Assembly: GCA_002706365.1 (NCBI GenBank)
Contig: PALM01000012.1
Coordinates: 1-48,089, forward strand
Length of the DNA stretch: 48,089 nt
Direction of reading: 5' to 3'
From: Flavobacteriales bacterium
Lineage (GTDB): Bacteria > Bacteroidota > Bacteroidia > Flavobacteriales_E > Vicingaceae
Shown here: piece by piece, positions 1-48,089 of the stretch
Layout: every line of letters starts with the position of its first letter
Position numbering within the stretch: position 1 is the first letter of the stretch
Position numbers and translations under genes: made by a program
Notes under the pieces: generated by a model
Told to the model about the DNA's origin: nothing
What the model saw: the letters and a program-made list of their open reading frames with translations, nothing else
Database searches by the model: none

Positions 1-54
1 AAACTCTTCCGAATAACGACGATGTTTTCGTAAAGTCCTGATGTTTGTTTTCAT
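1..54 (-). CDS. N-terminus of an IS3-like transposase OrfA (cut by the window edge)
   Basis: Reading leftward from an ATG at 54 gives 18 open codons ending HRRYSEEF at the window edge. The Arg-Arg-Tyr-Ser-x-Glu-Phe pattern right after a basic stretch is the typical beginning of the helix-turn-helix transposase family HTH_Tnp_1 (OrfA of IS3/IS911-type elements), which binds the element ends. Only the first 18 residues are visible, so the family call is an inference from this short motif and from the terminus-like sequence upstream. A coincidental open frame cannot be excluded. Confidence 0.5.
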   Translation of the reverse strand, partial: MKTNIRTLRKHRRYSEEF

Positions 55-98
55 GTTGATCACATTTAAAAGTGGTCAACCTATTTCAGGCACGGACA
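1..98 (-). mobile_element. Probable terminus of an IS3-like insertion sequence
   Basis: Upstream of the transposase start lies about 44 bp that would begin with TGTCCGTGCC on the minus strand (98 to 89). IS3-family elements begin with TG. The motif GGTTGACC and, a little further in, TGATCAAC give the stretch an inverted-repeat-like look. The element would end at about 98 and continue beyond the left edge. Target duplication and the other end are not visible, so the exact boundary is inferred. Confidence 0.42.
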
Positions 99-101
99 TA
101 T

Positions 102-138
102 GGATATTAGAAGTGAGAGATGGGATTTGGGATAATAG
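102..138 (-). repeat. TC-heptamer array (TCCCA type), left arm of the S23-gene pair
   Basis: On the minus strand the sequence falls into 7-bp units that all begin with TC: TCCCAAA, then TCCCATC, TCTCACT and TCTAATA, followed by TCC. On the plus strand, 24 bases starting at 102 match the reverse complement of the array at 570-618 at 21 positions, so the two form an imperfect inverted repeat around the S23-family gene. Confidence 0.75.
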
Positions 139-198
139 TCTATTCAAATCACGTTTCCTTTCAGAAATAATTGTTGTAACTTTTAATAAAGTTTCATT

Positions 199-549
199 AT
201 GTCTGATATAGATCTCCAAGAGAAAAGTCGACGATTCTCATTTAGAGTGAAGCATTTCGTTAGGTTATACCCTAAAGACTTTGTTAAATATGAGATTTCA
301 CATCAATTACTGCGATGCGGAATGTCAGTAGGTGCAAATACAAGAGCTGCATTTAGAGGAAGATCGAAGAAAGAGTTTGTAGCTAAGCTAGGGATAGTGG
401 TTGAAGAGTCAGATGAGTGTATTTATTGGTTAGAAATGCTCTCTGACGAGGAGAATGTGGATAAAAAGGAGTTATTAAGACTTCAAAAAGAAGCGACTAG
501 CTTAATGAAGATATTTGTGTCTATAAGGAACAAACATAGATCTTTATAA
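199..549 (+). CDS. Four-helix-bundle protein of the S23 / 23S rRNA intervening-sequence family
   Basis: The 116-residue protein has the hallmark pattern of the PF05635 (IVP, S23) family: QLLRCGMSVGANTRAAFRGR followed by SKKEFVAKLGIVVEESDE and WLEML. Its length matches the family (about 115-125 residues). Members fold as a four-helix bundle. They are found inside 23S rRNA intervening sequences of Leptospira and Coxiella, and related Avd proteins serve diversity-generating retroelements, but most Bacteroidota copies have no known function. No reverse transcriptase or rRNA is present here. The gene sits alone between an IS end and mlaD, and is framed by inverted arrays of 7-bp repeats (102-138 and 570-618), as if gene plus arrays were one unit. 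Possible -7 element TAACTTTT at about 178. Family call is firm; function is unknown. Confidence 0.88.
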   Translation: MSDIDLQEKSRRFSFRVKHFVRLYPKDFVKYEISHQLLRCGMSVGANTRAAFRGRSKKEFVAKLGIVVEESDECIYWLEMLSDEENVDKKELLRLQKEATSLMKIFVSIRNKHRSL

Positions 550-569
550 GCTCCAAATATTAATTCCAA

Positions 570-618
570 TCCCATTTCCAAATTCTCAGCTCCCATCTCC
601 CACATCCAATATCCGAAG
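570..618 (+). repeat. TC-heptamer array (TCCCA type), right arm of the S23-gene pair
   Basis: Seven consecutive 7-bp units begin with TC at 570, 577, 584, 591, 598, 605 and 612; examples are TCCCATT, TCCCATC and TCCAATA. The units are degenerate but the phase is perfect. The array ends 24 bp from the mlaD stop and is inverted relative to 102-138. Confidence 0.8.
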
Positions 619-642
619 AGCATTCTAATTCCAAGAAAAAAC

Positions 643-1623
643 CTACTTCTTCTTCTTATCTTTGTCTTTGCGGCCAAAGATCGAGAAGTGGACGTAGCGC
701 TCAGGATTGAGCTGCATATCGAGCAATAGCTTATCAAGATCAGCTGCAGAAGCTTCAAGGTTGCGATATAGGGTATCGTTGTTGATCAGCATACCCATTG
801 TGCCTTCGCCATTATTCACCTTATCCACCACTTCTGAAAGTTGCTTCATTGCGATAGAGGCATTCTGGACGGTCTCTCTAAGGTTAGCTCCGGCCAAGGA
901 ATCAGTTATCGCCTCAATATTTTCTAATGAGTTAGTGAGGGTCTGATTGTTCTCTGCAAGATTGCTAGAAATGCTTTCTACATTTTCGAAGATCTTATTC
1001 AAATGCTCTCTTTCCTCAGCAACCAATCCATCAATTCTATTCATTGTGCGATTGAATGTCTCTAATGACCCTCTTATTGAACTAAAGCTCTTATCCAGAT
1101 CATCTCTTGCTCTTTCATTGAAAATGGTAGAGATCACTATGATTGCAGAATCTACTGTCGACATAAGGTCCTCTGCCTTTTTCTTAAGTGGAGCAATCTC
1201 CTGATTCACAGTCTCTGTAAGTGTAGCTTCCAAGCCTGACTTTAGGGTGTCGTTGATGCTCGCTTGAGTGACAGCCCTACCTAACTTGAGATCGACAGCC
1301 TTTGAGCCGAGAATATCCAAACTGACGATCTCTGCCTTGGTATCTTCAGGGATGATCAGATTTTCTTCAGTTACAGAGAACTTAACTAAGAGTCTTCCAG
1401 AATTATCTGGAATGAATTGGACAGACTCAACTTGACCGACCTTAAAACCATTAACGGTGACAGGGTTAGAGGGAGCCAATCGGTCTACATGCTCATATAC
1501 CGCATAGTAAACCCGATGTTTCGAAAAGATGTTATGTCCTTTCAAAAAATTTGCACCCCAAAAAAGGAGTGCGATCGCCAATAGCATGACGAATCCGATC
1601 TTGACTTCCTTGGAAATCTTCAT
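643..1623 (-). CDS. MlaD/MCE-family lipid transport protein
   Basis: The 326-residue protein has an N-terminal membrane anchor (about residues 8-28). A single MCE/MlaD domain follows at about 38-120, including the conserved stretch APSNPVTVNGFKVGQVESV. The remainder is a long, mostly helical, coiled-coil-prone region with a lysine-rich end. MCE proteins of this type are periplasmic, inner-membrane-anchored, substrate-binding parts of ABC systems that move phospholipids between inner and outer membrane. No permease or ATPase partner is encoded nearby. The start lies 9 bp after the amidase stop, so the two genes form one minus-strand operon, a pairing I recall as common in Bacteroidota. Family is secure; transported lipid unknown. 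Confidence 0.88.
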   Translation of the reverse strand: MKISKEVKIGFVMLLAIALLFWGANFLKGHNIFSKHRVYYAVYEHVDRLAPSNPVTVNGFKVGQVESVQFIPDNSGRLLVKFSVTEENLIIPEDTKAEIVSLDILGSKAVDLKLGRAVTQASINDTLKSGLEATLTETVNQEIAPLKKKAEDLMSTVDSAIIVISTIFNERARDDLDKSFSSIRGSLETFNRTMNRIDGLVAEEREHLNKIFENVESISSNLAENNQTLTNSLENIEAITDSLAGANLRETVQNASIAMKQLSEVVDKVNNGEGTMGMLINNDTLYRNLEASAADLDKLLLDMQLNPERYVHFSIFGRKDKDKKKK

Positions 1624-1632
1624 GCGGCCAAA

Positions 1633-2757
1633 TTAATTAATATCTTTCTTCAAAAGCTTTACGGCTTCACCAACCGCTATGCGCTTTCCATTATAAAATG
1701 CAATGATAAAAGCATCTTCAAATCCCTTGGATCTCACTTCATCTTGAAGCTTACTTGCATCCTCCCAACTATGCTCATCACCATAAGTATATCTGAATAA
1801 ACCTCCGGCTTCATAGTATTCTACTCCTTCCAGACCATTAAAGTTCTCGGCTTTGGGTTCTACTTCCTGACTAGATGTAGCCAATTGAACTTTGAACACC
1901 AGATCTTCATTATTTGCATGAACTTTTCTGTACTCTTCTTCTCTACTTGCTTTTTCTTGTGCTAATAATTTGGATTTTTCCTCTAGCTCTTCTTTGTAAT
2001 CTCTAAAAGCTCTAAATATGGCAGAAGCCATATAATCTTGTCCTAGCTCAGACAATAGAAATCTCTCTTCACTCTCATTCGTAAGGAATCCTGTCTCAAT
2101 CAATACTGAAGGCATTGTTGTTTGATGCAAAACGAGAAATGGCGCCATTTTTACGCCTCTATCCTTTCTTCCCACTCTCTCTCTGAATTGATCCTGCACC
2201 ATTTTGGCAAAGTGAATACTTTGTCCTTGATATGCCGACTGCATAATAGTCATTGCGATATAAGATTCTGGCGAATTGGGATCAAAATTCTCGTAGGTGT
2301 CTTCGTAATTATCCTCTAAAAGGATTACCGCATTCTCTCTCTGAGCAGCTTTCAGGTTACTTTCTGTTTTGGCGTTACCCATCACGTAGGTCTCTGTTCC
2401 AAAAGCTGAAGAAGCCGCAGAATTAGCATGTATGCAAATAAAGAGATCTGCTTGGTTCTCATTTGCTATATGAGCTCGCTCGGCCAATTCAAGAAATACA
2501 TCGGTCTTTCTGGTGTAGATCACATTCAGATCCTCATATCTATCTTCAAGATATGCTCCCAGCTTTAGGGCTATCGCTAAAGCAATATCCTTCTCTTTAC
2601 TGCTTGCTCCATGACAACCGGGATCATCTCCTCCATGGCCGGCATCGATCACTACAGTATTCAATTTACTGAAGAATTCTTCCTGATTTTCTTGTCCCAA
2701 GCTGATGAAGGGCATCAATAACAGGATGGTAAAAGACGTTAAAAGTCGGGCTTTCAT
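1633..2757 (-). CDS. N-acetylmuramoyl-L-alanine amidase (Amidase_3) with C-terminal SPOR-like domain
   Basis: This secreted peptidoglycan hydrolase cleaves the bond between MurNAc and the stem peptide. Signal peptide at residues 1-22 (cleavage after SLG/Q). The zinc site of the Amidase_3 fold is visible: His41 in VVIDAGHGG, Glu55 in SSKEKD, His110 in LFICIHANS and the catalytic Glu221 in VLIETGFLTN. A helical insert (about 130-190) sits between the third ligand and the last strand, as in AmiA/AmiC-type enzymes where such an insert is inhibitory. After a charged coiled-coil linker (about 250-285), residues 288-370 resemble a SPOR or SPOR-like domain (starts FKVQLATSS), which would direct it to denuded glycan at the septum. 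First gene of an operon with mlaD, divergent from lptD. Confidence 0.9.
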   Translation of the reverse strand: MKARLLTSFTILLLMPFISLGQENQEEFFSKLNTVVIDAGHGGDDPGCHGASSKEKDIALAIALKLGAYLEDRYEDLNVIYTRKTDVFLELAERAHIANENQADLFICIHANSAASSAFGTETYVMGNAKTESNLKAAQRENAVILLEDNYEDTYENFDPNSPESYIAMTIMQSAYQGQSIHFAKMVQDQFRERVGRKDRGVKMAPFLVLHQTTMPSVLIETGFLTNESEERFLLSELGQDYMASAIFRAFRDYKEELEEKSKLLAQEKASREEEYRKVHANNEDLVFKVQLATSSQEVEPKAENFNGLEGVEYYEAGGLFRYTYGDEHSWEDASKLQDEVRSKGFEDAFIIAFYNGKRIAVGEAVKLLKKDIN

Positions 2758-2828
2758 TGGTCTGCTCTGGCTTCGGTCGTAATAATTTAATTAGCTTTGA
2801 GCCCTCTTATCAAGGGCCGTGTTTTATA

Positions 2829-2836
2829 CAAAAATA
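2829..2836 (-). promoter_or_regulatory. Possible -7 promoter element for the amidase-mlaD operon
   Basis: TATTTTTG on the minus strand fits the Bacteroidota -7 consensus TAnnTTTG and lies 72 bp upstream of the amidase start. No TTG occurs at the expected 17-23 bp distance, so support is partial. A small hairpin, GCCCT (2801-2805) with AGGGC (2813-2817), would lie in the resulting leader. Confidence 0.3.
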
Positions 2837-2846
2837 GTATTATAGA

Positions 2847-5513
2847 TTGCCGCTGCTTCCCTCACAAATACGGTTTTTCATCCGATTGATGTTAATAACT
2901 CTCTTGCTTGGCAACAGCCTTTATGCGCAAGAAGCAGGCCGAAGTATGCAAGAAATTGAGGTAGTGGCTGAAGATAGTTCTGCAACTATTGCTGATTCTA
3001 GCTTTCAGACAGCACAGCAAGCCACAGACTCCATAGCGATTGATTCATTGAAGGGCGACAGCTTATCATCTGATAGCATTAACGAAGAGAAACCGGATTA
3101 TATTTCTCCTGATGCGATCAAAAGTCGCGTGGATTACAAAGCCAAAGACAGTATCAGGATCGATATGAGTAGCGAAAAAGTCTATTTATACGAAGATGCT
3201 CAACTCAATTATGAGAATATCCAACTCAATGCAGATTATGTGATGCTGAATATGAGGGAGAATCTTGTTGAGGCAGATGGTGTTTACGATGATAGTATAG
3301 GAACTAAGGTGGGTCTACCAATATTCAAAGAGGGTAATCAGGAGTATGAGACCGGTAAAATGACCTACAACTTCCAAACAAAACAAGGCAAGATCTCAAC
3401 GATCAAAACTCAAGAGGGCGACGGTTATATACATGGTAAGGAGGTAAAGAAGACCGATACAGACATCATGTACATTCGAAATGGTTCCTATACTACCTGT
3501 AGTTTGGATAAGCCTCATTTTCACTTAGCTACATCGAAATTAAAAGTCATCCCAAATGATAAGATCGTAACCGGTCCAACAGTTTTAAAAGTAGATAGCG
3601 TTCCCCTTCCCCTAGCCTTGCCTTTTGGCTTCTTTCCAAATAAAAAGGGAAGATCCTCAGGTATAATCGTGCCTACATATGGAGACTCAAGAGCTTTGGG
3701 TTTCTTTTTGAGGGATGGAGGATTCTATTGGGGAATGAATGAATATGTGGATATGGCCTTCACAGGAGATATCTACACCCTTGGTAGCTGGTCGGCTAGA
3801 ACTAGAACGAGATATAGAAATAGATATCACTACAGAGGAGATATGGATCTGAGCTACTTCAATAGAATTAATTCCTTTGAAGGCTTTCCAGACTATAGTG
3901 AAACCAAAGAGTTCTTTATTCGCTGGAATCACGCTCAAGACGCCAAAGCACGTCCAGGTTCAAACTTCTCTGCAAATGTGAATATTGGTAGTAGAGAGAA
4001 TTTCCAGAATAACTTGAACTCATTTGCAGGGGATTATCTCACTAATACATTCCAGTCTTCCATTACCTATACCAATAGCTTCCCTTCAAGGCCCTACAAT
4101 CTCACAATTAGCGCCAGACACAATCAAAACACTCAAACAGGAGCCTTTAACTTGAATCTGCCAGATGTGGCATTCAACGTAAGTCGTTTATACCCTTTTA
4201 AACAGTTTGGTAAGATTGGAAATGAATGGTGGAGAGGAATCTATAAAAACTTCGGTGTAACCTATAGCGGTAATGCTACTAATCAGCTAAGAACAAACGA
4301 TACTCTTCTAGCACTCAATAATTTTGATGTTTTGGCCGATGATTTTCAAAACGGAGTCAGACACTCAGTTCCTATTTCTACTTCTTTTAAGCTATTGAAG
4401 TACTTCAATATGAACCCCTCTATGAATTACTCAGAAGTATGGGCTTTTAGGACCTTTAGAAGAGACATAGATGGAGAAGGTGTGGTACAAAGAGATACTA
4501 TTGCAGGATTTGAAAGAGCAGGTTCATATAACTTCAATACCGCTCTTACTACCAAGGTATATGGAATGTTCCAATTCAAGGGTAAAAGAGGAATTCAGGC
4601 CATTCGACATGTAATGACCCCTTCTGTCTCATTTAACTATCAACCGGAAATCACTACTGGCAGACAATCATATGTGGATACCAATGGAGTAACTCAGACC
4701 TATAACATTTTCGATGGCACGATATACGGAAATCAAGAGCGAAGGGAAAGCGGTAGAGTTGGCTTCAACTTGCTGAATAACATCGAGATGAAGGTCGGGA
4801 GCAAAAAAGATAGCACAGGCTCAAAGAAAGTCACCATCTTCGAGAACCTAGGCTTTTCATCATCTTATGATCTATATGCCGACTCCTTGAACTGGGCTCC
4901 TATTTCTGCTAATGCCAGAACAAGACTAGGTCAGTTCTTCACCTTGCAATTCAGCGGAGTACTCGACCCATATGCAGTTGATACAACAAGTGGAGCACGA
5001 ATCAATGAAAGTGCTCAAAAAATTAACGGTGAACTGCTTAGATTAACTTCTGCAAATATTGCATTGAACTTTAGGTTGCAAGGCGGTAATAAAAAACCCA
5101 AACCAAAATACGAGAGCAAGTATGCTACCGATGCTCAATTGGAAGAGATCAATGCAAATCCTCAGAACTATATTGATTTCAGAATTCCTTGGTCGTTGAA
5201 TGTAAACTACAACATACGATATAGCCGTCCGGTTACCGAAGTAAACCTCACACAAACCATGAACTTCTCAGGCGACCTAACCGTCACCAAGAACTGGAAA
5301 GTAGGCTTCAGCTCAGGTTGGGATTTTGAACGACAAGACTTCACTTATACTGCTTTAAACATCAATAGAGACCTTCATTGTTGGCAACTGGCCATCAACT
5401 GGATCCCTTTTGGCCCACGACAATCATATATGGTCACCCTAAACGTAAAATCTCCGGTACTTCAAGACCTGAAGCTGAACCGTCGTAGGGATTACTATGA
5501 TGTGATTCAGTAG
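2847..5513 (+). CDS. lptD: LptD-like LPS-assembly outer membrane protein
   Basis: 888 residues, the usual size for the Bacteroidota LptD-like family. It inserts lipopolysaccharide into the outer leaflet of the outer membrane. A signal peptide (about residues 1-28, ending SLYAQ) is followed by a Ser/Asp-rich linker. An OstA-like beta-taco region lies at about 95-260 (DYKAKDSIRIDMSSEKVYLY onward). A long beta-barrel rich in alternating aromatic residues follows to the C-terminus. The start is a TTG: an in-frame TAG at 2835-2837 excludes anything further upstream, and the next ATG (2889) would leave the signal peptide without basic residues. The bacterial LptD cysteine pattern is not conserved, as expected in this phylum. 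Symbol by homology only. Confidence 0.85.
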   Translation: MPLLPSQIRFFIRLMLITLLLGNSLYAQEAGRSMQEIEVVAEDSSATIADSSFQTAQQATDSIAIDSLKGDSLSSDSINEEKPDYISPDAIKSRVDYKAKDSIRIDMSSEKVYLYEDAQLNYENIQLNADYVMLNMRENLVEADGVYDDSIGTKVGLPIFKEGNQEYETGKMTYNFQTKQGKISTIKTQEGDGYIHGKEVKKTDTDIMYIRNGSYTTCSLDKPHFHLATSKLKVIPNDKIVTGPTVLKVDSVPLPLALPFGFFPNKKGRSSGIIVPTYGDSRALGFFLRDGGFYWGMNEYVDMAFTGDIYTLGSWSARTRTRYRNRYHYRGDMDLSYFNRINSFEGFPDYSETKEFFIRWNHAQDAKARPGSNFSANVNIGSRENFQNNLNSFAGDYLTNTFQSSITYTNSFPSRPYNLTISARHNQNTQTGAFNLNLPDVAFNVSRLYPFKQFGKIGNEWWRGIYKNFGVTYSGNATNQLRTNDTLLALNNFDVLADDFQNGVRHSVPISTSFKLLKYFNMNPSMNYSEVWAFRTFRRDIDGEGVVQRDTIAGFERAGSYNFNTALTTKVYGMFQFKGKRGIQAIRHVMTPSVSFNYQPEITTGRQSYVDTNGVTQTYNIFDGTIYGNQERRESGRVGFNLLNNIEMKVGSKKDSTGSKKVTIFENLGFSSSYDLYADSLNWAPISANARTRLGQFFTLQFSGVLDPYAVDTTSGARINESAQKINGELLRLTSANIALNFRLQGGNKKPKPKYESKYATDAQLEEINANPQNYIDFRIPWSLNVNYNIRYSRPVTEVNLTQTMNFSGDLTVTKNWKVGFSSGWDFERQDFTYTALNINRDLHCWQLAINWIPFGPRQSYMVTLNVKSPVLQDLKLNRRRDYYDVIQ

Positions 5514-5526
5514 AATTCTACAGCTG

Positions 5527-6582
5527 ATGATAAGCTTAGCTAAATCTTGGAGACCTCTGATAGTACTTATTTTGAGTATTAGTCCTCTTTCTTTATTAAT
5601 AGCTCAGGAAGGGTCATATAAGCAACTTAATAACTTGCTGATCAAGTATGAGTTGAGGAATGAATGGATGGGCAGTTTAGCATTCAGCAAAGGAAACTCC
5701 ATAATTTTTACAAAGTCAATAGGATACTCTTCTATAGAAGCAGATGAGAAAGCCAATTTGAAAACCAAGTATCGAATTGGATCCATTAGTAAGATGCTAA
5801 CATCCACAATGATCCTTCAAATGGTTGACGAAGGCTTGCTGGACCTAAATGACCCTCTAAGCAAGTACTTCCCAATTTGGGATAATTCTATAAACATTAC
5901 CATTGAGTATTTATTGAGACATCAATCAGGTATAGAGAATTTTGGTCTTAATCGAACTAAGAACTACAAGAACATTGATCCCAAATCCAAGGCCGATGTA
6001 ATACAAATATTTGCTGAATCTGAAAGCACTTTCGATCCAGGAACGAAGGTGGAGTATAATAATGCAAATTACCTTCTTCTCAGTTTTATTATCGAAGACG
6101 TTGATCAATGCAGTTTTGAAGAATCGCTGAAGAAAAGAATATTGATTCCACTTTCAATGAATAACAGTCATGCGGGTGGCTACATTGATAGCTCAAATTA
6201 TGAATCACATTCCTATTTCTGGAAAAAGAAATGGATTAGAAATAGCAATAATTATAGCACTTTTCTACTTGGTGCAGGATCTATTGTAAGCACTCCAGTT
6301 GATATTAATTCTTTCATATATGCCCTATTCAACGACAATCTAATTTCACAGACCTCCATGAATGAAATGTTAAAGATTAAACAGGGAATGGGCTTAGGTA
6401 TATTCTCATTTCCATTTTATGAGAAAACGGCTTATGGGCATGCTGGAAATTATTCTTCATTTGAGAGTTTCACAGCTTATTTCCCTAAAGAGGACCTTTC
6501 ATTTACTTTATGCATGAATGCTAATAGGGAAGATTTCAATAACATTCTTAAGGAAGTTCTAGAAGCATATTTCCACAAATAA
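5527..6582 (+). CDS. Secreted serine hydrolase of the beta-lactamase / class C PBP-like family
   Basis: 351 residues with an N-terminal signal peptide (about 1-27). The three motifs of the PF00144 family are present: SxxK as S86-I-S-K89, YxN as Y177-N-N179, and HxG in YGHAGNYSSF near residue 311. Such proteins are periplasmic or exported D,D-peptidases, esterases or beta-lactamase homologues, and the substrate cannot be told from sequence. It starts 13 bp after the lptD stop and is probably co-transcribed with it. The ORF ends in a shared terminator hairpin facing the convergent T9SS gene. Confidence 0.85.
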   Translation: MISLAKSWRPLIVLILSISPLSLLIAQEGSYKQLNNLLIKYELRNEWMGSLAFSKGNSIIFTKSIGYSSIEADEKANLKTKYRIGSISKMLTSTMILQMVDEGLLDLNDPLSKYFPIWDNSINITIEYLLRHQSGIENFGLNRTKNYKNIDPKSKADVIQIFAESESTFDPGTKVEYNNANYLLLSFIIEDVDQCSFEESLKKRILIPLSMNNSHAGGYIDSSNYESHSYFWKKKWIRNSNNYSTFLLGAGSIVSTPVDINSFIYALFNDNLISQTSMNEMLKIKQGMGLGIFSFPFYEKTAYGHAGNYSSFESFTAYFPKEDLSFTLCMNANREDFNNILKEVLEAYFHK

Positions 6583-6583
6583 A

Positions 6584-6616
6584 AAACCCTTCCCCGGTTA
6601 CTCGAAGAAGGGCTTT
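6584..6616. terminator. Bidirectional terminator between convergent genes
   Basis: AAACCCTTC (6584-6592) pairs with GAAGGGCTTT (6607-6616, one bulged C). The stem has A-rich sequence on its left and T-rich on its right, so it can act on both strands. It lies between the stop codons of the serine hydrolase and the T9SS protein. Confidence 0.7.
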
Positions 6617-6638
6617 AATTGAATTATTAAATAATAGC

Positions 6639-9020
6639 TTACTGCTTTATGAACTTAATGCTCTTCACTTCCTGATTAGAAGGATAGATAGTGAGCACAT
6701 AATTTCCTCTCGCCAGATTCGATGATGAGAAGTCGAAGTTTAGTACACTTTCTCCTTCTGGAAGAGCAATTGTCTTCTCCATCACTTTCACTCCCATCAG
6801 ATTATGAACGATGATCACAGCTTGATCTTCAACTGGACTTTTGATTCTAAGGTTAAAATCGGTCATCACAGGATTTGGATACATCTGAACATCTAGTTCT
6901 TTTTCAAATCCAATAGTTTCAATAGCTTCAATAGTGCTAATTGGCGTTTCTGCAATTACTTCTACCCCACTAGTATCTGTTATTATCATCTGAGATATTG
7001 ATGGAACAAGTCCTGCATCAATACTGCTCATCAATTGAGCTCCTTTAGTAAGGGCGAAACCATGCGTTTTACCGCTATTACCATTCACATCACTATCTAA
7101 GTTGATATCATTACCTCTATCTTTCTGAGTAAAACGATAGTTTGCTGGGGCCACATAATTTAATTTATGGATTCTACCGGCAGCTACATTATCAAAGTTG
7201 GCCAATCCCATTGAATCAGTAAATGTTTGATCAATAACCTTATTACACCAGTTTAGCAGCTTTACTTCTACACCTGCCATTCCCAGTTCTGAAGAATCTT
7301 GGATACCGTCGGCATTCTGATCATCCCACACATAGGTTTCAATAGAACCTGGCGACCAGATCCCAGCATCTATATCGCTTATGATCCTATTACTTTTTGC
7401 AATAATTCTAGGACTTAAACCAAGTAATTGGCCCACATCACTATCTAGACTTCTATCAGATCCTTCATCTCTATACGTAAAGGCCTGTCCGTCATTTCTT
7501 TCGTACTTCAACCATACACTTTCATTGTGATCCAAGTTGAAGAAAGCTACTAAACCATTTGAATCAGTAGTTGCCTGACCTAAATATCGGAAGAACCATC
7601 CATAGGCTTTAACCTTCATGCCGGCAACAGGTGGCTCATTGGCATCTTGAATTCCATCTCCGTTTAGATCATCCCATACATAAGAAACAATCACTCCCTT
7701 TCCATTATTGGTTGAATCCAATGGGAATTTATCGATACCATCTGGAATACCATCATTATCATCATCAGGATCACAAGGATCTTTAATACCATCATTATCG
7801 GCATCAGCCAAACGACTATCAGAAACATTGACCATGGCAAAAGCACTATCAGTATTTCCACTGAGGTCCATCACGGTAAGTCTAACCTGTACAGCATTAC
7901 CAGCATCAGCACAATTGAAATTACTTCTACTTAGTCTCATTGAAGAAATAGCACAATTATCAGTACTTCCATTGTCAATATCTGAAGGCCTGATTGAAGC
8001 ATAACCATTTGAATCCAACTGTACGGTAATGGAATTGGCAAGCGCTTTAGGAGCTATACTATCAAAGACTGTAACGATTGCATTCGCACTAGCTGAGTTG
8101 GAAGCAGCATCAGTAGCAGTAAGACTTACTGTATTTGCTCCAAGATCACTACAATCGAAAATGCTTGGACTTACACCTAAAGTAGTTATGCCCACATTGT
8201 CGAAACTTCCGTTGTCAATATCAGTCGGACTTAAAATAGCTCTACCGTTTGTGTCGAGAGCAAGTCTAATGTCTTTTGTAATTACTGTAGGCAGAATTGT
8301 GTCTCTAGCCGCGTAATTAAGAATATTAGCAAAGTATTGATTGTTAGCTGAGCTATTAAAGATCGAAGCATCACCATTTACAATGATTATTCCATTTCCG
8401 TAAGGAATAATAGAAGCAATATCTAGCCTATTACTCACGGTTGAGCTGGATGCAGTTTTATAATTAACCGATATCAAACCGGCAGTACCTGCAACATTCA
8501 CTGCAGAGTTATAACTTAAGCTATTTAGTCCTTGAGTGATCTGCGGATAAGAAAGTGAATCATAATCAAGCCTGCTACAAATAGCTGTAGCGCTTGCGCA
8601 ATTCGCATTCCTAACAGCAGTAGTATTTGCTGAGCAAAAACCATTTGATAAGCCCGGTACACTTACATTGGTGAAACCAACGTTAAGTCCAAAGGTCAAA
8701 TTCAGCAATAGAGATGCGGCAATATTGTTATTCATATTGCAATCACCACTAATAACTAGAACGCCACCGTTCTGAACGAAATTCTTCAAGCTATTTTCAG
8801 CTCCTGCATAGCTATTAGTTCCGATCCAAAAAATGTGAGAAGCTGCTGAAATACTTGAAGCAGAGGTCACATTCGTTGAATATGGAATGCTATTCGCAGT
8901 CATGTAATTGGTCAATCCGTTATTAGAATAACCGTTGACAATTACCCCTTGAGCTACTAAATTGCTGTTTACCAGCAAAATAGCTAAAGCAAGAGTTAAA
9001 TATGTTAGAAATCTTTTCAT
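6639..9020 (-). CDS. Large secreted surface protein with HYR-like, thrombospondin-3 and SdrD-B-like repeats and a T9SS sorting domain
   Basis: The start at 9020 is preferred over an ATG at 9044 because it gives a clean signal peptide (MKRF...LVAQ, residues 1-24). Residues 25-240 form an Asn/Ser-rich globular domain of unknown type. Two HYR-like repeats follow (about 243-322 and 323-402), each with the pattern P-[TS]-D-I-D-N-G-S-x-D-N. An Asp-rich calcium-binding thrombospondin-3 stretch lies at 405-432. Two SdrD-B/Cna-B-like domains follow, beginning YVWDDLNGDGIQD near 447 and YVWDDQNADGIQD near 562. The last 80 residues are a type IX secretion sorting domain (YPNP...IYPSNQEVKSIKFIKQ). Exported across the outer membrane and likely surface-attached. 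Ligand unknown. Confidence 0.88.
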   Translation of the reverse strand: MKRFLTYLTLALAILLVNSNLVAQGVIVNGYSNNGLTNYMTANSIPYSTNVTSASSISAASHIFWIGTNSYAGAENSLKNFVQNGGVLVISGDCNMNNNIAASLLLNLTFGLNVGFTNVSVPGLSNGFCSANTTAVRNANCASATAICSRLDYDSLSYPQITQGLNSLSYNSAVNVAGTAGLISVNYKTASSSTVSNRLDIASIIPYGNGIIIVNGDASIFNSSANNQYFANILNYAARDTILPTVITKDIRLALDTNGRAILSPTDIDNGSFDNVGITTLGVSPSIFDCSDLGANTVSLTATDAASNSASANAIVTVFDSIAPKALANSITVQLDSNGYASIRPSDIDNGSTDNCAISSMRLSRSNFNCADAGNAVQVRLTVMDLSGNTDSAFAMVNVSDSRLADADNDGIKDPCDPDDDNDGIPDGIDKFPLDSTNNGKGVIVSYVWDDLNGDGIQDANEPPVAGMKVKAYGWFFRYLGQATTDSNGLVAFFNLDHNESVWLKYERNDGQAFTYRDEGSDRSLDSDVGQLLGLSPRIIAKSNRIISDIDAGIWSPGSIETYVWDDQNADGIQDSSELGMAGVEVKLLNWCNKVIDQTFTDSMGLANFDNVAAGRIHKLNYVAPANYRFTQKDRGNDINLDSDVNGNSGKTHGFALTKGAQLMSSIDAGLVPSISQMIITDTSGVEVIAETPISTIEAIETIGFEKELDVQMYPNPVMTDFNLRIKSPVEDQAVIIVHNLMGVKVMEKTIALPEGESVLNFDFSSSNLARGNYVLTIYPSNQEVKSIKFIKQ

Positions 9021-9254
9021 AGCATAAATGCTTATCTGATGCACATATACGGTTTCATCTTATATAAGGTTGCTAAAATGTTAAGACAATGTTGAATTAT
9101 TATTTTTGACATTGAGGAATGCGAGAAGAAATGGCAAGCATAAAGCTATCAGTCGAGCCATTTTGCGCACTCGTCGAATAGCTATTATATATTGAAACAT
9201 ATTTAAATGGTCCTCGTTCTAAGAACAGAACCAATACCACACATTATAACAAAG

Positions 9255-10046
9255 ATGAAATCACTTAATAAAATAATTCTAGGATCCTTTATACTAATGA
9301 TGGCTTTATCTGCTTGTCAGGACGACGAAAATGATGATAATCAGCCAACCGCAGTAGGCACAAGCGAATTGAGTATTCGTTTAACTGATGCCCCCGGGAA
9401 TTATGATGAAGTGAATATTCACATTCAGCAAGTTAGAGTAAATCTAAACGACAATGGATGGGTTGACCTTCCAACTGATACAGGGATCTACAATCTCTTA
9501 GACTTCACAAATGGAATTGATACTACAATTGCCAGTGGTACCTTACCTAGTGGAAGTATCAATCAAATAAGATTCGTACTTGGCGACAGCAATACAGTTA
9601 AAGTTGATGGAGTTGTTCATCCTCTTACTATTCCTTCTGGATATACTTCAGGTTTGAAATTGAATGTTAGTCAAGCACTGCAACCAGAATTAACTTATTC
9701 TATTTTGGTAGATTTTGACGCGGCTCAATCAATTGTCTTAACTGGTAATGGAGAGTATAAGTTAAAACCAGTATTGAAGGTGATTGCAGAGGGAATTGAT
9801 GCTGCAATTATTGGTATAATCGATCCATCGAATGTAAGCACAAACCTATATGCTGTACAAAATCAAGATACCTTAGGTGGAGCAATGAGTGATACTACAG
9901 GAGCCTTTACTATTAATGGTTTGGATGCTGGCACCTATTCTCTGATTATAGATCCTGCAGCACCTTATAAAAAGGATACCATTGACAATATTGTATTGAC
10001 AACCGGTGTAGTTGAGGATTTAGATACGATCCAAGTCGTACAATAA
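9255..10046 (+). CDS. DUF4382 lipoprotein with C-terminal carboxypeptidase-regulatory-like domain
   Basis: The ATG at 9255 is chosen over 9207 because it yields a short lipoprotein signal ending ALSAC (Cys19 or so). The mature part starts with a DDEND linker. A DUF4382 domain follows, recognisable from ELSIRLTDAPGNYDEVNI and the later VDGVVHPLTIPSGY. The final 75 residues look like a CarboxypepD_reg-like beta-sandwich (GIIDPSNVSTNLYAVQ, TTGAFTINGLDAGTYSL). Function of DUF4382 is unknown; this architecture is frequent in Bacteroidota. A strong terminator follows. Confidence 0.85.
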   Translation: MKSLNKIILGSFILMMALSACQDDENDDNQPTAVGTSELSIRLTDAPGNYDEVNIHIQQVRVNLNDNGWVDLPTDTGIYNLLDFTNGIDTTIASGTLPSGSINQIRFVLGDSNTVKVDGVVHPLTIPSGYTSGLKLNVSQALQPELTYSILVDFDAAQSIVLTGNGEYKLKPVLKVIAEGIDAAIIGIIDPSNVSTNLYAVQNQDTLGGAMSDTTGAFTINGLDAGTYSLIIDPAAPYKKDTIDNIVLTTGVVEDLDTIQVVQ

Positions 10047-10069
10047 GTTCTAAAACACAATAAATTAAG

Positions 10070-10099
10070 AAGGTCATTGGAAACAATGGCCTTTTTTTA
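10070..10099. terminator. Rho-independent terminator after the DUF4382 gene
   Basis: AAGGTCATTG pairs with CAATGGCCTT around an AAA-like loop and is followed by a run of seven T. On the minus strand the A-rich side also offers termination for queA, whose stop overlaps at 10097. Confidence 0.8.
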
Positions 10100-11308
10100 T
10101 TCCCTAAGAAGTATGGAACTATCTCCATAGCTTAGGAAGCGGAAATCATTTTCCAGAGCATAATCATATACTCTTTTCCAATCTTCTCCAATCCAGGCAG
10201 CCACAAGTGAGAGCAAGGTACTATGGGGTTGATGGAAGTTGGTGATTAGCCCATCGATAACCTTCCATTTGTAGGAGGGCATAATGAATAATGCGGTATG
10301 GAAATCTAAGTGTGTTGTTCCTGTTTCATTCAAATGATCGATCAAGAATTGTAGTGCCTCTTCCCTACTCATCTCATCATTCAGCTCATAGGCATCATCT
10401 TGTGATAGCTCAAAACCAATTGTCTGGACTCTGGATTCTGGACTCTGGTCTCGCAGCCTTGCCGCATACCAATACAAACTCTCTAAAGTCCGCAAACTGG
10501 TTGTCCCAACAGCGATAATCTTACCCTTAGTATTTAATAATTGCTCAAGTGTAGACTTGCTTATTTGAATGCGTTCACTATGCATATCGTGTTCTACCAG
10601 TCGTTCACTTTTAACCTGACGAAAAGTTCCTGCACCCACATATAAAGTAACATATGCCAGATCATGACCAGTCTTCTGCAATTTCTCAAGCTGAGAGTCG
10701 ACAAAATGTAAACCAGCTGTGGGAGCAGCTACTGCACCTTCTATTTTGGCGTAGACTGTTTGGTAGCTTGTTCTATCTGCCTCTTCTGCTTCTCTATTCA
10801 AATAAGGAGGCAATGGCACTTCTCCGGCCTCATTAAGGATATCCGAAAAAGGTATTCCACCCAGCCAATCGAATTGTACTACAACTTCTTTATCTAACTT
10901 CTTTACAAGTCTGCATTGAAGAACTGTACCTGCAATATTCATTTCCAATACATCCTTCTCCTTGAAGCGTTTAAGGTTACCCACCATGCACTGCCATTTG
11001 CAGCTTGCCGTAGAAGTCAATGCTTGCTCAATGGTGGATTCATAAGGCTCTAGGCAAAAAACCTCTATTTGAGCACCAGTGGCTTTCTTGAATTTCAGTC
11101 GGGCCGACAAAACCTTTGAATCATTGAAAACCAATGTTGAATTTGCAGGTAGATATGATTCTAGATTAGCAAATCGATCATTGCTCAACTCTCCACCCTT
11201 ATAAACCAGCAGCTTTGATTGATTGCGATCTTTAAGAGGATATTTAGCAATCCTATCATCAGGCAAATCATAGGAAAAATCATCTGCTTTTAATTCGGCT
11301 CGATCCAT
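10097..11308 (-). CDS. queA: S-adenosylmethionine:tRNA ribosyltransferase-isomerase
   Basis: QueA transfers and isomerises the ribose of SAM onto 7-aminomethyl-deazaguanine at the tRNA wobble position, giving epoxyqueuosine. The family signature is visible in AAPTAGLHF (residues about 192-200), GTFRQVK, the VGTTSLRTLESLYW segment and ITNFHQPHSTLL near the end. At 403 residues it is longer than the roughly 350 of E. coli, as is usual in Bacteroidota. A loop after SLYW is encoded by a 28-bp array of 7-bp repeats (10423-10450), described separately. An exact TAnnTTTG element sits 5 bp before the start, suggesting a very short or absent leader. Confidence 0.95.
   Translation of the reverse strand: MDRAELKADDFSYDLPDDRIAKYPLKDRNQSKLLVYKGGELSNDRFANLESYLPANSTLVFNDSKVLSARLKFKKATGAQIEVFCLEPYESTIEQALTSTASCKWQCMVGNLKRFKEKDVLEMNIAGTVLQCRLVKKLDKEVVVQFDWLGGIPFSDILNEAGEVPLPPYLNREAEEADRTSYQTVYAKIEGAVAAPTAGLHFVDSQLEKLQKTGHDLAYVTLYVGAGTFRQVKSERLVEHDMHSERIQISKSTLEQLLNTKGKIIAVGTTSLRTLESLYWYAARLRDQSPESRVQTIGFELSQDDAYELNDEMSREEALQFLIDHLNETGTTHLDFHTALFIMPSYKWKVIDGLITNFHQPHSTLLSLVAAWIGEDWKRVYDYALENDFRFLSYGDSSILLRE
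10423..10450 (+). repeat. TC-heptamer array inside queA
   Basis: Four perfect-phase 7-bp units, TCTGGAC, TCTGGAT, TCTGGAC and TCTGGTC, read on the plus strand. On the coding strand they encode the segment DQSPESRVQT of QueA. Twenty-eight bases is not a multiple of three, so the array is read in changing frames. Confidence 0.8.
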
Positions 11309-11312
11309 GAGG

Positions 11313-11320
11313 CAAAATTA
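11313..11320 (-). promoter_or_regulatory. -7 promoter element of queA
   Basis: TAATTTTG on the minus strand matches TAnnTTTG exactly and ends 4 bp before the ATG, implying a nearly leaderless transcript. The expected -33 region falls at the edge of the heptamer array at 11340-11381. No TTG is present there. Confidence 0.5.
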
Positions 11321-11339
11321 GTTTTTTGAAAAGCTTGAG

Positions 11340-11381
11340 TCTAGACTCTAGGCTCTAGATTCTAGATTCTAGATTCTAGAT
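11340..11381 (+). repeat. TC-heptamer array (TCTAG type)
   Basis: Six consecutive 7-bp units TCTAGNN, ending in AC, GC, AT, AT, AT, AT, followed by TCTCAAT. It lies 32 bp upstream of queA. It is the only array whose TC strand reads away from its nearest gene. Confidence 0.9.
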
Positions 11382-11586
11382 TCTCAATAACAAAATTGCC
11401 AATCTGTCACCTAATTCTTACAATCTGTCAGGATATAGCTGAAAATCAATTATTTAACTAAAACCTCTCTATCCACTGGCATGAGCAGGATAGCGAGCTT
11501 TCTTCCAAATTAATTCTCAAAAAAGGCATCTTCGCATAAAGCTTGCACCATCAGTACCAAACAAAAATTAATCAATCCCAAAAGGA
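11382..11586. other. Spacer between queA and proC with a 10-bp direct repeat
   Basis: CAATCTGTCA occurs at 11400-11409 and again at 11421-11430, 21 bp apart (two helical turns). It might be an operator for the proline operon. I see no convincing TAnnTTTG promoter in this stretch and no gene. Confidence 0.35.
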
Positions 11587-12420
11587 ATGAGTGTATTAGT
11601 AATTGGTGCGGGAAATATGGGTTTAGCCTATGCAAAAGCATTGGTAAAATCAGATTTTCTAAACCAAACCAATTTAATGATCTCGGATACCAATCCAGAG
11701 AAAATCGAAGAACTTAAACAGATCAGTCGCTTTGACGTGTATGACGATCTGGATGAATGCATGGAGAAGGCAGATATCCTCTTCATTGCTGTTAAGCCAT
11801 ATCATGCGGAACAATTGATGGCCGACTTAAAACCATTGATGAAAAAGGATCAGTTAGTGATCTCAATCATGGCAGGTGTAACCATTCAGAGTATGCAAGA
11901 AGGACTTGGCATTAGAAAAGTGGTAAGAGCCATGCCTAATCTACCTGCACAGGTAGGAAAGGGACTAACCTCTTTCACTGCTTCTGATGAGGTAAGTAGA
12001 TTAGAATTATCTACCGTGAAGTCCCTTTTAGATACAACCGGTACTTCAGTACATCTCGATACAGAGAACGACATTGATGCATCTACCGGTATTTCGGGTA
12101 GTGGACCTGCTTATGTCTTCTATTTCATGCAATCCATGATGGAAGCTGCGCAGAAAATGGGCTTTTCAGACCATGACTCTAAAGTTCTAGTTGCACAAAC
12201 TTTTGAAGGCGCTATTGAATTATTCAATCAATCAGATCTTAGTCCGAAAGGTTGGATGAACCGAGTAGCATCAAAAGGTGGAACCACACAAGCGGCATTG
12301 GATTCAATGGAAGACAATAATATTCGAAATCTTATTCAAGAGGCTGCTTATGCAGCTTTCAATAGAGCCGTAGAGCTTGGTAAAGAATCGAATCTAGAAT
12401 CGGCAGCAGCTGAAAAATAG
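11587..12420 (+). CDS. proC: Pyrroline-5-carboxylate reductase
   Basis: ProC reduces pyrroline-5-carboxylate to proline with NAD(P)H, the last step of proline synthesis. The N-terminal Rossmann motif is GAGNMG (residues 7-12). The C-terminal dimerisation domain holds the family signature DASTGISGSGPAYVFYFM (about 152-170) and later GGTTQAALDSM. 277 residues, normal for the family. First gene of the operon with proB (7-bp gap) and proA. All three biosynthetic steps from glutamate are therefore encoded together. Confidence 0.96.
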   Translation: MSVLVIGAGNMGLAYAKALVKSDFLNQTNLMISDTNPEKIEELKQISRFDVYDDLDECMEKADILFIAVKPYHAEQLMADLKPLMKKDQLVISIMAGVTIQSMQEGLGIRKVVRAMPNLPAQVGKGLTSFTASDEVSRLELSTVKSLLDTTGTSVHLDTENDIDASTGISGSGPAYVFYFMQSMMEAAQKMGFSDHDSKVLVAQTFEGAIELFNQSDLSPKGWMNRVASKGGTTQAALDSMEDNNIRNLIQEAAYAAFNRAVELGKESNLESAAAEK

Positions 12421-12427
12421 GAGAAGG

Positions 12428-13303
12428 ATGATCAAAGAAGAAAAACTAGTTGCAGAACAAGAAGAACTTCATCAGGAACAGGAAAAAGTTGAATTGCAAG
12501 AATGGAGAAATCGCATACCCGAAAAGCAATATAAAAAGAGAGTTGTGATCAAGGTTGGAACCAATGTGATGGTCAATAAGGACAATCGCATCGTTGGACC
12601 AATCCTCAAAAAACTTGTGGATCAAATAGCACGACTCTATGAAGATGATATCATTACAGTGCTCGTATCCTCGGGTTCGGTTATTGCCGGTAAAGAGGTG
12701 CTTGATGAGAATACTATCGAGGATGAGACGATCAGAAGACAAGTTTACTCAGCTGTTGGTCAGCCGAGAATGATGCGACATTATTACAGCATCTTTCACG
12801 ACTACGGAATGCGATGTGCCCAGATCCTGGCAACAAAGCGCGACTTTGATACAGGAAAGCACAGAGAGAATATGATCAATTGTTATGAAGGTCTACTCTC
12901 TCAGGGTATTATCCCTATCGCTAATGAGGATGATGCCGTTTCACTAAGTATGTCGATGTTCACCGATAATGACGAACTGGCTTCATTAGTGGCCGAGCTG
13001 ATCGATGCAGATATGTTGATCCTTCTTACGGATACCGAAGGTTTATATGACGGTCATCCGGATAATGAAGAAAGTCGCTTGATCAAAACGGTAACCACTG
13101 ATCAGGATGTAGAAAAATACATCCAATCATCGAATAAGAAAGAAGGTGAAGGTAGAGGTGGCATGAAGTCGAAAGTCAGCGTGGCAAAGGAAACTGCCAA
13201 AAAACAAATACCTACCTATATCGCCAACGGAAAAATCGATGATAATATTATCAAGATCGTCAATGGCGAAGAAGTAGGAACCAAAGTTTACGATAAACAA
13301 TAA
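12428..13303 (+). CDS. proB: Glutamate 5-kinase (no PUA domain)
   Basis: ProB phosphorylates glutamate to gamma-glutamyl phosphate. Amino-acid-kinase fold motifs: KRVVIKVGTNVM (about 37-48), VSSGSVIAGKEVL, the substrate loop IANEDDAVS, DADMLILLTDTEGLY, and GRGGMKSKVS. At 291 residues it lacks the C-terminal PUA domain of the E. coli enzyme. It also carries an unusual Glu/Gln/Lys-rich N-terminal extension of about 35 residues before the kinase fold. The start is supported by the purine-rich AGGAGAAGG directly upstream of the ATG, and by the absence of another Met before the kinase core. Middle gene of proC-proB-proA. Confidence 0.93.
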   Translation: MIKEEKLVAEQEELHQEQEKVELQEWRNRIPEKQYKKRVVIKVGTNVMVNKDNRIVGPILKKLVDQIARLYEDDIITVLVSSGSVIAGKEVLDENTIEDETIRRQVYSAVGQPRMMRHYYSIFHDYGMRCAQILATKRDFDTGKHRENMINCYEGLLSQGIIPIANEDDAVSLSMSMFTDNDELASLVAELIDADMLILLTDTEGLYDGHPDNEESRLIKTVTTDQDVEKYIQSSNKKEGEGRGGMKSKVSVAKETAKKQIPTYIANGKIDDNIIKIVNGEEVGTKVYDKQ

Positions 13304-13336
13304 TCAAAGCATAAAGAGAAAGGATTAGAAATAGAT

Positions 13337-14533
13337 ATGGAATTATTAAATACCAAACAGAAAAACCAAGTTTTAGAATCGATGATTCGCCTATTGGGCG
13401 AGCGAAAGTCGGAGATCATCTCAGCCAATAAGAAGGATCTAGAGGCTTTCAATAGAGATGATCAGGCGCTATACGACCGTTTAGTTGTGGATGACGCCAA
13501 AGTGGATGATATGATCCGTGCGGTTAGAGAGGTTCTAGAACAAGATGATCCTGTAGGACAGGAAATCTCAAATAAAGAGTTGCCAAACGGATTGAAGATC
13601 ACCAATAAAACAGCACCTTTTGGGACGATCATGATCATCTATGAAAGTAGACCTGATGTGACCATAGAAGCTGCCGTATTGGCCTTTAAAGCGAATAATA
13701 AGATCTTGCTAAAAGGTGGTAGAGAAGCTCATCACAGCAATGAAGAATTGGTAAAATGCTGGCATGATGCCCTTCAAGAAAATGGATTCTCCAACGACTG
13801 GATCCAGTATATGAAGATGAACCGTGAAGAGACTCAGGAATTCTTGAGAAAGCCAGACCAACCTTTGGATCTGATCGTTCCTAGAGGAGGAGAGAAATTG
13901 ATACAGTTTGTAAAAGAGCATGCAAAATGCGCAGTACTGGTAAGTGGTAGAGGTAACAACTTCGCTTACATTGCCCCTGATGCGGATCTAGAGAAAAGCT
14001 TAAAAGTGATCGTAAATGCGAAGACCGACAAGATTTCGGCCTGCAATGCATTAGACAAGATCCTTATTGATGAAGCGCATCCTGAATTCGACTCTGTAGT
14101 AAAAGAAGTTGAAAAGGTGCTTGCCGACAATCAAATCGATGTGATTGCCGAAAAAGGAATCTTAAGACTGCTGAAAACCGAAGCGGTGATATCAGATGAG
14201 AAGCTTTGGGAAGAAGAATTTCTGGCAAGAAAAGCTGCTATAGGCACTGCAAATGGATTGAATGATGCGATTGATAAGATCAATAAATATTCTGGTGGAC
14301 ACTCAAACACCATCCTAACAGAAAACAATGAATCAGCCGCAAAATTCATGGAGCAAGTCGATAGCGCTGCAGTTTATCACAATGCCTCTACCCGCTTCAC
14401 CGATGGTGGTGCCATGGGAGTTGGAGCTGAATTGGCCATTAGTACTGATAAGCTACATCATAGAGGTCCTTTGGGATTGAAGCAGCTCGTTACCAACAAA
14501 TATTATGTAAGTGGTGACGGACAAGTGAGATAA
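13337..14533 (+). CDS. proA: Gamma-glutamyl phosphate reductase
   Basis: ProA reduces gamma-glutamyl phosphate to glutamate semialdehyde, using NADPH. It belongs to the aldehyde dehydrogenase superfamily. The conserved catalytic cysteine lies in KTDKISACNALDKILID (about residue 236). Other family blocks are TIMIIYESRPDVTIEAAV, ILLKGGREAHHSNE, and STRFTDGGAMGVGAELAIST near the end. 398 residues, typical length. Third gene of the proline operon; its stop is followed within 2 bp by GGAGTTT-type repeats. Confidence 0.96.
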   Translation: MELLNTKQKNQVLESMIRLLGERKSEIISANKKDLEAFNRDDQALYDRLVVDDAKVDDMIRAVREVLEQDDPVGQEISNKELPNGLKITNKTAPFGTIMIIYESRPDVTIEAAVLAFKANNKILLKGGREAHHSNEELVKCWHDALQENGFSNDWIQYMKMNREETQEFLRKPDQPLDLIVPRGGEKLIQFVKEHAKCAVLVSGRGNNFAYIAPDADLEKSLKVIVNAKTDKISACNALDKILIDEAHPEFDSVVKEVEKVLADNQIDVIAEKGILRLLKTEAVISDEKLWEEEFLARKAAIGTANGLNDAIDKINKYSGGHSNTILTENNESAAKFMEQVDSAAVYHNASTRFTDGGAMGVGAELAISTDKLHHRGPLGLKQLVTNKYYVSGDGQVR

Positions 14534-14541
14534 TAAAGTTT

Positions 14542-14569
14542 GGAGTTTGGAGTAAGGAGCATGGAGTTT
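14542..14569 (-). repeat. TC-heptamer array (TCCAAAC type) after proA
   Basis: On the plus strand the units are GGAGTTT, GGAGTAA, GGAGCAT and GGAGTTT. On the minus strand each begins TCC or can be rotated to TC. A fifth, poorer copy precedes them, so the array begins almost at the proA stop. Confidence 0.75.
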
Positions 14570-14598
14570 TATGCCATATATTCGCATAAAAGCCTTCA

Positions 14599-15726
14599 TT
14601 GATCCAATTCGAACATCTATCCTTTTGGGAGAAACAGACTTTCCTCGAGCAGATCGACCTTATTGTCGCGGGCTCGGGGATTGTTGGTTTAGGTACTGCA
14701 ATTCATCAGAAAAGGCGCTATCCCAATAAAAAGGTTGTGGTCATAGAGAGAGGCTATCTGCCTTCCGGAGCATCTACTAAAAATGCCGGCTTTGCATGCA
14801 TTGGCAGTGCTTCCGAGCTCTTATCGGATTTGGACAATGGTTCCGCGGATTCTGTTTGGGCCACGGTTGAGAAGCGTTGGAAGGGACTGCAATATCTCAA
14901 AGAGTTAGTTGGTGTATACCGACTGGGATATGTGCATAGTGGATCTTATGAACTATTCACAGCTGCTGAAAAGGATAGATTTCAAAAGTGCTCTGATCAA
15001 ATCGCTGAATTGAATCAAAAGCTACACGAGATTACTGGCATTGAAAAGGTCTACAAGCTGGATGAGAATGTAATCTCTAATTCGGGATTTGAAGGCTTTA
15101 AATATGCTATTTCCAATTCTGCTGAAGGTATGCTCGATACCGGCATGATGATGACAGCACTTATTCAAAAGGCTGTTGAATCTGGAGTGATCTTGCTAAA
15201 TGGTATTGAATGCAAACATCTTGAGAGTGGTATGCTAATCACCAATTATGGTGAGATCAAAAGCAAGCAGATCGCCGTTTGTACCAATGGATTCGCATCT
15301 AAACTATTGAAACTGGATGTGAAGCCAGCAAGAGCTCAAGTGGTGGTAACATCAGAGATCGAAAAGCTAAGATTCAATAGCTGTTTTCATTTTGACGAGG
15401 GCTACTACTATTTCCGAAATGTGGGTAATAGAGTGCTTTTTGGCGGTGGTAGGAATCGCGATTTCGAGGCTGAAGAAACGGATGAATTGAATACTTCAGA
15501 CCAGATCATCAATCACCTCTCCTACCTTTTGGAAAGCAAGATCCTACCGCATCAATCATTTAGTATCGATTATCAATGGGCAGGAACTATGGGAGTTGGC
15601 GACACCAAAGCGCCTATCATTAAAGAAATCAGTCCTGACTTGTTCTGTGCCGTGAGAATGGGTGGAATGGGGGTAGCTATAGGTAGTTTGGTGGGAAAAG
15701 AGCTTTCAGAATTAATTGGCGATTAA
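14599..15726 (+). CDS. FAD-dependent oxidoreductase (DAO family)
   Basis: The ADP-binding motif VAGSGIVGLG (residues 23-32) is followed by GASTKNAGFACIGSASE. This marks a Bacteroidota subgroup of glycine/D-amino-acid oxidase-like flavoproteins. A second FAD contact, MGGMGVAIGSLVGKELSELI, closes the protein. The substrate is not predictable. The start is a TTG at 14599: the family begins with a short hydrophilic stretch containing SFWEKQTF before the first strand, and this start keeps it. A weak TATATTCG (-7-like, 7 of 8) lies at 14577. Convergent with mutS2-like gene, 7 bp apart. Confidence 0.85.
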   Translation: MIQFEHLSFWEKQTFLEQIDLIVAGSGIVGLGTAIHQKRRYPNKKVVVIERGYLPSGASTKNAGFACIGSASELLSDLDNGSADSVWATVEKRWKGLQYLKELVGVYRLGYVHSGSYELFTAAEKDRFQKCSDQIAELNQKLHEITGIEKVYKLDENVISNSGFEGFKYAISNSAEGMLDTGMMMTALIQKAVESGVILLNGIECKHLESGMLITNYGEIKSKQIAVCTNGFASKLLKLDVKPARAQVVVTSEIEKLRFNSCFHFDEGYYYFRNVGNRVLFGGGRNRDFEAEETDELNTSDQIINHLSYLLESKILPHQSFSIDYQWAGTMGVGDTKAPIIKEISPDLFCAVRMGGMGVAIGSLVGKELSELIGD

Positions 15727-15733
15727 GCCATCA

Positions 15734-17872
15734 TCAGATTACTTTGAGCTGAGCTTTCTTCACTTTGGCCTTCATTTGTCCGAAAACAAGGGTCACCTCC
15801 TCCCCTTCTATCTTTACTACTTCACCAATTTGACTGGAGTTTCTGAGTTTAGCACGCACACCAACTTCTAATGGTTTTTCTGTGATCTTCTGCTTGGCGA
15901 CTCTGTTCTTCTTTGGCTTCTTCTTTTCATTTCTCTTCTGAGCTTCAAGCCTTTTCTTTTTAGCAGCTTCTGCTGCTTTCTTTATCCTAGCCTCGATCTT
16001 CGATTTCTCAATGGCGAGATAACGCTTAACCTCATTGAGGAATTCTGTTTGCTTCTTTTTGGATGAAATTGGGAATTCTTCTATGAATTGGGCCATCTTC
16101 CTTCCATGATTGAGGTATTTGTTGTTCTTTTCGATCAGCTGCTGTTGCTTGCTTAAGCGCTGCTCAAAATGTTCGCTCTTTTCTTCATACTCTTCCCTAC
16201 TCGCCTCCATGGCAAGTGTGGCCTGATAATTATCGTCCTTCAGCTTCTTCAATATTGAGCGATCTTTCTGTAGGTCTGATATCAGTTGATCCATCTGTAT
16301 CTTCTGGGAGTCGACCTTTTGTTTTGCAGCCTTCAACATCTTCTGCGGAATACCATTCATCTGAGCCACCTCAAAGGTGAATGAAGATCCCGGCTGACCT
16401 ACCTCTAATTGATATTCAGGCTTTAATGTCTTGCGATTAAAGAGCATATTGGCATTGATAGCTTCCGGCATCTGCGCAGCTCTGAGTTTAATGTTTGAGT
16501 AATGTGTAGTGATCACCCCAAAGCATTTCTTTTCATAGATCTCTTCAAAGAAAACTTCGGCTAGTGCGCCTCCCAATTCCGGATCTGAACCGGTACCAAA
16601 TTCATCAAGTAGCAAAAGTGTCTTGGAACCTAGCTTATCCAAAAAGAAACGCATGCGCTGAAGTCGATGACTGTAGGTCGATAGCTGGTTGGCGATGGAT
16701 TGGTTGTCACCGATATCTGAGAGGATATAGTCGAAAAATCCCAACTTACTTCTAGTAGAAAGGGGTACCAAAAGACCCGACTGAAACATCAGTTGTATTA
16801 GTCCGACCGTCTTTAAGGTGATGGATTTTCCACCCGCATTCGGACCGGAGATCACCATCAATCTGCTATCTGATCTCAAGTGAAAGCTCTGGGGAATAGT
16901 AGGTAGATTCTCAGCTTGATTTTGAACCCAGAGTATTGGATGATAAGCTTCTTTATAGTCGCAATTCTGATCTTGCAGATTCACCTGTGGCTTTACTCCA
17001 TTGAGTTTCTTCGCCAGGCGTTCCCTTGCATTCACTTCATCAAATGAGACTATGATCGACTGATAAGCTTGTATCAATTCATAATAATCACGGAAGAAAT
17101 TTGTGAGTTGAGCAAAGATCCTTCGAATCTCGATCCTTTCATCATCTAGTAATTGATCGTATTCGCTATTGAGCGCGATGTTGGCCTGAGGTTCAATATA
17201 TGTGAGTGAACCGGTTTTTGAGGATCCCAAGACATTCCCATCCACCTGTCTTTTGTGATTTGAAACGATGGTTAGCACCCTGCGATTGCCAATGATATTC
17301 TCCTTGAGATCATCTATATAACCATTCTGCTGAGCGGATTTGAGTGCCTTTTCGAAATTGCGATTGATCTGTTGTTTGCAACGACTCATTCGCTGACGGA
17401 TCTTCATAAGATCATCTGAAGCATCATCCTTCACCTGCATTCTCCTGTCCAAGATCTTAGTGATCTCTTTCTCTATGGCCTTGGTAGGATGAGCATCCTT
17501 CAATAGACTCTTTAATTGAGGGTATTGATCAGTATGTTCTTTAAAGAAGGCAAAGAGTGCATTCACGAAACGACTAGCATCCAAGAGATTTACGATTCCT
17601 TCCAATTCAATAACAGAACCTTGAATTCCCAAAAGTCGAATCTCTTTCTTCAGCTCTCTAAATTCCATTCTGGGGAAGGTGAGTCCTTGGTGGCGGATCA
17701 ACTGAAGCTCATGAACCAGATCAAGGCGACGAACAACTTCTTTGCTACTTCGGTAAGGTTGTAATTTCAATAAGCGACTAGAAGCTGTTTCGGTCTTGCA
17801 ATAGCCAACAAGCCAGCTCCGAATCTGATCGAACTCAAGATCTATAGCCGTCTGCTCATCGAAAAATTTCAT
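15734..17872 (-). CDS. MutS2-like ATPase lacking the Smr endonuclease domain
   Basis: The MutS ATPase core is clear: Walker A GPNAGGKS at residues 343-350, Walker B LLLLDEFGTGSDPELGGALA, and the TTHYSNIK switch. Upstream are the lever and clamp helices of the MutS2 type, and downstream a long coiled coil rich in Lys/Glu (about 515-660). The C-terminal 45 residues are the KOW-like domain (GVRAKLRNSSQIGEVVKIEG) found just before Smr in full-length MutS2. The protein ends there at 712 residues, against roughly 780-800 with Smr. MutS2 acts against recombination or, in some bacteria, on collided ribosomes; without the Smr nuclease the role here is open. Confidence 0.88.
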   Translation of the reverse strand: MKFFDEQTAIDLEFDQIRSWLVGYCKTETASSRLLKLQPYRSSKEVVRRLDLVHELQLIRHQGLTFPRMEFRELKKEIRLLGIQGSVIELEGIVNLLDASRFVNALFAFFKEHTDQYPQLKSLLKDAHPTKAIEKEITKILDRRMQVKDDASDDLMKIRQRMSRCKQQINRNFEKALKSAQQNGYIDDLKENIIGNRRVLTIVSNHKRQVDGNVLGSSKTGSLTYIEPQANIALNSEYDQLLDDERIEIRRIFAQLTNFFRDYYELIQAYQSIIVSFDEVNARERLAKKLNGVKPQVNLQDQNCDYKEAYHPILWVQNQAENLPTIPQSFHLRSDSRLMVISGPNAGGKSITLKTVGLIQLMFQSGLLVPLSTRSKLGFFDYILSDIGDNQSIANQLSTYSHRLQRMRFFLDKLGSKTLLLLDEFGTGSDPELGGALAEVFFEEIYEKKCFGVITTHYSNIKLRAAQMPEAINANMLFNRKTLKPEYQLEVGQPGSSFTFEVAQMNGIPQKMLKAAKQKVDSQKIQMDQLISDLQKDRSILKKLKDDNYQATLAMEASREEYEEKSEHFEQRLSKQQQLIEKNNKYLNHGRKMAQFIEEFPISSKKKQTEFLNEVKRYLAIEKSKIEARIKKAAEAAKKKRLEAQKRNEKKKPKKNRVAKQKITEKPLEVGVRAKLRNSSQIGEVVKIEGEEVTLVFGQMKAKVKKAQLKVI

Positions 17873-17937
17873 GCGATAAATGTAGTACCATTATCCAACC
17901 GCTAGAGTCAAAAGAAGTTTAAACTTAATTTAGTCCT

Positions 17938-19065
17938 ATGCGCTTAAGAAGATATTCTATTACAATAATGCTGACTTTGATTGTCATCTCCTTATTCTCT
18001 TGTAAAGAAGATGATGATGAAGAAATCATTGACGGTTGCTGCCTAGGACAAATACTACCTAGCATTACAAACAGAGATTTCAAAATGGGCTTTACTACTT
18101 GGCCCTACAATGCACAATTAGGCGGACAAGACACCACTTATGCCTTTCTGAAAGCAAATGGAGATATCTACGCCGAGCATATTGATGATCGAATTCCCTG
18201 GTCGGCCTGGATCAATAATACTGCCCTACCACAAGACTTCATCAATAACATTCAAGGCAGAAAGCAACGCAAGATCAATGGAAATGACTTATTGGTTTCT
18301 GTGAGTTTATTGAACAACCTTCGCACAGATCTGGCGGAGGACTACAATGGGGATACTCTGGCTTATGATTCTTTGAATCAGTCAAATATTATTTCAGCCT
18401 ACTACAAGCATATAGACTACATAGTAACAGAGTTGCAACCAGATCATCTGGTCATTGCCATGGAGGTAAATGAACTGCTGAAGAATGCTCCTTCAAAATG
18501 GGATGGCTATAAAAAATTGATGGATAGTGTACGTACTCAGTTAAAGGCAAAGTATCCGAATTTACCGATGTCAGAGTCGATTACGCTACACAACTTAGCT
18601 TATAATGCCTCAGCTATCGAGCAACAAGAAGTAGTGAGCTATATCAACAGTACTCAAGATTTTGCATCAATTAGTTTTCACCCTCATATTGGAGGTTTAG
18701 GTGCTACAAATCCAGAGCAGATTGATAATGGATTTGTGTTTTTAAATAGCAATATTCAGCTTCCAATTGCCTTTGTAGAGACTTCAGCATTAGCAGAAGA
18801 CTTGATCGTTCCCAATTTGAATGTCAACATACCATCAGATCAAGGCTTTCAACTAGAATATTTGAAGACTTTACTGCTTCAAGCAGATGTGAATGACTAT
18901 GAGTTCATTATCTGGTGGTGTCATCGAGACTATGATGCCCTCTGGCAGACCTTCCCTCCTTCTGTAAAGGATTTGGGACAGCTATGGAGAGATACTGGTC
19001 TTTTGGATGAGGATGGTAATGAGCGAATTTCCTTCGATGTTTGGAGCGAAATATTGTCGCGCTAG
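17938..19065 (+). CDS. Lipoprotein with a putative clan GH-A glycoside hydrolase domain
   Basis: Signal peptide with lipobox LFSC (Cys22), then an acidic linker. The rest reads as a (beta/alpha)8 barrel. FKMGFTTWPYN (residues 48-58) fits strand 1. VIAMEVNE ends with Asn178-Glu179, the Asn-Glu pair that holds the acid/base in clan GH-A. SISFHPHIGG (about 234-243) fits strand 6. IAFVETSAL supplies Glu271 as candidate nucleophile at strand 7. FIIWWCHRDYDALW resembles the strand 8 tryptophan region. GH53-like galactanases have a similar layout, but I cannot assign a family. No polysaccharide-utilisation genes (SusC/D) are nearby. Fold call is inference from motif spacing; the lipoprotein call is firm. 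Confidence 0.62.
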   Translation: MRLRRYSITIMLTLIVISLFSCKEDDDEEIIDGCCLGQILPSITNRDFKMGFTTWPYNAQLGGQDTTYAFLKANGDIYAEHIDDRIPWSAWINNTALPQDFINNIQGRKQRKINGNDLLVSVSLLNNLRTDLAEDYNGDTLAYDSLNQSNIISAYYKHIDYIVTELQPDHLVIAMEVNELLKNAPSKWDGYKKLMDSVRTQLKAKYPNLPMSESITLHNLAYNASAIEQQEVVSYINSTQDFASISFHPHIGGLGATNPEQIDNGFVFLNSNIQLPIAFVETSALAEDLIVPNLNVNIPSDQGFQLEYLKTLLLQADVNDYEFIIWWCHRDYDALWQTFPPSVKDLGQLWRDTGLLDEDGNERISFDVWSEILSR

Positions 19066-19080
19066 AGCGCTCCATGGAGG

Positions 19081-19108
19081 CTAGAAACCAGAAGCCAGAA
19101 ACCAGACT
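19081..19108 (-). repeat. TC-heptamer array (TCTGG type)
   Basis: Plus-strand units CTAGAAA, CCAGAAG, CCAGAAA and CCAGACT. The minus strand reads TCTGGNT-type units toward the upstream glycosidase gene, whose stop is 15 bp away. Paired in inverted orientation with 19157-19177 across 48 bp. Confidence 0.7.
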
Positions 19109-19156
19109 TAGATTGAGTTTGAGAGTAATTATTTAGAAACTGAAATACCTTTATTT

Positions 19157-19177
19157 CACATCTCACATTTCACATTT
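19157..19177 (+). repeat. TC-heptamer array (TCACATT type)
   Basis: Three units CACATCT, CACATTT and CACATTT. The last overlaps the stop codon of the convergent hydrolase (19176-19178). Right arm of the pair with 19081-19108. Confidence 0.65.
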
Positions 19178-19949
19178 AACTCTTCTTCGTCCAATCTAAA
19201 GCCAATCGATTGAACTCATCTGCTTTTTCGATATTGCAGATATGTCCGCAGTTGGGAATCACTCTAAGTGTAGCCTTAAGCTGTTGTTGAACGAATCGTT
19301 TAGCCGGATCAAGGAACATATAATCCTCTTCTCCCATTACAGCCAATAATGGATATGGAAGCTTTACGCTTTTGAATCGTTCTACCATGTCGCCAAACTC
19401 CTGATAGAGTCCTATCCATCTTCTATATGCAGCTGGTGATAGTTTCCTTGCTTGTTTGATGAAGATCCTTCTGGCTAATTGATGGTTCTTCTTAGGCATC
19501 AACAAATAGGAAAACATCCAATAACTCCAGCGAAAAGGGATGATATAGCTTAGGAAAGTAGCCGAATTGGCGAATATTCTGATCATGCGTGTAATATCGA
19601 AGATCCCGCCGGCAATAACAGCTTTTTCTATAGCTGATGGACGAAGCTCAGATATCTTTTGAATGACTAAGCTTCCCATAGAAAGCGCCACAAAGATGGC
19701 TTTATCTATCCTAAGTTCATCCATGAGTCTGAGCACATCCTTGGCTATGGTAGCGAATGAATAAGGACGAAGAGAAATTATGTTGTTAGCCGATTCACCA
19801 TGATCCCTTAGATCGATGAATAATAGATTGTAATCCTGGGCAAAAGCTTCTCTTTGATACTTCCAGGTACGTATATTCCCTCCAGCGCCGTGGATGAATA
19901 CCATCCACTGATCATGACCAGCATATTCCGTCTCGTAATTTAAGCGCAT
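19176..19949 (-). CDS. Alpha/beta hydrolase
   Basis: 257 residues, no signal peptide, so probably cytosolic. Oxyanion-hole motif HGAGG at 20-24. The nucleophile elbow is A-L-Ser90-M-G, with Ala in place of the usual first Gly of GxSxG. The acid is likely the Asp in MGEEDYMFLD (near 215) and the base the His of NCGHICNIEKADEF (near 235). These are family features of esterases, lyases and C-C hydrolases alike; the substrate is unknown. Divergent from the penicillin-binding protein gene. The stop codon is embedded in the heptamer array at 19157-19177. Confidence 0.85.
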   Translation of the reverse strand: MRLNYETEYAGHDQWMVFIHGAGGNIRTWKYQREAFAQDYNLLFIDLRDHGESANNIISLRPYSFATIAKDVLRLMDELRIDKAIFVALSMGSLVIQKISELRPSAIEKAVIAGGIFDITRMIRIFANSATFLSYIIPFRWSYWMFSYLLMPKKNHQLARRIFIKQARKLSPAAYRRWIGLYQEFGDMVERFKSVKLPYPLLAVMGEEDYMFLDPAKRFVQQQLKATLRVIPNCGHICNIEKADEFNRLALDWTKKS

Positions 19950-20032
19950 ATCTATATTAGACAGTTAATAAGAGCTTTTGTTTGTTCAGATAAAGGAGGC
20001 GAAATTAATTGATTCATCGTTCTTGATAAGAT

Positions 20033-20053
20033 TTTGAGAAGCTAGAATCTAGA
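20033..20053 (-). repeat. TC-heptamer array (TCTAG type), left arm
   Basis: Minus-strand units TCTAGAT, TCTAGCT and TCTCAAA, with a further out-of-phase ACTAGAC at 20060. Inverted partner of 20115-20149, 61 bp away. The terminal TTCTCAA is shared with the arrays at 11340 and 23984. Confidence 0.65.
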
Positions 20054-20114
20054 CAGATGACTAGACAATATTCTATCTTTTACACGTTGTATACATTTTA
20101 AAAAAATGCTCAAG

Positions 20115-20149
20115 TCTAGACTCTAGGTTCTAGGCTCTAGATTCTACAT
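20115..20149 (+). repeat. TC-heptamer array (TCTAG type) abutting the PBP promoter
   Basis: Five units TCTAGNN, ending in AC, GT, GC, AT, then TCTACAT. The last unit overlaps the -7 element of the downstream gene, and the array ends 7 bp before its ATG. Confidence 0.88.
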
Positions 20150-20152
20150 TTG
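20145..20152 (+). promoter_or_regulatory. -7 promoter element of the penicillin-binding protein gene
   Basis: TACATTTG is an exact TAnnTTTG match, 4 bp before the ATG at 20157, so the transcript would be almost leaderless. The spacer and -33 region consist of TCTAG heptamers and contain no TTG. Confidence 0.5.
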
Positions 20153-20156
20153 TAAA

Positions 20157-22364
20157 ATGTTCAACCGCCTGCCTAAATGGCTTAGATTCAGTTTGATTTT
20201 TCTAGCAGGACTGCTAATTGCGATCTGCACCTTCTTTGTTTTGCTGTTCAGCGGTGCTTTCGGAAACATCCCGAATGAGCAGGAGCTTGAGGATATTCAA
20301 AATCAATCTGCAAGTCTGGTCTATTCCAATGATGGACATTTGATCGGAAAGTTCTTTGAAGAGAATAGAACCAATCTACCATATGACTCCCTGCCCGAAA
20401 ATTTGATCCAGGCCTTGATAGCTACTGAAGATGCTCGTTTTTACGAGCATGAAGGAGTTGATGGTAGGGCTTTGGTTCGTGTACTGCTTAAGACCATGCT
20501 GATGGGAGATCGCTCTGCCGGTGGCGGTAGCACTCTTTCGCAACAATTGGCGAAGAATCTTTACGGCAGAAAGGACTTTGGGAAATTCAGCATTGCGATC
20601 AATAAGCTAAAAGAAATCATCCTCGCCAATCGCCTGGAAAATCTTTACAGTAAAGAGGAGATCATTGAATTGTATCTAAACACAGTACCATTTGGTGAGA
20701 ACCTTTATGGAGTTGAGGCAGCAAGCCTTAGATACTTTTCAAAATCTGCAATTGATCTTCAGGTCGAGGAATCTGCTGTATTGATAGGCTTACTCAAGGC
20801 CAACTCTTTCTATAATCCCAGACTTCACCCTGAGAATGCCCAAAGCAGAAGGAATGTGGTTCTTTCGCAAATGGCGAAATACGCTTATATCACTGAGTCC
20901 GAGGCTGACTCCCTTCAAGAACTGGAGATGAAATTGGACTATCGCAATTTAGCAAGAGAAAATGTCACTCCTTACTTTCTAGATCGTCTTAAGAAGGAAG
21001 CTGAAGACATCATTGCTTCAATCAACAATAAGGAAGGTGAAAAGTATAATATCCACACCGATGGATTAAAGATCGTCTCTACCTTGGATATTGGCTTGCA
21101 GCAAAATCTCTATGAAGGCATGTCGGTCCATCTTAAGGAAATGCAATCCATTCTGCGCCGACAATATGCCAAAGGAGTTTCGGCCAGAAAGTTGAATCGT
21201 TTGGTTGAGAAATTGATGTCGCAAAACAAACTAAGTGCTTCAGAAAAGAAGGAAAGTCTGTATTTCGATTGGGAAAAGGGAGACACCTTAGTCGACCTCA
21301 ATGCTGCAGATAGCCTAAAATACATACTCACACAATTGCAGTCGGGAGCTTTTTCCATGGATCCAAAAAACGGGGCAATAAGAAGTTGGATCGGCGGGAT
21401 TCACTATCGCTATTATCCATATGATCAAGTTAGGGCTGCACGACAATTAGCCTCCACATTCAAACCCATTCTCTATGCAGCTGCACTCCAAGAAGGCTTT
21501 AGGGCTTGTGATTACTTGAGCAATGAAGAAGTAGTACTCACCGATTACGATGACTGGTCTCCCACTAATTACGATGGCACTAGTGGTGGGGAGTTCTCTT
21601 TGGCAGCCGCATTAGCTCTATCAAAGAACTTACCTACGCTTGATCTATACTTACAGACGGGCTGGGATGCCGTAAATCAGATGTGGGACACCCTGGGCTT
21701 TATCGAAGATCTCAATAAAGAACCATCAGTGATTCTAGGCACTAATTCAGCAAGCCTTTTACAATTGGTACGGGCTTATGCCAGTTTTGCCAATGGAGGT
21801 TTTGAGGTAGATCCCTATACCATAGAAAGTATAAGGACCGCAGATGGACAGCTAATCTATCAGAAGGAGAAAAGCAAGCAAAAAAGGGTAATTGAGAAAG
21901 AATTGAGTCTGCAAATGAATGAGATCCTGGCTAAAACGGTAAATGAAGGAACAGCTAATGCAATTCGATCAAGATATGGGATCAGAAACCAACTGGCTGC
22001 AAAAACGGGTACCTCACAAGATTATGCGGATGCTTGGACGGTGATCTACAATAATGATCTGGTATGCGGTATACGAGTTGGAGCTGCATTTCCATCGATC
22101 CATTTCAATAGCGGATCCTATGGCTCTTCATCCAGGCTGGCCCTTCCCATCTTGGGAGAAGCATTGAAAAGAGAGAAATACAGAAGAGCTGACTGGTTAA
22201 ATGCCGGATTGGATCAAACAGATCTGATCGACTGCGAGAATTATCGCGAGATCAAAGGAATTGAAAAGGTCTTTCAGATCTTTAGAAAGAAGGAAACGAG
22301 TTTAGAAGAAGCGGAGAAGCGGTCGAAAAGGAAAGGTTTGTTTAAGAGGGTGTTTGGAAAATAG
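20157..22364 (+). CDS. Bifunctional penicillin-binding protein (class A, PBP1-type)
   Basis: 735 residues. Membrane anchor at about 10-33. The glycosyltransferase domain GT51 (about 55-230) has the catalytic Glu91 in EDARFYEHEG, GGSTLSQQLAKNL (123-135) and a late second block LYLNTVPFGENLYG. The transpeptidase domain has S433-T-F-K436, S489-K-N491 and K616-T-G618. It polymerises glycan strands and cross-links peptides in the periplasm. The length and the short C-terminal basic tail after the transpeptidase fit PBP1A/1C-like enzymes of Bacteroidota; I cannot separate these. Its promoter merges with a heptamer array, and another array follows the stop by 12 bp. Confidence 0.93.
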   Translation: MFNRLPKWLRFSLIFLAGLLIAICTFFVLLFSGAFGNIPNEQELEDIQNQSASLVYSNDGHLIGKFFEENRTNLPYDSLPENLIQALIATEDARFYEHEGVDGRALVRVLLKTMLMGDRSAGGGSTLSQQLAKNLYGRKDFGKFSIAINKLKEIILANRLENLYSKEEIIELYLNTVPFGENLYGVEAASLRYFSKSAIDLQVEESAVLIGLLKANSFYNPRLHPENAQSRRNVVLSQMAKYAYITESEADSLQELEMKLDYRNLARENVTPYFLDRLKKEAEDIIASINNKEGEKYNIHTDGLKIVSTLDIGLQQNLYEGMSVHLKEMQSILRRQYAKGVSARKLNRLVEKLMSQNKLSASEKKESLYFDWEKGDTLVDLNAADSLKYILTQLQSGAFSMDPKNGAIRSWIGGIHYRYYPYDQVRAARQLASTFKPILYAAALQEGFRACDYLSNEEVVLTDYDDWSPTNYDGTSGGEFSLAAALALSKNLPTLDLYLQTGWDAVNQMWDTLGFIEDLNKEPSVILGTNSASLLQLVRAYASFANGGFEVDPYTIESIRTADGQLIYQKEKSKQKRVIEKELSLQMNEILAKTVNEGTANAIRSRYGIRNQLAAKTGTSQDYADAWTVIYNNDLVCGIRVGAAFPSIHFNSGSYGSSSRLALPILGEALKREKYRRADWLNAGLDQTDLIDCENYREIKGIEKVFQIFRKKETSLEEAEKRSKRKGLFKRVFGK

Positions 22365-22376
22365 TTTTTTTTGAGA

Positions 22377-22397
22377 GCCTAGAATCTAGAGTCTAGA
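22377..22397 (-). repeat. TC-heptamer array (TCTAG type), left arm
   Basis: Plus-strand units GCCTAGA, ATCTAGA and GTCTAGA start 12 bp after the PBP stop. Inverted partner at 22485-22512 across 87 bp. Between them GAATTAA pairs with TTAATTC (22432-22448 region). Confidence 0.8.
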
Positions 22398-22484
22398 CTA
22401 TTTAAAAGTTAGAAACTTAGAATATAGCTTTAGAATTAAGTTTAATTCTTATAGATCTTAATAATTTTGATTCAATTAAGAACA

Positions 22485-22512
22485 TCTAGATTCTAGACTC
22501 TAGGCTCTAGGT
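22485..22512 (+). repeat. TC-heptamer array (TCTAG type), right arm
   Basis: Four units TCTAGNN ending AT, AC, GC, GT, followed by TCT. The arrays at 25431 and 26240 show nearly the same unit order. Confidence 0.9.
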
Positions 22513-22519
22513 TCTTTTT

Positions 22520-22548
22520 CACCATTTCACATTTTATATTTCACATTT
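22520..22548 (+). repeat. TC-heptamer array (TCACATT type) upstream of rpsP
   Basis: CACATTT at 22528 and 22542 with a degenerate TATATTT between them and CACCATT before. It directly precedes the rpsP promoter and occupies its -33 region. Confidence 0.6.
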
Positions 22549-22554
22549 AATCCC

Positions 22555-22562
22555 TACTTTTG
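22555..22562 (+). promoter_or_regulatory. -7 promoter element of rpsP-rimM
   Basis: TACTTTTG matches TAnnTTTG exactly, 77 bp before the rpsP ATG. There is no TTG at the -33 position; that region is the CACATTT array. Confidence 0.6.
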
Positions 22563-22565
22563 CCG

Positions 22566-22612
22566 TCCCGAATTTTTCGGGAGTAATCTACGGAGTCTCA
22601 GAGTAGTTCCGT
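22566..22612 (+). promoter_or_regulatory. Two hairpins in the rpsP leader
   Basis: TCCCGAA-TTT-TTCGGGA (22566-22582) is a perfect 7-bp stem with a 3-nt loop, followed by a weaker ACGGA/TCCGT stem (22590-22612). They would lie at the very start of the rpsP mRNA. This could be a regulatory leader, or a dispersed palindrome of a type common in Bacteroidota spacers. Confidence 0.4.
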
Positions 22613-22638
22613 TCATTTTTAAACTTTAATTATTTAAT

Positions 22639-23418
22639 ATGCCTACAAAGATTAGATTGCAAAGACATGGTAAGAAGCGTTTCGCATTCTTTCATGTGGT
22701 AATCGCCGACAGTCGTGCCCCACGAGATGGGAAGTTTATTGAAAAGATAGGTACTTACAATCCTAACACCAACCCAGCTACGATCGATATCAGTTTCGAT
22801 AAAGCATTGAACTGGGTTAAAAAAGGAGCTCAGCCTACTGATACAGTTAGAGCTCTATTGTCTTACAAAGGTGTGATCTACAAGAATCACCTTGATCGCG
22901 GAGTAACTAAAGGAGCTTTTTCTCAGGAAGAAGCAGATAAGCGCTTCGAAGATTGGATGAAAGCCAAGGAAGACAAGATCAACTCTAAGAAAGATAAATT
23001 GGCCTCAGAAGCTGAAGCAGCTGAGAAGAAAGCTCTAGAAGCTGAGAAAGAAGCCAATAAGAAGAAAGCTGAAAGCATTGCTGCTAAGACTGCTGAAGTT
23101 ACTGAAACTGCTGCTGAAGGAGCAGAACAAGCTGCTGAGGCAGTTGCAGAAGGTGCTGAGCAAGCTGCAGAAGCTGTAGCTGAAGTTGCAGAATCAGCAA
23201 CTGAAGCAGCTGCAGAAGTTGTAGAAGAGGTTAAAGAAGCTGCTACTGAAGAAGCTCCAAAAGAGGAAGCTAAAGAAGAAGCTGCAGAAGAGCCTAAAGC
23301 GGAAGCAAAAGAGGAAAAAGCTGAAGAGCCTAAAGCGGAAGCTAAGGAAGAAGAGTCAGCTGACGCGTCCTCTGAAGCAGAAGCGAAAGAGGAAGCCGAT
23401 AAAAAAGAAGAGAAGTAA
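22639..23418 (+). CDS. rpsP: 30S ribosomal protein S16 with a long acidic/alanine-rich tail
   Basis: Residues 1-85 are a standard S16 ([20 protein letters not shown], then [10 protein letters not shown] and [20 protein letters not shown]). S16 is an assembly protein of the small subunit. After a Lys-rich helical linker, residues from about 110 to 259 are low-complexity Glu/Ala/Lys with near-repeats of [17 protein letters not shown]. Bacterial S16 is normally 80-90 residues. Tails are known in Bacteroidota, but this one makes the protein three times the core length. The opposite strand contains a long open frame only because of the repeated GAA/GCT codons. Own promoter at 22555; followed by rimM after 24 bp. 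Confidence 0.96.
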
Positions 23419-23442
23419 TTTTCTGAGTAGTTTGCTCTTATC

Positions 23443-23982
23443 ATGAAGATCGAGCAGTCTTACTACTTAGGTTACATTTCTAAGATAATTGGTCATAAAG
23501 GGGAGCTTGCATTCAAATTGGATGTGGACTCCCCTTCTGATTATCAGGGCCTGGATGCAGTTTTGATCCAAATGATGCCCAAAGACAATAGTCTAATCCC
23601 ATTTTTCATTTCCAGCGCACAGATCCAATCCGCTAATATCTTAAGGGTTAAGATGGAAGGTGTGGATGATGCTTCTGAGGCCAAGAAACTGGTTGGCAAA
23701 TCAATATTCTTACCTCTAGAAAGACTCCCTAAACTTAGCGGTAATCAATTCTATTTTCACGAGATCATTGGATATGATGTAGAGGATGAAGTAAAGGGAA
23801 TGATCGGCAAAGTCGATAGAGTGCTTGAATACCCCCAGAGCAATCTTCTATCCGTACTTGTGAATGAAAGAGAAGTCCTAATACCAATTTTGGATGCTAC
23901 TATTTTAGGACTAGATCGCGAGAAGGAAATCATCAAGGTGAAAGCGCCGGAGGGATTGATTGATTTGTATCTTAATTCTTAG
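23443..23982 (+). CDS. rimM: Ribosome maturation factor RimM
   Basis: RimM binds S19 and helps mature the 3' domain of the 30S subunit; rpsP-rimM linkage is widely conserved. The N-terminal half starts with the usual YYLGYISKIIGHKGELAFKL pattern (the RimM beta-barrel), and the PRC-barrel half contains FYFHEIIGYDVEDE and EVLIPILDATI. 179 residues, normal length. The usual third gene trmD is absent; a trmN6-like methyltransferase follows instead. Confidence 0.95.
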   Translation: MKIEQSYYLGYISKIIGHKGELAFKLDVDSPSDYQGLDAVLIQMMPKDNSLIPFFISSAQIQSANILRVKMEGVDDASEAKKLVGKSIFLPLERLPKLSGNQFYFHEIIGYDVEDEVKGMIGKVDRVLEYPQSNLLSVLVNEREVLIPILDATILGLDREKEIIKVKAPEGLIDLYLNS

Positions 23983-23983
23983 A

Positions 23984-24018
23984 ACCTAGAGTCTAGATTC
24001 TAGATTCTAGATTCTCAA
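23984..24018. repeat. TC-heptamer array (TCTAG type) between rimM and the methyltransferase gene
   Basis: Units ACCTAGA, GTCTAGA, TTCTAGA and TTCTAGA, then TTCTCAA. It begins 1 bp after the rimM stop and fills nearly the whole 46-bp spacer. The left part has the left-arm form and the right part the right-arm form, so it may be a collapsed inverted pair. Confidence 0.88.
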
Positions 24019-24028
24019 GTCTTAGTAA

Positions 24029-24730
24029 GTGATTTTTCAGTTTAAACAATTTTCCATCCGTCAACGTGACTCAGCTATGAAGATAGGCACAGACGGACTA
24101 TTACTCGCTACCACTACTCCACTTTCAAAGTCTTCACTTAAAGTGTTGGATGTGGGATCGGGAACCGGATTGATCTCATTGGTTATCGCTCAAAGAGCTC
24201 CGGAAGCTAAGATTACAGCTATTGAAATCGAAGAGAATGCAGCTAGGGAGTCTGAATTAAATTTTACTCAATCCCCTTTTGCTGAGCGATTAAAGGTTCT
24301 AAACTCTTCCTTTCAAGATTTCAACAGTTCTGAAACTTTCGATCTCATCATTTGCAATCCACCATTTTACGATGGCAGTCAGGCAGAAGGTAGTCGAAAG
24401 CAAGCAAGAAACTCGGTCATGCTTCCTTTAGATGAACTTGCAAAAGGTGTTAGTAAGCTTCTTATCGCAGACGGACAATTCAGTTTGATCATTCCATCGC
24501 AGAGTGAGCAATCCTTCATAGAGACAGCTACTAGATTTGACCTATATCCTTCTGAAATACTCAGAATTAGAGGTCGAAAAGACTCCAAGATCATCAGATC
24601 AATTATTCATTTTAAGAAGGAGAAAAGGGAAGTGCAAGTCAATGAAATGCATATTGAAGTCGATAAGCGACATGAGTATTCCGAGGATTATATCAATCTC
24701 ACCAAAGATTTCCTCACCATATTTGATTAA
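24029..24730 (+). CDS. tRNA1(Val) adenine-37 N6-methyltransferase-like protein
   Basis: A class I SAM methyltransferase of the TrmN6 (YfiC) type. The N-terminal block FKQFSIRQRDSAMKIGTDG is typical. Motif I is LDVGSGTG (40-47), and the amino-methylase motif is N110-P-P-F-Y114. In E. coli the enzyme methylates A37 of tRNA1(Val). The start is a GTG at 24029, the only codon that keeps the conserved FKQF block close to the N-terminus. Sits downstream of rpsP-rimM, in keeping with a translation-related group. Confidence 0.87.
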   Translation: MIFQFKQFSIRQRDSAMKIGTDGLLLATTTPLSKSSLKVLDVGSGTGLISLVIAQRAPEAKITAIEIEENAARESELNFTQSPFAERLKVLNSSFQDFNSSETFDLIICNPPFYDGSQAEGSRKQARNSVMLPLDELAKGVSKLLIADGQFSLIIPSQSEQSFIETATRFDLYPSEILRIRGRKDSKIIRSIIHFKKEKREVQVNEMHIEVDKRHEYSEDYINLTKDFLTIFD

Positions 24731-24770
24731 GCTTCTTCTGGGTTTATTTTTATGGATCTAATTTGACTCC

Positions 24771-25355
24771 ATGGATTATCAAGAAGTACACGAACTGATC
24801 AAAATGCGAAGATCCCTCTATCCAGCTCAAATGGATGAGACGAAGAGCATTCCAGATGAGGACATTTGGAAACTGCTAGAATTGGCAAATTTTGCCCCTA
24901 GCCACAAGATCACCGAACCTTGGAGGTTCAAGGTATTTGGAGGAGATAAGGTGAGCAAGTTTTACGACACTCTAATACAGGTAAATTCAGAATGGAATTC
25001 TGTAGATGAAATGAAGCCTATCGCCAAGAAACTTCAAGGCAAGGCTGAGATTGTTTCTCATGTGATCGTGCTATACATGAAAAGGGATCCTCAAGAAAAA
25101 GTCCCTGCTCATGAAGAAGAGTATGCTTGTGCCTGCGCCATGCAAAACATGTTGCTTGGAATGAGATCGCTCAATATCATTGGTTATTGGGGTACGGGAA
25201 AAGCCGCAGCTAGCGAAGCAATGAGAAAAGCGCTTAAGCTAGGAGAAAACGACAAATGTATTGGATTCCTGCAGTTGGGAGTCCCGAAGATCCTACCTCC
25301 GGATAGTACGAAAAGAATTCCTGGAGATGTGAAGGATAAAGTTGAATGGATGTAA
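24771..25355 (+). CDS. Nitroreductase-family flavoprotein
   Basis: 194 residues. The FMN-dependent nitroreductase fold is suggested by MRRSLYPAQM (phosphate-binding Arg region), LLELANFAPSHKITEPWRF (residues about 36-54) and GYWGTGKAA. Small members of this group reduce nitro compounds, quinones or enones with NAD(P)H. The physiological substrate is unknown. A near-promoter CTAATTTG lies 8 bp before the start. No operon partner. Confidence 0.85.
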   Translation: MDYQEVHELIKMRRSLYPAQMDETKSIPDEDIWKLLELANFAPSHKITEPWRFKVFGGDKVSKFYDTLIQVNSEWNSVDEMKPIAKKLQGKAEIVSHVIVLYMKRDPQEKVPAHEEEYACACAMQNMLLGMRSLNIIGYWGTGKAAASEAMRKALKLGENDKCIGFLQLGVPKILPPDSTKRIPGDVKDKVEWM

Positions 25356-25430
25356 AGCAAATCTGAAATTTCACTCTGAGAAACTCAGCTCAGGCTTGGC
25401 GCAACTCTGCGGTACAGTTTATTTAATTCG

Positions 25431-25458
25431 TCTAGATTCTAGGCTCTAGACTCTAGGT
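25431..25458 (+). repeat. TC-heptamer array (TCTAG type) at the end of the VIT gene
   Basis: Four units TCTAGNN ending AT, GC, AC, GT. The following unit TCTTCTA (25459-25465) contains the stop codon of the minus-strand VIT gene. Confidence 0.9.
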
Positions 25459-25462
25459 TCTT

Positions 25463-26218
25463 CTATGAAATCATCCCTTCCAAGACATTTCCTACCAAAT
25501 AAGAAAGTATAGCCGCTGCAGCTCCTAAGAAGAGGGTTTCTAGCACTGATCTGATTCTGGCTGTTTCATTCACATAAGACTTCAACCAACCTATTCCGAT
25601 AAAGGCAAGGGATGTAAACAGGATACTCATTCCAAATAGATTTCTAGCCGGTTGGCTCATTTCACCGCTTGTGTAATCCCAAACATAAACGATCAATGGA
25701 ATGAAACCGACTAAAATAAAAGAGATGAAAGTCATTAATCCCATCATGAATGGCGATTTATCTTCTTTGGTCATATTGAGCTCTTCCTTCATCATCACAT
25801 CCACCCAACGATCCTTATCGGCCGTGATCACATCCACCACTTGCTCCAAGAGTTCTCCTTCAAAACCTTTGGCTTCATAGATCTCTCTTATCTCTTCCCT
25901 TTCCTTCTCGGGCAAATGATCTACTTCCCAATACTCTATTCGCTCGTGCTTTTCGTAATTCTCTCTTTCGGATTTATTGGAGAGATAACTCCCTACGGAC
26001 ATGGCAAAACCATCGGCAATGAGGTTTGCGAAACCTAGAATAATGATTACCGAAGAATCCAATTTCGCCCCTGCAGCACCTGCCACAACAGCAAAAGTGG
26101 TTACGCTACCATCGATCCCACCATAGACGAATTCGCCAATATAATCCTGCCATTTGGCCTTCCACCCACTACCGGAATGGAGTTTAGTCTCATGATGCTG
26201 TGGTTTAATATCTGACAT
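25463..26218 (-). CDS. VIT1/CCC1-family transporter
   Basis: 251 residues. The family signature is present in the first membrane helix (YGGIDGSVTTFAVVAGAAGA, about 32-51) and in the second (GFANLIADGFAMSVGSYLSN, about 62-81). A soluble metal-binding helical region rich in Glu/Lys (about 82-155) follows, then three more membrane helices. Relatives move Fe2+ or Mn2+ out of the cytosol or into compartments, and bacterial forms with this inserted region also bind metal there. The metal is not known. No metal-regulatory site was recognised. Confidence 0.88.
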   Translation of the reverse strand: MSDIKPQHHETKLHSGSGWKAKWQDYIGEFVYGGIDGSVTTFAVVAGAAGAKLDSSVIIILGFANLIADGFAMSVGSYLSNKSERENYEKHERIEYWEVDHLPEKEREEIREIYEAKGFEGELLEQVVDVITADKDRWVDVMMKEELNMTKEDKSPFMMGLMTFISFILVGFIPLIVYVWDYTSGEMSQPARNLFGMSILFTSLAFIGIGWLKSYVNETARIRSVLETLFLGAAAAILSYLVGNVLEGMIS

Positions 26219-26239
26219 GCTCTATATAAATAAAACTCG

Positions 26240-26267
26240 TCTAGATTCTATGTTCTAGGCTCTAGGT
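26240..26267 (+). repeat. TC-heptamer array (TCTAG type) at the end of the 173-residue gene
   Basis: Units TCTAGAT, TCTATGT, TCTAGGC and TCTAGGT. The next unit, TCTACTA (26268-26274), contains the stop codon of the minus-strand gene. Confidence 0.88.
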
Positions 26268-26271
26268 TCTA

Positions 26272-26793
26272 CTAAAATATCCTATTCAAATCATTCTTCA
26301 AAGCTTCAATAGCCACTTCTGAATAGGTTCGTTCGGTTTTACTGATCAGCTCTAAAATAAACTGAGATAGTTCTAAGCCGCTTGCATCATCATTCAACTG
26401 ATCCATGCAGCTATTGATCACCTTCTTGGTTTCTTCTTTAGCCTGCTTGATCATCTTCCAAGTATTGGAAGAAATATAGACCTGTTGAGCCATATTGTGC
26501 TCGTACTCTCCTCTTATAGCATCTAGCATTTTTGATTGTAGGTCTTTGGCCGATTGTCCTTGAGCATAAGTTCGCATCACCAAATTGCTCAAATTGATCC
26601 TCTCAAGATACAAGACCATTCGCTCATAGGCCTGCAATCTCATAGGGGTTATAAGCTCCCTATTATCAGACCTGTAGCGGAGTTCTACTTTCCTCAATTC
26701 GCTCTCCAGAAAGTTTTGCATCACAAAATAAACACCCACAAACACTATCGCTGCGGGTAATACATACTTCAATATCTCTAATACTACCTCCAT
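26272..26793 (-). CDS. Conserved hypothetical membrane-anchored helical protein
   Basis: 173 residues. One N-terminal membrane helix (about 8-27) is followed by an entirely helical, charged cytoplasmic or periplasmic region containing ELITPMRLQAYERMVLYLER and an aromatic-poor C-terminal half. I recall similar proteins across Bacteroidota with no assigned function. Possible -7-like TATTTTTA upstream on the minus strand. Stop codon embedded in the neighbouring heptamer array. Confidence 0.75.
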   Translation of the reverse strand: MEVVLEILKYVLPAAIVFVGVYFVMQNFLESELRKVELRYRSDNRELITPMRLQAYERMVLYLERINLSNLVMRTYAQGQSAKDLQSKMLDAIRGEYEHNMAQQVYISSNTWKMIKQAKEETKKVINSCMDQLNDDASGLELSQFILELISKTERTYSEVAIEALKNDLNRIF

Positions 26794-26906
26794 AATAATC
26801 CAATTGCTCAGGTAAAAATAAACTTAATCTCTAAAGATGTTTTTATAAGAGACAGATAATATAACTGCTAGTAGATTTAAAAAGTATATTGCGCATTTTT
26901 TTAGCT

Positions 26907-27542
26907 ATGAAACTTAAACTACTACTCTGCCTAGCTATTGGAGTTTGTCACTTTCAGCTTTCAGCTCAACCGGAAAAAGGTGATGTACTTCTTGGAACCC
27001 AGTTCTCCTATTTCAAAAACAAAACCAATAGCAATTCAGATTATAGCGAATACACATTTTTGCCGAGCATCGGAATATATTTAAGTCCGTACTTCAATAT
27101 TGGTCTAAGTGTTGAGTTCTTTGGCTACAATGAAGATGTAGAAATTACAGATCAATTTGGTCTTAGCACATCAGAAGAGGTTCAACTCCGACTGAATACT
27201 TATTCCTTAGTTGGAAATGGCCATTCTAAAATCACAGAACGACTATATTTCAACACCAATGTGTTCTTGGGCTTTGGTAAAGGAAGGGTAAATTACTTCG
27301 ACGATTTCGAAAGTGAGATCCTAGTAGCCCAATTAGGTATAAGACCCGGTCTGCTCTATTTCACAGGTAGTAGTATAGTCTTAAGCGCTCAGTTTGCTGA
27401 ACTATCTTACTCAATGGGTGATGAGAATATAGAAAACACCAATGGTTTCAGCTTTTCACAGACTTCATTTTCGCAAGATAAATTTAGTGCGGGACTGGGT
27501 TTTGAATACATTCAATTTGGTATCTCATTTCTTATTGACTGA
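26907..27542 (+). CDS. Outer-membrane beta-barrel protein (small porin-like fold)
   Basis: The ATG at 26907 gives a good signal peptide (residues 1-21, ending LSAQ); an upstream TTG at 26889 would add six poorly fitting residues. The mature 190 residues alternate hydrophobic and polar residues with aromatic girdles (SEYTFLPSIGIYLSPYFNIG, LGFEYIQFGISFLID). It ends in a hydrophobic strand, as in eight-stranded OmpW/OmpA-like barrels of Bacteroidota. No specific function. Stands alone. Confidence 0.75.
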   Translation: MKLKLLLCLAIGVCHFQLSAQPEKGDVLLGTQFSYFKNKTNSNSDYSEYTFLPSIGIYLSPYFNIGLSVEFFGYNEDVEITDQFGLSTSEEVQLRLNTYSLVGNGHSKITERLYFNTNVFLGFGKGRVNYFDDFESEILVAQLGIRPGLLYFTGSSIVLSAQFAELSYSMGDENIENTNGFSFSQTSFSQDKFSAGLGFEYIQFGISFLID

Positions 27543-27561
27543 TTCGAATAGGCTAATTATT

Positions 27562-27588
27562 TTGTGAGTGCACTTTTGATTAAGTTTG
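27562..27588 (+). promoter_or_regulatory. Promoter of the aminotransferase operon
   Basis: TAAGTTTG (27581-27588) is an exact -7 match. TTG at 27562-27564 lies 16 bp upstream, one base short of the usual 17-23 bp spacing. The start codon is 21 bp downstream. Confidence 0.5.
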
Positions 27589-27608
27589 TTTTCCTCTATT
27601 GAATTGCA

Positions 27609-28805
27609 ATGACCAAACTTTCCGACCGAATCAATAACCTCTCTGAATCCGCCACCATTGCGATGGCTCAGCGGAGTCGTGAACTCAAATCCCAAGGTAA
27701 GGATGTAATTAGTCTTAGCCTGGGTGAGCCCGATTTTCATACTCCAGATTTCATAAAGGAGGCGGCAAAAAATGCCATCGACGAGAATTTTACGACCTAT
27801 ACTCCTGTTCCCGGATATCTTGAATTGAGAGAAGCGATCTCAAATAAATTCAAGCGCGACAATCATTTGGATTATTCTCCAGAACAGATCGTAGTCTCTA
27901 CAGGTGCCAAGCAATCCATTGCCAATGTGATGCTCTGTCTTGTAAATCCTGGGGATGAAGTGATCATGCCTGCTCCTTATTGGGTAAGCTATATGGAGAT
28001 CGCAAAAATGGCAGAAGGCATCCCAGTAGTTGTCCCTGCTGGAATTGAGCAGGATTTTAAGATCACTGCCCAGCAATTGGAGGATGCAATCACTGAAAAG
28101 AGTCGCGTATTGATCTACAGCTCCCCTTCTAACCCCACGGGAAGCATTTACACAGAAGATGAACTAGCTTCACTTGCAAAGGTGATCGCTAAACATAAAG
28201 ACCTCTTTGTGATCTCTGATGAGATCTATGAATACATCAATTTTACAGGCAAACACCACAGTATTGCTCAGTTCGACGAGATCAAAGATCAAGTGATCAC
28301 TGTGAACGGACTTTCAAAGGGTTTTGCCATGACCGGTTGGAGATGCGGATATATTGGTGCCCCTGCCTGGATCGCTAAGGCTTGCGGCAAAATGCAGGGA
28401 CAAGTTACCTCTGGTACTTGCAGTATTACACAAAGAGCAGCTATTGCGGCTTTGGAGGCTGATCCGGAGGTCGTTACCAAAGAGATGAAGCTCGCCTTCA
28501 AGAACAGAAGGGATCTCGTTGCAGAGCGATTAGAAGCTATTGATGGAATCAAAGTGAACCGTCCACCAGGCGCCTTCTACCTCTTCCCGGATGTTTCTGC
28601 CTTCTTTGGTAAATCATTCAATGGGGAGACTATAAATAACTCACAGGATCTTAGCATGTACCTGCTCAATGAAGCTCTTGTTGCCACAGTCGAGGGAGAT
28701 GCTTTTGGAAGTCCTGATTGTCTGCGACTCTCGATAGCCAATTCAGAAGAGCAGCTTATAACTGCAATGGATCGAATTACTAAAGCACTAGAGCAACTTT
28801 CATGA
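27609..28805 (+). CDS. Pyridoxal-phosphate aminotransferase, aspartate-aminotransferase type
   Basis: 398 residues, fold type I class I/II aminotransferase. SLSLGEPDFHTPDFI (36-50) and TGAKQSIANVML are followed by SNPTG at 174-178 and SDEIY at 203-207. The PLP lysine is Lys237 in NGLSKGFAMTGWRCGY, and the substrate-binding Arg lies in CLRLSIANSEEQL near the end. Likely aspartate/2-oxoglutarate transamination, though aromatic or other amino acids are possible for this subgroup. It overlaps the next gene by 4 bp (ATGA), so the two are translationally coupled. Confidence 0.9.
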   Translation: MTKLSDRINNLSESATIAMAQRSRELKSQGKDVISLSLGEPDFHTPDFIKEAAKNAIDENFTTYTPVPGYLELREAISNKFKRDNHLDYSPEQIVVSTGAKQSIANVMLCLVNPGDEVIMPAPYWVSYMEIAKMAEGIPVVVPAGIEQDFKITAQQLEDAITEKSRVLIYSSPSNPTGSIYTEDELASLAKVIAKHKDLFVISDEIYEYINFTGKHHSIAQFDEIKDQVITVNGLSKGFAMTGWRCGYIGAPAWIAKACGKMQGQVTSGTCSITQRAAIAALEADPEVVTKEMKLAFKNRRDLVAERLEAIDGIKVNRPPGAFYLFPDVSAFFGKSFNGETINNSQDLSMYLLNEALVATVEGDAFGSPDCLRLSIANSEEQLITAMDRITKALEQLS

Positions 28806-29803
28806 AACTAAGAGCCGCAAATATCTATCAGATCTTTGAAGACTTCAATAATTTGAAAGTCCTCATAATCGGCGATGTGATGGTTGATAGCTACTATTGG
28901 GGAAGAGTGGATCGCATCTCTCCAGAAGCTCCTGTTCCAATTGTTGCCGTTTCTCATAAAGAATCTCGAATGGGAGGTGCAGCCAATGTTGCACTGAATA
29001 TCCAAGCTATGGGCGCTACACCCATTCTCTGCTCTGTAATTGGCGAGGATGCCGAAGGTGATGAGTTTATGCGACTGCTAGAAGCTCGTGAACAGTCAGA
29101 CGAAGGCATGATCCGCACAAGCAGCCGAAAGACAACCGAGAAATCAAGAGTGATTGGTAACAATCACCAAATGCTTCGTATCGATTCGGAAGAAACAGAC
29201 CCATTGTCCTCTGCACTCACAAAACAGCTTTTTGATCGCATTTCTGCATTGATCGAGGTAAAAGGAATTGATTGTGTGATCTTTGAAGATTACGATAAGG
29301 GTGTAATCACAAAATCGCTTATTGAAAAGGTAGTTTCCCTTTGTAAAAAGAAGAAGATCCCTACTACGGTAGATCCTAAAAAAAGAAACTTCACCGCCTA
29401 TAAAGAAGTCACACTTTTTAAACCCAATCTCAAAGAATTAAGAGAAGGACTTAAGGTAGAAGTAGATCCTGCTGAAAAGGCCCAACTGGAGGCCGCAATT
29501 GGCACTTTAGAGAAAAAATTAAACAATCAAATAACGCTAATTACACTCTCTGAATCAGGTGTTTATATAAATTCACCTAAATCAAAACATCACATACCTG
29601 CTCACCGTCGCGATATAGTCGATGTTTCCGGTGCAGGAGACACTGTGATCAGCGTAGCATCTCTTTGTTTGGCACAAGATCTTTCACCTCAAATGATCGC
29701 TGAATTTTCAAATTTAGCAGGTGGATTAGTTTGTGAAAATGTAGGTGTGGTTCCTATCGACAAAGAAGAATTGAGGGAGGAGGCCCTAAAACTCTTTATC
29801 TAA
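28802..29803 (+). CDS. PfkB-family heptose-7-phosphate kinase (RfaE domain I-like)
   Basis: 333 residues, matching the kinase half of HldE. The N-terminal PfkB signature is RMGGAANVALNIQAMG (G58-G59-A-A-N62), and the catalytic loop is DVSGAGDTVIS near residue 278. In LPS synthesis this domain makes heptose-1,7-bisphosphate from heptose-7-phosphate. The adenylyltransferase half is absent here and may be encoded elsewhere. The enclosing operon (aminotransferase, this gene, WbqC) suggests surface-sugar metabolism. Other sugar kinases of the PfkB group remain possible. Confidence 0.85.
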   Translation: MKLRAANIYQIFEDFNNLKVLIIGDVMVDSYYWGRVDRISPEAPVPIVAVSHKESRMGGAANVALNIQAMGATPILCSVIGEDAEGDEFMRLLEAREQSDEGMIRTSSRKTTEKSRVIGNNHQMLRIDSEETDPLSSALTKQLFDRISALIEVKGIDCVIFEDYDKGVITKSLIEKVVSLCKKKKIPTTVDPKKRNFTAYKEVTLFKPNLKELREGLKVEVDPAEKAQLEAAIGTLEKKLNNQITLITLSESGVYINSPKSKHHIPAHRRDIVDVSGAGDTVISVASLCLAQDLSPQMIAEFSNLAGGLVCENVGVVPIDKEELREEALKLFI

Positions 29804-29807
29804 TAAA

Positions 29808-30428
29808 ATGCTCACTCTTCCATCGGCATACCTCGCTCCTATTGCAAATTATCATCTGCTAAGAACCAATGATCAAATCATCCTTGATGGAAAGGAGCGA
29901 TTTGTAAAAAGATCGAATAGAAACAGATGTACCATCTTAGGTGCGAATGGCCCACTGCAGCTTAGCATTCCATTGCAAAAGTATTCTCACAAGGACAAAA
30001 CAGAAGACATACGCATTTCATTCGCTGAAGACTGGCAAAGTCTGCATTGGAAGAGCATACAAGCCGCTTACAGCAATTCAGCCTATTTCGAGTTCTACGA
30101 AGATGAATTTGCGGAATTCTTTGAGGAAAAGAAGACCGATATTCTCATGGACTTCAATGAAATGCTCGAGAATAAAGTACTTCAATTGCTCGAGATCGAT
30201 GTCGACAAGCAATACGCAAGTGATTATAAGGCTCAAGATCCGGATTGGAGGTCTCTTCTAGATAAGACTAATAATGAGGTCTTAGACAACAGCTTCTTCC
30301 CTCACTATCAGCAGGTTTTCTGTGAACCAAATGAGTTCCACCCCAATTTGAGTATTATCGATCTTCTCTTTAATCTTGGACCAGCGTCACGACGCTATCT
30401 GACTGAAGTGAAGATTCCTCTGAAGTAG
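29808..30428 (+). CDS. WbqC-family protein
   Basis: 206 residues. The N-terminal PSAYLAPIANYHLLRTNDQI and KRSNRNRCTILGANGPLQLS, then WQSLHWKSIQAAYSNSAYFEFYEDEF, are WbqC family blocks (PF08889). The family occurs in O-antigen and other surface-glycan clusters and has no proven biochemical role. Starts 4 bp after the heptose-kinase-like gene, so it is the third gene of that operon. Its 3' end overlaps the convergent membrane-protein gene by 59 bp. Confidence 0.87.
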   Translation: MLTLPSAYLAPIANYHLLRTNDQIILDGKERFVKRSNRNRCTILGANGPLQLSIPLQKYSHKDKTEDIRISFAEDWQSLHWKSIQAAYSNSAYFEFYEDEFAEFFEEKKTDILMDFNEMLENKVLQLLEIDVDKQYASDYKAQDPDWRSLLDKTNNEVLDNSFFPHYQQVFCEPNEFHPNLSIIDLLFNLGPASRRYLTEVKIPLK

Positions 30429-31737
30429 CTGACCGACTGCCAAAGTCTTCTACAGGAGCCACTTTAAAGAACTCAACTATTGCACTCAATTTCTCTTCAT
30501 CATCTCTAGGATAATAAAGTTCTAATTGATGCATCCCTTTCTCCAGTCCAGAAATATCTAGATATGTCATTATACCTTCTTGAGAAGTTTTTTGATGCAA
30601 ATGATAGAGAAAATCCGCTTCTACCTCTTTTCCATCCAGTTTCAGTTTATAAAAGGAGGATAGACATTCCATTTTTAATGAGTCGAGATTGATTTTTTCA
30701 ACAGTCTTATGAATGTCATAGTCACATGCGTCTCTAATATACCTTTCCTGTAGGCCTGCATTCATGACAATAAAAACAGGTAGTACATTGGAATTGATCA
30801 CATCAGATGGAATATGAATTCTCTTTGAAGGCTCATTCCCCATAAGGTTTTCATAATGTCCGTGAAAAAGAGTCTGACTATCATCCGAAACTTTGAGAGT
30901 CATTAGGTTAAGCGGATTCGTCTCTGTTCGAATACTTTTTGCAATCAAAAAAGAAATGAGCACGAATACCGTCATAGCAACTCCCACCTTCCATTTTCGA
31001 TGATTACTGATAAATCCATAATAGATGTTGCGGTATAAGGGTGATAAAGTAAGTACACTCATCAAACGATAGAAGGGATAATATATCCAAGAGACAACAG
31101 GAATTCGCTTGATCAAGCCCAAGCCAATAAAATCAATAACCGTAAACAAGGCGATAATAGAAAGTATTGGATCAATCCAACTATCGTACTTAGTTGCAAA
31201 ATCAGGAGCTAGCTCAAAGGTGATCGCAAGCACAGCAACAACTACTGTGAGGAAGAAGAAAACACCAAGAGTAGTCATGAAAATCAAGAAACTGACCGCG
31301 AAAACAGAACTACATATCTTCTCCAAACTGATGATATTTTTAATATAATCAGTGTTTCTTTCCAAGATCTTGCGATATGGTTTGCGATAGTTTAACCTAC
31401 TTAGATCTACGCCTTTCTTATAGACATAACTCAAGCCCACAAATGCCACCCAGACACTTCTAGAGATCAAATGAGCTGTAAAACCAGCAATCAACCAATA
31501 GTTTGCGGTTAGTAGAATGGCCAGAAGACTCTCATCTGCAGTCCCTATTGAAAAAATCTCAAGTGAATAGCTATCCAGATAACTAAAGAACTCTCTAATT
31601 AGAGGAGGTAACTGCAGCAGTGCAAATAATACAATACCTGAGATGAGAATCTCCGGTTCCCAGCTTTGCTCCTGAATACGTTTAAGCCATTTTAAATGAC
31701 TGTAATTATCGTCTTTTTGATCGATCTTAGAATCCAT
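30370..31737 (-). CDS. Unknown polytopic membrane protein with C-terminal soluble domain
   Basis: 455 residues, not recognised. A cytosolic N-terminus carries the motif SWEPEILISG. About six membrane helices follow between residues 35 and 275 (for example LAILLTANYWLIAGFTAHLI and FLTVVVAVLAITFEL). A soluble beta-rich domain occupies roughly 285-445, ending in a Ser-rich tail. The layout (membrane core plus extracytoplasmic beta domain) might suit a sensor or a surface-glycan factor, but I see no catalytic motif. Its 3' end overlaps wbqC by 59 bp on the opposite strand. That overlap is long, but both reading frames look genuine. Confidence 0.72.
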   Translation of the reverse strand: MDSKIDQKDDNYSHLKWLKRIQEQSWEPEILISGIVLFALLQLPPLIREFFSYLDSYSLEIFSIGTADESLLAILLTANYWLIAGFTAHLISRSVWVAFVGLSYVYKKGVDLSRLNYRKPYRKILERNTDYIKNIISLEKICSSVFAVSFLIFMTTLGVFFFLTVVVAVLAITFELAPDFATKYDSWIDPILSIIALFTVIDFIGLGLIKRIPVVSWIYYPFYRLMSVLTLSPLYRNIYYGFISNHRKWKVGVAMTVFVLISFLIAKSIRTETNPLNLMTLKVSDDSQTLFHGHYENLMGNEPSKRIHIPSDVINSNVLPVFIVMNAGLQERYIRDACDYDIHKTVEKINLDSLKMECLSSFYKLKLDGKEVEADFLYHLHQKTSQEGIMTYLDISGLEKGMHQLELYYPRDDEEKLSAIVEFFKVAPVEDFGSRSATSEESSLQSDSVVTLVQD

Positions 31738-31900
31738 GTTGATTATGTCAGTTTCTAAAAATATAAAATCCAGTATGTATTTTAAAGCTGTTGAACCATT
31801 TGAGTATTCCTTCCGTTTCAGTTAATTTAGATGCCTTTGGAGAATAGCCCTTAGATGAAAGCATCCCATTGAAAACCAATACAAAACTGTAAGCATAAAG

Positions 31901-33541
31901 ATGGCACAAAAGATCGATATAGAAGAGAGTAAGAACGACGATAGTATAAGACTCCAGATATCCGAACTAAAGAAGAAGGCAGATAAGATCCATCTTGGTG
32001 GAGGGTCTAAAAAGATCGAAAAACAACATGCAAAAGGCAAGCTTACCGCCAGAGAACGAATCGACTTCCTCCTAGACGACAAAGAGCACAGTATAGAGAT
32101 TGGAACCTTTGTGGGCGATGGCATGTATGAAGAGTACGGCGGCTGTCCTTCAGGTGGATGCGTAGTAAAGATCGGTTATGTGAGCGGTAAGATCTGTATT
32201 GTTATCGCCAATGACGCCACAGTAAAAGCCGGCGCCTGGTTTCCAATCACTGCTAAAAAGAACCTAAGAGCTCAAGAAATCTCCATAGAAAACCGACTCC
32301 CAATTATCTATTTGGTGGATAGCGCGGGAGTCTTCCTGCCTATGCAGGATGAGATCTTTCCCGATAAAGAGCATTTCGGTCGCATGTTCCGCAACAATGC
32401 GGTGATGTCGGCCATGGGAATCACCCAAATTGCCGCTGTCATGGGCAGCTGTGTAGCCGGTGGAGCTTACCTTCCCATCATGAGTGATGAAGCTTTGATC
32501 GTAGATAAAACAGGCTCAATTTTCCTAGCCGGATCCTATTTGGTAAAGGCAGCTATTGGGGAAAATATCGATAATGAAACCTTGGGTGGAGCAACTACCC
32601 ACTGTGAGATTTCAGGAGTAACGGATTATAAGAGCAAAGACGATAAAGACTGCTTAACAACCATCCGAGATATCATGGATAAGATAGGTGACGCAGACAC
32701 CGCGGGCTTCAATCGCAAGGAAGCCAAGGCTCCTAAAGGCGAAGAAAAAGCGCTCTATTCCAAGATCCCTTATGATCGAAATACACAGTATGATGTAAAA
32801 GACATTATTGGCCATTTGGTTGATGAAAGTAAGTTCACTGAATACAAGGCTGAATACGGCAAGACTATTGTCTGTGCCTATGCCCGCATTGATGGATGGT
32901 CTGTGGGAATTGTCGCTAATCAGCGTAAGCTAGTGCGCACCAAAAAAGGAGAAACCCAATTTGGCGGGGTGATCTATTCAGATTCTGCCGATAAAGCAGC
33001 CCGTTTCATTATGAATTGCAATCAAAAGAAGATTCCATTGGTATTCTTGCAAGATGTAAGTGGATTTATGGTGGGTTCTAAGGCTGAACATGGCGGTATC
33101 ATTAAGGATGGTGCCAAAATGGTGAATGCCATGGCGAATTCTGTAGTCCCTAAATTCACAGTGATCATGGGAAATAGCTACGGAGCCGGTAATTATGCCA
33201 TGTGTGGGAAAGCCTACGACCCCAGATTGATCGTTTCCTGGCCTACGGCAAACCTTGCGGTGATGTCGGGCGCTTCGGCAGCAAAAACCCTTCTACAAAT
33301 CAAAGTCGCTACTCTAGAAGCCAAAGGAGAAAAGCTCAGCGAAGAAGATAAGAACAAGCATCTCAAAGAGATCACAGATCGCTATAACAGCCAAACTTCT
33401 CCATACTATGCAGCTTCCCGACTATGGGTCGATGAAGTGATCGATCCTCTAGATACCAGAAAGTGGATCTCAATGGGAATTGAGGCGGCTAATGGAGCGC
33501 CGATCGAGAAAGAGTATAAGTTAGGGGTGTTGCAGACTTAG
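31901..33541 (+). CDS. Acyl-CoA carboxylase beta subunit (carboxyltransferase)
   Basis: 546 residues, the usual size of propionyl-/methylcrotonyl-CoA carboxylase beta chains. Family blocks: GGGSKKIEKQHAKGKLTARE (35-54), the CoA-binding region around VGDGMYEEYGGCPSGG, the first oxyanion region GSCVAGGAYLP, and the second half FLQDVSGFMVGSKAEHGGII and GNSYGAGNYAMCGKAYDPR. It transfers carboxyl from biotin to an acyl-CoA. The biotin carboxylase/carrier partner is not in this window. The stop codon lies at the tip of a perfect hairpin (33530-33548). Confidence 0.92.
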   Translation: MAQKIDIEESKNDDSIRLQISELKKKADKIHLGGGSKKIEKQHAKGKLTARERIDFLLDDKEHSIEIGTFVGDGMYEEYGGCPSGGCVVKIGYVSGKICIVIANDATVKAGAWFPITAKKNLRAQEISIENRLPIIYLVDSAGVFLPMQDEIFPDKEHFGRMFRNNAVMSAMGITQIAAVMGSCVAGGAYLPIMSDEALIVDKTGSIFLAGSYLVKAAIGENIDNETLGGATTHCEISGVTDYKSKDDKDCLTTIRDIMDKIGDADTAGFNRKEAKAPKGEEKALYSKIPYDRNTQYDVKDIIGHLVDESKFTEYKAEYGKTIVCAYARIDGWSVGIVANQRKLVRTKKGETQFGGVIYSDSADKAARFIMNCNQKKIPLVFLQDVSGFMVGSKAEHGGIIKDGAKMVNAMANSVVPKFTVIMGNSYGAGNYAMCGKAYDPRLIVSWPTANLAVMSGASAAKTLLQIKVATLEAKGEKLSEEDKNKHLKEITDRYNSQTSPYYAASRLWVDEVIDPLDTRKWISMGIEAANGAPIEKEYKLGVLQT

Positions 33542-33548
33542 TCTGCAA
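33530..33548 (+). terminator. Hairpin enclosing the acyl-CoA carboxylase stop codon
   Basis: TTGCAGAC-TTA-GTCTGCAA is a perfect 8-bp stem. The TAG stop (33539-33541) spans loop and stem. There is no T-run after it; an AAATCAG-type heptamer array begins at once. May terminate or protect the mRNA end. Confidence 0.5.
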
Positions 33549-33582
33549 AATCAGAGATCAGAAATCTGAAATCTGAGATTTT
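33548..33582 (-). repeat. TC-heptamer array (TCTGATT type), left arm
   Basis: Plus-strand units AAATCAG, AGATCAG, AAATCTG, AAATCTG and AGATTTT. Inverted partner at 33623-33650, 40 bp away. The array begins inside the carboxylase hairpin. Confidence 0.82.
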
Positions 33583-33622
33583 ATTTTTTCTGCTAAATAT
33601 TCATCCCGAAATCGAAATCACA

Positions 33623-33650
33623 TTTCTGATTTCTGATTTCCGATTTCTGA
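33623..33650 (+). repeat. TC-heptamer array (TCTGATT type), right arm
   Basis: Units TTTCTGA, TTTCTGA, TTTCCGA and TTTCTGA, ending 6 bp before the TTG start of the TauE/SafE gene. Confidence 0.85.
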
Positions 33651-33656
33651 TTTGAC

Positions 33657-34388
33657 TTGACGTACATTATCTTACTAGTCGCTGGCGTTTTAGCTTACAT
33701 TATCTCCACACTATCCGGTGGTGGAGGTGCATTAGTGATGTTGCCGATCGTGGGATTCTATTTAAGTCCGTCTGTAGTAGCCCCCGTGGTGAATCTGGGT
33801 AATATGATCGGCAGGCCGGTGAGGCTATACCTTTTCTGGAAGCATATCGACTGGTCGATCGTGAAATACTATGTGCCTTCTGCAATCTTGGGCGCCATTG
33901 TAGGTGGTTTTGTGTTTGTTCAGCTCAAAGCCGATTGGATACAGCTTCTTTTAGGACTCTTTCTTATAAGTACAGTGGTTCAGTATCGTTTTGGCAAGAA
34001 ACAACGCTCTTTTGCAATGAAAAAGGCCTATTTCGTGCCATTGGGCATTGGAGTAACGCTGATCTCAACCCTATTTGGAGCTACCGGACCGGTGATGAAT
34101 CCATTTTACTTGAATATGGGCTTGGTAAAGGAAACCATGATCGCTACCAAAACTGCCAATTCCTTTCTGGCTGGTATTGCTATGCTAAGCTCCTATGCTT
34201 TCCTGGGTGCCCTGCATGGAGAGCTTTGGTGGTATGGTTTATTGATTGGCATTGGAGCTACAATTGGCAATATAATTGGGAAACGACTATTGGCTAAGAT
34301 GACGGATATGCTCTTTAGAAAATTCGTGATCGTGCTGATGGTCTTATCTGGGCTATTGATGATCCTCAAGACCCTATGGCTGGATTAA
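33657..34388 (+). CDS. Sulfite exporter TauE/SafE-family membrane protein
   Basis: 243 residues, seven to eight membrane helices. The family features are the glycine-rich first repeat STLSGGGGALVMLPIVGF (residues 18-35) and the matching second repeat TLFGATGPVMNPFYLNMGL. The family exports sulfite or small organosulfonates or acts as permease for other anions; the substrate is unknown. The start is a TTG directly after the heptamer array; the next Met (residue 28) would lose the first helix. The 3' end overlaps the convergent lipoprotein gene by 15 bp. Confidence 0.87.
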   Translation: MTYIILLVAGVLAYIISTLSGGGGALVMLPIVGFYLSPSVVAPVVNLGNMIGRPVRLYLFWKHIDWSIVKYYVPSAILGAIVGGFVFVQLKADWIQLLLGLFLISTVVQYRFGKKQRSFAMKKAYFVPLGIGVTLISTLFGATGPVMNPFYLNMGLVKETMIATKTANSFLAGIAMLSSYAFLGALHGELWWYGLLIGIGATIGNIIGKRLLAKMTDMLFRKFVIVLMVLSGLLMILKTLWLD

Positions 34389-35048
34389 GCGCTGGTAGCG
34401 CTCTGAGCCACTTTCAATATCGCCGGTATTGATATCTGTATTCAGGTCGATGTTTTCTCTGTAGATCATTCCTACACCGCTGGCATAGACTTCAATATCC
34501 TTCTCAGTGCTGATGAGATTGAATTCTTCGTTCTGAAGCACGGTTATGGTGCTATCATAAGTTACTCCTTCATTCTGGAAGGACTGATGAAGTTTTTGAT
34601 ATTCATAAATGACCTCTCCCTGAGCATTCATAGCATTTACATTCCAACGACTGTCGGCCAGAGGTGGAAAAACCAAAGGCAAATAGATATTCCCTCCTTG
34701 ATTCAGCTCATAGCGATAAGTACCTCTGTATCGCAATTCGGTGCTTCTTAACCTCCATGGCTGACCAATTGAATCTCTGCGATAGATCTCGGTGCGATAA
34801 TTAGTCCTCCCACTCAAATCCTCTTCTGTAGACACAATCAGCTGTCGCTCAAAGAATACCACGGTATCAATTGTCCCCGTAAAATCATCATAGCTGATAG
34901 AATCGATCCTGTACACCCTCTCCTGCCCTACTTCCAATGGCAAATAGCTATAGCCTTCGAAGTTGGGAGGGATTTCGGAATCGGAATCCTTCCCACAAGA
35001 ACCTAGCAAGATGCCAATTAGAAACAGATTTAGGAATTGGAGTTTCAT
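34374..35048 (-). CDS. Hypothetical lipoprotein
   Basis: 224 residues. The signal peptide ends in the lipobox LLGSC (Cys18), followed by an acidic linker. The mature protein is beta-rich, with blocks YSYLPLEVGQERVYRIDSI and YASGVGMIYRENIDL. These resemble surface lipoproteins in Bacteroidota annotated only as hypothetical. Isolated gene, 15-bp convergent overlap with the TauE/SafE gene. Confidence 0.78.
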   Translation of the reverse strand: MKLQFLNLFLIGILLGSCGKDSDSEIPPNFEGYSYLPLEVGQERVYRIDSISYDDFTGTIDTVVFFERQLIVSTEEDLSGRTNYRTEIYRRDSIGQPWRLRSTELRYRGTYRYELNQGGNIYLPLVFPPLADSRWNVNAMNAQGEVIYEYQKLHQSFQNEGVTYDSTITVLQNEEFNLISTEKDIEVYASGVGMIYRENIDLNTDINTGDIESGSERYQRLIQP

Positions 35049-35072
35049 GAGATAAAGATACGGAGGTGGATT

Positions 35073-35093
35073 TGGGATGTGGGATATGGGAGG
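35073..35093 (-). repeat. TC-heptamer array (TCCCA type)
   Basis: Plus-strand units TGGGATG, TGGGATA and TGGGAGG, 25 bp upstream of the lipoprotein start. Same sequence type as the arrays around the S23-family gene. Confidence 0.6.
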
Positions 35094-35104
35094 TGAAATT
35101 TTAT

Positions 35105-35132
35105 AATCCGGAGTCCAGAGTTCAGAGTCCAG
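35105..35132 (-). repeat. TC-heptamer array (TCTGG type), left arm
   Basis: Plus-strand units AATCCGG, AGTCCAG, AGTTCAG and AGTCCAG. It matches in type the array inside queA. It forms the left border of a 215-bp segment closed by the array at 35348-35375. Confidence 0.8.
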
Positions 35133-35136
35133 ACTT

Positions 35137-35326
35137 TAAATCTGCGTTGATATGTTTGCCCCGATGGCTCCTGCATGCCCACCATAATAATAGCCAAAGG
35201 ATATGAAGGTGGGAGTGATTCCGCATGTCTCGATACTATTCCGATTTCATCGGAATCACTCGACAAGCTAATGGAATTGTATCGAAGGATAGTCGGGGCA
35301 GATTACGCTGATTTTCGCAGATTGTG
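35137..35326. repeat. Palindromic MITE-like spacer element between the lipoprotein gene and mnmA
   Basis: The only gene-free stretch here (35049-35387). AAATCTGCG...TGCCCCGA at 35137-35164 is imperfectly inverted at 35289-35320. Inside, AGTGATTCC (35213-35221) pairs with GGAATCACT (35252-35260). ATTCCGAT-TTC-ATCGGAAT (35238-35256) forms a competing perfect hairpin, and CGATAC (35231) pairs with GTATCG (35279). I see no credible gene. Motifs of this kind are dispersed in Bacteroidota genomes as I recall them. Confidence 0.55.
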
Positions 35327-35347
35327 GTTAATAGCAAGTAACCAAAA

Positions 35348-35375
35348 TTTCTGATTTCTGATTTCCGATCTCTGA
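35348..35375 (+). repeat. TC-heptamer array (TCTGATT type) after mnmA
   Basis: Units TTTCTGA, TTTCTGA, TTTCCGA and TCTCTGA, 12 bp from the mnmA stop. Nearly identical to 33623-33650, 1.7 kb away. Confidence 0.85.
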
Positions 35376-35380
35376 TTTAC

Positions 35381-35399
35381 ATTTCGGCTATGCCGAAAT
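35381..35399 (-). terminator. Hairpin enclosing the mnmA stop codon
   Basis: ATTTCGGC-TAT-GCCGAAAT is a perfect 8-bp stem with a 3-nt loop. The mnmA stop (35388-35390) lies across the loop. No T-run follows on the minus strand. Confidence 0.5.
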
Positions 35400-36479
35400 A
35401 AACCCTCCACCCAAGAGATCATTGCCTTCATAAAAGACCGCTGATTGTCCGGGTGCGATACCTTTTACGGAATCCATGAATTCCACATCGATCTCGCCAT
35501 TGGCATTGATGCTTAAGTGCGACATAGTGCCTTTATCCTTATAACGGACCTTAGTAAGTACATCAATATCCTCCGGAAAGTGATCATACTTCACTAGATT
35601 CGGCTTGCGAACAGTCATTTGCTGGCGTTTCAAGTCATCTTTATGACCTAAGACTACTGTATTGTCAGACGGATTGATACGGATCACATACATGGGCTCT
35701 CCCAAAGCAATACCAAGACCTTTTCTTTGTCCAACAGTATAGAAAGGATAGCCTTCATGCTTGCCCAATACATTGCCTTGCATATCGATGAAATCGCCTC
35801 CTTTAACTCTTTCTTCCAATCCATCTACGCGACGTTTTAGGAAGCCTCTATAGTCGTTGTCGGGCACAAAACAGATCTCATAGCTCTCTGCTTTCTTAGC
35901 CAATTCTTGATGACCTCTGTCGAGCGCCATCTGACGGATCTCTTTCTTGGTGTATTTACCCAATGGGAATAGGGTTCTAGCTAAGGATTTTTGTGAAAGT
36001 CCCCAAAGCACATAGGATTGATCCTTATTCTCGTCTTTTCCTTTAGAAACCACATAGCGTCCATTTTCCTGACGCACATTGGCATAATGCCCTGTAGCTA
36101 TATACTCACAACCCAATTGATCAGCTCTCCTCAATAGTGCATCCCATTTGATATGAGTATTACAAAGCACACATGGATTCGGCGTTCTTCCGGCCACATA
36201 CTCATCCACAAAATTATCGATGATGTAATCGCCAAACTCCTCTCGTATATCAATGATCATATGGTGGAACCCATAATTCACCGATAGAATACGTGCATCA
36301 TTGATATCATCAAGACTACAACAGCCGGTGGTTTTTCTGCTACCACCTGCACTGGCATAATCCCATGTTTTCATGGTGACACCAATTACTTCATAACCTT
36401 GCTCATGCAACAATAGCGCAGTCACAGAACTGTCGATTCCGCCACTCATTGCTACTAATACTTTGCCTTTCTCACTCAT
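35388..36479 (-). CDS. mnmA: tRNA-specific 2-thiouridylase MnmA
   Basis: MnmA makes 2-thiouridine at the wobble position of Lys, Glu and Gln tRNAs. The PP-loop is S12-G-G-I-D-S-S18. The catalytic pair is Cys103 (TPNPCVLC) and Cys203 (SYEICFVPDNDYRGFL). IATGHYA and GQRKGLGIALGEPMYV are further family blocks. 363 residues, normal length. The start overlaps the upstream MORN-repeat gene by 8 bp, so they are co-transcribed. Confidence 0.96.
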   Translation of the reverse strand: MSEKGKVLVAMSGGIDSSVTALLLHEQGYEVIGVTMKTWDYASAGGSRKTTGCCSLDDINDARILSVNYGFHHMIIDIREEFGDYIIDNFVDEYVAGRTPNPCVLCNTHIKWDALLRRADQLGCEYIATGHYANVRQENGRYVVSKGKDENKDQSYVLWGLSQKSLARTLFPLGKYTKKEIRQMALDRGHQELAKKAESYEICFVPDNDYRGFLKRRVDGLEERVKGGDFIDMQGNVLGKHEGYPFYTVGQRKGLGIALGEPMYVIRINPSDNTVVLGHKDDLKRQQMTVRKPNLVKYDHFPEDIDVLTKVRYKDKGTMSHLSINANGEIDVEFMDSVKGIAPGQSAVFYEGNDLLGGGFISA

Positions 36480-37269
36480 ACTTAACTCCTCCTCTCAGGT
36501 CGTCAAACTCCAATTGATCCTTTCTCTGATTTCTGTACTTCTCTTTATCATAATCTCCCTCATCTGCATCTTCTGGATTCAGAAGTACACCATTCTCATA
36601 CTTTAACAACTTCACTACTAGTTCATGTTCATCGTAGATCAGCCATTTCCCCTCTCTTTGTCCTTGCACATATTCACCCTCTTTCTCTTTCTTTCCGTCA
36701 GGCTGATAGAAAGTGATTTGTCCGTGTTTTGCTCCATTCAAATAGAAGGCATCTTCTTTTAATTGGCCATTTTCATAAAAGGTTTGATAAGGACCGTTCT
36801 CTACATCGTCTTTGTAGTGAACCACTTTGGCAACCTCTCCATTTGGATACAAGGTTAATTCCGCCCCATTCTTCTTGCCTTCTACATAATTTCCCTCGCT
36901 AAGAAGCAGGCTCTTTTCTCCATAGGTTTTCCATCTGCCGTCCTTCATTTGGTTCAGATAGGATCCTTTAGCCAAAGTATCACCTGTTGAATAGAAATGA
37001 ACAGCAAATTGTCGGTTGGGATTATCATTATCAAAGATCATGATGGTCTTCAACTTTCCATCCTGATAGTAATAGAGGAATGTATCTACTGGCTGATCCG
37101 CTTTGAATTGGCCTACATATCTCACTGTCCCTCCAGGGTGATAGCCTCTCCACTGACCGATTTTTTGCCCTTGAGCGTTCTTCTTATTCCACTCTTCTCT
37201 TGTCTGAGATGATACATTCACCGCAAGACAAAAAGTGATAATTAATGATATGAATAGCCTGATTTTCAT
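36472..37269 (-). CDS. Secreted MORN-repeat (YwqK-like) protein
   Basis: 265 residues with a signal peptide (1-21, ending NVSSQ). At least six MORN_2-type repeats follow, each with a G-x-W/Y-x-x-Y and Y-x-[DN]-G-x-[LKV] pattern, such as YVGQFKADQPVDTFLYYYQDG and YQTFYENGQLKEDAFYLNG. Such proteins are often annotated as YwqK-family antitoxins, but no toxin gene is adjacent and this one is exported, so a toxin-antitoxin role is doubtful. It overlaps mnmA by 8 bp. Confidence 0.82.
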   Translation of the reverse strand: MKIRLFISLIITFCLAVNVSSQTREEWNKKNAQGQKIGQWRGYHPGGTVRYVGQFKADQPVDTFLYYYQDGKLKTIMIFDNDNPNRQFAVHFYSTGDTLAKGSYLNQMKDGRWKTYGEKSLLLSEGNYVEGKKNGAELTLYPNGEVAKVVHYKDDVENGPYQTFYENGQLKEDAFYLNGAKHGQITFYQPDGKKEKEGEYVQGQREGKWLIYDEHELVVKLLKYENGVLLNPEDADEGDYDKEKYRNQRKDQLEFDDLRGGVKYE

Positions 37270-37277
37270 TTGGTTCG

Positions 37278-37285
37278 CAAAATTA
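37278..37285 (-). promoter_or_regulatory. -7 promoter element of the MORN-mnmA operon
   Basis: TAATTTTG on the minus strand matches TAnnTTTG exactly, 8 bp upstream of the ATG. The nearest upstream TTG is 24 bp away, one base beyond the usual range. Confidence 0.45.
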
Positions 37286-37366
37286 CAGATTCTAAAGGAG
37301 CTGCATGAGCAATCTCCATACCAATAAAGGAAATTTAAGTGAGATTATTGTATAAATTGCAGACTT

Positions 37367-40111
37367 ATGCAGGCAGAGGAAAATAGCTTTCTCGAGAAAC
37401 TGGCTAGAGAGCTCTGGCACAGTCAGAAAGAGAATTTTGATAAGCTATATGTAATCCTACCTTCTCGTCGTGCCCGCATCTTTTTGATCGAAGCTTTCAA
37501 GAAAGTGGCAGATGGAGCTTCCTGGCTTCCCACTATCAAAAGCATGGAGGATTTCATTTCTGAGATCTCCTCTTTGCAGTCGGCCGATGAGCTTGAGCTG
37601 ATCTTTGAGTTCTACGAAGCCTACAAAATCCTCGAAGGAGATAAGGCCGATAGCCTTGAAGAGTTCATGGGCTGGGGAAGCATTTTGCTCTATGATTTCA
37701 ATGAGATCGACCGAAATATGATCGATCCAGATGTGCTATTTGGTTATCTCACCGAGCAGAAGGCAGCCGAGAATTGGAATTTGGGAAGAGAGGAACTCAC
37801 CGACTACCAACAAAAGTATCTCGATTTCTGGCATCGATTCATTCATTATTATAGAGCATTAAAGTCTTCTCTCGAGGATAAGAAGATCGCCTATCAAGGT
37901 ATGCTCTATTTAGAGGCTATTGAAAGTTTGAAGACGAATGCCAATGAAATGCTCAGAGATGAGATCTATTGCTTTGCAGGATTTAACGCCTTTACTCCTG
38001 CTGAAGAGGAGATCATTAAGTTAGTTAAGGATAGCAAAAAGACTTTGTTCTATTGGGATGCCGATGAGTATTATTTGAACGACAAACTGCAAGAAGCTGG
38101 AACCTTTCTTCGGCCCAGAATTGGAGGGGATCCCACTGCAAAGTGGGTAGACACCCAGTTAAAGGAAGGTGAAAAAGAGATCAAGATCTATGGTATATCA
38201 GGCAATATTGCACAAGCCAAGCTATTGGGAGAATTGTTGGATTCCGACGGACATGAGCTCGGTGATCTAAAGCGAAAAGCTGTGATCTTGGCTGATGAGA
38301 ATTTGCTTCTACCGGTTTTGGAGAGTTTGCCCGATAGTCAGCAACCTCTCAACATCACCATGGGATATCCGGTGAAACAAACAGCCTACTACAGTTTCTT
38401 TTATAGCTTCTTTCAGCTTTTTCAGAAATTCAAAGGAAGAGAAGACCTTTATTATAGAGACCTATTTGCGTTTTTGGAGTCACCATTGCTCAAAAAGCTG
38501 GTCGATAAGCAAAAGCTGGACGAGAGCATTGCCAAGCTTCGATCTTCTCAAGCCATTTACTACACCAAAGGCAAATTAAAGTCTAGCATTGATACTGCTA
38601 TCTCCTTTGTCTTTGATGATGATTTAAGACTGATACAAAGAGCATTAATATTGGTTAATAAGCTCAAGAACTCAAATAAATTGGATGAGCTTGAAATGGA
38701 GATCCTTTTCCATTTTTACAAGCTATTCAATAATCTGCAGGCACTTGAAGGAAGAGCAAAGCTCAGTGAGCAGGCCTTGATGAATTTTTACCGACAGTTC
38801 ATCTCTCGCTCACAATTGTCGTTCGTGGGTGAACCTTTAGAAGGCTTGCAGATCATGGGAGTGTTGGAGAGTCGCACCCTCGACTTCGAAGAGATCTACA
38901 TTCTGAGCATGAATGAGGGCATATTACCATCGGGCAAAGCCCAAAACTCATTGATCCCATTTAATATCAAGAAAGAGTTCAACTTACCGACTTACAAAGA
39001 GAAGGATGCCATATTTGCTTATCATTTCTACAGGATCCTACAGAGAGCCAAGAAAGTACATTTGATCTACAATAGTGGGATAGATGTATTGAGCGGTGGT
39101 GAGCGGAGTAGATTCATTGAACAATTGCTACATGAGATTCCACTGAAGAATCCAAATATCAATATTGAGGAAGTAAAAGTTGAGCTTCCACAAGGGCTTA
39201 AGACCTTGTCAAAGGAACGAATTGAGAAAACGGATGCCATCCTACAGAAGATCAGAGAAAAGCTGACTAGCAAGCTATCGGCATCTGCAATCAATACCTT
39301 TATGACTTGTCCGCTCGATTTTTACTATCAATACATTCTAGGTCTAAGAGAAGATGTCAGCCAAGACCCTGAAGAAGATATGGAAGCCTTCCAATTTGGA
39401 AATCTGCTACACGACTGCCTGGAAGCTCTATACAAACCATATGTGGGCGAATTGCTCAGCACCGAACTGCTTCAGAAGATAGAAAGTAAGTCGGAAGAAG
39501 AGCTGATAGCGGCCTTTGTGAAGAATGAGATCCCTCAATGGGAAGAAGGCAAGAACAAATTAGTATTTGAGGTATGCAAGAGCTATATGCATCAATTCTT
39601 TGAAATGGAAAAAGCAAGGATAGCTCAATCGGAAGTCTTGATCAAAGGAGTAGAAGATGAAATTGAGTGGCAAACGGCATTGAAGTTATCAAATGGGGAG
39701 GAGATAGAATTGAATTTCTTCGGTAAGATAGATCGTATTGAAGAAGTTGATGGAGAGGTTCAGATCATCGACTACAAAAGTGGTAATGTGGAGAAAAGAG
39801 AGTTAAATCCCAAGGATACCGAGGCAGTGCTAAGTAGGGATGATGGATTATATAACAAATTCATCCAACTGAGTATTTACAATTTGTTATATCAATCTAA
39901 GTACAATCAGCAATCTACTGCTGCTATATTGAGTTTTAGAAGGATAAAAGAAGGCGTTATGGCCGCTAAGAACTTTGGAAAAGAAGATGCGCTCAAAATG
40001 ATCTCTGAGATCTTAAGCAGAATGCTCGATCCAGATGAGGCTTTTGAACATAGTCCAAAAGCCAATTACTGCAGCTTTTGTAGGGATGTAGAAAAAAGCA
40101 AGGCTCATTAG
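37367..40111 (+). CDS. AddB-like PD-(D/E)XK nuclease / inactivated helicase protein
   Basis: 914 residues. The N-terminal two thirds follow the AddB plan: a degenerate helicase starting VILPSRRARIFLIEAF, and later GLQIMGVLESRTLDFEEIYI with LSMNEGILP. The C-terminal nuclease domain begins LSASAINTFMTCPLDFYYQY and contains FGNLLHDCLEAL. Its active site includes the Asp and Lys of VQIIDYKSG. The iron-sulfur cysteine set is incomplete: one Cys in FMTCPLDF and a CxxC in NYCSFC, but no fourth Cys before the C-terminus. AddB normally works with AddA in double-strand-break repair, and no UvrD-like AddA gene is adjacent. The stop codon lies in a 13-bp perfect stem. Confidence 0.87.
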   Translation: MQAEENSFLEKLARELWHSQKENFDKLYVILPSRRARIFLIEAFKKVADGASWLPTIKSMEDFISEISSLQSADELELIFEFYEAYKILEGDKADSLEEFMGWGSILLYDFNEIDRNMIDPDVLFGYLTEQKAAENWNLGREELTDYQQKYLDFWHRFIHYYRALKSSLEDKKIAYQGMLYLEAIESLKTNANEMLRDEIYCFAGFNAFTPAEEEIIKLVKDSKKTLFYWDADEYYLNDKLQEAGTFLRPRIGGDPTAKWVDTQLKEGEKEIKIYGISGNIAQAKLLGELLDSDGHELGDLKRKAVILADENLLLPVLESLPDSQQPLNITMGYPVKQTAYYSFFYSFFQLFQKFKGREDLYYRDLFAFLESPLLKKLVDKQKLDESIAKLRSSQAIYYTKGKLKSSIDTAISFVFDDDLRLIQRALILVNKLKNSNKLDELEMEILFHFYKLFNNLQALEGRAKLSEQALMNFYRQFISRSQLSFVGEPLEGLQIMGVLESRTLDFEEIYILSMNEGILPSGKAQNSLIPFNIKKEFNLPTYKEKDAIFAYHFYRILQRAKKVHLIYNSGIDVLSGGERSRFIEQLLHEIPLKNPNINIEEVKVELPQGLKTLSKERIEKTDAILQKIREKLTSKLSASAINTFMTCPLDFYYQYILGLREDVSQDPEEDMEAFQFGNLLHDCLEALYKPYVGELLSTELLQKIESKSEEELIAAFVKNEIPQWEEGKNKLVFEVCKSYMHQFFEMEKARIAQSEVLIKGVEDEIEWQTALKLSNGEEIELNFFGKIDRIEEVDGEVQIIDYKSGNVEKRELNPKDTEAVLSRDDGLYNKFIQLSIYNLLYQSKYNQQSTAAILSFRRIKEGVMAAKNFGKEDALKMISEILSRMLDPDEAFEHSPKANYCSFCRDVEKSKAH

Positions 40112-40133
40112 ATATGGTCGTCTAATGAGCCTT
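40100..40133 (+). terminator. Hairpin enclosing the AddB-like stop codon
   Basis: AAGGCTCATTAGA (40100-40112) is exactly inverted as TCTAATGAGCCTT (40121-40133) around an 8-nt loop. The TAG stop (40109-40111) is inside the stem. A second perfect 7-bp pair, TGTAAGA/TCTTACA, follows at 40146-40173. No long T-run. Confidence 0.55.
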
Positions 40134-40213
40134 ACAGGGAATAGTTGTAAGATATCTACCACAAAGTCTTACAGTTAGATGACGAAAGAAGGTTTAATTT
40201 AGTTGCACAGCAT

Positions 40214-41428
40214 ATGAAAATATTTTTTAGCATACTTTTTCTACTGCTTTTATCCTCATTGAGCACAGATGCTCAGACCATTCGATGTGCCTCAGCTTCA
40301 AATTGGGAGAAAGCGATGAAAAATCCTGATTTCATAAGGCTTCAGGAGCAGTTTGAAGAAGCATCTTCTAGAGCCAAAGTAGCTAAGAGTCAGACGGTTT
40401 TCATAGTACCTGTGGTCTTTCATATTATCTATAAAAATGCCACAGAAAATATCTCAGAAAGTCAGATCATGAGTCAGTTAGATGCTTTAAATCGAGATTT
40501 TCGGATGCGAAATGCAGATACTACTAATGTAGAGCCTGATTTTTCCAAGGCAGATGTGCAAATCGAGTTTTGTTTGGCGCGCAGAGATCCGAATGGAAAT
40601 CAGACAAATGGCATTACAAGAGACTCCACTGGCCTGAGTAATATTGGAATTAATGATCTATATTACATTATTCGTCCGGCCTGGGATCCTGATAGATATC
40701 TCAACATTTGGGTAGGAGATTATGGAGATATCAATGGGAATGAAGTTTTAGGTGAGGCAACACCTCCGGGACATACGCCCAGAGCTCAAGATGGAGTGAT
40801 CATTACATACCGAGCCTTTGGAACAGAGGGCACAGCCACCGCACCTTACAATGAAGGTCGCACCACCACTCATGAAGTGGGCCATTGGTTCAACCTACTC
40901 CACCCTTGGGGAGGAGGCTCAATTCCAACTTGTAATGATGGAGACATGGTAGCTGACACTCCCGATCAGGATGCAGTTTACTTTAATTGTCCGCTAAATC
41001 CCAGTGTGAGCTGTGGCACCAAAGACATGCTGAGCAATTACATGGGCTATGTGGATGATGATTGTATGGGGAACTTCTCTGAAGGACAAAGAGACAGGAT
41101 GCGAAATGCTCTTGTATTACTAAGACCCTCTATCCTACTCTCGAGAGGATGTTTGCCCGTTGGATTGGATGAGAATAGCTTAAATGACCAGCTCACTATC
41201 TATCCAAATCCAGCTGATGAAATAATTCAGATCAGGCTAGATGAAATAAACTCACCCTTGGATTTCGCTATCTATAGCTTGGATGGAAAGATGGTTAAAA
41301 GCGGGAGTATCCCTAGCGGAAAAACCGAATATCAGCTTCTGACAGAAGATTTGAATAGTGGTATATACCTATTGAGAATTGGCGATTCAGAATCGCAGAT
41401 CACAAAGAAGATCATACTGCAACACTAA
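40214..41428 (+). CDS. Secreted M43 (pappalysin-type) zinc metalloprotease with T9SS sorting domain
   Basis: 404 residues. Signal peptide 1-20 (STDAQ). The catalytic domain has the metzincin zinc motif H220-E-V-G-H224-W-F-N-L-L-H230 and a Met-turn S-N-Y-M277-G-Y, as in cytophagalysin-like M43B peptidases. The cysteines around DCMGN and CNDGD probably form disulfides. Residues 325-404 are a type IX secretion sorting domain (LTIYPNPADEIIQIRL to the basic C-terminus ITKKIILQH). Exported to the surface or medium. Substrate unknown. Confidence 0.92.
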   Translation: MKIFFSILFLLLLSSLSTDAQTIRCASASNWEKAMKNPDFIRLQEQFEEASSRAKVAKSQTVFIVPVVFHIIYKNATENISESQIMSQLDALNRDFRMRNADTTNVEPDFSKADVQIEFCLARRDPNGNQTNGITRDSTGLSNIGINDLYYIIRPAWDPDRYLNIWVGDYGDINGNEVLGEATPPGHTPRAQDGVIITYRAFGTEGTATAPYNEGRTTTHEVGHWFNLLHPWGGGSIPTCNDGDMVADTPDQDAVYFNCPLNPSVSCGTKDMLSNYMGYVDDDCMGNFSEGQRDRMRNALVLLRPSILLSRGCLPVGLDENSLNDQLTIYPNPADEIIQIRLDEINSPLDFAIYSLDGKMVKSGSIPSGKTEYQLLTEDLNSGIYLLRIGDSESQITKKIILQH

Positions 41429-41442
41429 GCTGAATTGCTTGT

Positions 41443-41450
41443 TATCTTTG
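41443..41450 (+). promoter_or_regulatory. -7 promoter element of mqnE
   Basis: TATCTTTG matches TAnnTTTG exactly, 15 bp before the ATG at 41466. No TTG occurs at the usual -33 distance. Confidence 0.5.
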
Positions 41451-41465
41451 CAGTGAATTAAGCCT

Positions 41466-42617
41466 ATGCAGAAAGAGAATATCGATAAATTCAATCTCTC
41501 CCCTGAACTAAAAGCTATCGCAAAAAAGGTAGTTAATGGAGAGCGTATCAGTTTTGATGAAGGAGTACTGCTATTTGAGCAGGGAGAACTAAATTTTTTG
41601 GGAAGTCTAGCCAATGGCATACGTGAGCGTTTGCATGGCAACGACACCTACTTCAACAAGAATTTCCACATTGAACCCACTAATATTTGTGTGTTCGACT
41701 GTAAGTTCTGTGCTTATTCTAAGCTATTGCGACAAAAAACTGATTACGATGCTTGGGAGCTATCAGAAGAAGAGATCTATGATATCATTAGAGGATATAA
41801 TGATCAGGAAGTCACTGAGGTGCATATTGTAGGTGGAGTGCATCCAAAAATGGGACTTCACTACTTTGCCAATCTGATCAAGAATATCAAAGAGATCAGG
41901 CCAGAACTACATGTGAAAGCATTCACAGCCGTTGAGCTTGAGTATATGTGCAGAAAAGCCAAGGTTTCTTATAAAGAAGGATTGCAAATCCTCAAGGATC
42001 ACGGTCAGGACTCATTACCCGGTGGTGGAGCCGAGATCTTCGCCGAGGATATTCGCGCAGAGATCTGTAATGATAAATGCAGCTCTGATCAATGGTTAGA
42101 GATCCATCAGGCTGCTCATGAGATTGGCATGCCATCGAATGCTACTATGCTATACGGACATATAGAGTCGTATGCAGATCGCATAGATCATATGAACCGT
42201 TTGAGAGAGTTACAGGATAAGACCGGAGGTTTCAACACCTTTATTCCATTGAAGTACCGCAAGGGCAACAATCAAATGTCGCATGTAGGAGAAGTCTCAG
42301 TGATCGAAGATCTGAAGACCTATGCAGTTGCGAGGATCTTTATGGATAACTTCAAGCATCTTAAGGCTTATTGGCCGATGATCGGAAGAGAGACTGCACA
42401 ATTGACGCTTGCTTATGGAGTAAATGATATAGATGGAACAATAGATGATTCCACGAAGATCTATTCCATGGCTGGAGCTGAGGAGCAAAATCCGAATATG
42501 ACTACTGCAGAGATCGTTGAACTGATCAAGCAGGTTGGTCGCAAGCCAATGGAGAGGGATAGTGTTTACAATGTATTGAAAGACTATTCCGATTTTGAGC
42601 CTGCTGCAGCATCCTGA
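41466..42617 (+). CDS. mqnE: Aminofutalosine synthase MqnE
   Basis: 383 residues. A radical SAM enzyme with the cluster motif C75-VFD-C79-KF-C82. SLANGIRERLHGNDTYFNKN before it and FIPLKYRKGNNQM, IGRETAQLTLAYGVNDIDGT after it are the MqnE blocks and distinguish it from MqnC and CofH. It joins adenosine to the chorismate-derived enolpyruvyl benzoate in the futalosine route to menaquinone. The other mqn genes are not in the window. The 3' end overlaps the convergent terC-like gene by 34 bp. Confidence 0.93.
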   Translation: MQKENIDKFNLSPELKAIAKKVVNGERISFDEGVLLFEQGELNFLGSLANGIRERLHGNDTYFNKNFHIEPTNICVFDCKFCAYSKLLRQKTDYDAWELSEEEIYDIIRGYNDQEVTEVHIVGGVHPKMGLHYFANLIKNIKEIRPELHVKAFTAVELEYMCRKAKVSYKEGLQILKDHGQDSLPGGGAEIFAEDIRAEICNDKCSSDQWLEIHQAAHEIGMPSNATMLYGHIESYADRIDHMNRLRELQDKTGGFNTFIPLKYRKGNNQMSHVGEVSVIEDLKTYAVARIFMDNFKHLKAYWPMIGRETAQLTLAYGVNDIDGTIDDSTKIYSMAGAEEQNPNMTTAEIVELIKQVGRKPMERDSVYNVLKDYSDFEPAAAS

Positions 42618-43330
42618 CGCTTCTTTTTCCTTCTTAAACGCTGATTGAGGAATTCCACGAATAATGAGAATGCCAGGGAGAAGTAGATATAGCCCTTTGG
42701 TACATGAACATGGAAACCATCAAGTAGTAGTAAGGTACCGATCATGATAAGGAATGCCAGCGCTAGCATTTTAACTGTTGGGTTTCTATTGACAAAGGAG
42801 CTTACCTTCTCTGCGAAGATCAACATCACTACCAGCGCAATTACTACAGCAAGTATCATAATGATGATCTGATCAGACAGTCCAACCGCTGTTAGAATAG
42901 AATCAAAAGAAAAGACGATATCAAGCAGTACGATCTGAAAGATTGCCCGCTTAACAGTTAGTTTCCCTTTGCTCTCAATCACCTTACCTTCATCATCTGT
43001 GGCAATCTTCTCGTGGATCTCAGATGTGGATTTAGCCAATAAGAACAGGCCTCCAGCAATGAGGATCACATCTCTAGCGCTTAGTTCGAAGTCGTAAACC
43101 GTAACAATTGGATTGGTAAGGTGAACGATATAGGATATTCCCAACAACAAGAGCACACGCATAAGGATAGCGAGGACCAAACCCAGGCTTCTCGCCTTTT
43201 TCTGGGACTCTTTAGGTAGCCTATCCGATACTATGGAGATAAAGATGATATTATCTATCCCCAGAACGATCTCCAGAAAAGTTAAAGTCAGAAGTGAAAT
43301 ATAGGTCTCGGATTGCAGAAATATCTCCAT
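42584..43330 (-). CDS. TerC-family membrane protein
   Basis: 248 residues, seven membrane helices. The family signature is FLEIVLGIDNIIFISIVSDR (residues 19-38) and LLDIVFSFDSILTAVGLSDQ in the second half, each with the acidic residue pair expected for metal transport. Relatives move Mn2+ or accompany tellurite resistance, and some help metallate exported enzymes. The soluble loop between helices 3 and 4 (IHEKIATDDEGKVIESKGK) is typical. A Lys/Arg-rich tail ends the protein. Confidence 0.9.
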   Translation of the reverse strand: MEIFLQSETYISLLTLTFLEIVLGIDNIIFISIVSDRLPKESQKKARSLGLVLAILMRVLLLLGISYIVHLTNPIVTVYDFELSARDVILIAGGLFLLAKSTSEIHEKIATDDEGKVIESKGKLTVKRAIFQIVLLDIVFSFDSILTAVGLSDQIIIMILAVVIALVVMLIFAEKVSSFVNRNPTVKMLALAFLIMIGTLLLLDGFHVHVPKGYIYFSLAFSLFVEFLNQRLRRKKKRQDAAAGSKSE

Positions 43331-43454
43331 AGTATTTTGGCTTAAAGGTCAAAAATCGTGAATTATCCCAAAAAAGAAGAAATTTTTCTACTTTTTTATT
43401 ACTCTGTTTATCAGTTACTTATAAAATATTTTAAAAATATTTTAGTACTATGTA

Positions 43455-43486
43455 TTGCATATTACTATCTTTTGTATATATCTTTG
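43455..43486 (+). promoter_or_regulatory. Promoter of the DUF4252-PadR-PspC operon
   Basis: TTG (43455-43457), 21 bp of spacer, then TATCTTTG (43479-43486). Both boxes and the spacing match the Bacteroidota consensus TTG-N17-23-TAnnTTTG, the best match in the window. It rules out a translation start before about 43493. Confidence 0.72.
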
Positions 43487-43508
43487 TCATGCAAATTATT
43501 ATATGATT

Positions 43509-43973
43509 ATGAAAAAGACAATCAATATCTGCCTCGCATTATTCAGTGCCATTCTATTTATGGCAGCTTCGAATGGAAAAGGGGCTTCTGAGATCTACGA
43601 GATGATCGAAAGTAAAAGTGGCGACTCATTCAGTATGAGTGTGAATAAAGATTTTGAAGACTTCTTTGATATGGACATGGATCTCAATGGAAGTGAGAAG
43701 TGGGTAAAAGGAGATTTCAAGAGCGGGAGATTCCTGGTAGTAGACAAAGAAGAAGTAAAGGATCTGAAGATCATAAAGGAATTTAAGGACAGAGGATATT
43801 TTATGACTAAAGTAGAAGACGAAGACGAGGACGAAGACGGGGCTGATGAAGAATTGTACGTTTTCACGGATGTAAAAGGTGAAGATATACATGAAGTGCA
43901 CTTTTTCCTCTTAGGAGATGAGAAAGTGGTTTTAATGTCGATCTACGGAGACATCCATCTTGAGAAGAAATAA
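43509..43973 (+). CDS. Small exported DUF4252-like protein
   Basis: Starting at 43509 (MKKTINICLALFS...) gives a signal peptide of about 22 residues and agrees with the promoter at 43479; an ATG at 43503 is nearly equivalent. The mature protein resembles DUF4252, with the end block VHFFLLGDEKVVLMSIYGDI. An acidic run of Glu/Asp (EDEDEDEDG, near residue 106) interrupts it. Family function unknown. It heads an operon with a PadR regulator (gap 23 bp) and a PspC protein, as DUF4252 genes often do beside envelope-stress or sigma-factor genes. Confidence 0.75.
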   Translation: MKKTINICLALFSAILFMAASNGKGASEIYEMIESKSGDSFSMSVNKDFEDFFDMDMDLNGSEKWVKGDFKSGRFLVVDKEEVKDLKIIKEFKDRGYFMTKVEDEDEDEDGADEELYVFTDVKGEDIHEVHFFLLGDEKVVLMSIYGDIHLEKK

Positions 43974-43996
43974 ATAAGAATTTTAATAGAAGTTAT

Positions 43997-44341
43997 ATGA
44001 AAATTGAAAACACCAAAGCACAGATGAGGAAGGGCGTACTTGAGTTTTGCATCCTTTCCATCTTGCAAAGCAACGAGGCTTACCCTTCAGAGATCATCGA
44101 TCGACTGAAGGAGGCAAAGCTGATCGTGGTGGAAGGAACACTCTATCCCCTACTCACAAGACTGAAGAATGCGGGACTCTTAAAGTACCGTTGGGAAGAG
44201 TCGAAAAGTGGACCACCAAGAAAGTATTACGCTCTTACAGAAGTAGGACAAGAATTCCTAAAAGAGCTTGACTCCACCTGGAAAGATTTGGTGGCAGCAG
44301 TAGACCTAACCAGAACTAAGAAAAAGAATACCAAAGCATAA
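43997..44341 (+). CDS. PadR-family transcriptional regulator
   Basis: 114 residues. A winged-helix protein with the PadR core: MRKGVLEFCILSILQSNEAY (11-30) and EGTLYPLLTRLKNAGLL (about 54-70). The block KYYALTEVGQEFLKEL forms the wing and last helix. It probably represses its own operon; a start codon 10 bp downstream of its stop belongs to the PspC gene. This PadR-PspC pairing is a frequent Bacteroidota arrangement. Confidence 0.9.
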   Translation: MKIENTKAQMRKGVLEFCILSILQSNEAYPSEIIDRLKEAKLIVVEGTLYPLLTRLKNAGLLKYRWEESKSGPPRKYYALTEVGQEFLKELDSTWKDLVAAVDLTRTKKKNTKA

Positions 44342-44351
44342 ACCAAAGAAA

Positions 44352-46079
44352 ATGAACAAGACAGTAACAGCGAACATCAGTGGGGTTGTATTCCATATAG
44401 AATCAACAGCCTACGACAATTTGCACAACTACCTCAACACCATTAGGGCCTATTTCAAGGATTCTGAAGGCAAGGATGAGATAATGGCAGATATTGAAGC
44501 CCGAATTGCAGAGCTATTCAAAGAGCATCTGGATGAAGGCAAAGAAGTTATCACTTTAGACCATGTGAAGCAGGTGATCTCTGTAATGGGAGAGCCAGAG
44601 CAATATATGGATGAAGTAGATCCGGAAGATATGAGTTCATCTAGCTCATCTTCAAGAAAAGAAGCTTTCTACAGCAAGAAACTTTACAGAGATACAGATG
44701 ACAATGTATTGGGTGGAGTTTGTGCTGGAGTTGGACACTATTTTGGAGTGGACAAGATCTGGTTTAGAGCTGCATTCCTTATTGCCTTCTTCGGATTTGG
44801 ATTTGGTTTTCTACTCTATCTAATCCTTTGGATCATTATCCCATCGGCAAAAACCACAGCTGAAAAGCTGGAAATGAAGGGAGAGCCGGTTACGGTAGAT
44901 AATATAGGCAACGCCATTAAAGACGAGTTTGGCAATTTTAAAAAAAAAGTAAGCAATGGGGACACGGCTAAATACCGTTCCAAAGCTGAGAATGCCATTT
45001 ATAGGTTCTTTGAATTCATAGGTAGAATACTCCTATTCCTTTTCAAGTTCATCGTCAAAATATTTGCCGTGGTGCTTGTATTGGTCGGTCTTTCCGGATT
45101 GATCGGAGTAATTGCCTTCTTGGTTGGCGGTCCGCTAAGCATGAATTTCGATGATGGAAGTATAGCCACATATTGGTTGTCGGATATCTCGGATCTGATC
45201 TTTGCTTCCAACTCTATGTATGTGATGGGACTACTGGGATTTGCCTTCGTAAGTATAATTCCTCTAATGGGAATCTTCTACGGTGGTATAAAGATCCTCT
45301 TCGATGTTCCAAAAACCAATAGAGCATTAGGATTAACAGCTCTTTCACTATGGGCCATCGGTATCATTATGATCGTAGTTTCCACCACTAATACGCTGAG
45401 TCAGTTTGCCAACAAACAAACGATAGAGGAAGAAGTGGAATTAAAAGAACTCAGTTCTGATACCCTAGTGTTGGCAAGAATGGGAAACATCTACGATGAT
45501 GGAATGACCATCTTCCTCGAAGATGAAATGATCAAGACTGATAATTTGAGTATTGATGTGGTGAGAAGTAAGAACGAGAAAGTGAGAATGTTAGTGAACA
45601 AATCTTCTAAGGGAAAAGCTAGAAAAGAAGCTGGAAGAAAGGCAGAGAATATTCAATTCACATATAGCTTAGATAGCAATAGATTAGAAGTCTCTCCTAT
45701 AATTGAGATGCCTCAAGAAGATAAATTTCGCATGCAAGAGGTCGAAATAAGCATCGCTTTGCCAGTTGGAGTGTCTATTTATTTGGATCCCACTTCCAGA
45801 GACATCATTTACGACATTAAGAACGTCACTAATACCTACGATGGTAGAATGATGGGACATCATTGGATGATGACAGAAGAAGGCTTAGAGTGTACTGATT
45901 GCTCTTGGTTAAATGAAGAAGAAAGTGCCAGGACTGAGGAGCAGCTTATGGAAGAAGCGGAGCGATTGAGAGAAGAAGCTGCTGTACAAGCTAAAAAGGC
46001 AAGAGAGCTGGCGCGAAAAGCAGAAAGGCTAAGAGAAGTTGAAGAAGAAGTTGAAGCCGAATTAGAAAGTGAACTGTAA
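44352..46079 (+). CDS. PspC-domain membrane protein
   Basis: 575 residues. Residues 1-95 are a soluble helical domain (TVTANISGVVFHIESTAYDN, then IMADIEARIAELF). The PspC domain follows at about 106-172 (KLYRDTDDNVLGGVCAGVGH to LILWIIIPSA). Four further membrane helices lie between 220 and 370. Residues 375-530 form an extracytoplasmic beta-rich domain related to the DUF4097/toast_rack type. A charged coiled coil (about 530-575) ends the protein. PspC proteins sense or respond to membrane stress. Regulated together with the PadR gene. Confidence 0.88.
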   Translation: MNKTVTANISGVVFHIESTAYDNLHNYLNTIRAYFKDSEGKDEIMADIEARIAELFKEHLDEGKEVITLDHVKQVISVMGEPEQYMDEVDPEDMSSSSSSSRKEAFYSKKLYRDTDDNVLGGVCAGVGHYFGVDKIWFRAAFLIAFFGFGFGFLLYLILWIIIPSAKTTAEKLEMKGEPVTVDNIGNAIKDEFGNFKKKVSNGDTAKYRSKAENAIYRFFEFIGRILLFLFKFIVKIFAVVLVLVGLSGLIGVIAFLVGGPLSMNFDDGSIATYWLSDISDLIFASNSMYVMGLLGFAFVSIIPLMGIFYGGIKILFDVPKTNRALGLTALSLWAIGIIMIVVSTTNTLSQFANKQTIEEEVELKELSSDTLVLARMGNIYDDGMTIFLEDEMIKTDNLSIDVVRSKNEKVRMLVNKSSKGKARKEAGRKAENIQFTYSLDSNRLEVSPIIEMPQEDKFRMQEVEISIALPVGVSIYLDPTSRDIIYDIKNVTNTYDGRMMGHHWMMTEEGLECTDCSWLNEEESARTEEQLMEEAERLREEAAVQAKKARELARKAERLREVEEEVEAELESEL

Positions 46080-46103
46080 CAAAAAACTGACTTGACCGTC
46101 ATA

Positions 46104-46283
46104 ATGATAAAGCAGATGAAAGCACTAAAGAAAATAATGATCGTTGCGATAGGAGTAACAGCAATGCTGTTGCTGTTGAAAGCGGGCACTAGTGATAGGT
46201 CTTCAAGCGACATGGAGTCTGCAAGAGGAAGTTCACCATCACCTTCCTACACTTACGCCCTGCAGATCTTCCATGCCTTTTGA
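46104..46283 (+). CDS. Possible small membrane protein at the end of the PspC operon
   Basis: About 59 residues from the ATG at 46104 (or 55 from 46116, MKALKKIMIV). One hydrophobic helix (IMIVAIGVTAMLLLLKAG) is followed by a Ser-rich tail. It begins 24 bp after the PspC stop, and the region upstream is AT-rich without a terminator. No family recognised. Real gene or chance frame cannot be decided from sequence alone. Confidence 0.45.
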   Translation: MIKQMKALKKIMIVAIGVTAMLLLLKAGTSDRSSSDMESARGSSPSPSYTYALQIFHAF

Positions 46284-46372
46284 AGCATCACGAATGAGAT
46301 AAATAATATTTAAGAACCTTCCGTATCCTCTAAAACTACAGTTAAACAATTTGAATCAAACCAAAGAGGATT

Positions 46373-46408
46373 ACAAGCCGGCCAATCATGGTCGGCTTTC
46401 TTTTTTTC
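46373..46408 (+). terminator. Rho-independent terminator of the PspC operon
   Basis: AAGCCGGC pairs with GTCGGCTT (one mismatch) around CAATCATG, followed by TTCTTTTTTTC. Classical terminator form. Confidence 0.8.
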
Positions 46409-46421
46409 GCTTTCTGGTAAA

Positions 46422-46477
46422 TGGGGGCGCAAAGCGCCCCCACCCTGACAGCTTTGACTAACATCCAACAAAGGGTG
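46422..46477 (+). other. GC-rich hairpin and nested stems in a 365-bp gene-free stretch
   Basis: TGGGGGCGC-AAA-GCGCCCCCA (46422-46442) is a perfect 9-bp stem in otherwise AT-rich sequence. It is followed by CACC...GGTG and CTTTG...CAAAG pairings between 46441 and 46477. The stretch 46284-46648 contains no gene I can support. A structured RNA or a dispersed palindrome would fit. Confidence 0.4.
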
Positions 46478-46648
46478 CTTTGCTTAACCAATGAGGAGTA
46501 ACCCTCTGCCTTCAATTAATCACTCCAAAGGTGCGAGGATCTAAAGGGCATAGCAAGGAAAAAGGTCCTTTGAAATGCGAAAAAAAGGAATGGAAATAAA
46601 ATTGAGAAAACAAGCTAAACGACTGATTTTCAGAGAGAAAGGATTTTA

Positions 46649-48046
46649 TTATTTCCCCACTTTTTCTTTTGATCTATAAGGCTGATAATTAGGCTTATAA
46701 GGCCTATTCTCGCATTTCGCATCGAACCAATCGTGGAAAATGACCAATTCTGGTGAGTTAGGGCGCCATTTAAGCTCTTTTACCTGGCTGCGCAATAAGG
46801 TAAGGGTATCAGCTTCTAATTCTTTGACTTTTTGGAAGTCGAAATCATTTCGATTGAGGCTCTCTATAACCTTAAAGACTAACTTATCCCGTTCTCTGAT
46901 CTCTGAACGCTCTTCCCAACTTTTGATATACTTCCTGAAGGTTTGAACCATAAGATCCACATCGATATACTCACTCCGCTCTATCTGACAAAGCATGCGC
47001 ATAATAGAAAGCCAAACTCTCCAGCCCTCTTTATCTCTCTCCAGATCAAAGTGGATTGAAAGAATTTTTGATGCTTTATCAAAGTCTTCACTTATAAAAT
47101 GAAGCATTGCTTCATAGTAGCTGAACTTACTATGGTAGAATGGGTATGATTCAACAGCCTTCAATTGTTTTTGAATTTTTATTGATTCAGATGCTTCATC
47201 AAGTTTATTTAGGTAAATTGAAGACAAGATGTAGAATTGATTAGCTATTAATCTATTGAGTGAATTTTTTCCTACTAATGACTCTGACTTTTTTGCATAC
47301 ATTGATGATTCCTGGAACTTCAATGCTCCTAACTCGGTTTCGGCTATATTAAAATAGAAGTAACCAATTCTACTGTTTGTTCTTACATTGGTGCTTTTTT
47401 TTAGAAATGAAATTGCTTCTAAACCAATCTCGGTCCCCCGATCAAATCGTTCTTCAACTAAGTAGAGCTCCATTTTAAATAGATAGATTTTTAGCTGAAT
47501 TAAGTTCGAGTTAGTTTGAGCATAAAATTTCTCAAGCTTTTTTATACAAGCTTTAATTGCTTGGACATCCGCCTTTTGTATTCCCTTCTTTACATTTCGA
47601 GAAAAGTAATCCCTATATATAATTTTAGATTCCTTTACTCTTTTTCGGCAATTCTCAAAATAGTCGATTTCTTTTAAAATACTACCTAAATCATAATGTA
47701 TTGAACCACTAAATCCTAATTCTGATTTAATATAAAGTATATCTATTAATTGATCATACAACTGATAATTCTTAGCATTTTTTTCACCTTTATCTAGAAT
47801 CTTAACGGTAGAACTTACTAATCCTCTTGATTTAACAATTTCAGCAATTGTGGTTTGAAATCTTAACTGGAATTTGTTCAAAAAGAGACTTGAAATACTA
47901 GTATTATTGCCTTGAGTCAATTCAAGAATAATTGATTGCTCTATGACACTCTTCAGTCGATTGTATTCTTGGGCTCTTCTTCTTTTCTCAGTGTAACCTT
48001 CCCTAAATCTCGGACTGGCTAAAACTATTAATTTTAAACCAGTCAA
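46649..48046 (-). CDS. Hypothetical helical-repeat protein (start uncertain, near window edge)
   Basis: 465 residues from a TTG at 48046. The frame stays open to the edge at 48089, so the true start may lie outside. Almost wholly helical, with TPR-like pairs such as NSRIGYFYFNIAETELGALK and NRLIANQFYILSSIYLNKLD. Charged, with no signal peptide. Not recognised as a named family. The codon composition is more AT-rich than the neighbours, especially in the N-terminal half, which hints at transfer or relaxed selection. Bases just beyond the TTG (CCACAATCTGCGA on the minus strand) match part of the spacer element at 35315-35326. That favours a spacer there and hence the TTG start. Confidence 0.65.
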   Translation of the reverse strand: MTGLKLIVLASPRFREGYTEKRRRAQEYNRLKSVIEQSIILELTQGNNTSISSLFLNKFQLRFQTTIAEIVKSRGLVSSTVKILDKGEKNAKNYQLYDQLIDILYIKSELGFSGSIHYDLGSILKEIDYFENCRKRVKESKIIYRDYFSRNVKKGIQKADVQAIKACIKKLEKFYAQTNSNLIQLKIYLFKMELYLVEERFDRGTEIGLEAISFLKKSTNVRTNSRIGYFYFNIAETELGALKFQESSMYAKKSESLVGKNSLNRLIANQFYILSSIYLNKLDEASESIKIQKQLKAVESYPFYHSKFSYYEAMLHFISEDFDKASKILSIHFDLERDKEGWRVWLSIMRMLCQIERSEYIDVDLMVQTFRKYIKSWEERSEIRERDKLVFKVIESLNRNDFDFQKVKELEADTLTLLRSQVKELKWRPNSPELVIFHDWFDAKCENRPYKPNYQPYRSKEKVGK

Positions 48047-48089
48047 TATGAGAAAGTCAAGATTTACAGAATCGCAGATTGTGGCTGCC

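Follow-up and report, generated by a model that had tools for sequence, protein, structure and literature searches.

What kind of genetic unit is an S23 gene that lies between ordinary protein genes and is framed by inverted arrays of heptamers? The question is raised by the left end of the window, the 48,089 bp of DNA analyzed here. This DNA is the complete contig C12 in a draft genome of 3.02 Mb (G000). S23/IVP proteins are common, and we know of no function for them. The first-pass annotation of this DNA had proposed a candidate mobile cassette, a proposal supported by paralogues that are homologous from array to array and by empty sites in relatives. The unit is very probably a mobile cassette, and the best reading of the window element is a transposase-less cassette resembling the intervening sequences (IVSs) of rRNA genes.

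An S23 gene between two heptamer arms

The features at the left end of the window and their continuation on contig C20 are as follows.

1–98, minus strand: right end of an IS3-type insertion sequence (IS), within which OrfA starts on the minus strand; six identical ends occur in G000
99–139, plus strand: inner part of the left arm, about 5 TGGGATT heptamers; the rest of the arm lies beyond the IS
174–182, plus strand: TTGTAACTT box before the start codon, common to S23 cassettes of the genus
199–549, plus strand: gene for an S23/IVP four-helix-bundle protein of 116 aa (PF05635, TIGR02436, AlphaFold2 model)
562–614, minus strand: right arm, about 7 units of the inverted left-arm motif (TCCCATC.. 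on the plus strand, TGGGA.. on the minus strand)
643–1623, minus strand: mlaD-like gene (name assigned from sequence), whose 3' neighbour in relatives is a Fe-S protein gene
Contig C20, ~358291–358341: outer 7 units of the left arm, on the other side of the IS

The open reading frame at 199–549 belongs to the S23 (23S_rRNA_IVP) family, as it matches curated profiles above their cut-offs (PF05635, E = 1e-16, 61.5 bits against 33.8; TIGR02436, E = 1.8e-21, 76.4 bits against 24). Its AlphaFold2 monomer model (pLDDT 93.7) has its nearest structural matches in the S23 proteins 2RLD and 2GSC (chains A–E in both), followed by Avd of diversity-generating retroelements (DGRs; 4DWL and 8UB7), with Foldseek TM scores of 0.73–0.77 and VIA Z scores of 13.4–14.1, values of Z that are common among helical bundles. 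The kinship with Avd that had been suggested for this gene thus holds at the level of fold, but help from an Avd-type reverse transcriptase (RT) is unsupported in G000, where no PF00078 gene was found.

The inverted core of 21 matches in 24 positions reported earlier is exact: no ungapped 24-mer does better when the left flank is compared with the reverse-complemented right flank (102–125 against 614–591). None of 3000 random 200-350-200 bp frames of contig C20 reached this value (random mean 15.3), and the period-7 scores of the window arms (8 on the left, 14 on the right) were equalled by 29 of 20,000 random frames.

An IS3-like end had been placed beside the left array. The end is of IS3 type, but the element lies inside the arm rather than next to it. 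Its left end forms the final 97 bp of contig C20, and directly before it C20 reads GGGAGTTGGGAGTTGGGATG... (~358291–358341, the outer half of the left arm), with GGGAGTTGGGAGTTGGGATGTGGGAGTTAGGAGTTAGGAGCTGGGATTAT abutting the IS end. A full copy on contig C1 (L317, ~807–2115) has HTH_Tnp_1 and rve ORFs, in keeping with membership of the IS3 family. The element duplicates 3 bp, TAT; when this is collapsed, the two halves rejoin as a single left arm of 12 heptamers in one phase, with a lag-7 score of 31 (25 uncollapsed), and the IS therefore sits inside the left arm.

This IS3-type element seems to favour heptamer arrays as targets (L317–L321 and the window). Insertions adjoin arrays at the window/C20 junction, on C1 (C1:38114, between inverted TGGGAGA and TCCCACA) and at the starts of C41 and C19; the insertion at the start of C7 adjoins an array weakly, and that on C35 does not. 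Some IS3-family elements target REPs in similar fashion.

The box upstream of the start codon recurs, in the form TTGTAMCTT, within 80 bp upstream of 13 of the 21 S23 genes of G000 and G001 taken together, against a background of one site in the 48-kb window (both strands) and six in 358 kb of C20. By eye, TTGTA[AC]CTT is often accompanied by a small A+T-rich hairpin, and it spans S23 subfamilies in the genus. We regard it as a candidate promoter or binding site.

Gain at the window site and borders of the cassette

The window cassette is intergenic, between protein genes and not in an rRNA gene. In 13 of 13 family relatives, the mlaD-like gene is followed by a conserved Fe-S protein gene after a gap of ~0–110 bp, with no S23 gene downstream. 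The Fe-S protein gene of G000 lies at C20:356837–358159 and faces the contig end that bears the outer half of the split arm; thus the S23 cassette was gained between these two genes. The mlaD match is absent in G001, the sole other genome of the genus examined.

Empty sites in relatives had been named as a check on mobility, and they also exist for a second locus, that of cassettes A and B of G004, for which outgroups are available. Cassette B is present in G004 and G017, and the orthologous intergenic site is empty in G023, G022, G024, G013, and G008. Cassette A occurs only in G004, where it replaces a 650-bp segment common to G017 and G023, other genera having a short gap there. Occupied and empty orthologous sites were thus seen for the window cassette and for cassettes A and B. 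Alignment of paralogous cassettes (A and B of G004, L001/L002, and L011/L012) sets the borders of the unit: homology runs from outer array edge to outer array edge, with none beyond. The cassette consists of an array arm, a short leader, the S23 ORF, and an inverted array arm, here ~0.55 kb without the IS.

Movement is rare relative to active IS elements on the time scale seen, given that all non-overlapping pairs of at least 74% identity are syntenic, except for A and B, which are a tandem duplicate. No recent (>99% identity) S23 insertion pair was found, and no target-site duplication (TSD) of the cassette was seen between the compared species, which are too diverged. Synteny and fixation across the family had been put forward as grounds against mobility: they do not describe the window site, which is empty in all 13 relatives, but some other S23 loci are indeed old and syntenic. 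One such site, L044 (hmgA–hppD as we read it), carries S23 in several genera and is empty in G017 and G023; because several genera share the gene, we dropped it as a case of gain, and its absence in G017 and G023 suggests loss. Insertions of 85 bp and 170 bp beside this site in G004 proved to be other repeats, not heptamer arrays. The former (L044 ~9660–9745, G004:C2) is a palindromic dispersed repeat of ~85 bp (..GTAATTATGTTTGGCGAG..), found in many places in G023 and missing where G017 and G023 have the orthologous site; it is a MITE-like family unrelated to the heptamer arrays.

In most comparable S23 pairs dN/dS is 0.02–0.23 (one pair with very few changes gives 0.70, and two are saturated), which indicates that the protein is constrained. 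Several S23 copies have in-frame stops, as expected of dispensable elements.

Arms at S23 genes in the same genome and in many phyla

G000 holds 12 PF05635 genes, and inspection finds repeats on both sides of all 12, as inverted copies of one motif, mostly with period 7. The motif differs from gene to gene (CTAGAAT, AAATCAG, AAGGTTT, TTTAGAG, GGTCGAG, TGGGATT, and others), and the period is irregular at three loci (nearer 6 at L007, nearer 9–10 at L010, mixed at L008). A fixed period-7/8 rule is satisfied on both sides by 6 of the 11 scorable genes, and most of the remainder pass on the inverted match.

We sampled 29 further S23 loci from 29 relatives, 80 named loci across many phyla, and extra copies from selected relatives; the 80 were found via a closer alignment set and are biased towards one S23 subfamily. 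We then compared 154 S23 loci with 641 control ORFs from the same DNA, requiring a period-7 score of at least 9 on both sides or an inverted flank match of at least 17. In this test, which the first-pass annotation had proposed, flanking arrays were far commoner at S23 genes than at other ORFs: both-sided arrays occur at 59 of 154 S23 loci (38%) and 16 of 641 controls (2.5%; OR 24, p = 2e-32), and inverted matches at 84 and 46, respectively (OR 16, p = 1.6e-37), the p-values assuming independent loci, which orthologous copies are not, so that effect size is the safer guide. Direct flank matches were not enriched in this comparison, nor were lags 5, 9, 10, 11, and 13; lag 8 was enriched. Arms match their own partner (median 18) far better than arms swapped between loci (10.5).

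Arms of period 6, 8, or ~10 occur at some loci. A lenient rule, applied to S23 loci alone and not to controls, recovers arms at 55 of 78 named loci (Bacteroidota, Firmicutes, Planctomycetota, Patescibacteria, Acidobacteriota, and others), leaving ~30% of named loci without recognizable arms. An Rfam scan of 17 other named S23 loci found no rRNA, and a search of phage records with one query gave no S23 match at E 1e-5.

On cyanobacterial plasmids, 6 of 8 S23 loci have arms by inspection (two of the eight being near-identical), with motifs such as AGGGAAC, AGGTGAC, and TTAGCTT. Two of these plasmids (L229 and L231) have S23 between cas6 and cas4 of type I-D cas operons. S23 genes in cas loci and at several rRNA insertion sites were noted earlier (PMC3936711, PMC11270868), and those in cas operons were interpreted as having a CRISPR-associated function (PMC3936711); the position between cas6 and cas4 is more simply read as an insertion. 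The L229 and L231 genes carry long heptamer arms, the upstream array reaching ~160 nt.

Anatomy of the arms

The median arm has 4.4 units (31 nt). Arms are strand-asymmetric (C 10% and G 26% in upstream-arm orientation), and AG is the most conserved dinucleotide. The two arms of a locus have a common unit vocabulary, with the order of units nearly random relative to each other: the in-register excess averages 0.73 score units, nominally significant overall (p = 0.004), with p < 0.05 in 4% of 72 loci. That the unit order of one arm barely predicts the other favours recognition of units over a paired, in-register stem, which we rejected as the main constraint on this ground; given the small excess, a weak stem component may act alongside recognition.

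Arm similarity also follows protein identity, from a baseline of ~0.2 at low identity to 0.36 at 60–75% and 0.62 above 75% (Mantel r 0.19, p 0.002), a correlation to which shared descent contributes, since synteny is frequent among the close pairs. TAGTAAT-type arms are, however, common to the L075/L078/L080 group and to L076/L195 at ~70% protein identity, although their flanking genes differ.

Gene-less arrays

Period-7 arrays also occur away from S23 genes. The window contains the following examples.

11334–11384: solo CTAGA-class array, best match the arm of L001
20115–20150: solo CTAGA-class array
22374–22515: gene-less inverted CTAGAAT pair (22374–22400 and 22485–22515), arm class of S23 genes L001/L002
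23970–24022: solo CTAGA-class array
25431–25461: solo CTAGA-class array
26240–26271: solo CTAGA-class array
33550–33653: gene-less inverted AAATCAG pair, arm class of L011/L012
35068–35133: gene-less pair of a TGGGATT-type array (own class, with L009 as best match) and, after it, a TCCAGAG array

In the 447 kb of G000 that were counted, we found 52 such solo arrays. Compared with the arms of all loci, 39 of the 52 best match those of the 12 resident S23 genes rather than the 152 others (3.8 expected, p = 1e-33). In G001, 15 of 35 best match their own genome's S23 arms (1.9 expected, p = 1e-10), and the remainder are mostly of the CTAGA class of L001/L002 in G000. The earlier suggestion that gene-less array pairs relate to S23 genes as REPs do to RAYT genes agrees with this match to resident arms, in two genomes: arrays reach 12–14 per 100 kb in G000 and G001, five single-S23 genomes have one array in 384 kb, and the S23-rich G033 and G004 have few, which indicates that gene-less arrays have not been amplified in every S23-rich genome. 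A few non-S23 genes in G000 and G001 are flanked by arrays, probably because solo arrays are so dense there.

A penicillin-binding-protein-like gene (20157–22364) lies between the CTAGA-class arrays at 20115–20150 and 22374–22400. In G001:C158 (L256, 8761–8884), a near-perfect array of ~17 CCAGATT heptamers has its best S23 arm match in another genome, and at G000:C20:64978–65256 three AAATCGG arrays lie in the same orientation at ~124-bp spacing.

Mobilizing enzymes and alternative explanations

Profile searches found no RT (PF00078) in G000, a 96%-complete assembly, or in G001, G003, G004, G006, G013, and G023; an RT occurs in only 12 of 41 genomes, all 41 of which have S23 genes. Three weak PF01797 (Y1 transposase) genes occur in G000 and none in G001 (9 S23 genes) or G033 (12 S23 genes), both of which have armed S23 genes. 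As far as draft assemblies and the sensitivity of Pfam allow, neither enzyme is thus a general requirement, and we rejected a resident RT or Y1 transposase as such. These results weigh on two routes of movement. Retrotransposition in the manner of Avd, with S23 loading a cellular RT onto cassette RNA, would account for the fold match to Avd of DGR ribonucleoproteins, and an RT may be diverged beyond Pfam, reside in missing contigs or have belonged to past hosts; with so many S23-bearing genomes lacking one, we consider this route improbable. In the second route, a Y1/HUH transposase would cut the arrays and mobilize the cassette in trans, with S23 as helper or passenger. The three weak G000 genes and the REP-like lifestyle of the solo arrays speak in its favour, but the armed S23 genes of G001 and G033 make it a poor prospect. 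Recombination between heptamer arrays already in place, through RecA or by annealing, deserves serious consideration as an alternative for the cutting and joining step; cassettes would enter array-like DNA, and S23 would protect single-stranded repeats or anneal them. This route is consistent with units shuffled between arms, with the segment replacement by cassette A, where the border in the sister species is already AAAGTT-like, and with the intergenic sequence of G004 at the window site, GGATTAGAGATTAGAAATTAA; most of the empty sites shown have no evident array, however, and we judge it unlikely.

Other readings deny mobility a central role. If the arms paired in the transcript as an RNA processing stem, offering RNase III sites as in rRNA IVSs, mobility would be incidental. 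The arms are indeed inverted, and the termini of the Coxiella IVS form a 28-bp stem cut by RNase III (PMC4990558), but the near-random unit order, the tracking of protein similarity by arm motif and the presence of the same motifs in solo arrays leave this explanation little room. That S23 genes are merely intergenic, amid dense intergenic repeats, draws on the array density of G000 and G001 and on the few array-flanked non-S23 genes there. It is refuted for the family as a whole by the same brackets in G033 and G004, with their few solo arrays, and in many phyla, and by the match between the two arms of a locus, which is not seen with arms taken from elsewhere or in direct orientation; at the window locus, the arrival of the complete unit between the mlaD-like and Fe-S protein genes counts against it, and we give it scarcely any credence.

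A proposed mobile cassette recognized by its own S23 ring

The best explanation, to which we assign a probability of about 0.7, is a mobile cassette whose S23 ring recognizes its own arms, with cutting and joining by the host or another enzyme. The cassette entered between the mlaD-like and Fe-S protein genes in the lineage of G000, and the IS3-type element landed in its left arm later. Comparison establishes the unit and its borders, the gain at this site, the cassette-specific arm motif, the constraint on the protein, and the likeness of many gene-less arrays to arms of the same genome; binding by the ring and the enzyme that moves the cassette are inferred. That S23 binds the heptamer arms is suggested by its Avd-like fold, the length and strand asymmetry of the arms, and the correlation between motif and protein. 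The four-helix-bundle protein, related to Avd and a pentamer in solved relatives, would form a ring that recognizes the cassette's own arms, which are probably bound as single strands in the manner of TRAP on its RNA. A correspondence of about one heptamer per subunit, suggested by the median of 4.4 units per arm, is the more doubtful part of this model. A bound ring would bring the two cassette ends together. Because S23 has no catalytic domain known to us, breaking and joining strands would fall to host replication or recombination or to another enzyme, possibly by recombination into pre-existing arrays. Gene-less arrays could be derivatives of cassettes or targets served in trans.

Relation to known elements

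The window element is a member of the S23 protein family that, by its defining features, is not an rRNA IVS, a DGR, or a REP/RAYT system; in behaviour it resembles an IVS that lies outside rRNA and has REP-like satellites. With the 23S rRNA IVS of Coxiella burnetii it has in common an S23 ORF between inverted terminal repeats, heptamer copies adjoining the ORF (in Coxiella GACAGAT, strain-variable in copy number), and a sporadic, horizontally acquired occurrence (PMC4990558). Unlike that IVS, it is intergenic, its arms are tandem heptamers of a cassette-specific motif, and matching gene-less arrays lie elsewhere in the genome. The likeness to Avd of DGRs (4DWL, 8UB7) is the four-helix-bundle fold; S23 differs in having flanking arrays of its own and, in G000, no RT that we could find. 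REP/RAYT systems (REPtrons) resemble it in their many dispersed gene-less repeats matching those that flank the gene and in the landing of IS elements in them, but the only Pfam match of the window gene is PF05635, not a Y1/HUH transposase, and its repeats are tandem heptamers rather than the GTAG-tagged palindromes of REPs (PMC3733652). MITEs and IS elements also have inverted ends and are gained at intergenic sites, whereas the cassette has no transposase, its short-unit array ends vary from copy to copy, and no TSD was seen among these diverged species.

Intergenic period-7 tandem arrays have been reported in Beggiatoaceae (TAACTGA), cyanobacteria (STRR), and a few Bacteroidetes (PMC4679880), where they were not connected to S23; the cyanobacterial plasmid S23 genes analyzed here carry heptamer arms. 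In the open-access literature we found no publication linking S23 to flanking heptamer arrays beyond the Coxiella 23S IVS.

Tentatively, and at slightly less than even odds, we propose that in bacteria at large, and perhaps in archaea, the S23/IVP genes make up a single large class of transposase-less mobile elements whose ends are tandem arrays of ~7-nt units, with a pentameric ring taking one unit per subunit, and whose products include the IVSs of 23S rRNA, the STRR-like heptamer arrays found in cyanobacteria and Bacteroidota, and the S23 genes of cas operons. The 23S rRNA IVS would then be a special case, such a cassette inside an rRNA gene. Linking S23 to heptamers, whose intergenic arrays had been reported but not explained, gives both a testable role, as a ring protein and its binding arrays that would form a self-spreading unit, and would make rRNA intervening sequences just one of the places where a broader element resides. 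It predicts why S23 genes appear in cas operons and at several rRNA sites, and the intergenic copies make IVS movement accessible to experiment.
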